This document shows, piece after piece, positions 1-33,648 of a DNA stretch of 33,648 nucleotides. The stretch comes from Modicisalibacter xianhensis (GTDB taxonomy: Bacteria; Pseudomonadota; Gammaproteobacteria; Pseudomonadales; Halomonadaceae), in NCBI RefSeq assembly GCF_900113605.1, contig NZ_FOPY01000022.1, positions 1 to 33,648 on the forward strand, given 5' to 3'. Positions within the stretch are counted from its first letter, which is position 1. Each line of letters begins with the position of its first letter. A program made the translations under genes and the position numbers. A model generated the notes under the pieces. The model worked only from the letters and a program-made list of their open reading frames with translations. It ran no database searches and was not told where the DNA came from.

Positions 1-99
1 GCGGGTAATCCCAAGGAGCAACGGACAGTGAAGCAGGAACCTGGACGGCGACAACCAGGAATCCTCGTCTTTCAAGGCGAGGAGGATGTCAAGAAATGA
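1..99 (+). CDS. C-terminal tail of a TnpB (IS200/IS605 OrfB) protein, cut by the window edge
   Basis: Frame 1 is open from the window edge to a TGA at 97-99 and encodes about 32 residues, including a VKQEP-type segment. Tails with a KQEP-like segment that run into the right-end hairpin are common in OrfB/TnpB elements (family recollection, not searched). The coding tail overlaps the hairpin at 61-87, which is the usual arrangement because the TnpB guide-RNA scaffold overlaps the end of tnpB. No catalytic domain is inside the window, so the assignment rests on the tail and the adjoining right-end signature. It could be an unrelated ORF end, but the match of the following hairpin to one near the tnpB at the window's other end supports the call. 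Confidence 0.5.
   Translation, partial: AGNPKEQRTVKQEPGRRQPGILVFQGEEDVKK
61..93 (+). repeat. Right-end hairpin of an IS200/IS605 (TnpB) element, probable end of the guide-RNA scaffold
   Basis: CCTCG at 63-67 pairs with CGAGG at 78-82. The stem continues through a T-G wobble and CTT/AAG, and is followed by AGGATGTCAAG. A hairpin followed by GAGGATGTCAA is the typical right end of TnpB-type elements (from memory). If so, host sequence starts at about 91-94, and the bases after it would be the guide segment of the RNA made from this end. Confidence 0.6.
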
Positions 100-212
100 A
101 ATGCACCCTATCAAGCCCCGTGGCTACAGGCCAGCCAACGGTAACACCTCGCAAATGGCGCCGCTGAACCTAGAATGGTAGACGCCGCCGGGACGTGACA
201 AAGGAGCCTGTC

Positions 213-1289
213 ATGCGAACCTACGACTGTGTCTGCGGGAATCGGCTGTTCTTCGACAACAGCCAGTGCCTGAATTGTGAGCGTGAAGTAGGCTGGTGCC
301 CGGCCTGTGCGCGGATCGCTGCGCTGGAACCGCTGGCCGAGGGCGGGTATCGCTGTACCTACGAGGATTGCGGGGCGGCATTGCTCAAGTGTCTCAATTA
401 TAGTGAGCATCAGGTCTGCAATCGTATGGTCGCGATGCAAGGCGATATCGCCGAGGGCGAAGGCGAGGCAAGCGCTCTGTGCGATTGCTGTCGATACAAC
501 GACGTGGTTCCCGACCTTTCCATCCCGGGACATCTCGAACGCTGGGCCGCGCTGGAAGCCGCCAAGCGTCGCCTGTTCTACACTCTCGACCTGCTCGGCC
601 TGCCGCATGGCACGCCCGAGGAGAGCGTTGAGCCGCCGTTGTCCTTTTCGTTCATGGCCGATGCCATGCCCGATGCCGGCCTATGGCGAACCACGGCCGG
701 CACGGACAAGGTCTATACCGGACATGCCGAGGGGCACATCACCATCAACGTCAAGGAAGCCGACGACGTCGAGCGTGAGCGACTGCGCATCGACATGAAC
801 GAGTCGCATCGCACCTTGATCGGACATTTTCGTCACGAGATCGGCCATTACTACTGGGACGTCCTGGTCAAGGGGCGTGACGAGGAGAACAGCCGTCGAC
901 TATTTGGCGACCATGACAACCCGACCTACAGCGAGGCCCTGGAGCGTTACTACGATCAGGGACCACCCGAGAACTGGCAGGAACGTTTCGTCTCGGCATA
1001 TGCCACCATGCATCCGTGGGAAGATTTTGCCGAGACCTTTGCCTTCTATCTGGATATCGTGTCGGTGATCGATACGGCACGCAACCTGGGCCTGTCGCGT
1101 GTCGAACATGATGACCGCCTGTCTTCGGTTCTGAGCGCTTTCCAGCAGGTTGGCCTCGCCGTCAACGAACTCAACCGCGACATGGGCCTGACGGATCTGG
1201 TACCCGAAGTGATCACCCCGGCGATTCGCGACAAGCTCGAATACATTCACGGAGTGATCGGCGCATGCACGAAAGGGAAACACCGATAG
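213..1289 (+). CDS. Zinc-ribbon metallopeptidase (COG4307/DUF2248-like)
   Basis: The 358-aa protein begins with a cysteine-rich zinc-ribbon region (CVCGN, then CLNC, CPAC and further Cys pairs within roughly the first 100 residues). It then has a helical middle and an HEIGH zinc-peptidase motif at residues 208-212. This fits the predicted zinc-binding metallopeptidase family COG4307. No signal peptide is seen, so it is probably cytosolic. ATG 213 is chosen because AAAGGAG ends 6 bases before it; an in-frame GTG at 195 has no such site. It converges on the alpha-E gene with only 5 bp between the stops and sits beside the amidoligase cluster. I infer, without direct proof, that it may process products of that system. 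Confidence 0.85.
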   Translation: MRTYDCVCGNRLFFDNSQCLNCEREVGWCPACARIAALEPLAEGGYRCTYEDCGAALLKCLNYSEHQVCNRMVAMQGDIAEGEGEASALCDCCRYNDVVPDLSIPGHLERWAALEAAKRRLFYTLDLLGLPHGTPEESVEPPLSFSFMADAMPDAGLWRTTAGTDKVYTGHAEGHITINVKEADDVERERLRIDMNESHRTLIGHFRHEIGHYYWDVLVKGRDEENSRRLFGDHDNPTYSEALERYYDQGPPENWQERFVSAYATMHPWEDFAETFAFYLDIVSVIDTARNLGLSRVEHDDRLSSVLSAFQQVGLAVNELNRDMGLTDLVPEVITPAIRDKLEYIHGVIGACTKGKHR

Positions 1290-1294
1290 CGTGG

Positions 1295-2281
1295 CTAATC
1301 CTCTTCGTCTTCCTCGGCTTCGGCTGTCACGGCGCGTGGCACATCGTCGAATCGCGCAAAATAGGTCGTGGCGATGGCGTCGTGAATGTTGTTGAAGCCG
1401 ATTTGCAACTCGTCGATGAAGGCATGCAGGTCGTCCGGTGAGCGGGCCAGGGACTGCACATCGGCTTCCAACACCTCGGCCCTGACCAGGGCGACCGCCG
1501 CCAGGGCGCGATCATGGCGGGGCAGGGACTGCAGTTCCCAGGAGAGCGACTCCAGACTGCGGGCCACGGCACGCGGGAAGTGCCGGTCCTGAAGCAAGAA
1601 ACGCAACACGTCCGGGCCACGTACTCGCAGGCGCACCTGCTGACGATACATCTGGTAGCCGGTCAACGATTTGAGCACGCTCATCCACTGCAGGTTCTCG
1701 AAGGGGCGCAGTTCCTCGGGATCCTTGGGCAGCAGGTTGCCTGAACGCACGTCGATGATGCGCGTGGTCATGTCGGCACGTTCCAGGTTGCGACCCAGTT
1801 CGATGAAACAGCGGGTCGCCGTGTAGCTCAGCGTGCCCTCGATGAGCCCCGTGACGGTTTGGCAGCCGCGAATGACACGCTTGAGAAAGCTATCGCGGCG
1901 TCGTGGCGACAGGCCGGCGTCGCTCTGCTCGCGAACGTCGAGATAGAGTTCGTTGATCTGCTCCCAGATTTCCCGCGAGACCACGTCACGTGTCGTGCGC
2001 AGGTTCTCTCTGGCGCTGGCCAGCGATGACAGTATCGACCCCGGATTGTCGCGTTCGACACACAGGAAATGGAGTACGTTCTTCTCGTTGCGGCGATCGT
2101 AGCGTTCGTCGAAGCGCGATTCACAGCCCATGATGTCGATCAGCGTCGACCAGCCCAGCGCCGTGTGGTGGGGCAGGTCGAGCAACAGATGGCTGTTGAC
2201 GCTGACCAGGCGGGCAGTGTCTTCGGCCCGTTCGATGTAACGCGCCGTCCAGTAGAGGTTTTCGGCAACTCGCGACAGCAT
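1295..2281 (-). CDS. Alpha-E domain protein (COG2307/DUF403)
   Basis: The 328-aa, largely helical protein starts MLSRVAENLYWTARYIERAE, the hallmark N-terminus of the alpha-E family. Family members are found beside or fused to circularly permuted ATP-grasp ligases and transglutaminase-like proteins, and are thought to act with them; no reaction has been assigned to the domain itself. The last residues are a run of acidic amino acids. The start is 5 bases downstream of the stop of the ATP-grasp gene, so the two are almost certainly co-transcribed and translationally coupled. The first residues match the same domain fused in the 7454-10000 gene (SRVADNLFWLGRYGERLD), which confirms the start. Confidence 0.9.
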   Translation of the reverse strand: MLSRVAENLYWTARYIERAEDTARLVSVNSHLLLDLPHHTALGWSTLIDIMGCESRFDERYDRRNEKNVLHFLCVERDNPGSILSSLASARENLRTTRDVVSREIWEQINELYLDVREQSDAGLSPRRRDSFLKRVIRGCQTVTGLIEGTLSYTATRCFIELGRNLERADMTTRIIDVRSGNLLPKDPEELRPFENLQWMSVLKSLTGYQMYRQQVRLRVRGPDVLRFLLQDRHFPRAVARSLESLSWELQSLPRHDRALAAVALVRAEVLEADVQSLARSPDDLHAFIDELQIGFNNIHDAIATTYFARFDDVPRAVTAEAEEDEED

Positions 2282-2286
2282 GGCGA

Positions 2287-3741
2287 TTACTCCTCGTCGG
2301 TCTCGACGATCCAGGTATCCTTGCTTCCGCCGCCCTGCGATGAGTTCACCACCAGCGAATCCTTGACCAGGGCCACGCGGGTCAGCCCGCCCATGGTGAC
2401 CTGGATGTCGGGGCCGGAAAGGATGAACGGACGCAGGTCGACATGGCGGGCTTCCGTCGTGCCGTCGCACAAGGTCGGAGCGGTGGAAAGGGCCAGGGTC
2501 GGTTGGGCCATGTAATTGCGCGGGTTGGCCTTGATGCGTTCGGCGAATTCCTCGCGCTCGGCGGCCGAGGCGCGTGGGCCGATCAGCATGCCATAACCGC
2601 CGGACTCATTGGCCGGCTTGACCACCAGCTCGTCGAGATGATCAAGCACATAGTTGCGATCATCCTCGAACATGCACAGGTAGCTTGGCACGTTGGGTAA
2701 CAACGGTTCCTGATCGAGATAGTACTGGATGATCCTGGGCACGAAGGCGTAGACCACCTTGTCGTCGGCCACGCCGGCCCCTGGTGCGTTGGCCAGGGCC
2801 ACCTTGCCATTGCGCCAGGCTCGCATCAGGCCGGGCACGCCAAGCATTGAGTCGGGGTTGAAGGCCTCCGGATCGAGAAACATGTCGTCGATTCGGCGGT
2901 AGATCACGTCGACCCGGGTCAAGCCTTCGACGGTGCGCATGTAGACGATGTCGTGGTCATCCACCACCAGGTCCGAGCCCTGGACCAGTTCCACCCCCAT
3001 CTGCTGGGCAAGGTAGGCATGCTCGTAATAGGCCGAGTTGTAGATGCCAGGGGTGAGCACGACGATCTGCGGCTCGTCGTAGGGGCGGGGGGACAGGCTG
3101 GCCAGCATGTCGTAGAGCTGCGAGGTGTAATCGTCGACCGGCAGGATGCGGCCCGTGGCGAACACCTCGGGAAGCACGCGCTTGGTGACATTGCGGTTCT
3201 CGAGCATGTACGAAACGCCGGACGGCACACGCAAATTGTCCTCGAGCACATACAGGGTGCCGTCGCGGTCGCGCACCAGGTCGGAGCCACAGATGTGCGC
3301 CCAGACCCGGTGGGGCGGGTCGATGCCCCGACATTGCGGACGGAAGTTGACCGACTGTTCCAGCACTTCAGCGGGGAGTACGCCATCCTTGACGATGCGC
3401 TGGTCGTGGTAGAGGTCGTCGATGAACAGGTTGAGCGCCTCGACTCGCTGCTTGAGCCCGGCTTCGGTACGCCGCCATTCATTGGCGGGAATGATCCTGG
3501 GCACGATATCGAAGGGCCAGGCACGATCGATCATGCTGCCTTCCGAGTAGACCGTGAACGTGATACCCATGGTCTGGATGGCGATTTCCGCCGCTGCCTT
3601 GCGTTCGGCCAGTTCCTGGGGACTGAAGCTGGCCAGCACATCGCACAGCTCGATAGCGGCCTGGCGGGGGCGGCCGGGGGCTTCCAGCAATTCGTCGTAG
3701 AACCCCTTGCTGTCATAGCTGTTCCAATCGATCAGACTCAT
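2287..3741 (-). CDS. Circularly permuted ATP-grasp amidoligase (COG2308, DUF404/DUF407)
   Basis: The 484-aa protein is a predicted carboxylate-amine (peptide-bond-forming) ligase of unknown substrate. Visible motifs are LEDNLRVPSG, with E167, D168 and N169 as likely metal/nucleotide ligands; VVKPANESGGYG, with K375 and the following glycine loop as the ATP-binding segment; VDLRPF; and a C-terminal SSQGGGSKDTW. All of these look intact. ATG 3741 is preferred over a GTG two codons upstream because GAGG lies 8 bases before the ATG but only 2 before the GTG. It heads a two-gene operon with the alpha-E gene and is divergent from the transglutaminase-DUF2126 gene. The family association with transglutaminases and alpha-E proteins is established; the product is not. 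Confidence 0.9.
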   Translation of the reverse strand: MSLIDWNSYDSKGFYDELLEAPGRPRQAAIELCDVLASFSPQELAERKAAAEIAIQTMGITFTVYSEGSMIDRAWPFDIVPRIIPANEWRRTEAGLKQRVEALNLFIDDLYHDQRIVKDGVLPAEVLEQSVNFRPQCRGIDPPHRVWAHICGSDLVRDRDGTLYVLEDNLRVPSGVSYMLENRNVTKRVLPEVFATGRILPVDDYTSQLYDMLASLSPRPYDEPQIVVLTPGIYNSAYYEHAYLAQQMGVELVQGSDLVVDDHDIVYMRTVEGLTRVDVIYRRIDDMFLDPEAFNPDSMLGVPGLMRAWRNGKVALANAPGAGVADDKVVYAFVPRIIQYYLDQEPLLPNVPSYLCMFEDDRNYVLDHLDELVVKPANESGGYGMLIGPRASAAEREEFAERIKANPRNYMAQPTLALSTAPTLCDGTTEARHVDLRPFILSGPDIQVTMGGLTRVALVKDSLVVNSSQGGGSKDTWIVETDEE

Positions 3742-3937
3742 CGGCACTACCTCGCCCAGAGCGGTAACGGCGACCGCGTTTCTGCAAAGTTGCTGATATT
3801 GTCGGTATGTAAACTAGGCTATACCAGAATTGTCACGCCCGACAGGCTGCTGCGTTGAAACCGACGTTGTGTTGATTTTCGGCCAACTTGCTAGTGTGAC
3901 AAACGCCGTCCTGCCGGCATGAGCCGTGGAGTCCTTC
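3742..3937. promoter_or_regulatory. Divergent intergenic region of the amidoligase cluster
   Basis: These 196 bp separate two divergently transcribed operons, so both must start here or nearby. The centre (about 3790-3890) is more AT-rich than the flanking genes. I could not identify a convincing -35/-10 pair on either strand, nor a clear operator palindrome. Confidence 0.5.
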
Positions 3938-6900
3938 ATGACCATTCGCGTTGCCCTGCATCACCGCACCCGATACCGTTTCGACCGCCCGGTCCAGCTC
4001 TCGCCGCACCTGATCCGCCTGAGGCCGGCACCGCACTGTCGTACGCCCATCGAGGCCTACTCCCTCGACATTGGGGGCGAGCCGCATTTCCTCAACTGGC
4101 AACAGGACCCGTTCGGCAACTTCATTGCACGCGCTGTCTTTCCCGAGAAACTCCGTGAGCTGTCCGTCGATGTGGAAGTCGTCGCACCCATGACGGTGAT
4201 CAATCCCTTCGATTTCTTTCTCGAAGAGTATGCCGACGCCTTTCCTTTCACTTACCCCGAGTCGCTGCGCAAGGAGCTGGCGCCGTATCTCGAAGTGCGC
4301 GAGAAGGGGTCGCGCCTGACCGAATGGCTTGCCCAGGTGTCGCGTGAGCCGCAAGGCACTGTGAACTTCCTTGTGGCGCTTAACCAGCGCCTGCAGAGAG
4401 ATATCAGTTATCTGGTGCGCCTGGAGCCAGGTGTCCAGTCCTGCGAGGAGACGTTGGGGAAATCCAGCGGCTCGTGCCGTGACAGCGCCTGGTTGCTGGT
4501 ACAGATCCTGCGCCATCTTGGCTTGGCTTCGCGTTTCGTGTCCGGGTACCTGATCCAGTTGGCTGCCGACGTCAAGGCACTGGACGGCCCGTCCGGCACC
4601 GAGGTGGATTTTACCGACCTCCACGCCTGGACCGAGGTGTTCATTCCCGGGGCCGGTTGGGTCGGGCTCGACCCGACGTCGGGGCTACTGGCCGGCGAAG
4701 GACACATCCCGCTTGCGGCGACACCGGAACCCTCGAGCGCAGCACCGATCAGCGGCTTCACCGACGAGTGCAAGGTCGAGTTCGACTTCTCCATGCAGGT
4801 GGAGCGTATCCATGAAGACCCGCGCGTCACCAAGCCCTACAGCGAGGAGCAGTGGGCTCGCATCATGGCGCTGGGTGAGCGGGTCGATGCGCGCCTGAAC
4901 GACAGCGACGTACGCCTGACCCTGGGCGGTGAGCCGACGTTCGTGTCGATCGATGACATGGACGGCGACGAATGGAATACCGCAGCCATGGGGCCGACCA
5001 AGCGCGGCCTCGCCGGCGATCTGGTCAAGCGGCTGCGACGTCGCTTCGCCGAAGGGGGGCTGCTGCATACCCACCAGGGCAAGTGGTATCCGGGCGAGTC
5101 GCTGCCGCGTTGGGCGTTGGCCTGCTACTGGCGCAAGGATGGTGTGCCGCTATGGCGTGACGAGGCTCTGCTGGCCGACGATCGCCAGGCTGGTCACCAT
5201 GGTGTCGCCGAGGCGCGGCGCTTCGCCGAGGTGTTGTGCCGGCGGCTGGGCGTTTCCGGCGAGCGCCTGATTCCGGGCTACGAGGATGCCTATTACTACC
5301 TGTGGCGCGAGCGGACGCTGCCGGTCAACATCGACCCGCGCCGTTTCGATCTCGAAGACGACGAGGAGCGCCGTCGCCTGGCGCAGCTATTGGAGCGCGG
5401 CCTGGGCGACATCACCGGCTTCGCGCTACCGCTGCGTCACTCGCTTCGCGAGGCGCATGCCTGGGAGAGTGGGGCGTGGCCCCTGCGTCGAGATCATCTC
5501 TATCTGATTCCCGGCGATTCACCGATGGGCCTGCGCCTGCCGCTGACGGCACTGCCATGGAGCGAGTGCCCGGACACGCCTCATCCGCAGTCGCTGTTCG
5601 AATTCCGTCAAGGGCTCGGCGACGTGCATGGCGAAGTGATGCGTCGTCATAGCCAGTTCCATCGCCCGGCCCAGAATGAAGCGCATGGGCGTCATCGCCA
5701 TGTTGGGCCCGCTCAAGACTGGCAGGAACAGCCCGCGCTTGATGACGACCAGCGGGTCATCCATACCAGCTTGTGTGTCGAACCGCGCGAGGGGCGCATG
5801 CATGTCTTCCTGCCGCCGCTGACCAGGCTCGAACATTATCTGGACCTGGTGGCCAGCGTCGAGGACACCGCCGCCGAGTTGGGCATGCCGGTGGTGGTCG
5901 AAGGCTATCCGCCGCCTGCCGATCCGCGCCTGCAGAAATTCATGATCACGCCCGACCCGGGGGTGATCGAGGTCAACATCATGCCGGCAGGGGACTGGCC
6001 ATCGCTGGTCGAGAACACCACGATTCTCTACGAGGAAGCTCGCCAGGCCCGCCTGGGCACCGAGAAGTTCATGCTCGATGGCCGGCATACCGGCACCGGC
6101 GGCGGCAACCATGTGACGCTGGGTGGCGCGACGCCGGTCGATTCGCCGTTCCTGCGCCGCCCCGACCTGCTGGGTAGCCTGCTGACCTACTGGCAGCATC
6201 ACCCGAGCCTGTCGTACCTGTTTGCGGGGCTGTTCCTGGGGCCGACCAGCCAGGCGCCAAGAGTCGACGAGGCGCGCCACGAGTCGCTCTACGAACTTGA
6301 GATTGCCTTGTCGCAGATGCCGGAGGGCGAGGTTCCACAGCCTTGGCTGGTGGACCGCCTGCTGCGCCACTTGCTGACCGATATTACCGGCAACACCCAC
6401 CGGGCCGAATTCTGTATCGACAAGCTCTATTCGCCGGACACCGAAACCGGACGCCTGGGGCTGGTCGAACTGCGCGCCTTCGAAATGCCACCGCATGCGC
6501 GCATGAGTCTGATGCAGATGCTGCTGATTCGTGCGCTGGTGGCGCGTTGCTGGGAACGCCCCTACCGCGGCAAACTGGTGCGCTGGGGTACGGCACTCCA
6601 TGACCGCTGGCTGTTGCCGCACTTTCTCTGGGCCGACCTGGATGATGTGCTGGATGACCTGCGCAATGCTGGCCTTGACTTCGACACGCAATGGTTTGCG
6701 CCGTTTCTGGAGTTCCGCTTTCCAGTCCATGGGCGTGTGACCTACCGCAATGTCGAGTTGGAACTGCGCCAGGCTATCGAACCGTGGCATGTGCTGGGCG
6801 AGGAGAGTGCCGGCGGTGGCACGGCGCGCTATGTCGACTCGTCGGTGGAACGCCTCCAGGTCAAGGTGACCGGCATGAGCGGTGAGCGTTACGTGGTGAC

Positions 6901-7261
6901 CTGCAATGGGCGGCGCGTCCCGCTGCATCCGACCGGGCGCAGCGGCGAAGCGGTGGCCGGCGTACGCTATCGGGCCTGGCAGCCGCCATCGGCGCTTCAC
7001 CCGCAAATACCGGTGCACGCACCGCTGGTGTTCGATATCATCGACACTTGGAATCAGCGCTCGGTCGGCGGGTGCACCTACCATGTGTCGCACCCGGCGG
7101 GGCGCAACTACGACACCTTTCCGGTCAATGCCAACGAAGCGGAAGCTCGTCGCCTGGCGCGTTTCTGGGCGCATGGCCATACTCAAGGGAAGGTGCCGGC
7201 CATGCCGGAAACCCCGAGCCTGGAGTTGCCGCTGACGCTGGATCTGCGTCGCCCTGCCTGA
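3938..7261 (+). CDS. Transglutaminase-like protease fused to DUF2126 (COG1305 + COG4196)
   Basis: The 1107-aa protein has an N-terminal bacterial transglutaminase beta-domain (about 1-85) and a transglutaminase core with a C180-H229-D245 triad (GSCRDSAW, DLHAWTE, GLDPTSG). A long DUF2126 region runs from about residue 300 to the end. That region carries GVIEVNIMP, GTGGGNHVTLGG, HRAEFCIDKLYSP and LVELRAFEMPPH. The order E/N, glycine-rich NHV and R/E recalls glutamine-synthetase-fold ligases, a relationship I recall being proposed for this family but cannot verify here. The ATG at 3938 has GGAG 6 bases upstream; an in-frame GTG at 3926 is less likely. It is the first gene of a three-gene operon with the ATP-grasp/alpha-E fusion and a second transglutaminase. 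No signal peptide is seen. Confidence 0.9.
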   Translation: MTIRVALHHRTRYRFDRPVQLSPHLIRLRPAPHCRTPIEAYSLDIGGEPHFLNWQQDPFGNFIARAVFPEKLRELSVDVEVVAPMTVINPFDFFLEEYADAFPFTYPESLRKELAPYLEVREKGSRLTEWLAQVSREPQGTVNFLVALNQRLQRDISYLVRLEPGVQSCEETLGKSSGSCRDSAWLLVQILRHLGLASRFVSGYLIQLAADVKALDGPSGTEVDFTDLHAWTEVFIPGAGWVGLDPTSGLLAGEGHIPLAATPEPSSAAPISGFTDECKVEFDFSMQVERIHEDPRVTKPYSEEQWARIMALGERVDARLNDSDVRLTLGGEPTFVSIDDMDGDEWNTAAMGPTKRGLAGDLVKRLRRRFAEGGLLHTHQGKWYPGESLPRWALACYWRKDGVPLWRDEALLADDRQAGHHGVAEARRFAEVLCRRLGVSGERLIPGYEDAYYYLWRERTLPVNIDPRRFDLEDDEERRRLAQLLERGLGDITGFALPLRHSLREAHAWESGAWPLRRDHLYLIPGDSPMGLRLPLTALPWSECPDTPHPQSLFEFRQGLGDVHGEVMRRHSQFHRPAQNEAHGRHRHVGPAQDWQEQPALDDDQRVIHTSLCVEPREGRMHVFLPPLTRLEHYLDLVASVEDTAAELGMPVVVEGYPPPADPRLQKFMITPDPGVIEVNIMPAGDWPSLVENTTILYEEARQARLGTEKFMLDGRHTGTGGGNHVTLGGATPVDSPFLRRPDLLGSLLTYWQHHPSLSYLFAGLFLGPTSQAPRVDEARHESLYELEIALSQMPEGEVPQPWLVDRLLRHLLTDITGNTHRAEFCIDKLYSPDTETGRLGLVELRAFEMPPHARMSLMQMLLIRALVARCWERPYRGKLVRWGTALHDRWLLPHFLWADLDDVLDDLRNAGLDFDTQWFAPFLEFRFPVHGRVTYRNVELELRQAIEPWHVLGEESAGGGTARYVDSSVERLQVKVTGMSGERYVVTCNGRRVPLHPTGRSGEAVAGVRYRAWQPPSALHPQIPVHAPLVFDIIDTWNQRSVGGCTYHVSHPAGRNYDTFPVNANEAEARRLARFWAHGHTQGKVPAMPETPSLELPLTLDLRRPA

Positions 7262-7453
7262 GCCGATTCGACGAGATAGCCGGACCAGTATCGGATAATC
7301 GATGCCTAGCTCATCGCAACCGGCATGTATCGTTGTTGCATAGTGCTGTGATGGCCGGAAACGGACAGGGAAGGTCGCTTCATCCCGGCCTGTTTGGGCG
7401 TTCAAACGGGTAATTCTTCGATGCTGGGTGAAGTTCAAGACAGCGGAGCCGAG
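7262..7453. other. Intergenic spacer inside the amidoligase operon
   Basis: About 190 bp lie between the DUF2126 gene and the fusion gene, less if the fusion starts at the alternative ATG 7421. I see no ORF with a ribosome site, no strong terminator hairpin and no clear promoter. Confidence 0.4.
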
Positions 7454-10000
7454 ATGGCAGCACCGCTTCGACACGGCGATGATGCCGTAGCCAACCTGCT
7501 CGCGGGTTATGTCCCCGCCGGTGAGTTTGACGTACTGTTCTCCGCCCAAGGGCAACTGCGCGAACACTGGCGCGGCGTGCTTGCCGAGCTGGCGGCGCTG
7601 GGTGAGCAGGGGTTGGCCGAGCGCGCCGACGAGCTGCAGCGCCTGCTTTACGAGAACGGTGTGACCTTCAATGTGCACGACGACACGCGGGGGCGTCTGC
7701 GCACCTGGCGTGTCGATCCGTTGCCGTTGGCAATCTCGTCTACCGAGTGGCAGGAACTCGAGCTTGGCCTGATCCAGCGCAGCCGATTGCTGGACGCCTT
7801 GCTCACCGACCTTTACGGCCCGCGCCGCCTGATCGACGAAGGTTACCTTCCTCCCGAACTCGTTTTCGGACATCCGGGGTTCCAGTTGGCCTGCGATCAG
7901 AGCCTGGCGGCTCAGGGGCCCGGCCTGGTATTTCACGGCATCGATCTGGTGCGCGATTCGCAAGGGCAGTGGCGGGTCTTCGCGGATCGTCTGCAGGCTC
8001 CCTCGGGCGCCGGCTATGCCCTCGAGAATCGCATCATCCTGGCGCGAGCCATGCCAACCCTGTACCGGGAAGCGCCATTGCGTCGCCTGGCCAGCTTCCT
8101 GGGTACCGAACACCTGGCACTGTCGGCCATGGCCCCGGTCCAGCGTGAACAAGCGAATATCGTCCTGTTGACCCCTGGGCCGGACAGCGACAGCTATTTC
8201 GAGCATGCCTACCTGGCCAATTATCTGAACCTGTCGCTGGTCGAGAGCCTTGACCTCGTGGTACGCGACGGGCGCGTGTGGATGCGGACCTTGGGTGGCC
8301 TGAAGCCGGTGGATGTGATCCTGCGGCGCATGGAAGACGCCTGGTGCGATCCGCTGGAGCTGCGCAGCGACTCGGTCATTGGGGTACCCGGGCTGGTTCA
8401 GGCAGCGCGCAGCGGTAACGTGGCCATGGCCAACCCGCTGGGTGTCGGCGTGCTGGAGCATCCCGGGTTGGCACCCTACCTGCCGACACTCTGTCAACGG
8501 TTGCTTGGCGAGCCGCTTCGCCTGCCATCGCCGGAAAGCTGGTGGTGCGGCGATCCGGTATCGCTGGCGCAGGTCCTGGCGCAATTCGAGCAGTTGACCT
8601 TGCGCACGACCGACCCGGGCACCTTGCCGGTCACAGTATCGGATCTCAACCCTAGGCAGGCCGAGGCCCTGCGCGAAAGCCTCCTGGCGCGGCCCGAGCG
8701 TTATGTCGCTCAGCGGCCGATCGTGTCGGCAACGGTGCCGGTCTACGATGACGAGGCGCACAGGTTCGTTTCGCATCCGTTCAACCTGCGCATGTTCGTC
8801 ACACGCGAAGCGCCGACAAGAGACAGTGACGAATGGGGATTTCAGGCCATGCCCGGCGGGTTGGCCTGGGTGGGCGGCCCGGGCTTGCCATCGCGACGTA
8901 GCGAGGTGGTCAAGGATGTCTGGGTATTGGCAGAAACACCCCAGCCACATATCAGCCAGCTTCGCCAAGCCACCGGACCGATCGTGGTTACCCGCGATGG
9001 CGTCGACCTGCCCAGTCGGGTGGCCGACAACCTGTTCTGGCTGGGGCGCTACGGGGAGCGTCTGGACGTTCGTTCGCGATTGCTGCGCGAGGGGCTTCTG
9101 CGCCTGCTTGAACAGGAGCAGGACGAATACGCCGATAGTTCGCTGGTCGACCTGTTCGAGGCATTGGAGATCGAGATGCCCGAGGTGGCCCCGGGCGAGC
9201 GTCGTTTCCTGGCGCTGCGGTCTGCACTATTGACCCTGTTCAACGACGAGACAATCGGCAGCCTGCCGGGGTGCTTCCAGCAGATGCTCCGTAATTGCCG
9301 CGCCGTACGCGATCATCTCGGGGACGATTCCTGGCGTGTCATCAACCACCTCCGCCGCCATACTGCAGCCTTGCCCAAGGTGCCCTCGGCAAGTGCCGGC
9401 CGGCGGGCCTGCGAGGAGAACATTACCCAGTTGGCCGCGTTCTTCGGCTTGTGCAATGAAACCATGCCGCATCACTATGGCTGGCGTTTCATGGATATCG
9501 GACGCTTCATCGAGCGCGCACTCGGCACGCTCGAACTGTTGCGTCGCGTGTTGACTGACGCGCACGAGCCGGGTATCCCGCTATGGGAAGTGGTGCTGGC
9601 CACGACCGATAACTTTACCGCCTATCGCCGGCGCTATCGCAGCGAACTGCATCCCACCGCGATTCTCGACTTGCTGCTGTTCGACGAAGGCAATCCACGC
9701 TCGGTGGGTTACATGCTCAAACGGCTGGGACGGCAGATCGAACGGTTACCGCAGCCGGACGGCACGCCTTACCGTTCTCGCGAGCAGCGGTTGATCCTGC
9801 AGGCGACGAGTACATTGCAGCTGGCGGACATCGCCTTGCTGTCCGACGTACATGCCTCGCAACGGGCAAGGGAGGCGTTGTCGGCGCTGTTCGCCGATCT
9901 GCTCGAGCCGCTCGAACAGCTTTCCGATGCCATCAGTCATACGCATTTCAGTCATGCCGAGACGCCCCGGCAATTGCTCAGGATGCAGGTGCAGCCGTGA
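7454..10000 (+). CDS. Fusion of a degenerate circularly permuted ATP-grasp domain with an alpha-E domain (COG2308-COG2307)
   Basis: Residues about 1-500 align by eye along their whole length with the separate ATP-grasp protein at 2287-3741. Residues about 520-857 are an alpha-E domain beginning SRVADNLFWLGRYGERLD. The nucleotide-binding features are lost: the partner's VLEDNLRVPSG is VFADRLQAPSG here, and its VVKPANESGGYG is TLRTTDPGTLPV. The lysine and the glycine loop are therefore gone, while the arginine of the LRPF/LRMF motif remains. I infer a structural or regulatory pseudo-ligase. ATG 7454 has GGAG 5 bases upstream; ATG 7421, 11 codons earlier, is possible but has a poor site. The stop overlaps the next start by four bases (GTGA), showing translational coupling. 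Confidence 0.88.
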   Translation: MAAPLRHGDDAVANLLAGYVPAGEFDVLFSAQGQLREHWRGVLAELAALGEQGLAERADELQRLLYENGVTFNVHDDTRGRLRTWRVDPLPLAISSTEWQELELGLIQRSRLLDALLTDLYGPRRLIDEGYLPPELVFGHPGFQLACDQSLAAQGPGLVFHGIDLVRDSQGQWRVFADRLQAPSGAGYALENRIILARAMPTLYREAPLRRLASFLGTEHLALSAMAPVQREQANIVLLTPGPDSDSYFEHAYLANYLNLSLVESLDLVVRDGRVWMRTLGGLKPVDVILRRMEDAWCDPLELRSDSVIGVPGLVQAARSGNVAMANPLGVGVLEHPGLAPYLPTLCQRLLGEPLRLPSPESWWCGDPVSLAQVLAQFEQLTLRTTDPGTLPVTVSDLNPRQAEALRESLLARPERYVAQRPIVSATVPVYDDEAHRFVSHPFNLRMFVTREAPTRDSDEWGFQAMPGGLAWVGGPGLPSRRSEVVKDVWVLAETPQPHISQLRQATGPIVVTRDGVDLPSRVADNLFWLGRYGERLDVRSRLLREGLLRLLEQEQDEYADSSLVDLFEALEIEMPEVAPGERRFLALRSALLTLFNDETIGSLPGCFQQMLRNCRAVRDHLGDDSWRVINHLRRHTAALPKVPSASAGRRACEENITQLAAFFGLCNETMPHHYGWRFMDIGRFIERALGTLELLRRVLTDAHEPGIPLWEVVLATTDNFTAYRRRYRSELHPTAILDLLLFDEGNPRSVGYMLKRLGRQIERLPQPDGTPYRSREQRLILQATSTLQLADIALLSDVHASQRAREALSALFADLLEPLEQLSDAISHTHFSHAETPRQLLRMQVQP

Positions 10001-10881
10001 TCTATCAGCTCTCCCACACGACGCGCTACGAATACAGTGCCCCGGTGGCACTTTGCCACAACGAGGCACGTATGCTGCCACGCGAGCTGCCCTGGCAACG
10101 CTGCGAACCGTCCCGGGTTCAGGTTGTGCCAGCGCCGGCTGTCCAGAGCGAGCGCACCGATTTCTTCGGCAACCGCGTCATGTATTTCGCCATCCAGGAC
10201 ATTCATCAGTCTCTGGAAGTCACGGTCAGGACGCGCCTGCAGACGTTTGCGCGGCCAGTATTGCCCGAGGCATGGAAAGACGACTGGCAGACCTGCCGCG
10301 ATACCCTGGCCGGGGCTGCCGAACGCAGTTGCCTGCATGCCCGCTTGTTTCGTCTCGATTCACCGTTCATTCGCAGCGACACCCGCCTGGCCGACTACGC
10401 CAGGCCAAGCTTCGTGACGGGACGTCCGCTACTCGAGGCGGTTCAGGACCTCAATCGGCGTATCTTCGAAGAATTCACCTACGATCCCAGCTTTACCACT
10501 CTGGCGACTCCGTTGATGCATGTGCTGGAAGAACGGCGTGGGGTTTGCCAAGACTTCGCCCATCTGGCCATTGGTTGCCTGCGTTCCATGGGGCTGGCGG
10601 CGCGTTATGTCAGTGGTTATCTGGAAACCCTGCCGCCACCCGGGCAGCCCAAGCTGATCGGGGCCGATGCCTCGCATGCCTGGCTGGCGGTCTTTCTGCC
10701 GGGGTGGGGGTGGCTGGAGCTCGACCCGACCAATGGCAGCCTGCCGGGGGAGCAGCATATCGTCGTTGCCTGGGGGCGGGATTACGGCGATGTACCGCCT
10801 TTGACCGGCGTGATGAGCGGCGGCGGGGAGCATAGCCTGGACGTGGCGGTGGACGTGATGCCGGTCACCGAGGCCGCTTGA
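9997..10881 (+). CDS. Transglutaminase-like cysteine protease (COG1305)
   Basis: The 294-aa protein has an N-terminal bacterial transglutaminase domain (MIYQLSHTTRYEYSAPVALC) and a core with the triad C184 (RGVCQDFAHL), H227 (ASHAWLAV) and D243 (LELDPTNG). Bacterial members mostly act as peptidases or amide-forming enzymes. It starts with GTG inside the stop of the fusion gene, so its production is coupled to it. This is the second transglutaminase-fold enzyme of the cluster, and it lacks the DUF2126 extension of the first. No signal peptide or membrane span is visible, consistent with a cytosolic role alongside the ligases. Confidence 0.92.
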   Translation: MIYQLSHTTRYEYSAPVALCHNEARMLPRELPWQRCEPSRVQVVPAPAVQSERTDFFGNRVMYFAIQDIHQSLEVTVRTRLQTFARPVLPEAWKDDWQTCRDTLAGAAERSCLHARLFRLDSPFIRSDTRLADYARPSFVTGRPLLEAVQDLNRRIFEEFTYDPSFTTLATPLMHVLEERRGVCQDFAHLAIGCLRSMGLAARYVSGYLETLPPPGQPKLIGADASHAWLAVFLPGWGWLELDPTNGSLPGEQHIVVAWGRDYGDVPPLTGVMSGGGEHSLDVAVDVMPVTEAA

Positions 10882-10890
10882 AGCCTCTTC

Positions 10891-10913
10891 GGACCGGTTA
10901 TGGAGACCGGTCC
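10891..10913 (+). terminator. Hairpin at the end of the amidoligase operon
   Basis: GGACCGGT at 10891-10898 and ACCGGTCC at 10906-10913 form a perfect 8-bp stem with a 7-base loop, ten bases after the stop codon. It has no real T run, so termination is plausible but not certain. Confidence 0.5.
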
Positions 10914-10938
10914 AGACAAGTTTGAAGCCGACAAACGA

Positions 10939-11037
10939 GGGACGGGGCAGGTCGGAGTGTAGGTCATTCGCCATGGATGGCGAATGTAGCGTCCAGGGAT
11001 GGATCCATAGCGCCTTCACGAAGGCCTGCCCCGTCCC
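10939..11037. repeat. 99-bp nested inverted-repeat element
   Basis: GGGACGGGGCAGG at 10939-10951 is perfectly complementary to CCTGCCCCGTCCC at 11025-11037. Between them lie three further perfect palindromic units: ATTCGCCA-TGGA-TGGCGAAT (10966-10985), ATGGATCCAT (10999-11008) and GCCTTC-AC-GAAGGC (11012-11025, sharing one base with the outer arm). It sits between two converging genes, a usual place for REP/BIME-like elements, and contains no ORF. No second copy is in this window. Confidence 0.75.
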
Positions 11038-11082
11038 GGTACTGGAGAGCCTAGCGCCGAGTTGCCGTCAGAAGTTTTGATG

Positions 11083-12285
11083 TCAGGGCTCGGGACGCCG
11101 CCATACGGCCAGCGCCACCAATCCCGCCAGCAAACCCCAGAATGCCGAGCCGATACCCAGCAGGCTGACCCCGGACGCCGTTACCAGGAAGGTGATTAGC
11201 GCGGCTTCACGGTACGCGTCTTCCCGGACGGCGGTGGCCAGACCCGAACCGATGGTCGCCAGCAGGGCGAGGCCGGCAATGGCCATGATCAGTTCGCGGG
11301 GAAACGCCGTGAACAGCGCCGTTACCGTCGCCCCAAGGATCCCCGTCAGCAGATAGAATAGTCCGGCGCTGACGGCGGCGGTGTAGCGCTTGGCCGGCTG
11401 GTCGTGCGCCTCGGGACCCATGCAGATGGCCGCCGTGATTGCGGCGAGGTTGAAGGCGAACCCTCCGAACGGAGCCAGCAAGAAAGTAGTGGCGCCCGTC
11501 CAGCCGATCAGTGGCGACAGTGGCGGCGAGTAACCCGAGGCGCGGATCACAGCGATTCCCGGCAGGTTCTGTGACGCCATGGTCACCACGAACAGCGGAA
11601 TACCTACCCCGATCAGCGTCGATAATGAAAAGCTCGGCATCGTGAAAACCGGCATGGCCAAGGCCAGTTCGACGCTACCGATATCCAGCAGGTCTCGCAT
11701 CAGGGCGACAGCGATTCCCACGGCAAGTACGCACACGATGGCATAGCGCGGCCATAGCCGCTTGGCGAGCAGGTAGGCGACGAACATGCTCAACGGCAGC
11801 AACCAGCGCGACTCCATGGCGACGAAGATATCCAGTCCGAATCGCAGCAGGACGCCGGCCAGCATGGCCGAGGCAATGGCCTGGGGAATACGGTGCATGA
11901 CCCGCTCGAAGAGTCCTGTCACGCCGCACAGGGTAATCAGCAGGGCCGAGAACAGGAAGGCGCCGATAGCCTCGCTCATGGGAATGCCCGGCAGGCTGGT
12001 GGCGAGCAGGGCAGCACCCGGCGTCGACCAGGCCGTGAGCAGGGGCATACGGTAGCGCAGCGAGAAGCCCAGCGTCGTCAGCCCCGTACCGATTCCCAAC
12101 GCCCATAGCCACGAGCCGATCTGTGCCTGGCTGGCGCCGGCCGCTTCCGCTGCCTGGAAGATGATCGCCGCCGAGCTGGTATAACCCACGAGGACGGCCA
12201 CGAAGCCCGAGACCACGCTGGACCAGGCCATGTCCCGCCATAGCGCAGGTCGCTGCTGTAAGGTCGCTGAAGTATCCTGCGCCAT
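11083..12285 (-). CDS. benE: BenE-family transporter (benzoate/H+ symporter-like)
   Basis: The 400-aa protein is made almost wholly of hydrophobic segments (about 11-12 predicted spans). It carries BenE-type stretches such as VVSGFVAVLVGYTSSAAII near the N-terminus, a TAWSTPGAALL segment, and QNLPGIAVIRASGY in the second half. BenE proteins import benzoate or related aromatic acids with protons across the inner membrane. ATG 12285 has GAGGTG just upstream; the longer reading from 12348 has no ribosome site. It is divergent from an XRE-cupin regulator, a common pairing for this transporter family. No benzoate-degradation gene is nearby, so the substrate is uncertain. Confidence 0.88.
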   Translation of the reverse strand: MAQDTSATLQQRPALWRDMAWSSVVSGFVAVLVGYTSSAAIIFQAAEAAGASQAQIGSWLWALGIGTGLTTLGFSLRYRMPLLTAWSTPGAALLATSLPGIPMSEAIGAFLFSALLITLCGVTGLFERVMHRIPQAIASAMLAGVLLRFGLDIFVAMESRWLLPLSMFVAYLLAKRLWPRYAIVCVLAVGIAVALMRDLLDIGSVELALAMPVFTMPSFSLSTLIGVGIPLFVVTMASQNLPGIAVIRASGYSPPLSPLIGWTGATTFLLAPFGGFAFNLAAITAAICMGPEAHDQPAKRYTAAVSAGLFYLLTGILGATVTALFTAFPRELIMAIAGLALLATIGSGLATAVREDAYREAALITFLVTASGVSLLGIGSAFWGLLAGLVALAVWRRPEP

Positions 12286-12308
12286 GTTCACCTCACGCTG
12301 TGATAAGC

Positions 12309-12332
12309 GTTCGTGCGCTATAGCGCGCGAAC
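12309..12332. promoter_or_regulatory. Near-perfect 24-bp palindrome, candidate operator of the benE/XRE pair
   Basis: GTTCGTGCGCTA and TAGCGCGCGAAC form inverted half-sites with one mismatch (T against C). It lies between the benE start and its likely promoter, at about +1 of that transcript, where bound repressor would block initiation. Confidence 0.55.
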
Positions 12333-12338
12333 GAGGGA

Positions 12339-12368
12339 ACCATACCACCGCACGTTATTGGCGTACAA
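12339..12368 (-). promoter_or_regulatory. Probable sigma-70 promoter of benE
   Basis: Reading the minus strand, TTGTAC (12363-12368) and TATGGT (12339-12344) are separated by 18 bases. The same stretch carries a direct repeat, TTGGCGTA (12358-12365) and TGGCGTA (12369-12375), which could be a second regulator site. Confidence 0.4.
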
Positions 12369-12393
12369 TGGCGTATCGCATCGGGAGCCGTGC

Positions 12394-12963
12394 ATGCAGG
12401 AAATCACCCAACACATCGCAATCACGCTGAAGGCGCTGCGTCAGGCGCGTGGCTGGAGCCTGGATCGCACCGCTCGGGAGACCGGCGTCAGCAAGGCCAT
12501 GCTAGGGCAGATCGAGCGCAATGAGTCGAGCCCGACCGTGGCGACATTATGGAAGATTGCCAGTGGCCTGGGCGTGTCCTTTTCGCAGTTTCTCGAAACG
12601 CCGGCCGGTACGGAAGGGACGCTACTGCGCCACGGCCGGGAGTCGGCGCTGGTCGAGCGCGAGCCGGGTATGCATGTCGTGCCGCTATTCCCGTTCGAGC
12701 CCGATCTTGGCTTCGAGCTGTTCGCGATCGAGCTAGCGCCGGGCGCGCTCAGTGAATCCGCACCGCATGCCAGGGGCGTGGTGGAGCACGTCATCGTCAT
12801 CGAGGGCAGAATGGAAGTTTGCGTCGAAGGCGTCTGGCAACCGCTGGCGCCTGGCGAGGGGTTACGTTTCGCGGCCGACAGGGCACACGGTTATCGTAAC
12901 CGGCATCGGGAGCCCGTACGCTTTCATGATGTCATCCATTATCCGCGGCGGCTCGATGTCTGA
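12394..12963 (+). CDS. XRE-family regulator with C-terminal cupin domain
   Basis: The 189-aa protein has an N-terminal helix-turn-helix (about 8-65: LKALRQARGWSLDRTARETG, SKAMLGQIERNESSPTVATL) and a C-terminal cupin sensor domain (about 115-185, with HVIVIEGRMEV and LAPGEGLRF). Such proteins usually repress or activate an adjacent transporter or catabolic gene in response to a small ligand bound by the cupin. ATG 12394 has GGGAG about 8 bases upstream. Divergence from benE makes that gene the likely target. It converges with the DUF3307 gene, with 10 bp between stops; a perfect palindrome GCCTCATGAGGC (12971-12982) spans that junction. Confidence 0.9.
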   Translation: MQEITQHIAITLKALRQARGWSLDRTARETGVSKAMLGQIERNESSPTVATLWKIASGLGVSFSQFLETPAGTEGTLLRHGRESALVEREPGMHVVPLFPFEPDLGFELFAIELAPGALSESAPHARGVVEHVIVIEGRMEVCVEGVWQPLAPGEGLRFAADRAHGYRNRHREPVRFHDVIHYPRRLDV

Positions 12964-12973
12964 CATTGCCGCC

Positions 12974-13717
12974 TCATGAGGCAGCCTCCAGCACGGTGCG
13001 CAGGCCGAGCCCGAGCATCAGGGTCAACGAAAAGCTGAGCATGGTGCCGAGCAGGACATACTCGGTCAGCTTGCGGTCACGGTCCTCGCGCAGGTCGCCG
13101 AATCTCAGCACCGATTTGGCGGCCAGCAGAAAACCTATTGGCGTCCATTCGCCCGCCAGCACGAAAGTCAGCACCAGAAACCGCTCCAGCATGCCGATAC
13201 GTGCCCCGGCGTCCGCCAGGGTGCTGCTATTGTCGACCTGAGCGCTCCAGCGTCGCATGACCAGCGCAATGAGGATCGACAGTGGGCGGGTAATCAGTAG
13301 ATAGGCGAGCAGAGTGAGTAGCGTCTCGGGGCTTAGCAACCACTGGCCGAGAGCCGTCAGCGCCGCCCAGGGCTCGCTGAGCCACAGCCATACCGATAGC
13401 AGCACTAGCGCATGAAGCGCCTGATCGAGCAGGAAGTAGCCGAGATGCTCCGGCAGGTGGCTCTTGAAGATATCGATGCCCAGGTGCGTCGCACCGATCA
13501 CCAGTGCGCCGGCAATCGCAGCACCCCATGGCTGTTGTGTGACCAGCAGTGCCACGAGGCTCAGCAGGATATGGACACCGGCATGCTTGTAGAGCGCCGG
13601 CGAACGATGCTGGAGGGTCTTCTTGCTCCGTGCCCAGGCCTTGCCCTGCAGCAGAAAGTCGCCGCCCAGGTGAGCCATCAGCAGGGCCAGCAATGGGCTG
13701 ATCGATGCGGTCATCAT
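12974..13717 (-). CDS. DUF3307 membrane protein
   Basis: The 247-aa protein has several hydrophobic spans and conserved family signatures: LMAHLGGDFLLQ at the N-terminus, HAGVHILL near residue 45, and THLGIDIFKSHL near residue 80. The polar H/D/Q residues inside the first spans are typical of DUF3307, whose function is unknown. ATG 13717 overlaps the stop of the satD gene by four bases (ATGA), so the two are translationally coupled. SatD and DUF3307 commonly occur as a pair. The likely promoter lies upstream of satD, where a LexA box is found. A second in-frame ATG follows immediately. Confidence 0.88.
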   Translation of the reverse strand: MMTASISPLLALLMAHLGGDFLLQGKAWARSKKTLQHRSPALYKHAGVHILLSLVALLVTQQPWGAAIAGALVIGATHLGIDIFKSHLPEHLGYFLLDQALHALVLLSVWLWLSEPWAALTALGQWLLSPETLLTLLAYLLITRPLSILIALVMRRWSAQVDNSSTLADAGARIGMLERFLVLTFVLAGEWTPIGFLLAAKSVLRFGDLREDRDRKLTEYVLLGTMLSFSLTLMLGLGLRTVLEAAS

Positions 13718-14355
13718 GCCGAGTCGCTCCCCAGTGCCTGATGCATGTACGCCAGGTAATCGCGGATCAACGGCCAGCGTGCCGCCGCCAGGCGGCGGTT
13801 GATGGTCGGCTGGGAGCGCCCCAGGCGCTTGGCCAATTGCTGCTGGGATTCATGGTGCAACAGACTGAGCGAGACCACCTCGGCAGAAAAGCTCGACCAG
13901 TGACTGACAATGTCGTCGGCGAAGCGCGTCAGAAGCGCCAGGTGACTGGCGGTGGAGGCTGCCGAAGTCACGATAACCAGGCGCTCGGGGCCATCGCTCA
14001 AGGTGTCCAGGCGACGTCCCGAGAGCACGAAGGCTTCTTCCTGGGCATCGGAGAATCGGTCGCTGTCCGGAAGGCGACCCTTGCCCACGGCCACGGCAAT
14101 TCGCGCATCCCACATGGCCGAGCGCGATGGGGAGTGACGAATCAGCGAGGCACGCAAAAGGATGGCGGCCAGCATGGCCTGGCCGGGGTCGGGAATGGCG
14201 ACCTGAAAGCCATCACCGCGATAACGGTCGCTACGTGCGTCCATCAATTCCTGCAAAAGCCCCAGGCCATGGTCCAGGGCATGGTTGAGCGCCTGCTTAT
14301 CCTGGATGCGTTGTGAACCGACCACATCGCCGGTCAAGACACCGATGCTGGTCAT
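13714..14355 (-). CDS. SatD-family protein with C-terminal helix-turn-helix
   Basis: The 213-aa protein begins MTSIGVLTGDVVGSQRI, the SatD family signature, and has a central RYRGDGFQVAI segment. Near the C-terminus, LLHHESQQQLAKRLGRSQPT and the residues after it look like a helix-turn-helix (about 165-190), so it may bind DNA. The family takes its name from the streptococcal sat (secretion and acid tolerance) locus; its biochemical role is not established. It is the first gene of an operon with DUF3307. The 5' region contains two copies of ATAGC-N8-GCTAT and a LexA-type box, suggesting damage-responsive and possibly autogenous control. AAGGA lies 9 bases before the ATG. Confidence 0.85.
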   Translation of the reverse strand: MTSIGVLTGDVVGSQRIQDKQALNHALDHGLGLLQELMDARSDRYRGDGFQVAIPDPGQAMLAAILLRASLIRHSPSRSAMWDARIAVAVGKGRLPDSDRFSDAQEEAFVLSGRRLDTLSDGPERLVIVTSAASTASHLALLTRFADDIVSHWSSFSAEVVSLSLLHHESQQQLAKRLGRSQPTINRRLAAARWPLIRDYLAYMHQALGSDSA

Positions 14356-14377
14356 CGTGAAGTTCCTTGCCTCGGCT

Positions 14378-14424
14378 ATAGCTAAAAAAAGCTATTTTAT
14401 AGATTTATAGCAAAATATGGCTAT
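14378..14424. promoter_or_regulatory. Two tandem ATAGC-N8-GCTAT operator-like sites upstream of satD
   Basis: Copies are at 14378-14395 and 14407-14424, each an inverted pair of 5-bp half-sites with an AT-rich 8-base spacer, 29 bp centre to centre. A dimeric DNA-binding protein is suggested; SatD itself is a candidate. Confidence 0.55.
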
Positions 14425-14442
14425 TGTCTCGTATAGTGCTGC

Positions 14443-14468
14443 ATATACTGTATTTATATACAGTATAT
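14443..14468. promoter_or_regulatory. LexA (SOS) box upstream of satD-DUF3307
   Basis: The core CTGTATTTATATACAG (14448-14463) fits the gammaproteobacterial LexA consensus CTGT-N8-ACAG with an AT-rich centre. It lies within a perfect palindrome of 11-bp arms (14443-14453, 14458-14468). The only gene start facing away from it within range is satD, 88 bases downstream on the minus strand; the other neighbour is the 3' end of the VWA gene. Confidence 0.75.
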
Positions 14469-14535
14469 CGTGACGCGCCCAGTCTTGCAGCACCAAGTTG
14501 TATTCGCATGTAACTCGGCAGGACCGACCAGACCG

Positions 14536-15711
14536 CTAGCGCACCAAGGTTTGGGCGGCTTCATCGAGCCCCTGAACGCTCAAGGGATACATGCGCTCGC
14601 CGACCAAGTCTCTTATCAGACGGATGGACTGCGTATAGTCCCAGTAGCGTTCGGGGGCCGGGTTGAGCCAGGCCAGGTGAGGAAACTTGCCGACCAGGCG
14701 CTGCAGCCAGGCGGCGCCCGGTTCGTCATTGAAATGCTCGACGCTGCCGCCGGGGTGGGTGATTTCGTAAGGCGACATGGTGGCATCGCCGACCACGATC
14801 ACCTTGTAGTCGCTACCATAGGTCCGTAACAACTCCAGGGTGGGAAACCGCTCGTGGCGGCGCGAATTATCGCGCCAGACCCCTTCATACAGGCAATTAT
14901 GGAAGTAGAAAGGCTCGAGGTGCTTGAACTCGCTGCGGCAGGCAGCGAACAATGCTTCACAGACCCTCACGTGATCGTCCATCGAGCCACCGACATCGAA
15001 CAGCAGCAGTACTTTCACGGCATTGCGCCGTTCCGGGCGGGTACGCACATTGAGAAGGCCACCATCACGAGCCGTCGCCTCGATGGTGCCATCAATATCG
15101 AATTCTTCCCCGGCACCGGTGCGGGCAAAGCGACGCAGGCGGCGCAAGGCCATCTTCATGTTGCGTGGGCCCAGGGCCAGCGCGTCGTCATAGTCGCGAA
15201 ACTGGCGTTCCTCCCAGACCTTGACCGCCCGGCGATGGCGCGATTCGGCTGGCCCGATGCGTATCCCTTCGGGGTTGTAGCCGTAGGCCCCGAAGGGGCT
15301 GGTACCTCCGGTGCCGATCCACTTGTTGCCGCCGGCGTGGCGCTCCCGCTGTTCTTCGAGGCGCTGCTTGAAGGTCTCGATGAGCGCCTCCAGTCCTCCC
15401 AGCGACTCGATCCTTGCCTTGTCTTCTTCTGACAGCGAGCGCTCGAATTCGCGGCGCAGCCACGCCTCCGGAATCAGTGCCTCGAGTGCAGCATCGAGAG
15501 TGTCGACGCCTTCATGCCAAGCCGAGAAGGCGCGGTCGAAGCGATCGTAGTAACGCTCGTCCTTGACCAGCACCAGCCGGGCCAGACGATAGAATTCCTC
15601 CATGTCGGCAAATACGACGCCGCTTTCCACCGCGGCGTGCAGGTCGAGCCATTCACGCAGCGATACCGGGACACCCGCCTGCCTGAGCCTGTCGAAGAGA
15701 CCGATGAACAT
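14536..15711 (-). CDS. VWA-domain protein (CoxE/COG3825-like), partner of a MoxR ATPase
   Basis: The 391-aa protein has a charged N-terminal region and a C-terminal von Willebrand A-like domain (about 230-385). Its metal-site motif DVGGSMD matches DxGxS. HPGG and NDEP stretches follow late in the domain, with no transmembrane segment. MoxR-VWA pairs act as chaperone-like systems that assemble or activate metalloenzymes or large complexes; the client here is unknown. Its start lies 3 bases after the stop of the MoxR gene on the same strand, so the two form one operon. No candidate client enzyme adjoins the pair. Confidence 0.88.
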   Translation of the reverse strand: MFIGLFDRLRQAGVPVSLREWLDLHAAVESGVVFADMEEFYRLARLVLVKDERYYDRFDRAFSAWHEGVDTLDAALEALIPEAWLRREFERSLSEEDKARIESLGGLEALIETFKQRLEEQRERHAGGNKWIGTGGTSPFGAYGYNPEGIRIGPAESRHRRAVKVWEERQFRDYDDALALGPRNMKMALRRLRRFARTGAGEEFDIDGTIEATARDGGLLNVRTRPERRNAVKVLLLFDVGGSMDDHVRVCEALFAACRSEFKHLEPFYFHNCLYEGVWRDNSRRHERFPTLELLRTYGSDYKVIVVGDATMSPYEITHPGGSVEHFNDEPGAAWLQRLVGKFPHLAWLNPAPERYWDYTQSIRLIRDLVGERMYPLSVQGLDEAAQTLVR

Positions 15712-15714
15712 GGC

Positions 15715-16566
15715 TCAGCGCCTCCGCCCGTCACGCCGAGCCATGAAGTCGAGGCGCTCGAGCAGGGACGTGTCCTGCTCGTTCTTGATCAGCGCGCCGG
15801 CCAGCGGCGGCAGCGAACGAGCCGGGTCGCGCTCGTGCAAGGCTTGCTGGGCCAACTGGTCAGCCATGAGCAGTTTCAGCCAGTCGACGAGTTCGGAAGT
15901 CGAAGGCTTTTTCTTCAGGCCGGGGGCAGCACGCAAGTCGAAAAATACTTCCAAAGCCTGTTCGACAAGGCGCCTGTCGATATCGGGAAAGTGCACATCG
16001 ACGATGGCCTGCATGGTGTCGCGGTCGGGAAACTCGATGTAATGGAAGAAGCAGCGCCGTAAAAAGGCATCAGGCAACTCCTTCTCATTGTTGGAGGTGA
16101 TGACGATGATTGGCCGGTGGCGGGCTCGCACCGTCTGGTCGGTCTCGTAGACGTAAAATTCCATGCGGTCGAGTTCCTGCAACAGGTCGTTGGGAAACTC
16201 GATATCCGCCTTGTCGATCTCATCAATCAGTAGAACGACGCGCCGTTCTGCCTCGAAGGCCTCCCAGAGCTTGCCGGGCTTGATGTAGTTGCGCACCTCG
16301 TGCACACCCTCGATACCCAGTTGGGAGTCACGCAGGCGGCTGACGGCATCGTATTCATAGAGGCCCTGATGCGCCTTGGTCGTGGACTTGATGTGCCAGG
16401 TAACGAGCCGGGTATCCAGCGAGCGCGCCAGTTCTTCGGCCAGCAGGGTCTTGCCGGTGCCGGGTTCGCCCTTGATCAGTAGCGGTCTCTGCAGGGTGAC
16501 CGCAGCGTCCACGGCCAGGCGCAACGCGTCCGTGGCCACATAGGTGGAGGTTCCCTCGAAAGCCAT
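15715..16566 (-). CDS. MoxR-family AAA+ ATPase
   Basis: The 283-aa protein contains Walker A GEPGTGKT (about 33-40), Walker B VVLLIDEID (about 110-118), sensor 1 ITSNNEKELPDAFLRRC, and an arginine-rich C-terminus. The length and motif order fit the compact MoxR ATPases that work with a VWA partner, which is the next gene. GAGGAAGG lies just before the ATG. The pair probably remodels or loads a metal cofactor into an unidentified target protein, an inference from the family only. Confidence 0.92.
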   Translation of the reverse strand: MAFEGTSTYVATDALRLAVDAAVTLQRPLLIKGEPGTGKTLLAEELARSLDTRLVTWHIKSTTKAHQGLYEYDAVSRLRDSQLGIEGVHEVRNYIKPGKLWEAFEAERRVVLLIDEIDKADIEFPNDLLQELDRMEFYVYETDQTVRARHRPIIVITSNNEKELPDAFLRRCFFHYIEFPDRDTMQAIVDVHFPDIDRRLVEQALEVFFDLRAAPGLKKKPSTSELVDWLKLLMADQLAQQALHERDPARSLPPLAGALIKNEQDTSLLERLDFMARRDGRRR

Positions 16567-16636
16567 TCGCCTTCCTCGTCGATAGATGTCAAACGAGTGT
16601 ACGAAAGCCTTGTCGGTAGCTCAATTTATCGGCAGG

Positions 16637-17575
16637 TCAGGCCGTGGGCAGATTGGCGTTTTCCAGCATCTGGCGGTCAACGATGGAACCGACGCTGCAG
16701 TTTCGGCCCTTTGCCTTGCACTGGTAGAGCGCCGAATCGGCACAGGCAATCAGGCTTTCGACATCGATCGGGGTACCGGGCAGAGCCGTGGCAACACCGA
16801 TACTGACGGTGACCACGGGTGCCGCAGAGGATCGTTCATGGGGGATGCCGACGGCCTGCAGCATGGTGCGCATGGCTTCGGCCAGGCGCATGGCTTCGTC
16901 GAGGTCGACATCGAGCAAAACGACGAGGAATTCCTCGCCGCCTAGCCGAACGACGATGTCAGTCTCCCGGCGGAACGTGTCGCGCAGCACGTTGGCGATC
17001 TCGACCAGGCATTCGTCACCGGCGGGATGGCCGTAATGGTCGTTGTAATCCTTGAAGTGGTCGACATCCACCATCAGTGCAGACAGCGGCGCCATGCGCC
17101 GACGGCTCAGCGGCAGGGCCACGTCCAGCCGCTGCTCCAGCAGGCGCCGGTTGCCCAGGCCGGTCAGCGGATCGTTGAGAGTCTGTTTCAGCAAGCGCTC
17201 GTTCTGCTCGCGAAGCGTATCGAGCAGTTGCTGGATCTCATGGGATAACAGCCCGATATCGTCATCACGCCCGACCAGGGCCGTGGGTGGTTCGCCGGCC
17301 TTGCCTTCACGCTGATCCCGAACGTAATCGACCAACTGATGGATAGGGCGGGTATAGCCTCGCTGCAGGCAGGCGACCGTCGCACCCAGCACCACGACAA
17401 GTAACAGGCCGGCCAGGGCCAGGCGCAGGGGAAGGTCTACTTCTCCCGCCGATGGCGAATCGAGCAGGTGGGGTTGAGCGATCCACCACATCAAGGTGCC
17501 GGAAACCAGAAGCAGCAGTGCGAACGTGCCAAGGAAACGCCAATGAGTCGGTTTTTTCTTCTTCGTGGGCTGCAT
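16637..17575 (-). CDS. Membrane-anchored diguanylate cyclase (GGDEF)
   Basis: The 312-aa protein has two hydrophobic segments (about 14-34 and 52-72), a HAMP-like/coiled stretch and a C-terminal GGDEF domain (about 145-305) with the active-site motif GGEEF. An I-site RETD lies five residues before it, so c-di-GMP synthesis with product feedback is expected. The short region between the two spans is probably periplasmic. The ATG at 17575 is chosen; an in-frame GTG at 17653 would add 26 residues, but its AGGA is too close. Neither start has a strong ribosome site. It follows the ABC exporter on the same strand and may be co-transcribed. Confidence 0.88.
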   Translation of the reverse strand: MQPTKKKKPTHWRFLGTFALLLLVSGTLMWWIAQPHLLDSPSAGEVDLPLRLALAGLLLVVVLGATVACLQRGYTRPIHQLVDYVRDQREGKAGEPPTALVGRDDDIGLLSHEIQQLLDTLREQNERLLKQTLNDPLTGLGNRRLLEQRLDVALPLSRRRMAPLSALMVDVDHFKDYNDHYGHPAGDECLVEIANVLRDTFRRETDIVVRLGGEEFLVVLLDVDLDEAMRLAEAMRTMLQAVGIPHERSSAAPVVTVSIGVATALPGTPIDVESLIACADSALYQCKAKGRNCSVGSIVDRQMLENANLPTA

Positions 17576-17680
17576 GGCTCGACGCTGGTTCGTGACAGGA
17601 TCGAACACCCCTCGGGGCGTGTCCGGTGGCCGGATTCGTGGAACTCCTGACACTTCCTATCGGCGGGCAGGTCACTTACT

Positions 17681-19501
17681 TTAAGGTAAATTAATATGCA
17701 GGGGATCCTTGCCTTCCTGTCCCGTGTCTTTCGACGCCGTCGTTCCGAATTGCAGGCTCGCCAGATGCCGATACAAGGCATTGGTCTCGAGTAGCTCCCG
17801 GTGGGAGCCGTCGCCGATCAGGCGCCCCTGGTCGAAGACCAGCAGGCGGTCGGCGGACACCACGGTCGAGAGCCGGTGGGCGACGACCAGGCTGGTACGG
17901 CCTTTCATGAGCCGATCCAACGCTTCCTGCACCAGGCGTTCACTCTCCGCGTCGAGCGCGCTGGTCGCCTCGTCGAGCAGCAGGACGCGAGGATTGCGCA
18001 GCAGTGCCCGGGCAATGGCCAGACGCTGGCGCTGCCCTCCCGAGAGCTGGACGCCGCCGGGGCCAAGGTGGCTATCGAAGCCATTGGGCAATGCTTCGAT
18101 AAAGCCGAGGGCATTCGCATCGCGTGCAGCGGCACGCACGTCGTCGTCGCTGGCCCGGGGCGCGCCGTAGCGAATGTTGTCGGCGGCCGAGCCGGTAAAC
18201 AGCACCGGTTCCTGGGCGACCATGCCAATGACCGAGCGCAGTTGCGCCGGGTCGAGATCGCGAAGGTCCACGTCATCGAGGCATAGCCTGCCGTGATCCG
18301 GATCGTAGAAGCGCAGCAGCAACTGGAGCAGGGTGCTCTTGCCGGCCCCGGATGGCCCGACCAGGGCAATGCGCTCGCCGGGACGAATCCGGATCGTCAC
18401 GTCGTTCAAGGCCAGTGTGTCGCGGCGGCTGGGATAGGCAAACGTCACATGTTCCACGCCGATGGCGCCGAGCAGCGGCGAAGGCAACGGTGTCGGCCTG
18501 TCGGGGGCACGGATCACGGGGCGGGCATCGAGCAGTTCCAGCAGGCGCTCGGCAGCGCCGGCGGCGCGTTGCACATCGCCGGCGACTTCCGACAGGGCCG
18601 CGACCGCCCCCGCGGCCAGCACGGCGTAGAACACGAACGCAGACAACTCGCCGGCGCTCATGTCGCCGGCCAGCACCGCATGGCCGCCTTGCCAGAGCAT
18701 CAGGCCGACAGCGGCAAAGATCACCAGCATGGCGATCCCGGTCAGCCAGGCCCGTTGGCGGGTGCGGGCCACGGCGACCCCGAAGGCCGTCTCGACATGC
18801 CGTGCATAGTGGCGGCAATCAACCGCTTCATGGCCAAAAGCCTGGACGGTACGGATGCCGGTCAGTGTCTCGCCGGCATAGCGTCCCAGCTCGGCAACCT
18901 GATCCTGGCTGTGCCGCGACAGACGACGCACACGCCGACCTAACCACAGAATCGGCAACACGGTTGCGGGTATGCCCAGCAGTACCAGGGCGCTGAGCCA
19001 GGGCTGGGTGACCAGCATCAGGATGGCGGACCCGATGAGCATCAACAGGTTACGCAGTGCCACCGACAATGACGAGCCGAACAGGCTCTGCAGCACGCTG
19101 GTATCTGCCGTCAGCCGCGACTGGATCTCGCCGGCGCCCTGGTTGCGAGCGCCGTTCTCGAAAAAGGCCGGGTCGAGGGTCAGCAGGTGATCGAACACGT
19201 GGCGGCGCAGATCGGCAGCCAGGCGCTCGCCGATCCAGGTCACCAGGTAATAGCGCAGGGCGGATGCGCCGGCCAGTACCCCGACGACACACAGCATGGC
19301 GAACAACGCCTGGTTGAGGTCACTGGCATTGCGATCCATGAAGCCTTGATCGATGGCCAGTCGCAGCCCCTGGCCCAGCAGGAGTACGCTGCCGGAGGCA
19401 ATCAGCAGGGCTGCGCCGGCAAGCGCCAGGCGGGCCCGATACGGACGCAACAGGCCAAGCAGGCGCAATAGAATACGCGGGTTCGGGCGCGACTGGTTCA
19501 T
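17681..19501 (-). CDS. ABC exporter, fused permease and ATPase (MsbA/LmrA-like half-transporter)
   Basis: The 606-aa protein has six predicted spans (about 20-300) and a C-terminal ATPase domain (about 345-585). The ATPase shows Walker A GPSGAGKST, a Q-loop MVAQEP, the signature LSGGQRQRLAIARALL, Walker B VLLLDEATSALD and the H-loop VAHRLS. All catalytic motifs are intact, so it should work as a homodimeric exporter of a lipid or other hydrophobic compound; the substrate cannot be read from sequence. The site before ATG 19501 is weak. Its 3' end is AT-rich and contains a near-palindrome at 17676-17689. Confidence 0.93.
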   Translation of the reverse strand: MNQSRPNPRILLRLLGLLRPYRARLALAGAALLIASGSVLLLGQGLRLAIDQGFMDRNASDLNQALFAMLCVVGVLAGASALRYYLVTWIGERLAADLRRHVFDHLLTLDPAFFENGARNQGAGEIQSRLTADTSVLQSLFGSSLSVALRNLLMLIGSAILMLVTQPWLSALVLLGIPATVLPILWLGRRVRRLSRHSQDQVAELGRYAGETLTGIRTVQAFGHEAVDCRHYARHVETAFGVAVARTRQRAWLTGIAMLVIFAAVGLMLWQGGHAVLAGDMSAGELSAFVFYAVLAAGAVAALSEVAGDVQRAAGAAERLLELLDARPVIRAPDRPTPLPSPLLGAIGVEHVTFAYPSRRDTLALNDVTIRIRPGERIALVGPSGAGKSTLLQLLLRFYDPDHGRLCLDDVDLRDLDPAQLRSVIGMVAQEPVLFTGSAADNIRYGAPRASDDDVRAAARDANALGFIEALPNGFDSHLGPGGVQLSGGQRQRLAIARALLRNPRVLLLDEATSALDAESERLVQEALDRLMKGRTSLVVAHRLSTVVSADRLLVFDQGRLIGDGSHRELLETNALYRHLASLQFGTTASKDTGQEGKDPLHINLP

Positions 19502-19572
19502 GGCAACCCCAGGCAGAAGGAAGGAGCCGCGCAGGCGGCAGGCATGTCGTGGCAGCGTAACGGCATCAAGCT

Positions 19573-19612
19573 GGCCTGACCATACGCCAGGCCGGCCAGT
19601 ATGGCGCCATAC
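19573..19612 (-). terminator. Hairpin and palindrome downstream of the aldehyde dehydrogenase gene
   Basis: GGCCTG (19573-19578) pairs with CAGGCC (19588-19593). It adjoins a perfect 14-bp palindrome, GTATGGCGCCATAC, at 19599-19612. They lie 50-90 bases past the stop of the minus-strand gene and could terminate it, though no T run follows. The rest of 19502-19664 shows no gene. Confidence 0.4.
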
Positions 19613-19664
19613 CGGATGGGCGCCGGGGAACGATCATCGGGCCAGTACGCTAGGTGCCAGGCCG

Positions 19665-21131
19665 TCAGAAGGGGTACTGGCGGGGCTCGTGCTGGACGGT
19701 GATCCAGTGATCGGTAGTGAATTCCTCGATGGCCCAATCGCCATTGAAACGACCGATGCCCGAGTTCTTTTCGCCGCCAAAGGGCGCATTCGGCGAATCG
19801 TTGGTCGCCATGTCGTTGATATGGGTCATGCCGGCTTCCATGCGCCGGGCAAAGCGTACACCCCGCTCGAGGTCGCGGGTGTAGACGGCACTGGACAGGC
19901 CATATTCGGTGTCGTTGGCCAGCGCCAAGGCATGCGCTTCATCCCGGGCGCGAAGGATACCGACCAGGGGGCCGAAGATCTCTTCGCTCGCGATATTCAT
20001 GTCCTGGGTGACGTTGCCGAAGACATGGGGTGGCACGACCTGCCCTTGAATCTCGCCATCGAGCAGTACTTCGGCGCCCTCTTGCTTGGCGGTCTTGATC
20101 TTGTCGCGCAGCGAGTCCAGTTGCTTGGCATTGATGATCGGTCCGATTACGGTGTCCTGCCGGGTTGGATCGCCGATAGGCAGTTGGCGAGCACGCTCGA
20201 CGAAGCGTTCGACAAAGGCATCATGGCACGCGTCGGCGACGATGATTCGGTTCACCGCCATGCATACCTGACCTTGATGCAGGAACTTGCCTGCGATCGC
20301 CCCATCGACGGCCCGGTCGATATCGGCATCGTCGAGGACCACCAACGGTCCGTTGCCCCCCAGCTCCAGCGCGACATGCTTGATGCAGTCGCCGCCAGTG
20401 GCCAGCTTGCCGATGTTCTTGCCGACAGGGGTGGAGCCGGTAAACGAGATCAGCTTGGGAATTGGATGCTCGACGAAGGCGTCGCCGATTTCCGAGCCGG
20501 GCCCGACGACCACGCTCAATGCGCCTGCAGGCAACCCCGCTTCCTCGTAGATGCGCGCCAGAAGAAGCCCGCCGGTCAGCGGCGTGTCGCTGGCCGGCTT
20601 GATGACGACCGTATTGCCCACAGCCAGCGCGGGGGCGACCGAGCGCTGCGATAGCTGCAGGGGAAAGTTCCACGGGCTGATCACCCCGACCACGCCCAGC
20701 GGCTCGCGATAGACCCGGCTTTCCTTGCCTGGAATTTCCGATGGCAAGATATGCCCGTGTACGCGGCTGGGCATGCTGGCCGCTTCCAGGGTCACGGCGC
20801 GTACCAGATCGATCTCGAGCTGGGCCTTGAGATAGGTGCTGCCGGCTTCGCGAATCAGCCAGTCGGCGATCTCGTCACGTCGCGCATCCAGGATGCCGAC
20901 GGCACGCAGCATGACCTCGGCACGCGCCGCCGGTCCCATGGCCGCCCACTCCGGCTGGACTTCCCTGGCCTTGCGATAGGCGGCGTCCATGTCGTTCCGG
21001 TCGGCCTGACACAACGTCAGCAGAGTGCCTTGGTCATAGGGATTCAGTACATCCCGGGTACGTTCGTTGCTGCCCTCACGCCATTCCCCGGCGAGAGGCA
21101 GCAACTGCAAGTCTCGATAACGTTCAGGCAT
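19665..21131 (-). CDS. NAD(P)+-dependent aldehyde dehydrogenase
   Basis: The 488-aa protein has the full family layout: PWNFPLQL and [10 protein letters not shown] cofactor-binding segments, FTGSTPVG, general base E256 in ELGGN and catalytic C290 in GQVCM (spacing 34, as usual), then EEIFGPLV. It oxidises an aldehyde to a carboxylic acid. The overall sequence recalls the benzaldehyde/vanillin dehydrogenase group more than betaine-aldehyde dehydrogenases, but this is an impression. ATG 21131 has AAGGA 8 bases upstream; the longer reading from 21197 lacks one. It is a single gene, divergent from the DUF4383 gene. Confidence 0.93.
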
Positions 21132-21232
21132 GGTGTCGTCCTTGGGCTGAAGCGTTGGGAACAAGGGTCTCGAGGTCAGGGTAGTCGTATTTGGCACGGG
21201 TTACGTGTCGTCGAGTTACCGCGATGACGCAC

Positions 21233-21265
21233 TTGGGTGAACTCGCATTGCGCCGTGTCACCCAA
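21233..21265. promoter_or_regulatory. Inverted repeat TTGGGTGA-N17-TCACCCAA
   Basis: Perfect 8-bp half-sites at 21233-21240 and 21258-21265 lie in the 265-bp divergent region between the aldehyde dehydrogenase and DUF4383 genes. It could be a widely spaced operator or an RNA hairpin. No clear promoter was recognised in the rest of the region. Confidence 0.35.
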
Positions 21266-21396
21266 CTTGTAGGTAAGGTAACTCCTTGTCATGTTTGGCG
21301 TTGTTTGCGCTCGTCAGAGGCTTTTGCAGGTGACGTACTGCCCAGGATTGCTAGCCTGTCGGAGTGGCATCACACATCCATGAGGAGGGAACCGAC

Positions 21397-21828
21397 ATGG
21401 TTAAAAAATTCGCGCTCATCTTCGGTATCGTTTATGTCCTGGTCGGCATCATGGGGTTTATCCCCGGGCTGGTGACTCCCCCGGAAGCCCCTGAGGCGCT
21501 TCCGGCAGATACGGGGCATGGCCAGTTGCTGGGTATCTTTCCGGTCAACCTCTGGCACAACCTGGTGCACTTGGCTATTGGGGTATGGGGCATCATTGCA
21601 GCCAAGAGCTTCGGGGCGGCAGTGAGCTATGCACGGGCCAACACGGTCATTTTCGGCGCACTGACCATATTGGGGCTTTTCCCTGTCACCAACGTCCTGT
21701 TCGGACTGGCGCCGATTTACGGCAACGATATCTGGCTGCATCTGCTCAACACCCTGGTTGCCGGCTATTTCGGGTTCGGGCCGCCTGCACGGCAGAAGGC
21801 GGAGCCCATGCATCACCGTCCGCAGTAA
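21397..21828 (+). CDS. DUF4383 small membrane protein
   Basis: The 143-aa protein has four predicted membrane spans (about 4-26, 50-72, 82-104, 110-128) and the motif NLWHNLVHLAIGVWG, which is characteristic of DUF4383. Function is unknown. The ATG has an excellent GAGGAGGG site 6 bases upstream, which suggests high expression. It stands alone between the aldehyde dehydrogenase (divergent) and trxC (same strand, 69 bp downstream). Confidence 0.88.
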   Translation: MVKKFALIFGIVYVLVGIMGFIPGLVTPPEAPEALPADTGHGQLLGIFPVNLWHNLVHLAIGVWGIIAAKSFGAAVSYARANTVIFGALTILGLFPVTNVLFGLAPIYGNDIWLHLLNTLVAGYFGFGPPARQKAEPMHHRPQ

Positions 21829-21897
21829 CGGCATGTGGCTTGATGTCATGACGTATCGCCATCATATTCCCGAAAAATCACTGTCTGGAGTGACACA

Positions 21898-22335
21898 ATG
21901 AGTGAGGCCCTGTTGCTGGCATGTCCGCATTGCCGTGCGATGAATCGGGTCCAGCGGGCGCGTCTCGACGACGCGCCCAGTTGCGGCAAGTGCAAGCAGT
22001 CCCTGTTCACGGGAGCACCCATCGACCTGACGTCGGCCAACTACGATGCCATTGTCAGTCGCAGCGAGTTGCCGGTCGTGGTGGACTTCTGGGCGAGCTG
22101 GTGCGGGCCATGCAAGATGATGGCGCCGATCTTCGGCCAGGTAGCTGGTGAACTGGAGCCGCGCATGCGCTTCGCCAAGCTGGATACCGAAGCCGAGCAG
22201 GCACTGGCGGGACGCTTCGGCATCCGCAGCATCCCGACCCTGATCGTCCTCCAGCGTGGCAAGGAAGTGGCACGCCAGGCGGGGGCGATGCAGGCGTCGC
22301 AGCTCAAGCAGTGGCTAACGCCGCACCTGGCCTGA
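21898..22335 (+). CDS. trxC: Thioredoxin 2 (TrxC)
   Basis: The 145-aa protein starts with the TrxC zinc-binding extension (CPHC near residue 9, CGKC near residue 29). The thioredoxin fold that follows has the redox motif WCGPC and cis-proline in SIPTL. It reduces disulfides in the cytosol, and the zinc module makes it redox-sensitive in known homologues. GGAG lies 8 bases before the ATG. The 62 bases after it hold no clear hairpin before pncB. Confidence 0.96.
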   Translation: MSEALLLACPHCRAMNRVQRARLDDAPSCGKCKQSLFTGAPIDLTSANYDAIVSRSELPVVVDFWASWCGPCKMMAPIFGQVAGELEPRMRFAKLDTEAEQALAGRFGIRSIPTLIVLQRGKEVARQAGAMQASQLKQWLTPHLA

Positions 22336-22393
22336 CTAGGCGGAGGAGACAGTTCGGAACCGAGCGGGCAGGACGTGTACACTCAAGGGAAAC

Positions 22394-23620
22394 ATGGACT
22401 GCCTATCGGAGACGACGTTGACTGCGACCTACCGTACCCAGGGACCGATCATCACCTCCCTGCTGGATACCGACTGGTACAAGGTGACCATGATGCAGGG
22501 GGTGCATCACAAGTATCCCAATGCCAGTGTGACGTGGGAGTTTCGCAGCCGTAATGCCGAAGATCTCGAGCCCTATATCGACGAGATCCGTGAGCAGATC
22601 GACTATCTGGCCTCGGTGCGCCTGGCGCCCGAGGAGTCAGCGTACCTAAGCACCTTCCCCTATATGTCGCCGGATTTCATCCGCTTCCTGGAGCTGTTCC
22701 GCTTTCGTCCGGAATACGTCGACGTCTACATGGAAGAGTGCGAGCTGTGCATCGTCATCGACGGGCCATGGTCGCACAGCATTCTGTTCGAGATCGTGAT
22801 CCTGGCAATCATCAGCGAAGTGCGTAACCGTTCGCTTTATCCTGACGTCACCATCGACCAGGCAGTGAGACAACTGCGTCACAAGATGGAGCTGTTGCGC
22901 AGTCAGTATACCGAGGAGCAACTGGCGGGATTCAACCTGGCTGACTTCGGCACGCGGCGGCGCCTCTCCCAGCCCGTGCACGAAGCCATCGTCGAGGTGC
23001 TGTTAAAAGAGTTTCCCGGTAACTTCGTCGGTACCAGCAACGTCGATATCGCGCGCCGCCATGACATCTGCCCGATGGGCACCATGGCGCATGAATGGGT
23101 CATGGCGCACCAGCAACTGGGCAGTCGCCTGATCGACAGCCAGCGTACGGCGCTGGAAGCCTGGGTTCAGGAGTATCGCGGCTACCTGGGCATCGCCCTG
23201 ACCGACACGATTACCCTGGATGCCTTCCTGCGCGATTTCGACCTGTACTTCGCCAAGCTCTTCGATGGACTGCGCCACGACAGTGGCGACCCGTTGGTGT
23301 TCGCCGAAAAGTGCATTCGCCATTACGAGTCGCTGGGCATCGATCCGATGACCAAGACGCTGATCTTCAGCGACGCCCTGACCTTCGACAAGGCCATGTC
23401 CATCAAGACCGCACTGGATGGCCGCATACGTACCAGCTTCGGGATCGGCACCAACCTCACCTGTGACGTACCGGGCGTCAAGCCGATGAACATCGTCCTC
23501 AAGATGGTGTCGTGCAATGGCCAGCCGGTGGCCAAGATTTCCGACGAGCCGGGCAAGACCATGTCGCGCGACAGTGGCTACGTCAATTACCTGAAAAGCG
23601 TCTTCGGCGTCCAGCACTGA
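22394..23620 (+). CDS. pncB: Nicotinate phosphoribosyltransferase
   Basis: The 408-aa protein matches PncB along its length: [14 protein letters not shown] at the N-terminus, [16 protein letters not shown], the catalytic histidine stretch [12 protein letters not shown], and LRHDSGDP and FGIGTNLT in the phosphate-binding half. It converts nicotinate and PRPP to nicotinate mononucleotide in NAD salvage. The ATG at 22394 has AAGGG close upstream; a TTG at 22418 with GGAG at ideal distance is an alternative, shortening the protein by 8 residues. It is followed 28 bp later by an SDR gene on the same strand, a likely operon. Confidence 0.95.
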
Positions 23621-23648
23621 GCGTCAGCAAAATATATAAGGACTAGCG

Positions 23649-24395
23649 ATGGATAACGTGATGATTGTCACCGGCGGCAGCCGGGGCATCGGGGCCGCCA
23701 CGGCACGGCTAGGGGCGGCGGCAGGCTACCGTGTCTGTCTCAGTTACCGGGGCAATGAGGCGGCGGCACAGGCCGTCGTCGACGAGATCGAGCAGCACGG
23801 CGGTACCGCCATCGCGGTAGCGGCTGATGTTGGCAACGAAACCGATATCCTGCAGCTTTTTCGCACTACGGACGAACGCCTGGGCCCGGTCACGGCACTG
23901 GTCAACAACGCCGGCATCCTCGAACGCCAGATGCGCGTTCAGGACATGGACGCCGAAAGACTGTCGCGCATCCTCGCGGTCAATGTCACCGGCAGCATTC
24001 TCTGCGCCCGCGAGGCCATCCGACGCATGTCGACGGCGCACGGTGGGCAGGGCGGCGCCATCGTCAATCTCTCCTCCGTTGCGGCTCGCCTGGGCGCCCC
24101 GAACGAGTATGTCGATTACGCGGCCACCAAGGGAGCCATCGACACCTTCACGCTGGGGTTGGCCAAGGAATTGGCCGATGAGGGTATCCGCGTCAATGCC
24201 GTCAGGCCCGGCATCATTTATACCGATATCCATGCCAGTGGCGGCGAGCCGGGACGAGTCGACAGGCTCAAGGAGTCGGTGCCCATGAAGCGTGGCGGAC
24301 GGGCCGACGAAGTGGCGCAGGCGATTCTCTGGCTGCTGTCCGATGCGGCATCCTACACAACCGGCACGATAATCGACGTTACCGGGGGACGCTGA
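23649..24395 (+). CDS. Short-chain dehydrogenase/reductase (SDR)
   Basis: The 248-aa protein is a classical SDR: TGGSRGIG (8-15) for NADP(H)/NAD(H), NNAG near residue 90, catalytic S in NLSSVAA, YAATK with Y and K near 155-159, and a C-terminal G-G-R. The substrate cannot be predicted. AAGGA sits 7 bases before the ATG. It lies 28 bp behind pncB and converges with the flavodoxin-fold reductase, with only 14 bp between stops. Confidence 0.93.
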   Translation: MDNVMIVTGGSRGIGAATARLGAAAGYRVCLSYRGNEAAAQAVVDEIEQHGGTAIAVAADVGNETDILQLFRTTDERLGPVTALVNNAGILERQMRVQDMDAERLSRILAVNVTGSILCAREAIRRMSTAHGGQGGAIVNLSSVAARLGAPNEYVDYAATKGAIDTFTLGLAKELADEGIRVNAVRPGIIYTDIHASGGEPGRVDRLKESVPMKRGGRADEVAQAILWLLSDAASYTTGTIIDVTGGR

Positions 24396-24409
24396 GAGCA
24401 AGGCCCTGC

Positions 24410-24997
24410 TCACTTGCCCCAGCGACCCATCTCGTAAAGCTTGTCGAACCAGTTGGCGCGCGTCTTGTCGTTCATCGACTCGACCTGACCGATCAGTGTC
24501 TCCTCGATGGGCGTGATACCGACGAAACCGAGAATGTTGCGTTCCAGTGCCTTGACGCTATGCGCACGGTAGAAGTGCTGATAGATCAGCGCGGGCATGC
24601 CCATCGTCACTATCACGCGCGCCGAGCGGCCCCGTAACCCCTTGCGACCGAACGGGTTGCCTTCCTCATACTCGAAGGCGAAGCCAGGGCGCATGACTTG
24701 TTCGAGAAAGCCCTTGAACAGTGCCGGCATATCGCCGAGCCACAAGGGAAAGACCAGTACCAGATGCTCGGCCCAGACAATGGCTTCCTGGGCGGATCGC
24801 AATGCGTCGGGCAGTGCCCCTTCCTGCCAGGCTTTCTGGCTGCGTAGTAACGGAAAATCCAGCGTCGCGACGCCGATCACACGCACCTCATGCCCGGTGG
24901 TCTTGGCGCCTTGCAGATAACGCTCGGCCAACGCGTGGCACAGATGGGACTCGCTCGCGTCGGGGTGGCCTTGGATGATCACGATACGCCGGCTCAT
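24410..24997 (-). CDS. Flavodoxin-fold NAD(P)H-quinone reductase family protein
   Basis: The 195-aa protein opens RRIVIIQGHPDASESHLCHA, which matches the FMN/FAD phosphate-binding start of Flavodoxin_2 proteins (MdaB/KefF/NQO-like). It continues with LVFPLWLGDMPALFKGFLEQ, the second flavin-contact region. It probably reduces quinones or related electrophiles by two-electron transfer from NAD(P)H. It is a lone gene between the convergent SDR and the phosphodiesterase. The 25-base spacer in front of its ATG holds no strong ribosome site. Confidence 0.9.
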   Translation of the reverse strand: MSRRIVIIQGHPDASESHLCHALAERYLQGAKTTGHEVRVIGVATLDFPLLRSQKAWQEGALPDALRSAQEAIVWAEHLVLVFPLWLGDMPALFKGFLEQVMRPGFAFEYEEGNPFGRKGLRGRSARVIVTMGMPALIYQHFYRAHSVKALERNILGFVGITPIEETLIGQVESMNDKTRANWFDKLYEMGRWGK

Positions 24998-25096
24998 GGA
25001 GCGGAGTCCCCACGAAATGAATGTTTACCGAGGGTAACGCATCGGCTGAATGGCTGCCGTGGATTTGGCTGGTGTGCAGGGTATGAAAAGTTTGCT

Positions 25097-25129
25097 CATG
25101 CGCTCCATTCAGTCCGAAAGGAGCGCATG
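25097..25129 (-). terminator. Hairpin downstream of the phosphodiesterase gene
   Basis: CATGCGCTCC (25097-25106) and GGAGCGCATG (25120-25129) form a perfect 10-bp stem with a 13-base loop. On the minus strand it lies 15 bases past the stop and is followed by a short T-containing stretch (AACTTTTC). Confidence 0.6.
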
Positions 25130-25144
25130 CGAGACGATAAGAAC

Positions 25145-26449
25145 TCAGGTTCCGACGTTCATGCAGTTGTCGTAGAACGTCACGGTGGCAGGCCAGTCCG
25201 AGAACAGCCCCATTACACCCACGTCGCGGGCCAGCACGTCCAGCGTCAGCAGCTTGTCACCGTCGCTATCGATCACATCGTCCGTGGTGCGGTGATACCA
25301 CTGGCCGTCCTCGCTCAGCGGGCCCGAGCGCTCGAAACTCCAGGCGATGATATCGAGTCCTGCCTGTTTGGCGCGTTCAGCATAGACCGACGGTACGATG
25401 CGGCTGCCGGATTCGTCCGCGTCAGGGGTGGAAGCCAGCAGCATCCATAGCGGCGGGGCAATGATGTTCACGCCCTCGTCGGCCAACGCCTGCATGCTGG
25501 GCTCCCAGGTGTCGGGATTGGCATGGTCGAAGCCTTCCTCATCATAGCGATCATCGAGGTAGACGGCCTGCTTGCCGAATTCGGGCGCATGCTCGATCCA
25601 GTAGCGCACATCCTCCAGCTCGAACGATTGCGGATAGACGTCGCTTGGCGCAACGTTGGCCGCCCGGTACTCATCGACCAGCTTCTGCGCATAGTCGGCC
25701 TGTGACATGCCGTCGAAGGGCATCGCCACGCTCGGGGCCTTGAGCTCCGGTGTCATCTTCACGCCCATGGCCTTGAACAGCTCGATACTCTCGGCATGGG
25801 TCATCAGCGTGCCGCGCTGGGCGTACAGATCGGTTCGCCAGTTGGGCGTACCATTCATGTAGGCTTCGAGGCTGCGCGCCTCGGTATCGGCACCTTCCAT
25901 CTTGCCCTTGAGTGTCTTGAACTCGGCCAAGGTAATGTCGCTGGTGCAGCACTGCACTGCCGAGGCGTTGGTCAATTCGCCGTTCTGGTCGAATTCGGGC
26001 GGCACGCTGCACTTCTGTGCCAGGTTCGTTGCCAGGATGTTCGTGGTGGCATGCAGGTCGCACTGGTAGTGGCGGCAGACGAGTTCCTTGTCGGCGGTAA
26101 AGGTCACGTCGCACTCGAGAATGCCAGCGCCCATCTGTGCCCCGGCAATGTAGGCTTTTTTCGTATGCTCGGGAAACTGCAGCGGCGCCCCGCGATGGGC
26201 GATGGAAAAGTCCGTGCGCTGCCAGTCGCTGCGCTGGGCGGCACAGTTCAGCAGCCTGGACTTGAGTTCGCGCGAGCGCTGGGTCTGCTCGTCCATGTCC
26301 TGAACGAGAAACAAAGGGCGCGGCCCTAGGGTGATGTGCTCGGTGGCAGCGATCACCGAGGCATTGTCGGTCTCGGCCCAGGTCGGGCAGGCCATGGCAA
26401 GCAAAGCGATCAGGCCAAGGGGAGTGGAGAGAGGGGGCTTGTTGTGCAT
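25145..26449 (-). CDS. Exported glycerophosphodiester phosphodiesterase
   Basis: The 434-aa protein begins with a signal peptide (MHNKPPLSTP, a hydrophobic core, cleavage near TWA-E at about residue 25). This supports ATG 26449 over upstream starts. The GDPD domain shows HRGAPLQFPEHT, ECDVTF and an RHYQCD stretch, giving the catalytic His, Glu/Asp and metal-binding pattern. The C-terminal half has LDIIAWSFER. It would hydrolyse glycerophosphodiesters in the periplasm to glycerol-3-phosphate and an alcohol. The mature protein contains about nine cysteines, suggesting disulfides. No glp transport genes are adjacent. Confidence 0.9.
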   Translation of the reverse strand: MHNKPPLSTPLGLIALLAMACPTWAETDNASVIAATEHITLGPRPLFLVQDMDEQTQRSRELKSRLLNCAAQRSDWQRTDFSIAHRGAPLQFPEHTKKAYIAGAQMGAGILECDVTFTADKELVCRHYQCDLHATTNILATNLAQKCSVPPEFDQNGELTNASAVQCCTSDITLAEFKTLKGKMEGADTEARSLEAYMNGTPNWRTDLYAQRGTLMTHAESIELFKAMGVKMTPELKAPSVAMPFDGMSQADYAQKLVDEYRAANVAPSDVYPQSFELEDVRYWIEHAPEFGKQAVYLDDRYDEEGFDHANPDTWEPSMQALADEGVNIIAPPLWMLLASTPDADESGSRIVPSVYAERAKQAGLDIIAWSFERSGPLSEDGQWYHRTTDDVIDSDGDKLLTLDVLARDVGVMGLFSDWPATVTFYDNCMNVGT

Positions 26450-26514
26450 GGTTCGACTCGCTGTCTGCTTCCTGAAAACGGTTGCAGAGCAGAGTATGGA
26501 CCATGTTGTGTTAC

Positions 26515-26551
26515 GGGGCGGCGACATGACGGTGATGGAGGGCACCGCCCC
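26515..26551 (-). terminator. Possible terminator of the CDF-like gene
   Basis: GGGGCGG (26515-26521) pairs with CCGCCCC (26545-26551) around a 23-base loop, just past the stop of the minus-strand transporter gene. There is no T run, so this is weak. Confidence 0.3.
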
Positions 26552-26555
26552 GGGG

Positions 26556-27461
26556 TCAAGCCCAGCGCGGATCAGCGGTAAAGGCCACCGTGAACCAGCG
26601 ATGTTGCGGCGGGATGCTCAGGTTGGCGGCGATTTCCTCGCGAATCTCGTCGAGTTCGGCCATGCCACGCTGCGAGGCGAAATCCTTGCGGGTGATGATA
26701 TGGATTTCGATGAAATGACCGCGCCCGGTCTTGGCGACATGGCTGTGATAGTCGAGCAGGCCGTCGCGTTGCATGACCTGTTGCATGGCATCGTGAACCT
26801 CCTGATCGATGTGGCTCGGCGCGATGAGGAACACTTCCTTCATGGCGCGGCGCACGATGCCCAGCGGCACCGGCAGGAAGCAGACTGTCAGTACTGCCAG
26901 CAGCAGCGAATCCACATAAGGCGTCCAGTGGGCCAGGGCCGTGCCTTCCAGAAGCGCGGCAATGACGAAGGCGACCAGTAGCGCAGACGTGATCAAGGCT
27001 GCCATCAGCCAGCTTTGCGTATCGATGCGCAGGAATTCGGAATCCGCCTCGCGATTGATCCCTTTCTCGAAGACATACATGCCGAAGCAGACACCGGTAA
27101 CCACGACGGCATAGGCAATGGCCGCGCCAAAGGCGAGGTCGCGCCCGCCTTCGAGCAGCCCTTGGATGGCATTCAGAAAGGCATAGCAGCAAAGTAGCGT
27201 CAGTACGGCACCATTGAAGGCTGCCACCATCGGTTCGAAATGCCAGTAGCCGTGCTGGAAACGTTCACTGGCCTCACGCACGGCCAGCCGGGACACCAGC
27301 AGGGCGAGTCCCGACATGGCCGCGTCGATGGAGGAAAACATCCCATCGAAGAGAATGGATTGCGAGCCGGCCAGCAGACCCAGGGCGACGCCAAGGCCGG
27401 CGACGAACAGCGTCATGGCAATGGAGATTTTCAGTGCGCGCTGTTCGAGGTGGGATTGCAT
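26556..27461 (-). CDS. Cation diffusion facilitator-like transporter (COG3965-like)
   Basis: The 302-aa protein has six predicted spans (about 10-205) and a C-terminal cytoplasmic domain, the CDF layout. The start MQSHLEQRALKIS and LFDGMFSSIDAAMSGLALLV correspond to spans 1-2. Aligned by eye with YiiP, the first metal-site aspartate (FDGMF) is kept but its i+4 partner is serine. In span 5 the usual HxxxD is replaced by SWLMA. The transported ion is therefore doubtful. ATG 27461 is used; its ribosome site is weak and longer readings look like non-coding shadow. It is a single gene. Confidence 0.85.
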   Translation of the reverse strand: MQSHLEQRALKISIAMTLFVAGLGVALGLLAGSQSILFDGMFSSIDAAMSGLALLVSRLAVREASERFQHGYWHFEPMVAAFNGAVLTLLCCYAFLNAIQGLLEGGRDLAFGAAIAYAVVVTGVCFGMYVFEKGINREADSEFLRIDTQSWLMAALITSALLVAFVIAALLEGTALAHWTPYVDSLLLAVLTVCFLPVPLGIVRRAMKEVFLIAPSHIDQEVHDAMQQVMQRDGLLDYHSHVAKTGRGHFIEIHIITRKDFASQRGMAELDEIREEIAANLSIPPQHRWFTVAFTADPRWA

Positions 27462-27546
27462 GAGCGAGCCGCCTGGCCAAATCGCTAATATACGCCTTGG
27501 CCGTCGTCGGTTGCCAGCAATCGCTCGGCTTGCTCTGGTCAGTGGC

Positions 27547-28092
27547 TCACTTCCACTTGATATTGCAGCCCATTGAGGGCTTCTGGTTGGCGTCCGGCTG
27601 CTTGCCCGCCAGCAACGCATCGGCGGCGGCGCGTAGATCCTTGCCGGTCGGTGTACCCTTGCCGGGGCGGGTGCCATCGAACTGCCCGCGATAGGCCAGC
27701 TGGTGTTCGCTGTCGAACAGGAAAAAGTCCGGTGTACACGCCGCCTCGAAGGCGCGCGCCACTTCCTGACTTTCGTCCACCAGGTAGGGGAAGCTGTAGC
27801 CGTGGGCTATCGCTTCCTTGCGCATGCGCTCCGGGCTGTCGTCCGGCTGGGCGTGGAAATCGTTGCTGTTGATGGCGATGACCATCATGCCCTTTTCGAT
27901 GTACTCATTGGCAAAGTCCGCGAAGCTGTCGGCAATATGCTGCACGAACGGGCAGTGATTGCAGATGAACGCGACCAATAGTGGATGGCCACCGTACTGC
28001 TCGCTGGAAATCTCGTTTCCCTCGGGGTCGGGCAGCCGAAACTCCGGCATCGGCGAGCCCAGGTCGATCATGTTGGAAGGCGTCAGTGACAT
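27547..28092 (-). CDS. Thioredoxin-family (AhpC/TSA-like) protein
   Basis: The 181-aa protein has a peroxiredoxin/TlpA-type fold beginning MIDLGSPMPEFRLPDPEGNE, with a CNHCP redox motif (FICNHCPFVQ) and a conserved CTPDFFLFD segment with cis-proline. The CNHCP motif marks a distinct group of predicted cytosolic thioredoxin-like proteins of unknown target. There is no signal peptide. GGAG lies 6 bases before ATG 28092; the longer reading to 28137 has no such site. It is divergent from the OsmC-YcaO gene. Confidence 0.92.
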   Translation of the reverse strand: MSLTPSNMIDLGSPMPEFRLPDPEGNEISSEQYGGHPLLVAFICNHCPFVQHIADSFADFANEYIEKGMMVIAINSNDFHAQPDDSPERMRKEAIAHGYSFPYLVDESQEVARAFEAACTPDFFLFDSEHQLAYRGQFDGTRPGKGTPTGKDLRAAADALLAGKQPDANQKPSMGCNIKWK

Positions 28093-28322
28093 GGCGGTCT
28101 CCTTTCCTTGAGTCTCGAAAAACTCGCGCAAACGCAAGATATGGAGTCAGTCTAGTTGCAATGACATCGCTCGTTTCAAGGTACGTCATCGCGACACGAA
28201 TCTTGCCGGCTTCGGGCAAATGAGTTTTTCGCTCACCCCCAAGACGCCGGGCGGCAAAATCAGGATAATGGCTGGCCACACGTCCACGACTCCCCAGAAA
28301 GCCATCAACCCGGCTCCCGCTT
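28093..28322. other. Divergent intergenic region, no clear motif
   Basis: These 230 bp separate the thioredoxin-family gene (minus) from the OsmC-YcaO gene (plus). I see no convincing promoter pair, palindrome or small gene. The plus-strand reading frame beginning at 28220 continues out of frame into the OsmC coding region and looks spurious. Confidence 0.4.
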
Positions 28323-30524
28323 ATGGAAATCAAGGTCAACTATCTCGAGAACCTGCGCCAGGAAGCCAGGTTCGACGACTTTACCGTCATCACCGATCAG
28401 CCGATCCGCTACAAGGGCGATGGCTCCGCGCCGGGGCCGTTCGACTACTTCCTGGCCTCGTCGGCGCTCTGTGCAGCCTACTTCGTGCGGGTGTACTGCA
28501 ATGCGCGGGATATTCCTACCGAGAATATCCGCCTGTCGCAGAACAACATCGTCGACCCGGAAAACCGCTACAACCAGATCTTCCGTATCCAGGTCGAGTT
28601 GCCGAATGACCTTTCCGACAAGGACCGCCAGGGCATCCTGCGCTCCATCGAGCGCTGCTCGGTCAAGCGGGTGATTCAGAACAACCCCGAGTTCCAGATC
28701 GAGGTGGTCGATAACATCGACGAAGACGCCCAGGCATTGCTGATGGGTGGCACTGTCGAAGGCGAGAACACCTGGATCGAAGGTAAGGACCTGCCGCTGG
28801 AGCAGACCATTGCCAACATGACCGGCATCCTCGAGGATCTCGGCATGAAGATCGAGATCGCCTCGTGGCGCAATATCGTGCCGCACGTCTGGTCGCTGCA
28901 CATTCGCGACGCCGCCTCGCCGATGTGCTTCACCAACGGCAAGGGCGCCACCAAGGAAGCTGCGCTGTGCTCGGCGCTGGGCGAGTTCATCGAGCGTCTC
29001 TCCTGCAACTTCTTCTATAACGATCAGTACTTCGGCGAGGAGATCGCGGGCAGTGCGTTCGTTCATTACCCGGACGAGGAATGGTTCCAGCCAGGGCCGA
29101 ACGACGCGTTGCCGGACGGCATCCTGGACGATCACTGCCGGGCCATCTACGACCCCGACGGCGAGCTGCGCGGCTCGCACCTGATCGACACCAACTCCGG
29201 CCGGGCGGATCGCGGTATCGTCTCGCTGCCCTTTGTGCGCCAATCTGACGGCGAGACGGTCTATTTCCCGTCCAATCTGATCGAGAACCTCTACCTCAGT
29301 AACGGCATGAGCGCCGGCAACACGGTGGCCGAGGCGCAGGTGCAGTGCCTGTCGGAGATCTTCGAGCGCGCAGTGAAGAAGCAGATCATCGAGGAAGAAA
29401 TCGTGCTGCCCGACGTGCCCGACGAGGTACTGGCGAAATACCCCGGCATTGTCGAGGGCATCGAGGCGCTGGAGGCCCAGGGCTTCCCGGTGCTGGTCAA
29501 GGACGCCTCGCTCGGCGGTCAGTTCCCGGTGGCCTGCGTCACGCTGATGAATCCGCGTACCGGCGGCGTGTTTGCTTCCTTCGGCGCACATCCCAGCCTG
29601 CAGGTAGCGCTGGAGCGAAGCCTGACCGAGCTATTGCAGGGGCGCAGCTTCGAAGGACTGGATGATCTGCCGCCGCCCACCTTCAACTCCCAGGCGGTGG
29701 CTGAGCCGAACAACTTCGTCGAGCACTTCATCGATTCGTCGGGGGTGATTTCCTGGCGCTTCTTCAGTTCGCGCTCCGACGTCGAGTTCTGCGAGTGGGA
29801 TTTCTCGGGTACCAATGACGAAGAAGCGGAGCGCCTGTTCGGGATTCTCTCGGAAATGGGCCTGGAAGCCTACATGGCCGTTCACGAGGACCTGGGCGCG
29901 CCGGTGTGCCGCATCCTGGTGCCGGGCTATTCCGAGGTGTATCCCGTGGAAGACCTGGTCTGGGACAACACCAACATGGCACTGGCCTTCCGCGAGGACA
30001 TCCTCAACCTGCATTCGCTGGACGACGCGCAACTGGCCGAGCTGCTCGAACGCCTGGAAGAGAGCGAACTCGACGAGCAGATGAAAATCGTCACGCTGAT
30101 CGGCATCGAGTTCGACGACAACTCCGTCTGGTCCGAGCTGACCATTCAGGAATTGAAGCTGCTGATCCATCTGGCGCTACAGCAGCATGAAGAAGCACTG
30201 GATCACGTCGCGATGTTCCTGCAGTTTAACGACAACACCGTCGCGCGTGGTCTGTTCTACCAGGCGATGCAGGCGGTGCTGGAAATCACCCTGGACGACG
30301 AGCTGGCGCTCGAGGATTACCTGTATAACCTGCGGCGCATGTTCGGTGACGAGACCATGGACGCCGTGGTCGGCTCGGTCACCAGCGAGGTACGCTTCCA
30401 TGGCCTGACGCCCACCAGCTTGAAGCTGGAAGGCATCGACCGACACCAGCGCCTGATCGAAAGCTACAAGAAGCTGCACGCGGCGCGCGCTGCCAAGGCG
30501 GGAGCGGCCGTAACCTCAGCCTGA
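28323..30524 (+). CDS. ycaO: OsmC-YcaO fusion protein
   Basis: The 733-aa protein has an N-terminal OsmC-like domain (about 1-150, with APGPFDYFLASSALCAAYF). A YcaO domain follows (about 190-560) with KGATKEAALCSALGEFIERLS and ERSLTELLQGR, the helices whose acidic and arginine residues bind ATP-Mg. A helical, TPR-like C-terminal region covers about 600-720. YcaO proteins activate backbone amides with ATP. The E. coli protein, which lacks the OsmC part in many annotations, has been linked to RimO-dependent methylthiolation of ribosomal protein S12. This is a stand-alone gene without peptide-precursor genes nearby, so a housekeeping role is likelier than RiPP synthesis. No in-frame upstream start is available, and ATG 28323 lacks a recognisable Shine-Dalgarno. 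A strong terminator follows. Confidence 0.93.
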   Translation: MEIKVNYLENLRQEARFDDFTVITDQPIRYKGDGSAPGPFDYFLASSALCAAYFVRVYCNARDIPTENIRLSQNNIVDPENRYNQIFRIQVELPNDLSDKDRQGILRSIERCSVKRVIQNNPEFQIEVVDNIDEDAQALLMGGTVEGENTWIEGKDLPLEQTIANMTGILEDLGMKIEIASWRNIVPHVWSLHIRDAASPMCFTNGKGATKEAALCSALGEFIERLSCNFFYNDQYFGEEIAGSAFVHYPDEEWFQPGPNDALPDGILDDHCRAIYDPDGELRGSHLIDTNSGRADRGIVSLPFVRQSDGETVYFPSNLIENLYLSNGMSAGNTVAEAQVQCLSEIFERAVKKQIIEEEIVLPDVPDEVLAKYPGIVEGIEALEAQGFPVLVKDASLGGQFPVACVTLMNPRTGGVFASFGAHPSLQVALERSLTELLQGRSFEGLDDLPPPTFNSQAVAEPNNFVEHFIDSSGVISWRFFSSRSDVEFCEWDFSGTNDEEAERLFGILSEMGLEAYMAVHEDLGAPVCRILVPGYSEVYPVEDLVWDNTNMALAFREDILNLHSLDDAQLAELLERLEESELDEQMKIVTLIGIEFDDNSVWSELTIQELKLLIHLALQQHEEALDHVAMFLQFNDNTVARGLFYQAMQAVLEITLDDELALEDYLYNLRRMFGDETMDAVVGSVTSEVRFHGLTPTSLKLEGIDRHQRLIESYKKLHAARAAKAGAAVTSA

Positions 30525-30543
30525 TCGTCATGTATCGGGTAGC

Positions 30544-30580
30544 AACGCCCCCGAGTCGGTTTTCCGGCTCGGGGGCGTTT
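30544..30580. terminator. Bidirectional rho-independent terminator
   Basis: AACGCCCCCGAG (30544-30555) and CTCGGGGGCGTT (30568-30579) form a perfect 12-bp stem followed by T residues. The A residues on the left arm give the same signal on the minus strand. It serves the converging ycaO and CBS-domain genes. Confidence 0.93.
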
Positions 30581-30595
30581 TGCCTTGGTACTTGC

Positions 30596-31039
30596 TCATT
30601 CCTGCCCGTTGTCGAGCAGCGTGACGGCCAGGCGTACAAAGTCCACGGAAGAAACAATGCCGACCAGGCGACCTTCGCCGTCGAGCACCGGCATGGCGCC
30701 CTGACGATGGGCCAACAGTTGCCGACCGGCGTCGGCGAGAGGCGTGTCGGCCGATAGGGTGAGCACGTCCCGGGAAATGGCCTCGGCAAGCGGGATCCGC
30801 CCGAGATGCTTGCTCAAGCGCTTCGAGCCGTAGGTATCGGTGATGCGCAACGCTTCGCGCAGCACGACCTTCTGATTGAGCAATCCCGCCAGATGGCCCT
30901 GTTCGTCGAGCACCGGCAGATGCCGTATCTTGTGTTCCCGCATGGTCTCGTTACCGTCATTGAGCGTCTGCTCGAGACGAAGCGTGACGATGTCGCGGAT
31001 CATGATGTCGGCGACTACGGTAGGAGTCTCTTGGGTCAT
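30596..31039 (-). CDS. CBS-domain pair protein
   Basis: The 147-aa protein consists of two CBS motifs: about 8-65 (VADIMIRDIVTLRLEQTL, IRHLPVLDEQGHLAGLL) and about 85-142 (AISRDVLTLSADTPL, GAMPVLDGEGRLVGIVSSVD). Such pairs bind adenosine nucleotides and act as energy or redox sensors, usually by contacting another protein. There is no fused catalytic domain. GGAG lies 10 bases before ATG 31039. It is divergent from the methyltransferase gene across a 158-bp region in which I recognise no regulatory motif. Confidence 0.92.
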   Translation of the reverse strand: MTQETPTVVADIMIRDIVTLRLEQTLNDGNETMREHKIRHLPVLDEQGHLAGLLNQKVVLREALRITDTYGSKRLSKHLGRIPLAEAISRDVLTLSADTPLADAGRQLLAHRQGAMPVLDGEGRLVGIVSSVDFVRLAVTLLDNGQE

Positions 31040-31197
31040 CGGGTCAATTCTCCATCGAATCGGGTATGGCGTGGCTCTGCGCTTTATCGGCAAGAATCGG
31101 CCGGACAATAGTCGAATGGCTGGAAAATTCGGGGAAACCGAACTTTGCTGACTTTCATTTGACCGGGATCAAGACAACCAAGGAGCAAGGAAGCACG

Positions 31198-31809
31198 ATG
31201 CGCAGCCTCATCTACGACACGCTTATCCTCAGGCTCACTTCGCAATGGTACGCACACGTGCTGAATCGCATGCCCGAGGGGGCCACCATGCTGGATGTGG
31301 GGATCGGCACGGCAGGGGCATTACTGGCCAATACCGATTTGGTGACGCAAAAGCGCCTTCAGGTGACGGGTATCGACATCGATGCCGACTACATAAAGCG
31401 TGCCCACGAAAGGCTGGCGGCATCGCCATTGGCTGACCATGCCAAGGTCTCTCTCGAATCGGTCTATCAGCATCGGGGCGGGCCGTACGATGCCATCTAC
31501 TTTTCGGCGAGCTTCATGCTCCTGCCCGAGCCTGAACAGGCGCTGCGGCATTGCTGCGGACTTTTGCGCCCGGACGGGCGCATATTCTTCACGCAAACCA
31601 TCCAGACGCGGCCATCCCGTTGGATGGAAAAGCTCAAGCCCGTACTAAAACGGGTGACGAGCATCGATTTTGGCCGTGTCACCTACGAAGAGGATTTCAA
31701 GGCCCAGCTTCGCGCCGCTGGACTGGAAATAGAGGAGTCCACCTTCCTGGCTCACCACGGCAGTCGAGCGTCGTGTCTTGCCGTGGCTAGGCCGGCTAGC
31801 GCAACCTAA
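31198..31809 (+). CDS. Class I SAM-dependent methyltransferase
   Basis: The 203-aa protein has motif I LDVGIGTAGALL (about 32-43), an acidic motif II TGIDIDADYI (about 57-66), a DAIYFSAS motif near residue 100, and LLRPDGRIFFTQ, the order of a Rossmann-fold methyltransferase. The substrate is unknown. The C-terminal sequence SCLAVARPASAT ends at TAA 31807-31809. Bases 31762-31802 of this gene's 3' end are repeated at 32443-32483 beyond a toxin-antitoxin module. The gene itself appears complete, with GGA 8 bases before ATG. Confidence 0.9.
   Translation: MRSLIYDTLILRLTSQWYAHVLNRMPEGATMLDVGIGTAGALLANTDLVTQKRLQVTGIDIDADYIKRAHERLAASPLADHAKVSLESVYQHRGGPYDAIYFSASFMLLPEPEQALRHCCGLLRPDGRIFFTQTIQTRPSRWMEKLKPVLKRVTSIDFGRVTYEEDFKAQLRAAGLEIEESTFLAHHGSRASCLAVARPASAT
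31762..31802 (+). repeat. Direct repeat, left copy (methyltransferase 3' end)
   Basis: This 41-base segment matches 32443-32483 at 34 of 41 positions, including a 17-base identical core CGTGTCTTGCCGTGGCT. The two copies flank the yefM-yoeB module. Confidence 0.8.
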
Positions 31810-31837
31810 GCTCTTCCTAAGGCAACATCATCATGTC

Positions 31838-32092
31838 TCAGTAGTGATAATGAAGCTGAGCGATAAGCAGTGCATCATCCGTGACCTTGTAGACCATTCG
31901 GTCTTCTTCGTTGATTCGCCGGGACCAGTAACCCGCCAGGCTATGCTTGAGAGGTTCAGGCTTACCGACGCCTTCGAATGGCTCACGCTGGGTTTCCTTG
32001 ATTAACTTATTGATCCGGGTAAGCGTCTTTATGTCGGTCTTTTGCCAGTACAGATAGTCTTCCCATGCATTCTTGGAGAAGAGCAGCTTCAT
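31838..32092 (-). CDS. yoeB: YoeB-family ribosome-dependent mRNA endonuclease toxin
   Basis: The 84-aa protein is full length for YoeB and close to the E. coli protein throughout. It shows WEDYLYWQ, PFEGVGKPEPLKH, YWSRRI and the C-terminal HYHY. The catalytic residues E46, R65, H83 and the terminal Y84 are all present, so the toxin should be active: it cleaves mRNA in the ribosomal A site unless bound by YefM. ATG 32092 overlaps the antitoxin stop by four bases (ATGA), the standard coupled arrangement with antitoxin first. The module is AT-richer than its neighbours, consistent with acquisition. Confidence 0.96.
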   Translation of the reverse strand: MKLLFSKNAWEDYLYWQKTDIKTLTRINKLIKETQREPFEGVGKPEPLKHSLAGYWSRRINEEDRMVYKVTDDALLIAQLHYHY

Positions 32093-32340
32093 TCAAGGAG
32101 TTCCTTCTCCTGGCCATTGCCTTGCTCCAGTTCGGCGACAGACTCCAATAGCCGACGGGCATTCTTCGGTGCACGAAGCAGGTACGCAGCCTCTTGCAAT
32201 GCTTCGTAGTCCTCAAGAGAGATCATGACCACCGACTGCGCTTTGCTGCGGGTAATAATGATGGGTGAATGGTCTTCACAGACCTGTTCCATGGTTTTGG
32301 CTAGATGAGTTCGCGCTGCGGTGTAGCTGATGGCGTCCAT
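32089..32340 (-). CDS. yefM: YefM/Phd-family antitoxin
   Basis: The 83-aa protein matches YefM: an N-terminal DNA-binding part (MDAISYTAARTHLAKTMEQV, then ITRSKAQSVVMISLEDYEAL) and a C-terminal tail (APKNARRLLESVAELEQGN) that wraps the toxin. It neutralises YoeB and, with it, represses the operon. The operator-promoter lies 25-60 bases upstream. It is first in the operon and overlaps the toxin start. Confidence 0.95.
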   Translation of the reverse strand: MDAISYTAARTHLAKTMEQVCEDHSPIIITRSKAQSVVMISLEDYEALQEAAYLLRAPKNARRLLESVAELEQGNGQEKELLE

Positions 32341-32364
32341 AAAGTGCTCCTGAGCGGGATGTCA

Positions 32365-32402
32365 TTTATGTACAGAATACTGTACATAAACTGGCTAGAC
32401 AA
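32365..32402 (-). promoter_or_regulatory. Promoter and YefM-YoeB operator
   Basis: A perfect palindrome with 11-bp arms, TTTATGTACAG and CTGTACATAAA (32365-32390, spacer AATA), contains two TGTACA cores, the known YefM recognition core. Reading the minus strand, TTGTCT (32397-32402) and TATTCT (32374-32379) are 17 bases apart. The -10 lies inside the operator, as expected for autorepression. Confidence 0.8.
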
Positions 32403-32439
32403 TCGCTTGTAGAATGGCGCTTCTCCGCTGCTTTACTGT

Positions 32440-32487
32440 GGGAGCCGAGGGCCGTGTCTTGCCGTGGCTGGGCTGGCTAATGCCTAG
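32440..32487 (+). pseudogene. Remnant of a methyltransferase C-terminus beyond the toxin-antitoxin module
   Basis: Translated in the matching frame, this stretch reads GSRGPCLAVAGLANA followed by TAG. The intact gene's end is GSRASCLAVARPASAT plus TAA. Similarity weakens upstream of 32440, so only a short tail, including a stop codon, is recognisable. It could be the displaced original 3' end after an insertion, or the last piece of a deleted paralogue. Confidence 0.7.
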
Positions 32488-32535
32488 CCACGTTATCGAC
32501 GATGCCTGCTCCACTTGATCAAAGAGCGCGGCAAA

Positions 32536-32561
32536 CCTCGTACTTTTAGTGCGAGGAGGAT
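32536..32561 (+). repeat. Hairpin matching an IS200/IS605 right end, upstream of tnpB
   Basis: CCTCG-T-ACT, loop TTT, AGT-G-CGAGG forms a perfect stem-loop followed by AGGAT. It has the same outer stem, the same T-G wobble and the same tail as the hairpin at 61-87, but the inner arm differs in a base-paired way (ACT/AGT against CTT/AAG). It is a right-end relic or an unusual left-end structure. Confidence 0.6.
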
Positions 32562-32602
32562 AGCGCGTACCGCGACAGCGGTTCTTGTTTGATGCGTTGG
32601 AT

Positions 32603-32619
32603 ATAGCACGTTATGCTAT
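32603..32619 (+). other. Short hairpin directly before the tnpB start
   Basis: ATAGCA (32603-32608) and TGCTAT (32614-32619) pair around a 5-base loop, ending 5 bases before the ATG. Left ends of IS200/IS605 elements carry short subterminal hairpins; this one would also cover the ribosome-binding region. Confidence 0.5.
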
Positions 32620-32624
32620 GAAGC

Positions 32625-33648
32625 ATGATTACTGTACAGCGTGCCTACAAATACCGTTTCTACCCGACACCCGAGCAAGCCGAACAGCTTGCCCGGACGT
32701 TCGGGTGTGCGAGGTACGTTTACAACCATTTCCTGAAAGTGCGCACAGATGCCTGGTACGAGACGCAGAAACGCGTCGGATACAACGACACCGCGAAGCA
32801 GCTTACCGCACTGAAAAAGCAGCCGGAAACGCTGTGGCTTCAGGAGGTGTCGAATGTCTGCCTTCAGCAATCGCTACGGAACCTGGATACCGCATTCAAG
32901 AACTTCTTTCAGGGTCGAGCCAAGTATCCGACCTTCAAGAAAAAGCATGCCCGTCAATCGGTTCGCTACACGACCAGCGGTTTTTCGTACCGCGACGGGC
33001 AGATCAAGCTGGCCAAGCACAAGGAACCGCTGACGATCCGCTGGAGCCGGCGTTTCACCGGCACCCCCTCCAGTGTCACGGTGAGCAAGGACAGCGCGGA
33101 ACGCTACCACGTCTCCCTTCTTGTCGAGGAAGACGTGGCGGCATTGCCGTTCAGCAAGCAAGAGACGGGTATCGACCTGGGGCTGACTCATGCGGTCATC
33201 ACCAGCGGCGGGAAGAAGGTCAACAGCCACCACTACTTCAAGCAGTCCGAGAAGACGCTGGCCCGCGCTCAGCGCCACCTTTCGCGCAAGCAGAAGGGCA
33301 GCGCCAATCGCGCCAAGGCCAAACTGAAAGTGGCGCGCATTCACGCCAGGATCGCCGACCAGCGTCTGGATTTTGCTCACAAGCTGACCACGCAGCTCAT
33401 TCACGAAAACCAAGTCGTCGCTGCGGAAAGTCTGCAAGTGAAGAACCTGCTCAAGAACCGCTCACTGGCGAAAGCCATCAGCAACGTGGGTTGGCATCAG
33501 ATCACGACGATGCTGGCGTACAAGGCGCAGTGGTACGGGCGTTCTTTTGTCCAGATCGACAAGTTCTACCCTTCGAGCAAGCGTTGCCACGCCTGTGGTC
33601 ACCTTGCCGACGCCATGCCGCTATCAGTCCGTCAATGGGACTGCCCCG
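32625..33648 (+). CDS. tnpB: TnpB (IS200/IS605 OrfB) RNA-guided nuclease, 3' end beyond the window
   Basis: The visible 341 residues cover most of TnpB. They include an N-terminal helix-turn-helix-like region (ITVQRAYKYRFYPTPEQAEQ); RuvC motif I with D184 in GIDLG; RuvC motif II with E268 in VVAAESL; and a zinc finger with C321 and C324 (CHACG) and C340 (WDCP). The fourth Cys and the last RuvC Asp would lie past the window edge. TnpB proteins cut DNA using an RNA made from the element's right end and favour retention of the element. No frameshift is seen, so it may be active. There is no tnpA upstream in the window. The likely start ATG has only a weak ribosome site. Confidence 0.93.
   Translation, partial: MITVQRAYKYRFYPTPEQAEQLARTFGCARYVYNHFLKVRTDAWYETQKRVGYNDTAKQLTALKKQPETLWLQEVSNVCLQQSLRNLDTAFKNFFQGRAKYPTFKKKHARQSVRYTTSGFSYRDGQIKLAKHKEPLTIRWSRRFTGTPSSVTVSKDSAERYHVSLLVEEDVAALPFSKQETGIDLGLTHAVITSGGKKVNSHHYFKQSEKTLARAQRHLSRKQKGSANRAKAKLKVARIHARIADQRLDFAHKLTTQLIHENQVVAAESLQVKNLLKNRSLAKAISNVGWHQITTMLAYKAQWYGRSFVQIDKFYPSSKRCHACGHLADAMPLSVRQWDCP

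Follow-up and report, generated by a model that had tools for sequence, protein, structure and literature searches.

A known bacterial ATP-grasp, alpha-E and transglutaminase system, complete but without Anbu, in Modicisalibacter xianhensis

Anbu, alpha-E, ATP-grasp and transglutaminase proteins make up a predicted bacterial system for peptide synthesis and modification (Iyer et al., 2009, as related in excerpts of PMC5666114, PMC6376114 and PMC3597751). Anbu operons, for which an excerpt of PMC6376114 gives a four-gene order, include PP_2685-2688 of P. putida (excerpts of PMC7801951 and PMC8050072) and that of Y. bercovieri (PMC6376114). According to the same excerpt, the Y. bercovieri relative of the ATP-grasp protein studied here frees phosphate from ATP, glutamate or glutamine did not stimulate it, and no specific interaction was found among the operon proteins with Anbu as bait (PMC6376114). 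The P. putida genes respond to nitrogen limitation, are placed under NtrB/NtrC (excerpts of PMC7801951, PMC3325844 and PMC8050072) and are induced alongside urea transport genes, but in the excerpt of PMC7801951 the value for PP_2685 itself is close to 1-fold in the strain listed first. A gene set of B. cenocepacia (I35_5080-83) encoding DUF404/407 and DUF403 together with two proteins resembling transglutaminases, of which one is large, is NtrC- and sigma-54-dependent (excerpt of PMC5491218). Furthermore, marine data associate DUF403/404/407 with urea metabolism domains (excerpt of PMC3597751).

The stretch of DNA analyzed here (the window, 33,648 nucleotides) corresponds to an entire contig, one of the 45 that make up a 4.36-Mb genome, and it starts just before Mx, the first gene of the cluster:

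213-1289, plus strand: Mx, a putative zinc metallopeptidase (Peptidase_Mx) with an N-terminal zinc ribbon (Pfam, 294 and 57 bits)
1295-2281, minus strand: AE, a stand-alone alpha-E protein (Pfam Alpha-E, 296 bits)
2287-3741, minus strand: AG, a stand-alone circularly permuted ATP-grasp, predicted active (CP_ATPgrasp_1/2, Pfam, 563 and 483 bits)
3742-3937, no strand: intergenic region separating AG-AE from the divergently oriented TGD (sigma-54 and sigma-70 motif scans)
3938-7261, plus strand: TGD, Bact_transglu_N, Transglut_core and DUF2126 (DUF2126 part about 4763-7249, 1364 bits)
7424-10000, plus strand: FUS, a fusion of CP_ATPgrasp_1/2 and Alpha-E (Pfam; predicted pseudo-ATP-grasp about 7724-8872, alpha-E about 9008-9949)
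9997-10881, plus strand: TG, a second transglutaminase-fold protein, Bact_transglu_N and Transglut_core (Pfam)

All six proteins exceed the curated Pfam cut-offs, which bears out the gene content proposed in a first-pass annotation of the sequence. The tight spacing it described also holds: AE and AG are 5 bp apart (2282-2286), and FUS and TG overlap by GTGA at 9997-10000. The FUS start codon is uncertain, with a frame open from 7394. The cluster has the same protein families as the system of Iyer et al. (2009), including a permuted ATP-grasp next to alpha-E across the 5-bp gap, a transglutaminase plus a transglutaminase-DUF2126 fusion, and an ATP-grasp with lost motifs fused to alpha-E (FUS, inactive by prediction). 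That system has Anbu, whereas the genome studied here has none and carries a Peptidase_Mx gene beside the cluster. In the excerpts cited above, the P. putida and Y. bercovieri operons share their ATP-grasp, alpha-E and transglutaminase-like genes with the window, which differs by having no Anbu and by the additional TGD and FUS. The B. cenocepacia set, as described in the PMC5491218 excerpt, is like the window and fits the AG-AE-TG-TGD order of Burkholderia sp. TSV86 (L212), to which it may be equivalent; its NtrC and sigma-54 dependence sets it apart from the window cluster, at which no such site was found. The cluster is a complete, Anbu-free member of an already known bacterial system.

Elsewhere in the window, a MoxR-like AAA ATPase adjoins a VWA_CoxE protein (14536-16566); this AAA gene lies about 5 kb from the cluster and bears on the question of unfoldases in the protein-tagging explanation weighed below. 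The window also contains a YcaO protein that has OsmC at its N terminus and also a YcaO_C domain (28323-30524), a small gene pair on the minus strand that, judged by eye, may be a YoeB/Phd-type toxin-antitoxin module (31840-32340) and a frame that by eye is TnpB/OrfB-like (IS200/IS605-type) and is broken off at the contig end (32627-33648).

Of 29 genomes (M. xianhensis and relatives), 9 have alpha-E, including 6 of the 14 from the same genus. AG, AE, TGD, FUS and TG are together in eight of the nine stretches fetched from these genomes; in one of the eight, L024, FUS is interrupted. L029, the remaining stretch, comes from a genome that also carries the full cluster and is an Anbu-type locus apart from it. 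The break in L024 (relative G003) is an IS66 transposase insertion (5407-6896) in the alpha-E part, and the other cluster genes are still present. With 60 loci from among the 74 other DUF2126-positive genomes of a phylum sample of 249 genomes, the first set comprised 69 DUF2126 loci, mostly 17-19.5 kb long and some ending at contig ends. Gene calls in this set missed genes through an overlap rule (e.g., AG in L022 and L024); linkage was therefore counted by tblastn, and the motif counts and first sigma-54 scan used the gene calls. By tblastn, the 69 loci contained FUS (64), a transglutaminase (66), AG (37), AE (36), Mx (15) and Anbu (10). Gene order varied: AE-AG divergent from TGD-FUS-TG; AG-AE-TGD-FUS-TG, all with the same orientation; FUS-TG-TGD-AG-AE; TGD-FUS-TG-AG-AE; AG-AE with FUS and Anbu around TGD; and TGD-Anbu-TG-AG-AE-TG. 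Three loci (L102, L112 and L113) have Anbu directly after DUF2126 and no FUS.

The second set took the 80 closest from a pool of at least 593 matching stretches; the record titles of these 80 name Pseudomonadota and other phyla, and some are metagenome bins. FUS was found in 41 of the 54 that exceed 20 kb, a transglutaminase in 42, AG and AE in 30, Anbu in 11 and Mx in 5. The genes are thus co-located in varying order across families, classes and, in this second sample, phyla, and the single-system view survived the neighborhood comparison that could have refuted it. A small substrate protein, which the first-pass annotation had suggested seeking near the locus, did not emerge: judged by eye, none of the neighbor clusters beside the 69 loci was recognized as one that recurs. 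Similarly, none of the 25 Pfam families shown for the 88 nearest flanking ORFs occurs in more than 5. At the level of whole genomes, DUF2126 is present in 75 of the 249 and CP_ATPgrasp_2 in 147 (145 over the cut-off). All 75 DUF2126 genomes have a stand-alone ATP-grasp (a non-fusion row, by frame length and score), and 72 of the 249 have CP_ATPgrasp_2 without DUF2126. The dependence between DUF2126 and the stand-alone ATP-grasp is one-sided. AG-AE can work alone, because AG lies outside the fetched stretch in 32 of the 69 loci and DUF2126 is missing from 72 of the 147 CP_ATPgrasp_2 genomes.

AG is predicted to be active from its motifs. LEDN is present in 32/32 rows of the first set that cover the motif (L125 and L149, which end at the locus edge, were omitted) and K..GGYG in 34/34; both are present in 39/39 rows of the second set, in which the window and loci whose open frame covers the gene in question were counted. 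The first-set motif counts rest on 34 AG rows (L029 included), where 37 loci have AG, and on 63 true FUS rows, where 64 loci have FUS; the two sets have the window in common, and their genomes may overlap too. AG has a solved relative in 3n6x (E 2.8e-162), and the fold relatives of the ATP-grasp part also include glutathione synthetases, YgiC/YjfC, GspSA and Cp1B. The likeness to GspSA and YgiC/YjfC is one of ATP-grasp fold, at about 10% identity. Furthermore, GspSA joins a ligase and a cysteine amidase in one chain, whereas the window has separate genes and a transglutaminase fold.

The Pfam text for PF04174 reportedly names alpha-E as a frequent fusion partner of inactive ATP-grasps and also describes the fusion of transglutaminase to a circularly permuted COOH-NH2 ligase. 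FUS lacks the E..N motif and glycine-rich loop of AG, which we take to be the metal- and nucleotide-binding residues of ATP-grasp. The motif Asn is absent from all FUS rows (0/63 in the first set and 0/54 in the second), as is GGYG (0/54, second set). The loss of the expected catalytic residues predicts a non-catalytic pseudo-ATP-grasp, and a reading with two working ATP-grasps is not supported. FUS may still bind some ligand, because the nucleotide-binding Lys is kept in 41/54 rows and the first Asp in 48/54 (second set). FUS proteins form one clade (support 1.0) and are under purifying selection, with dN/dS of 0.08-0.17 against three relatives. One candidate, FUS_L126_12203, was not counted as FUS, since it is an AG whose open frame is long and whose motifs are intact.

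The triad of TGD is kept in 49/49 rows, and the expected Cys, His and Asp can be read in the translation of TG, whose solved relatives are 3isr and 6g49. The DUF2126 half of TGD is a putative amidoligase: its model (mean pLDDT of 76 for TGD) has a glutamine-synthetase (GS) fold, for which Foldseek alone gave weak matches (best E 0.056). Residues that are candidates for the GS metal and nucleotide ligands are invariant or almost invariant in the 49 rows. The glutamine synthetase family, GmaS included, is 7-15% identical to DUF2126 and differs from it in that DUF2126 is fused to a transglutaminase domain.

Anbu was absent from the M. xianhensis genome at both E <= 1e-20 and E <= 0.001 (0 matches), extending to the whole genome the absence described for the locus. 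The genome has one proteasome-fold match, which resembles a match present in all 29 genomes and which we interpret as HslV. None of the 14 genomes of the genus had Anbu at E <= 0.001. At E <= 1e-20, Anbu was found in 98 of the 249 genomes; among the 75 DUF2126 genomes, 47 have it, and the other 28 show that its absence is not a special trait of this locus. Nor is the zinc peptidase a core member, given its presence in 15/69 loci and 5/54 long loci. Mx adjoins the cluster in 6/6 loci of the genus, is infrequent in other loci and is a recurring neighbor outside the core. Among the phylum-sample genomes there are 8 others that bear Mx, and 6 of these have Anbu as well. Three more Peptidase_Mx-like matches, 38-40% identical, lie elsewhere in the M. 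xianhensis genome (G000:C23:39116-39901, C28:165141-165932 and C28:254368-254943), the last with an internal stop.

Nitrogen starvation probably switches the system on via sigma-54 in many relatives. A scan with a simple sigma-54 consensus (site, score of at least 10 of 12) found sigma-54-like sites before AG in 16/32 cases of the first set versus 21/416 other ORFs (Fisher p 4e-11) and before TGD in 18/69 (p 4e-7), a count that includes two matches rejected below. The second set gave 25/37 before AG (p 1e-18) and 32/81 before TGD (p 6e-14) versus 34/529 other ORFs; all these p values ignore kinship, and some comparison ORFs are spurious. Shuffled upstream regions had such a site in 2.5% of cases. 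Counts for the other genes were 0/39 for AE, 1/56 for FUS and 11/66 for TG (second set), and 3/14 and 2/6 for Mx (first and second sets). Anbu genes showed no enrichment (0/11 and 1/17), and none was found for NtrC sites in the first set. Sites at promoter distance precede AG, TGD or both in L027, L117, L165 and L171; in L168 neither gene has such a site upstream. The six loci of the genus (the window and L022-L026) have no credible site at promoter distance. Score-10 matches in the window and L026 were rejected as TGD promoters, as they lie about 280 bp upstream, within the AG gene. In the window's intergenic region (3742-3937), no sigma-54-like site reaches a score of 9; a single sigma-70-like match, scoring 9 of 12, lies on the minus strand, where shuffles give 0.1. 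Control by sigma-54 may have been lost in this lineage.

From the calculated gene content, linkage, folds, kept and lost motifs and purifying selection, we infer the reactions, joint substrate, scaffold role and complex formation that follow. We lean toward the cluster being one conserved amide-metabolism system of ligases and amidases with a pseudo-ligase partner. AG, with its glutathione-synthetase/glutathionylspermidine-synthetase fold, would turn a carboxylate into an acyl phosphate and couple it to an amine, and the DUF2126 half of TGD would form a second amide bond, perhaps gamma-glutamyl-like. The N-terminal half of TGD and TG, as cysteine enzymes, would cut or transfer amide bonds of the shared substrate, much as GspSA pairs a cysteine amidase with a ligase. 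FUS and the alpha-E helical domains may hold or regulate the active enzymes or the substrate. The folds agree with this pairing of ligases and amidases (3n6x, GspSA and Cp1B for ATP-grasp; GS for the DUF2126 model), and the synthesis-and-processing cycle suggested in the first-pass annotation may hold. Several results weigh against this reading: the Y. bercovieri findings (no stimulation by glutamate or glutamine, no specific interaction among the operon proteins), the genomes and loci in which AG and DUF2126 occur apart, the binding residues that FUS retains, the lack of enrichment for NtrC sites and of sigma-54-like sites before Anbu, the window's lack of a credible sigma-54 site, and the weak Foldseek matches and moderate pLDDT of the TGD model.

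The same enzymes could serve protein tagging, with the ligases attaching a small tag that cysteine enzymes or Anbu remove or degrade, as for ubiquitin or Pup. Such a role has been proposed for the Anbu operon (excerpt of PMC6376114), and ligases and amide-cleaving folds are linked in the 69-locus survey. However, neither the tag-like protein sought beside those loci nor Anbu in 28 of the 75 DUF2126 genomes was found, making tagging doubtful. The P. putida induction with urea transport genes and the B. cenocepacia NtrC dependence (excerpts cited above), together with the sites before AG and TGD in many relatives, would fit nitrogen scavenging, in which, during starvation, ligases would recapture the ammonia or amines that transglutaminase-fold enzymes free from amides or peptides. 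Yet the six loci of the genus keep the genes under purifying selection with no credible sigma-54 site, and two ATP-consuming ligases seem costly; we regard such recycling as distinctly unlikely.

That AG-AE (of the Anbu kind) and TGD-FUS-TG are two independent operons, neighbors by chance, would agree with the 72 genomes having CP_ATPgrasp_2 without DUF2126 and with nine Pseudomonas loci of the second set that have AG-AE outside the stretch. It is highly improbable given AG in 37/69 loci and 30/54 long loci in several orders, the lack of any DUF2126 genome without a stand-alone AG and sigma-54-like sites at both the AG and TGD promoters. We give equally little credence to a secreted peptide natural-product cluster, suggested by the structural relative Cp1B, an ATP-grasp that forms a pseudodipeptide in a natural-product pathway (excerpt of PMC12568646). 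Against it stand the nearest flanking ORFs, where no family shown exceeds 5 occurrences, the neighbor clusters, among which none was recognized as recurring, and TGD, which is 57-73% identical across the 80 closest of at least 593 loci, with record titles from several phyla.

Within the favored amide-metabolism reading, a more specific and speculative proposal is that FUS is a pseudo-ligase subunit that evolved once and presents substrate to, or gates, AG and DUF2126. The cluster would then encode a two-ligase, two-amidase machine that adds and removes an amide-linked, nitrogen-rich conjugate in nitrogen starvation, from whose sigma-54 control the M. xianhensis lineage would have been freed. 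The family is widespread, as the at least 593 matching stretches and the several phyla among the titles of the 80 closest indicate. The whole set is treated here as one unit, with a conserved predicted pseudo-ligase and, in many relatives, sigma-54-like sites ahead of both its operons.
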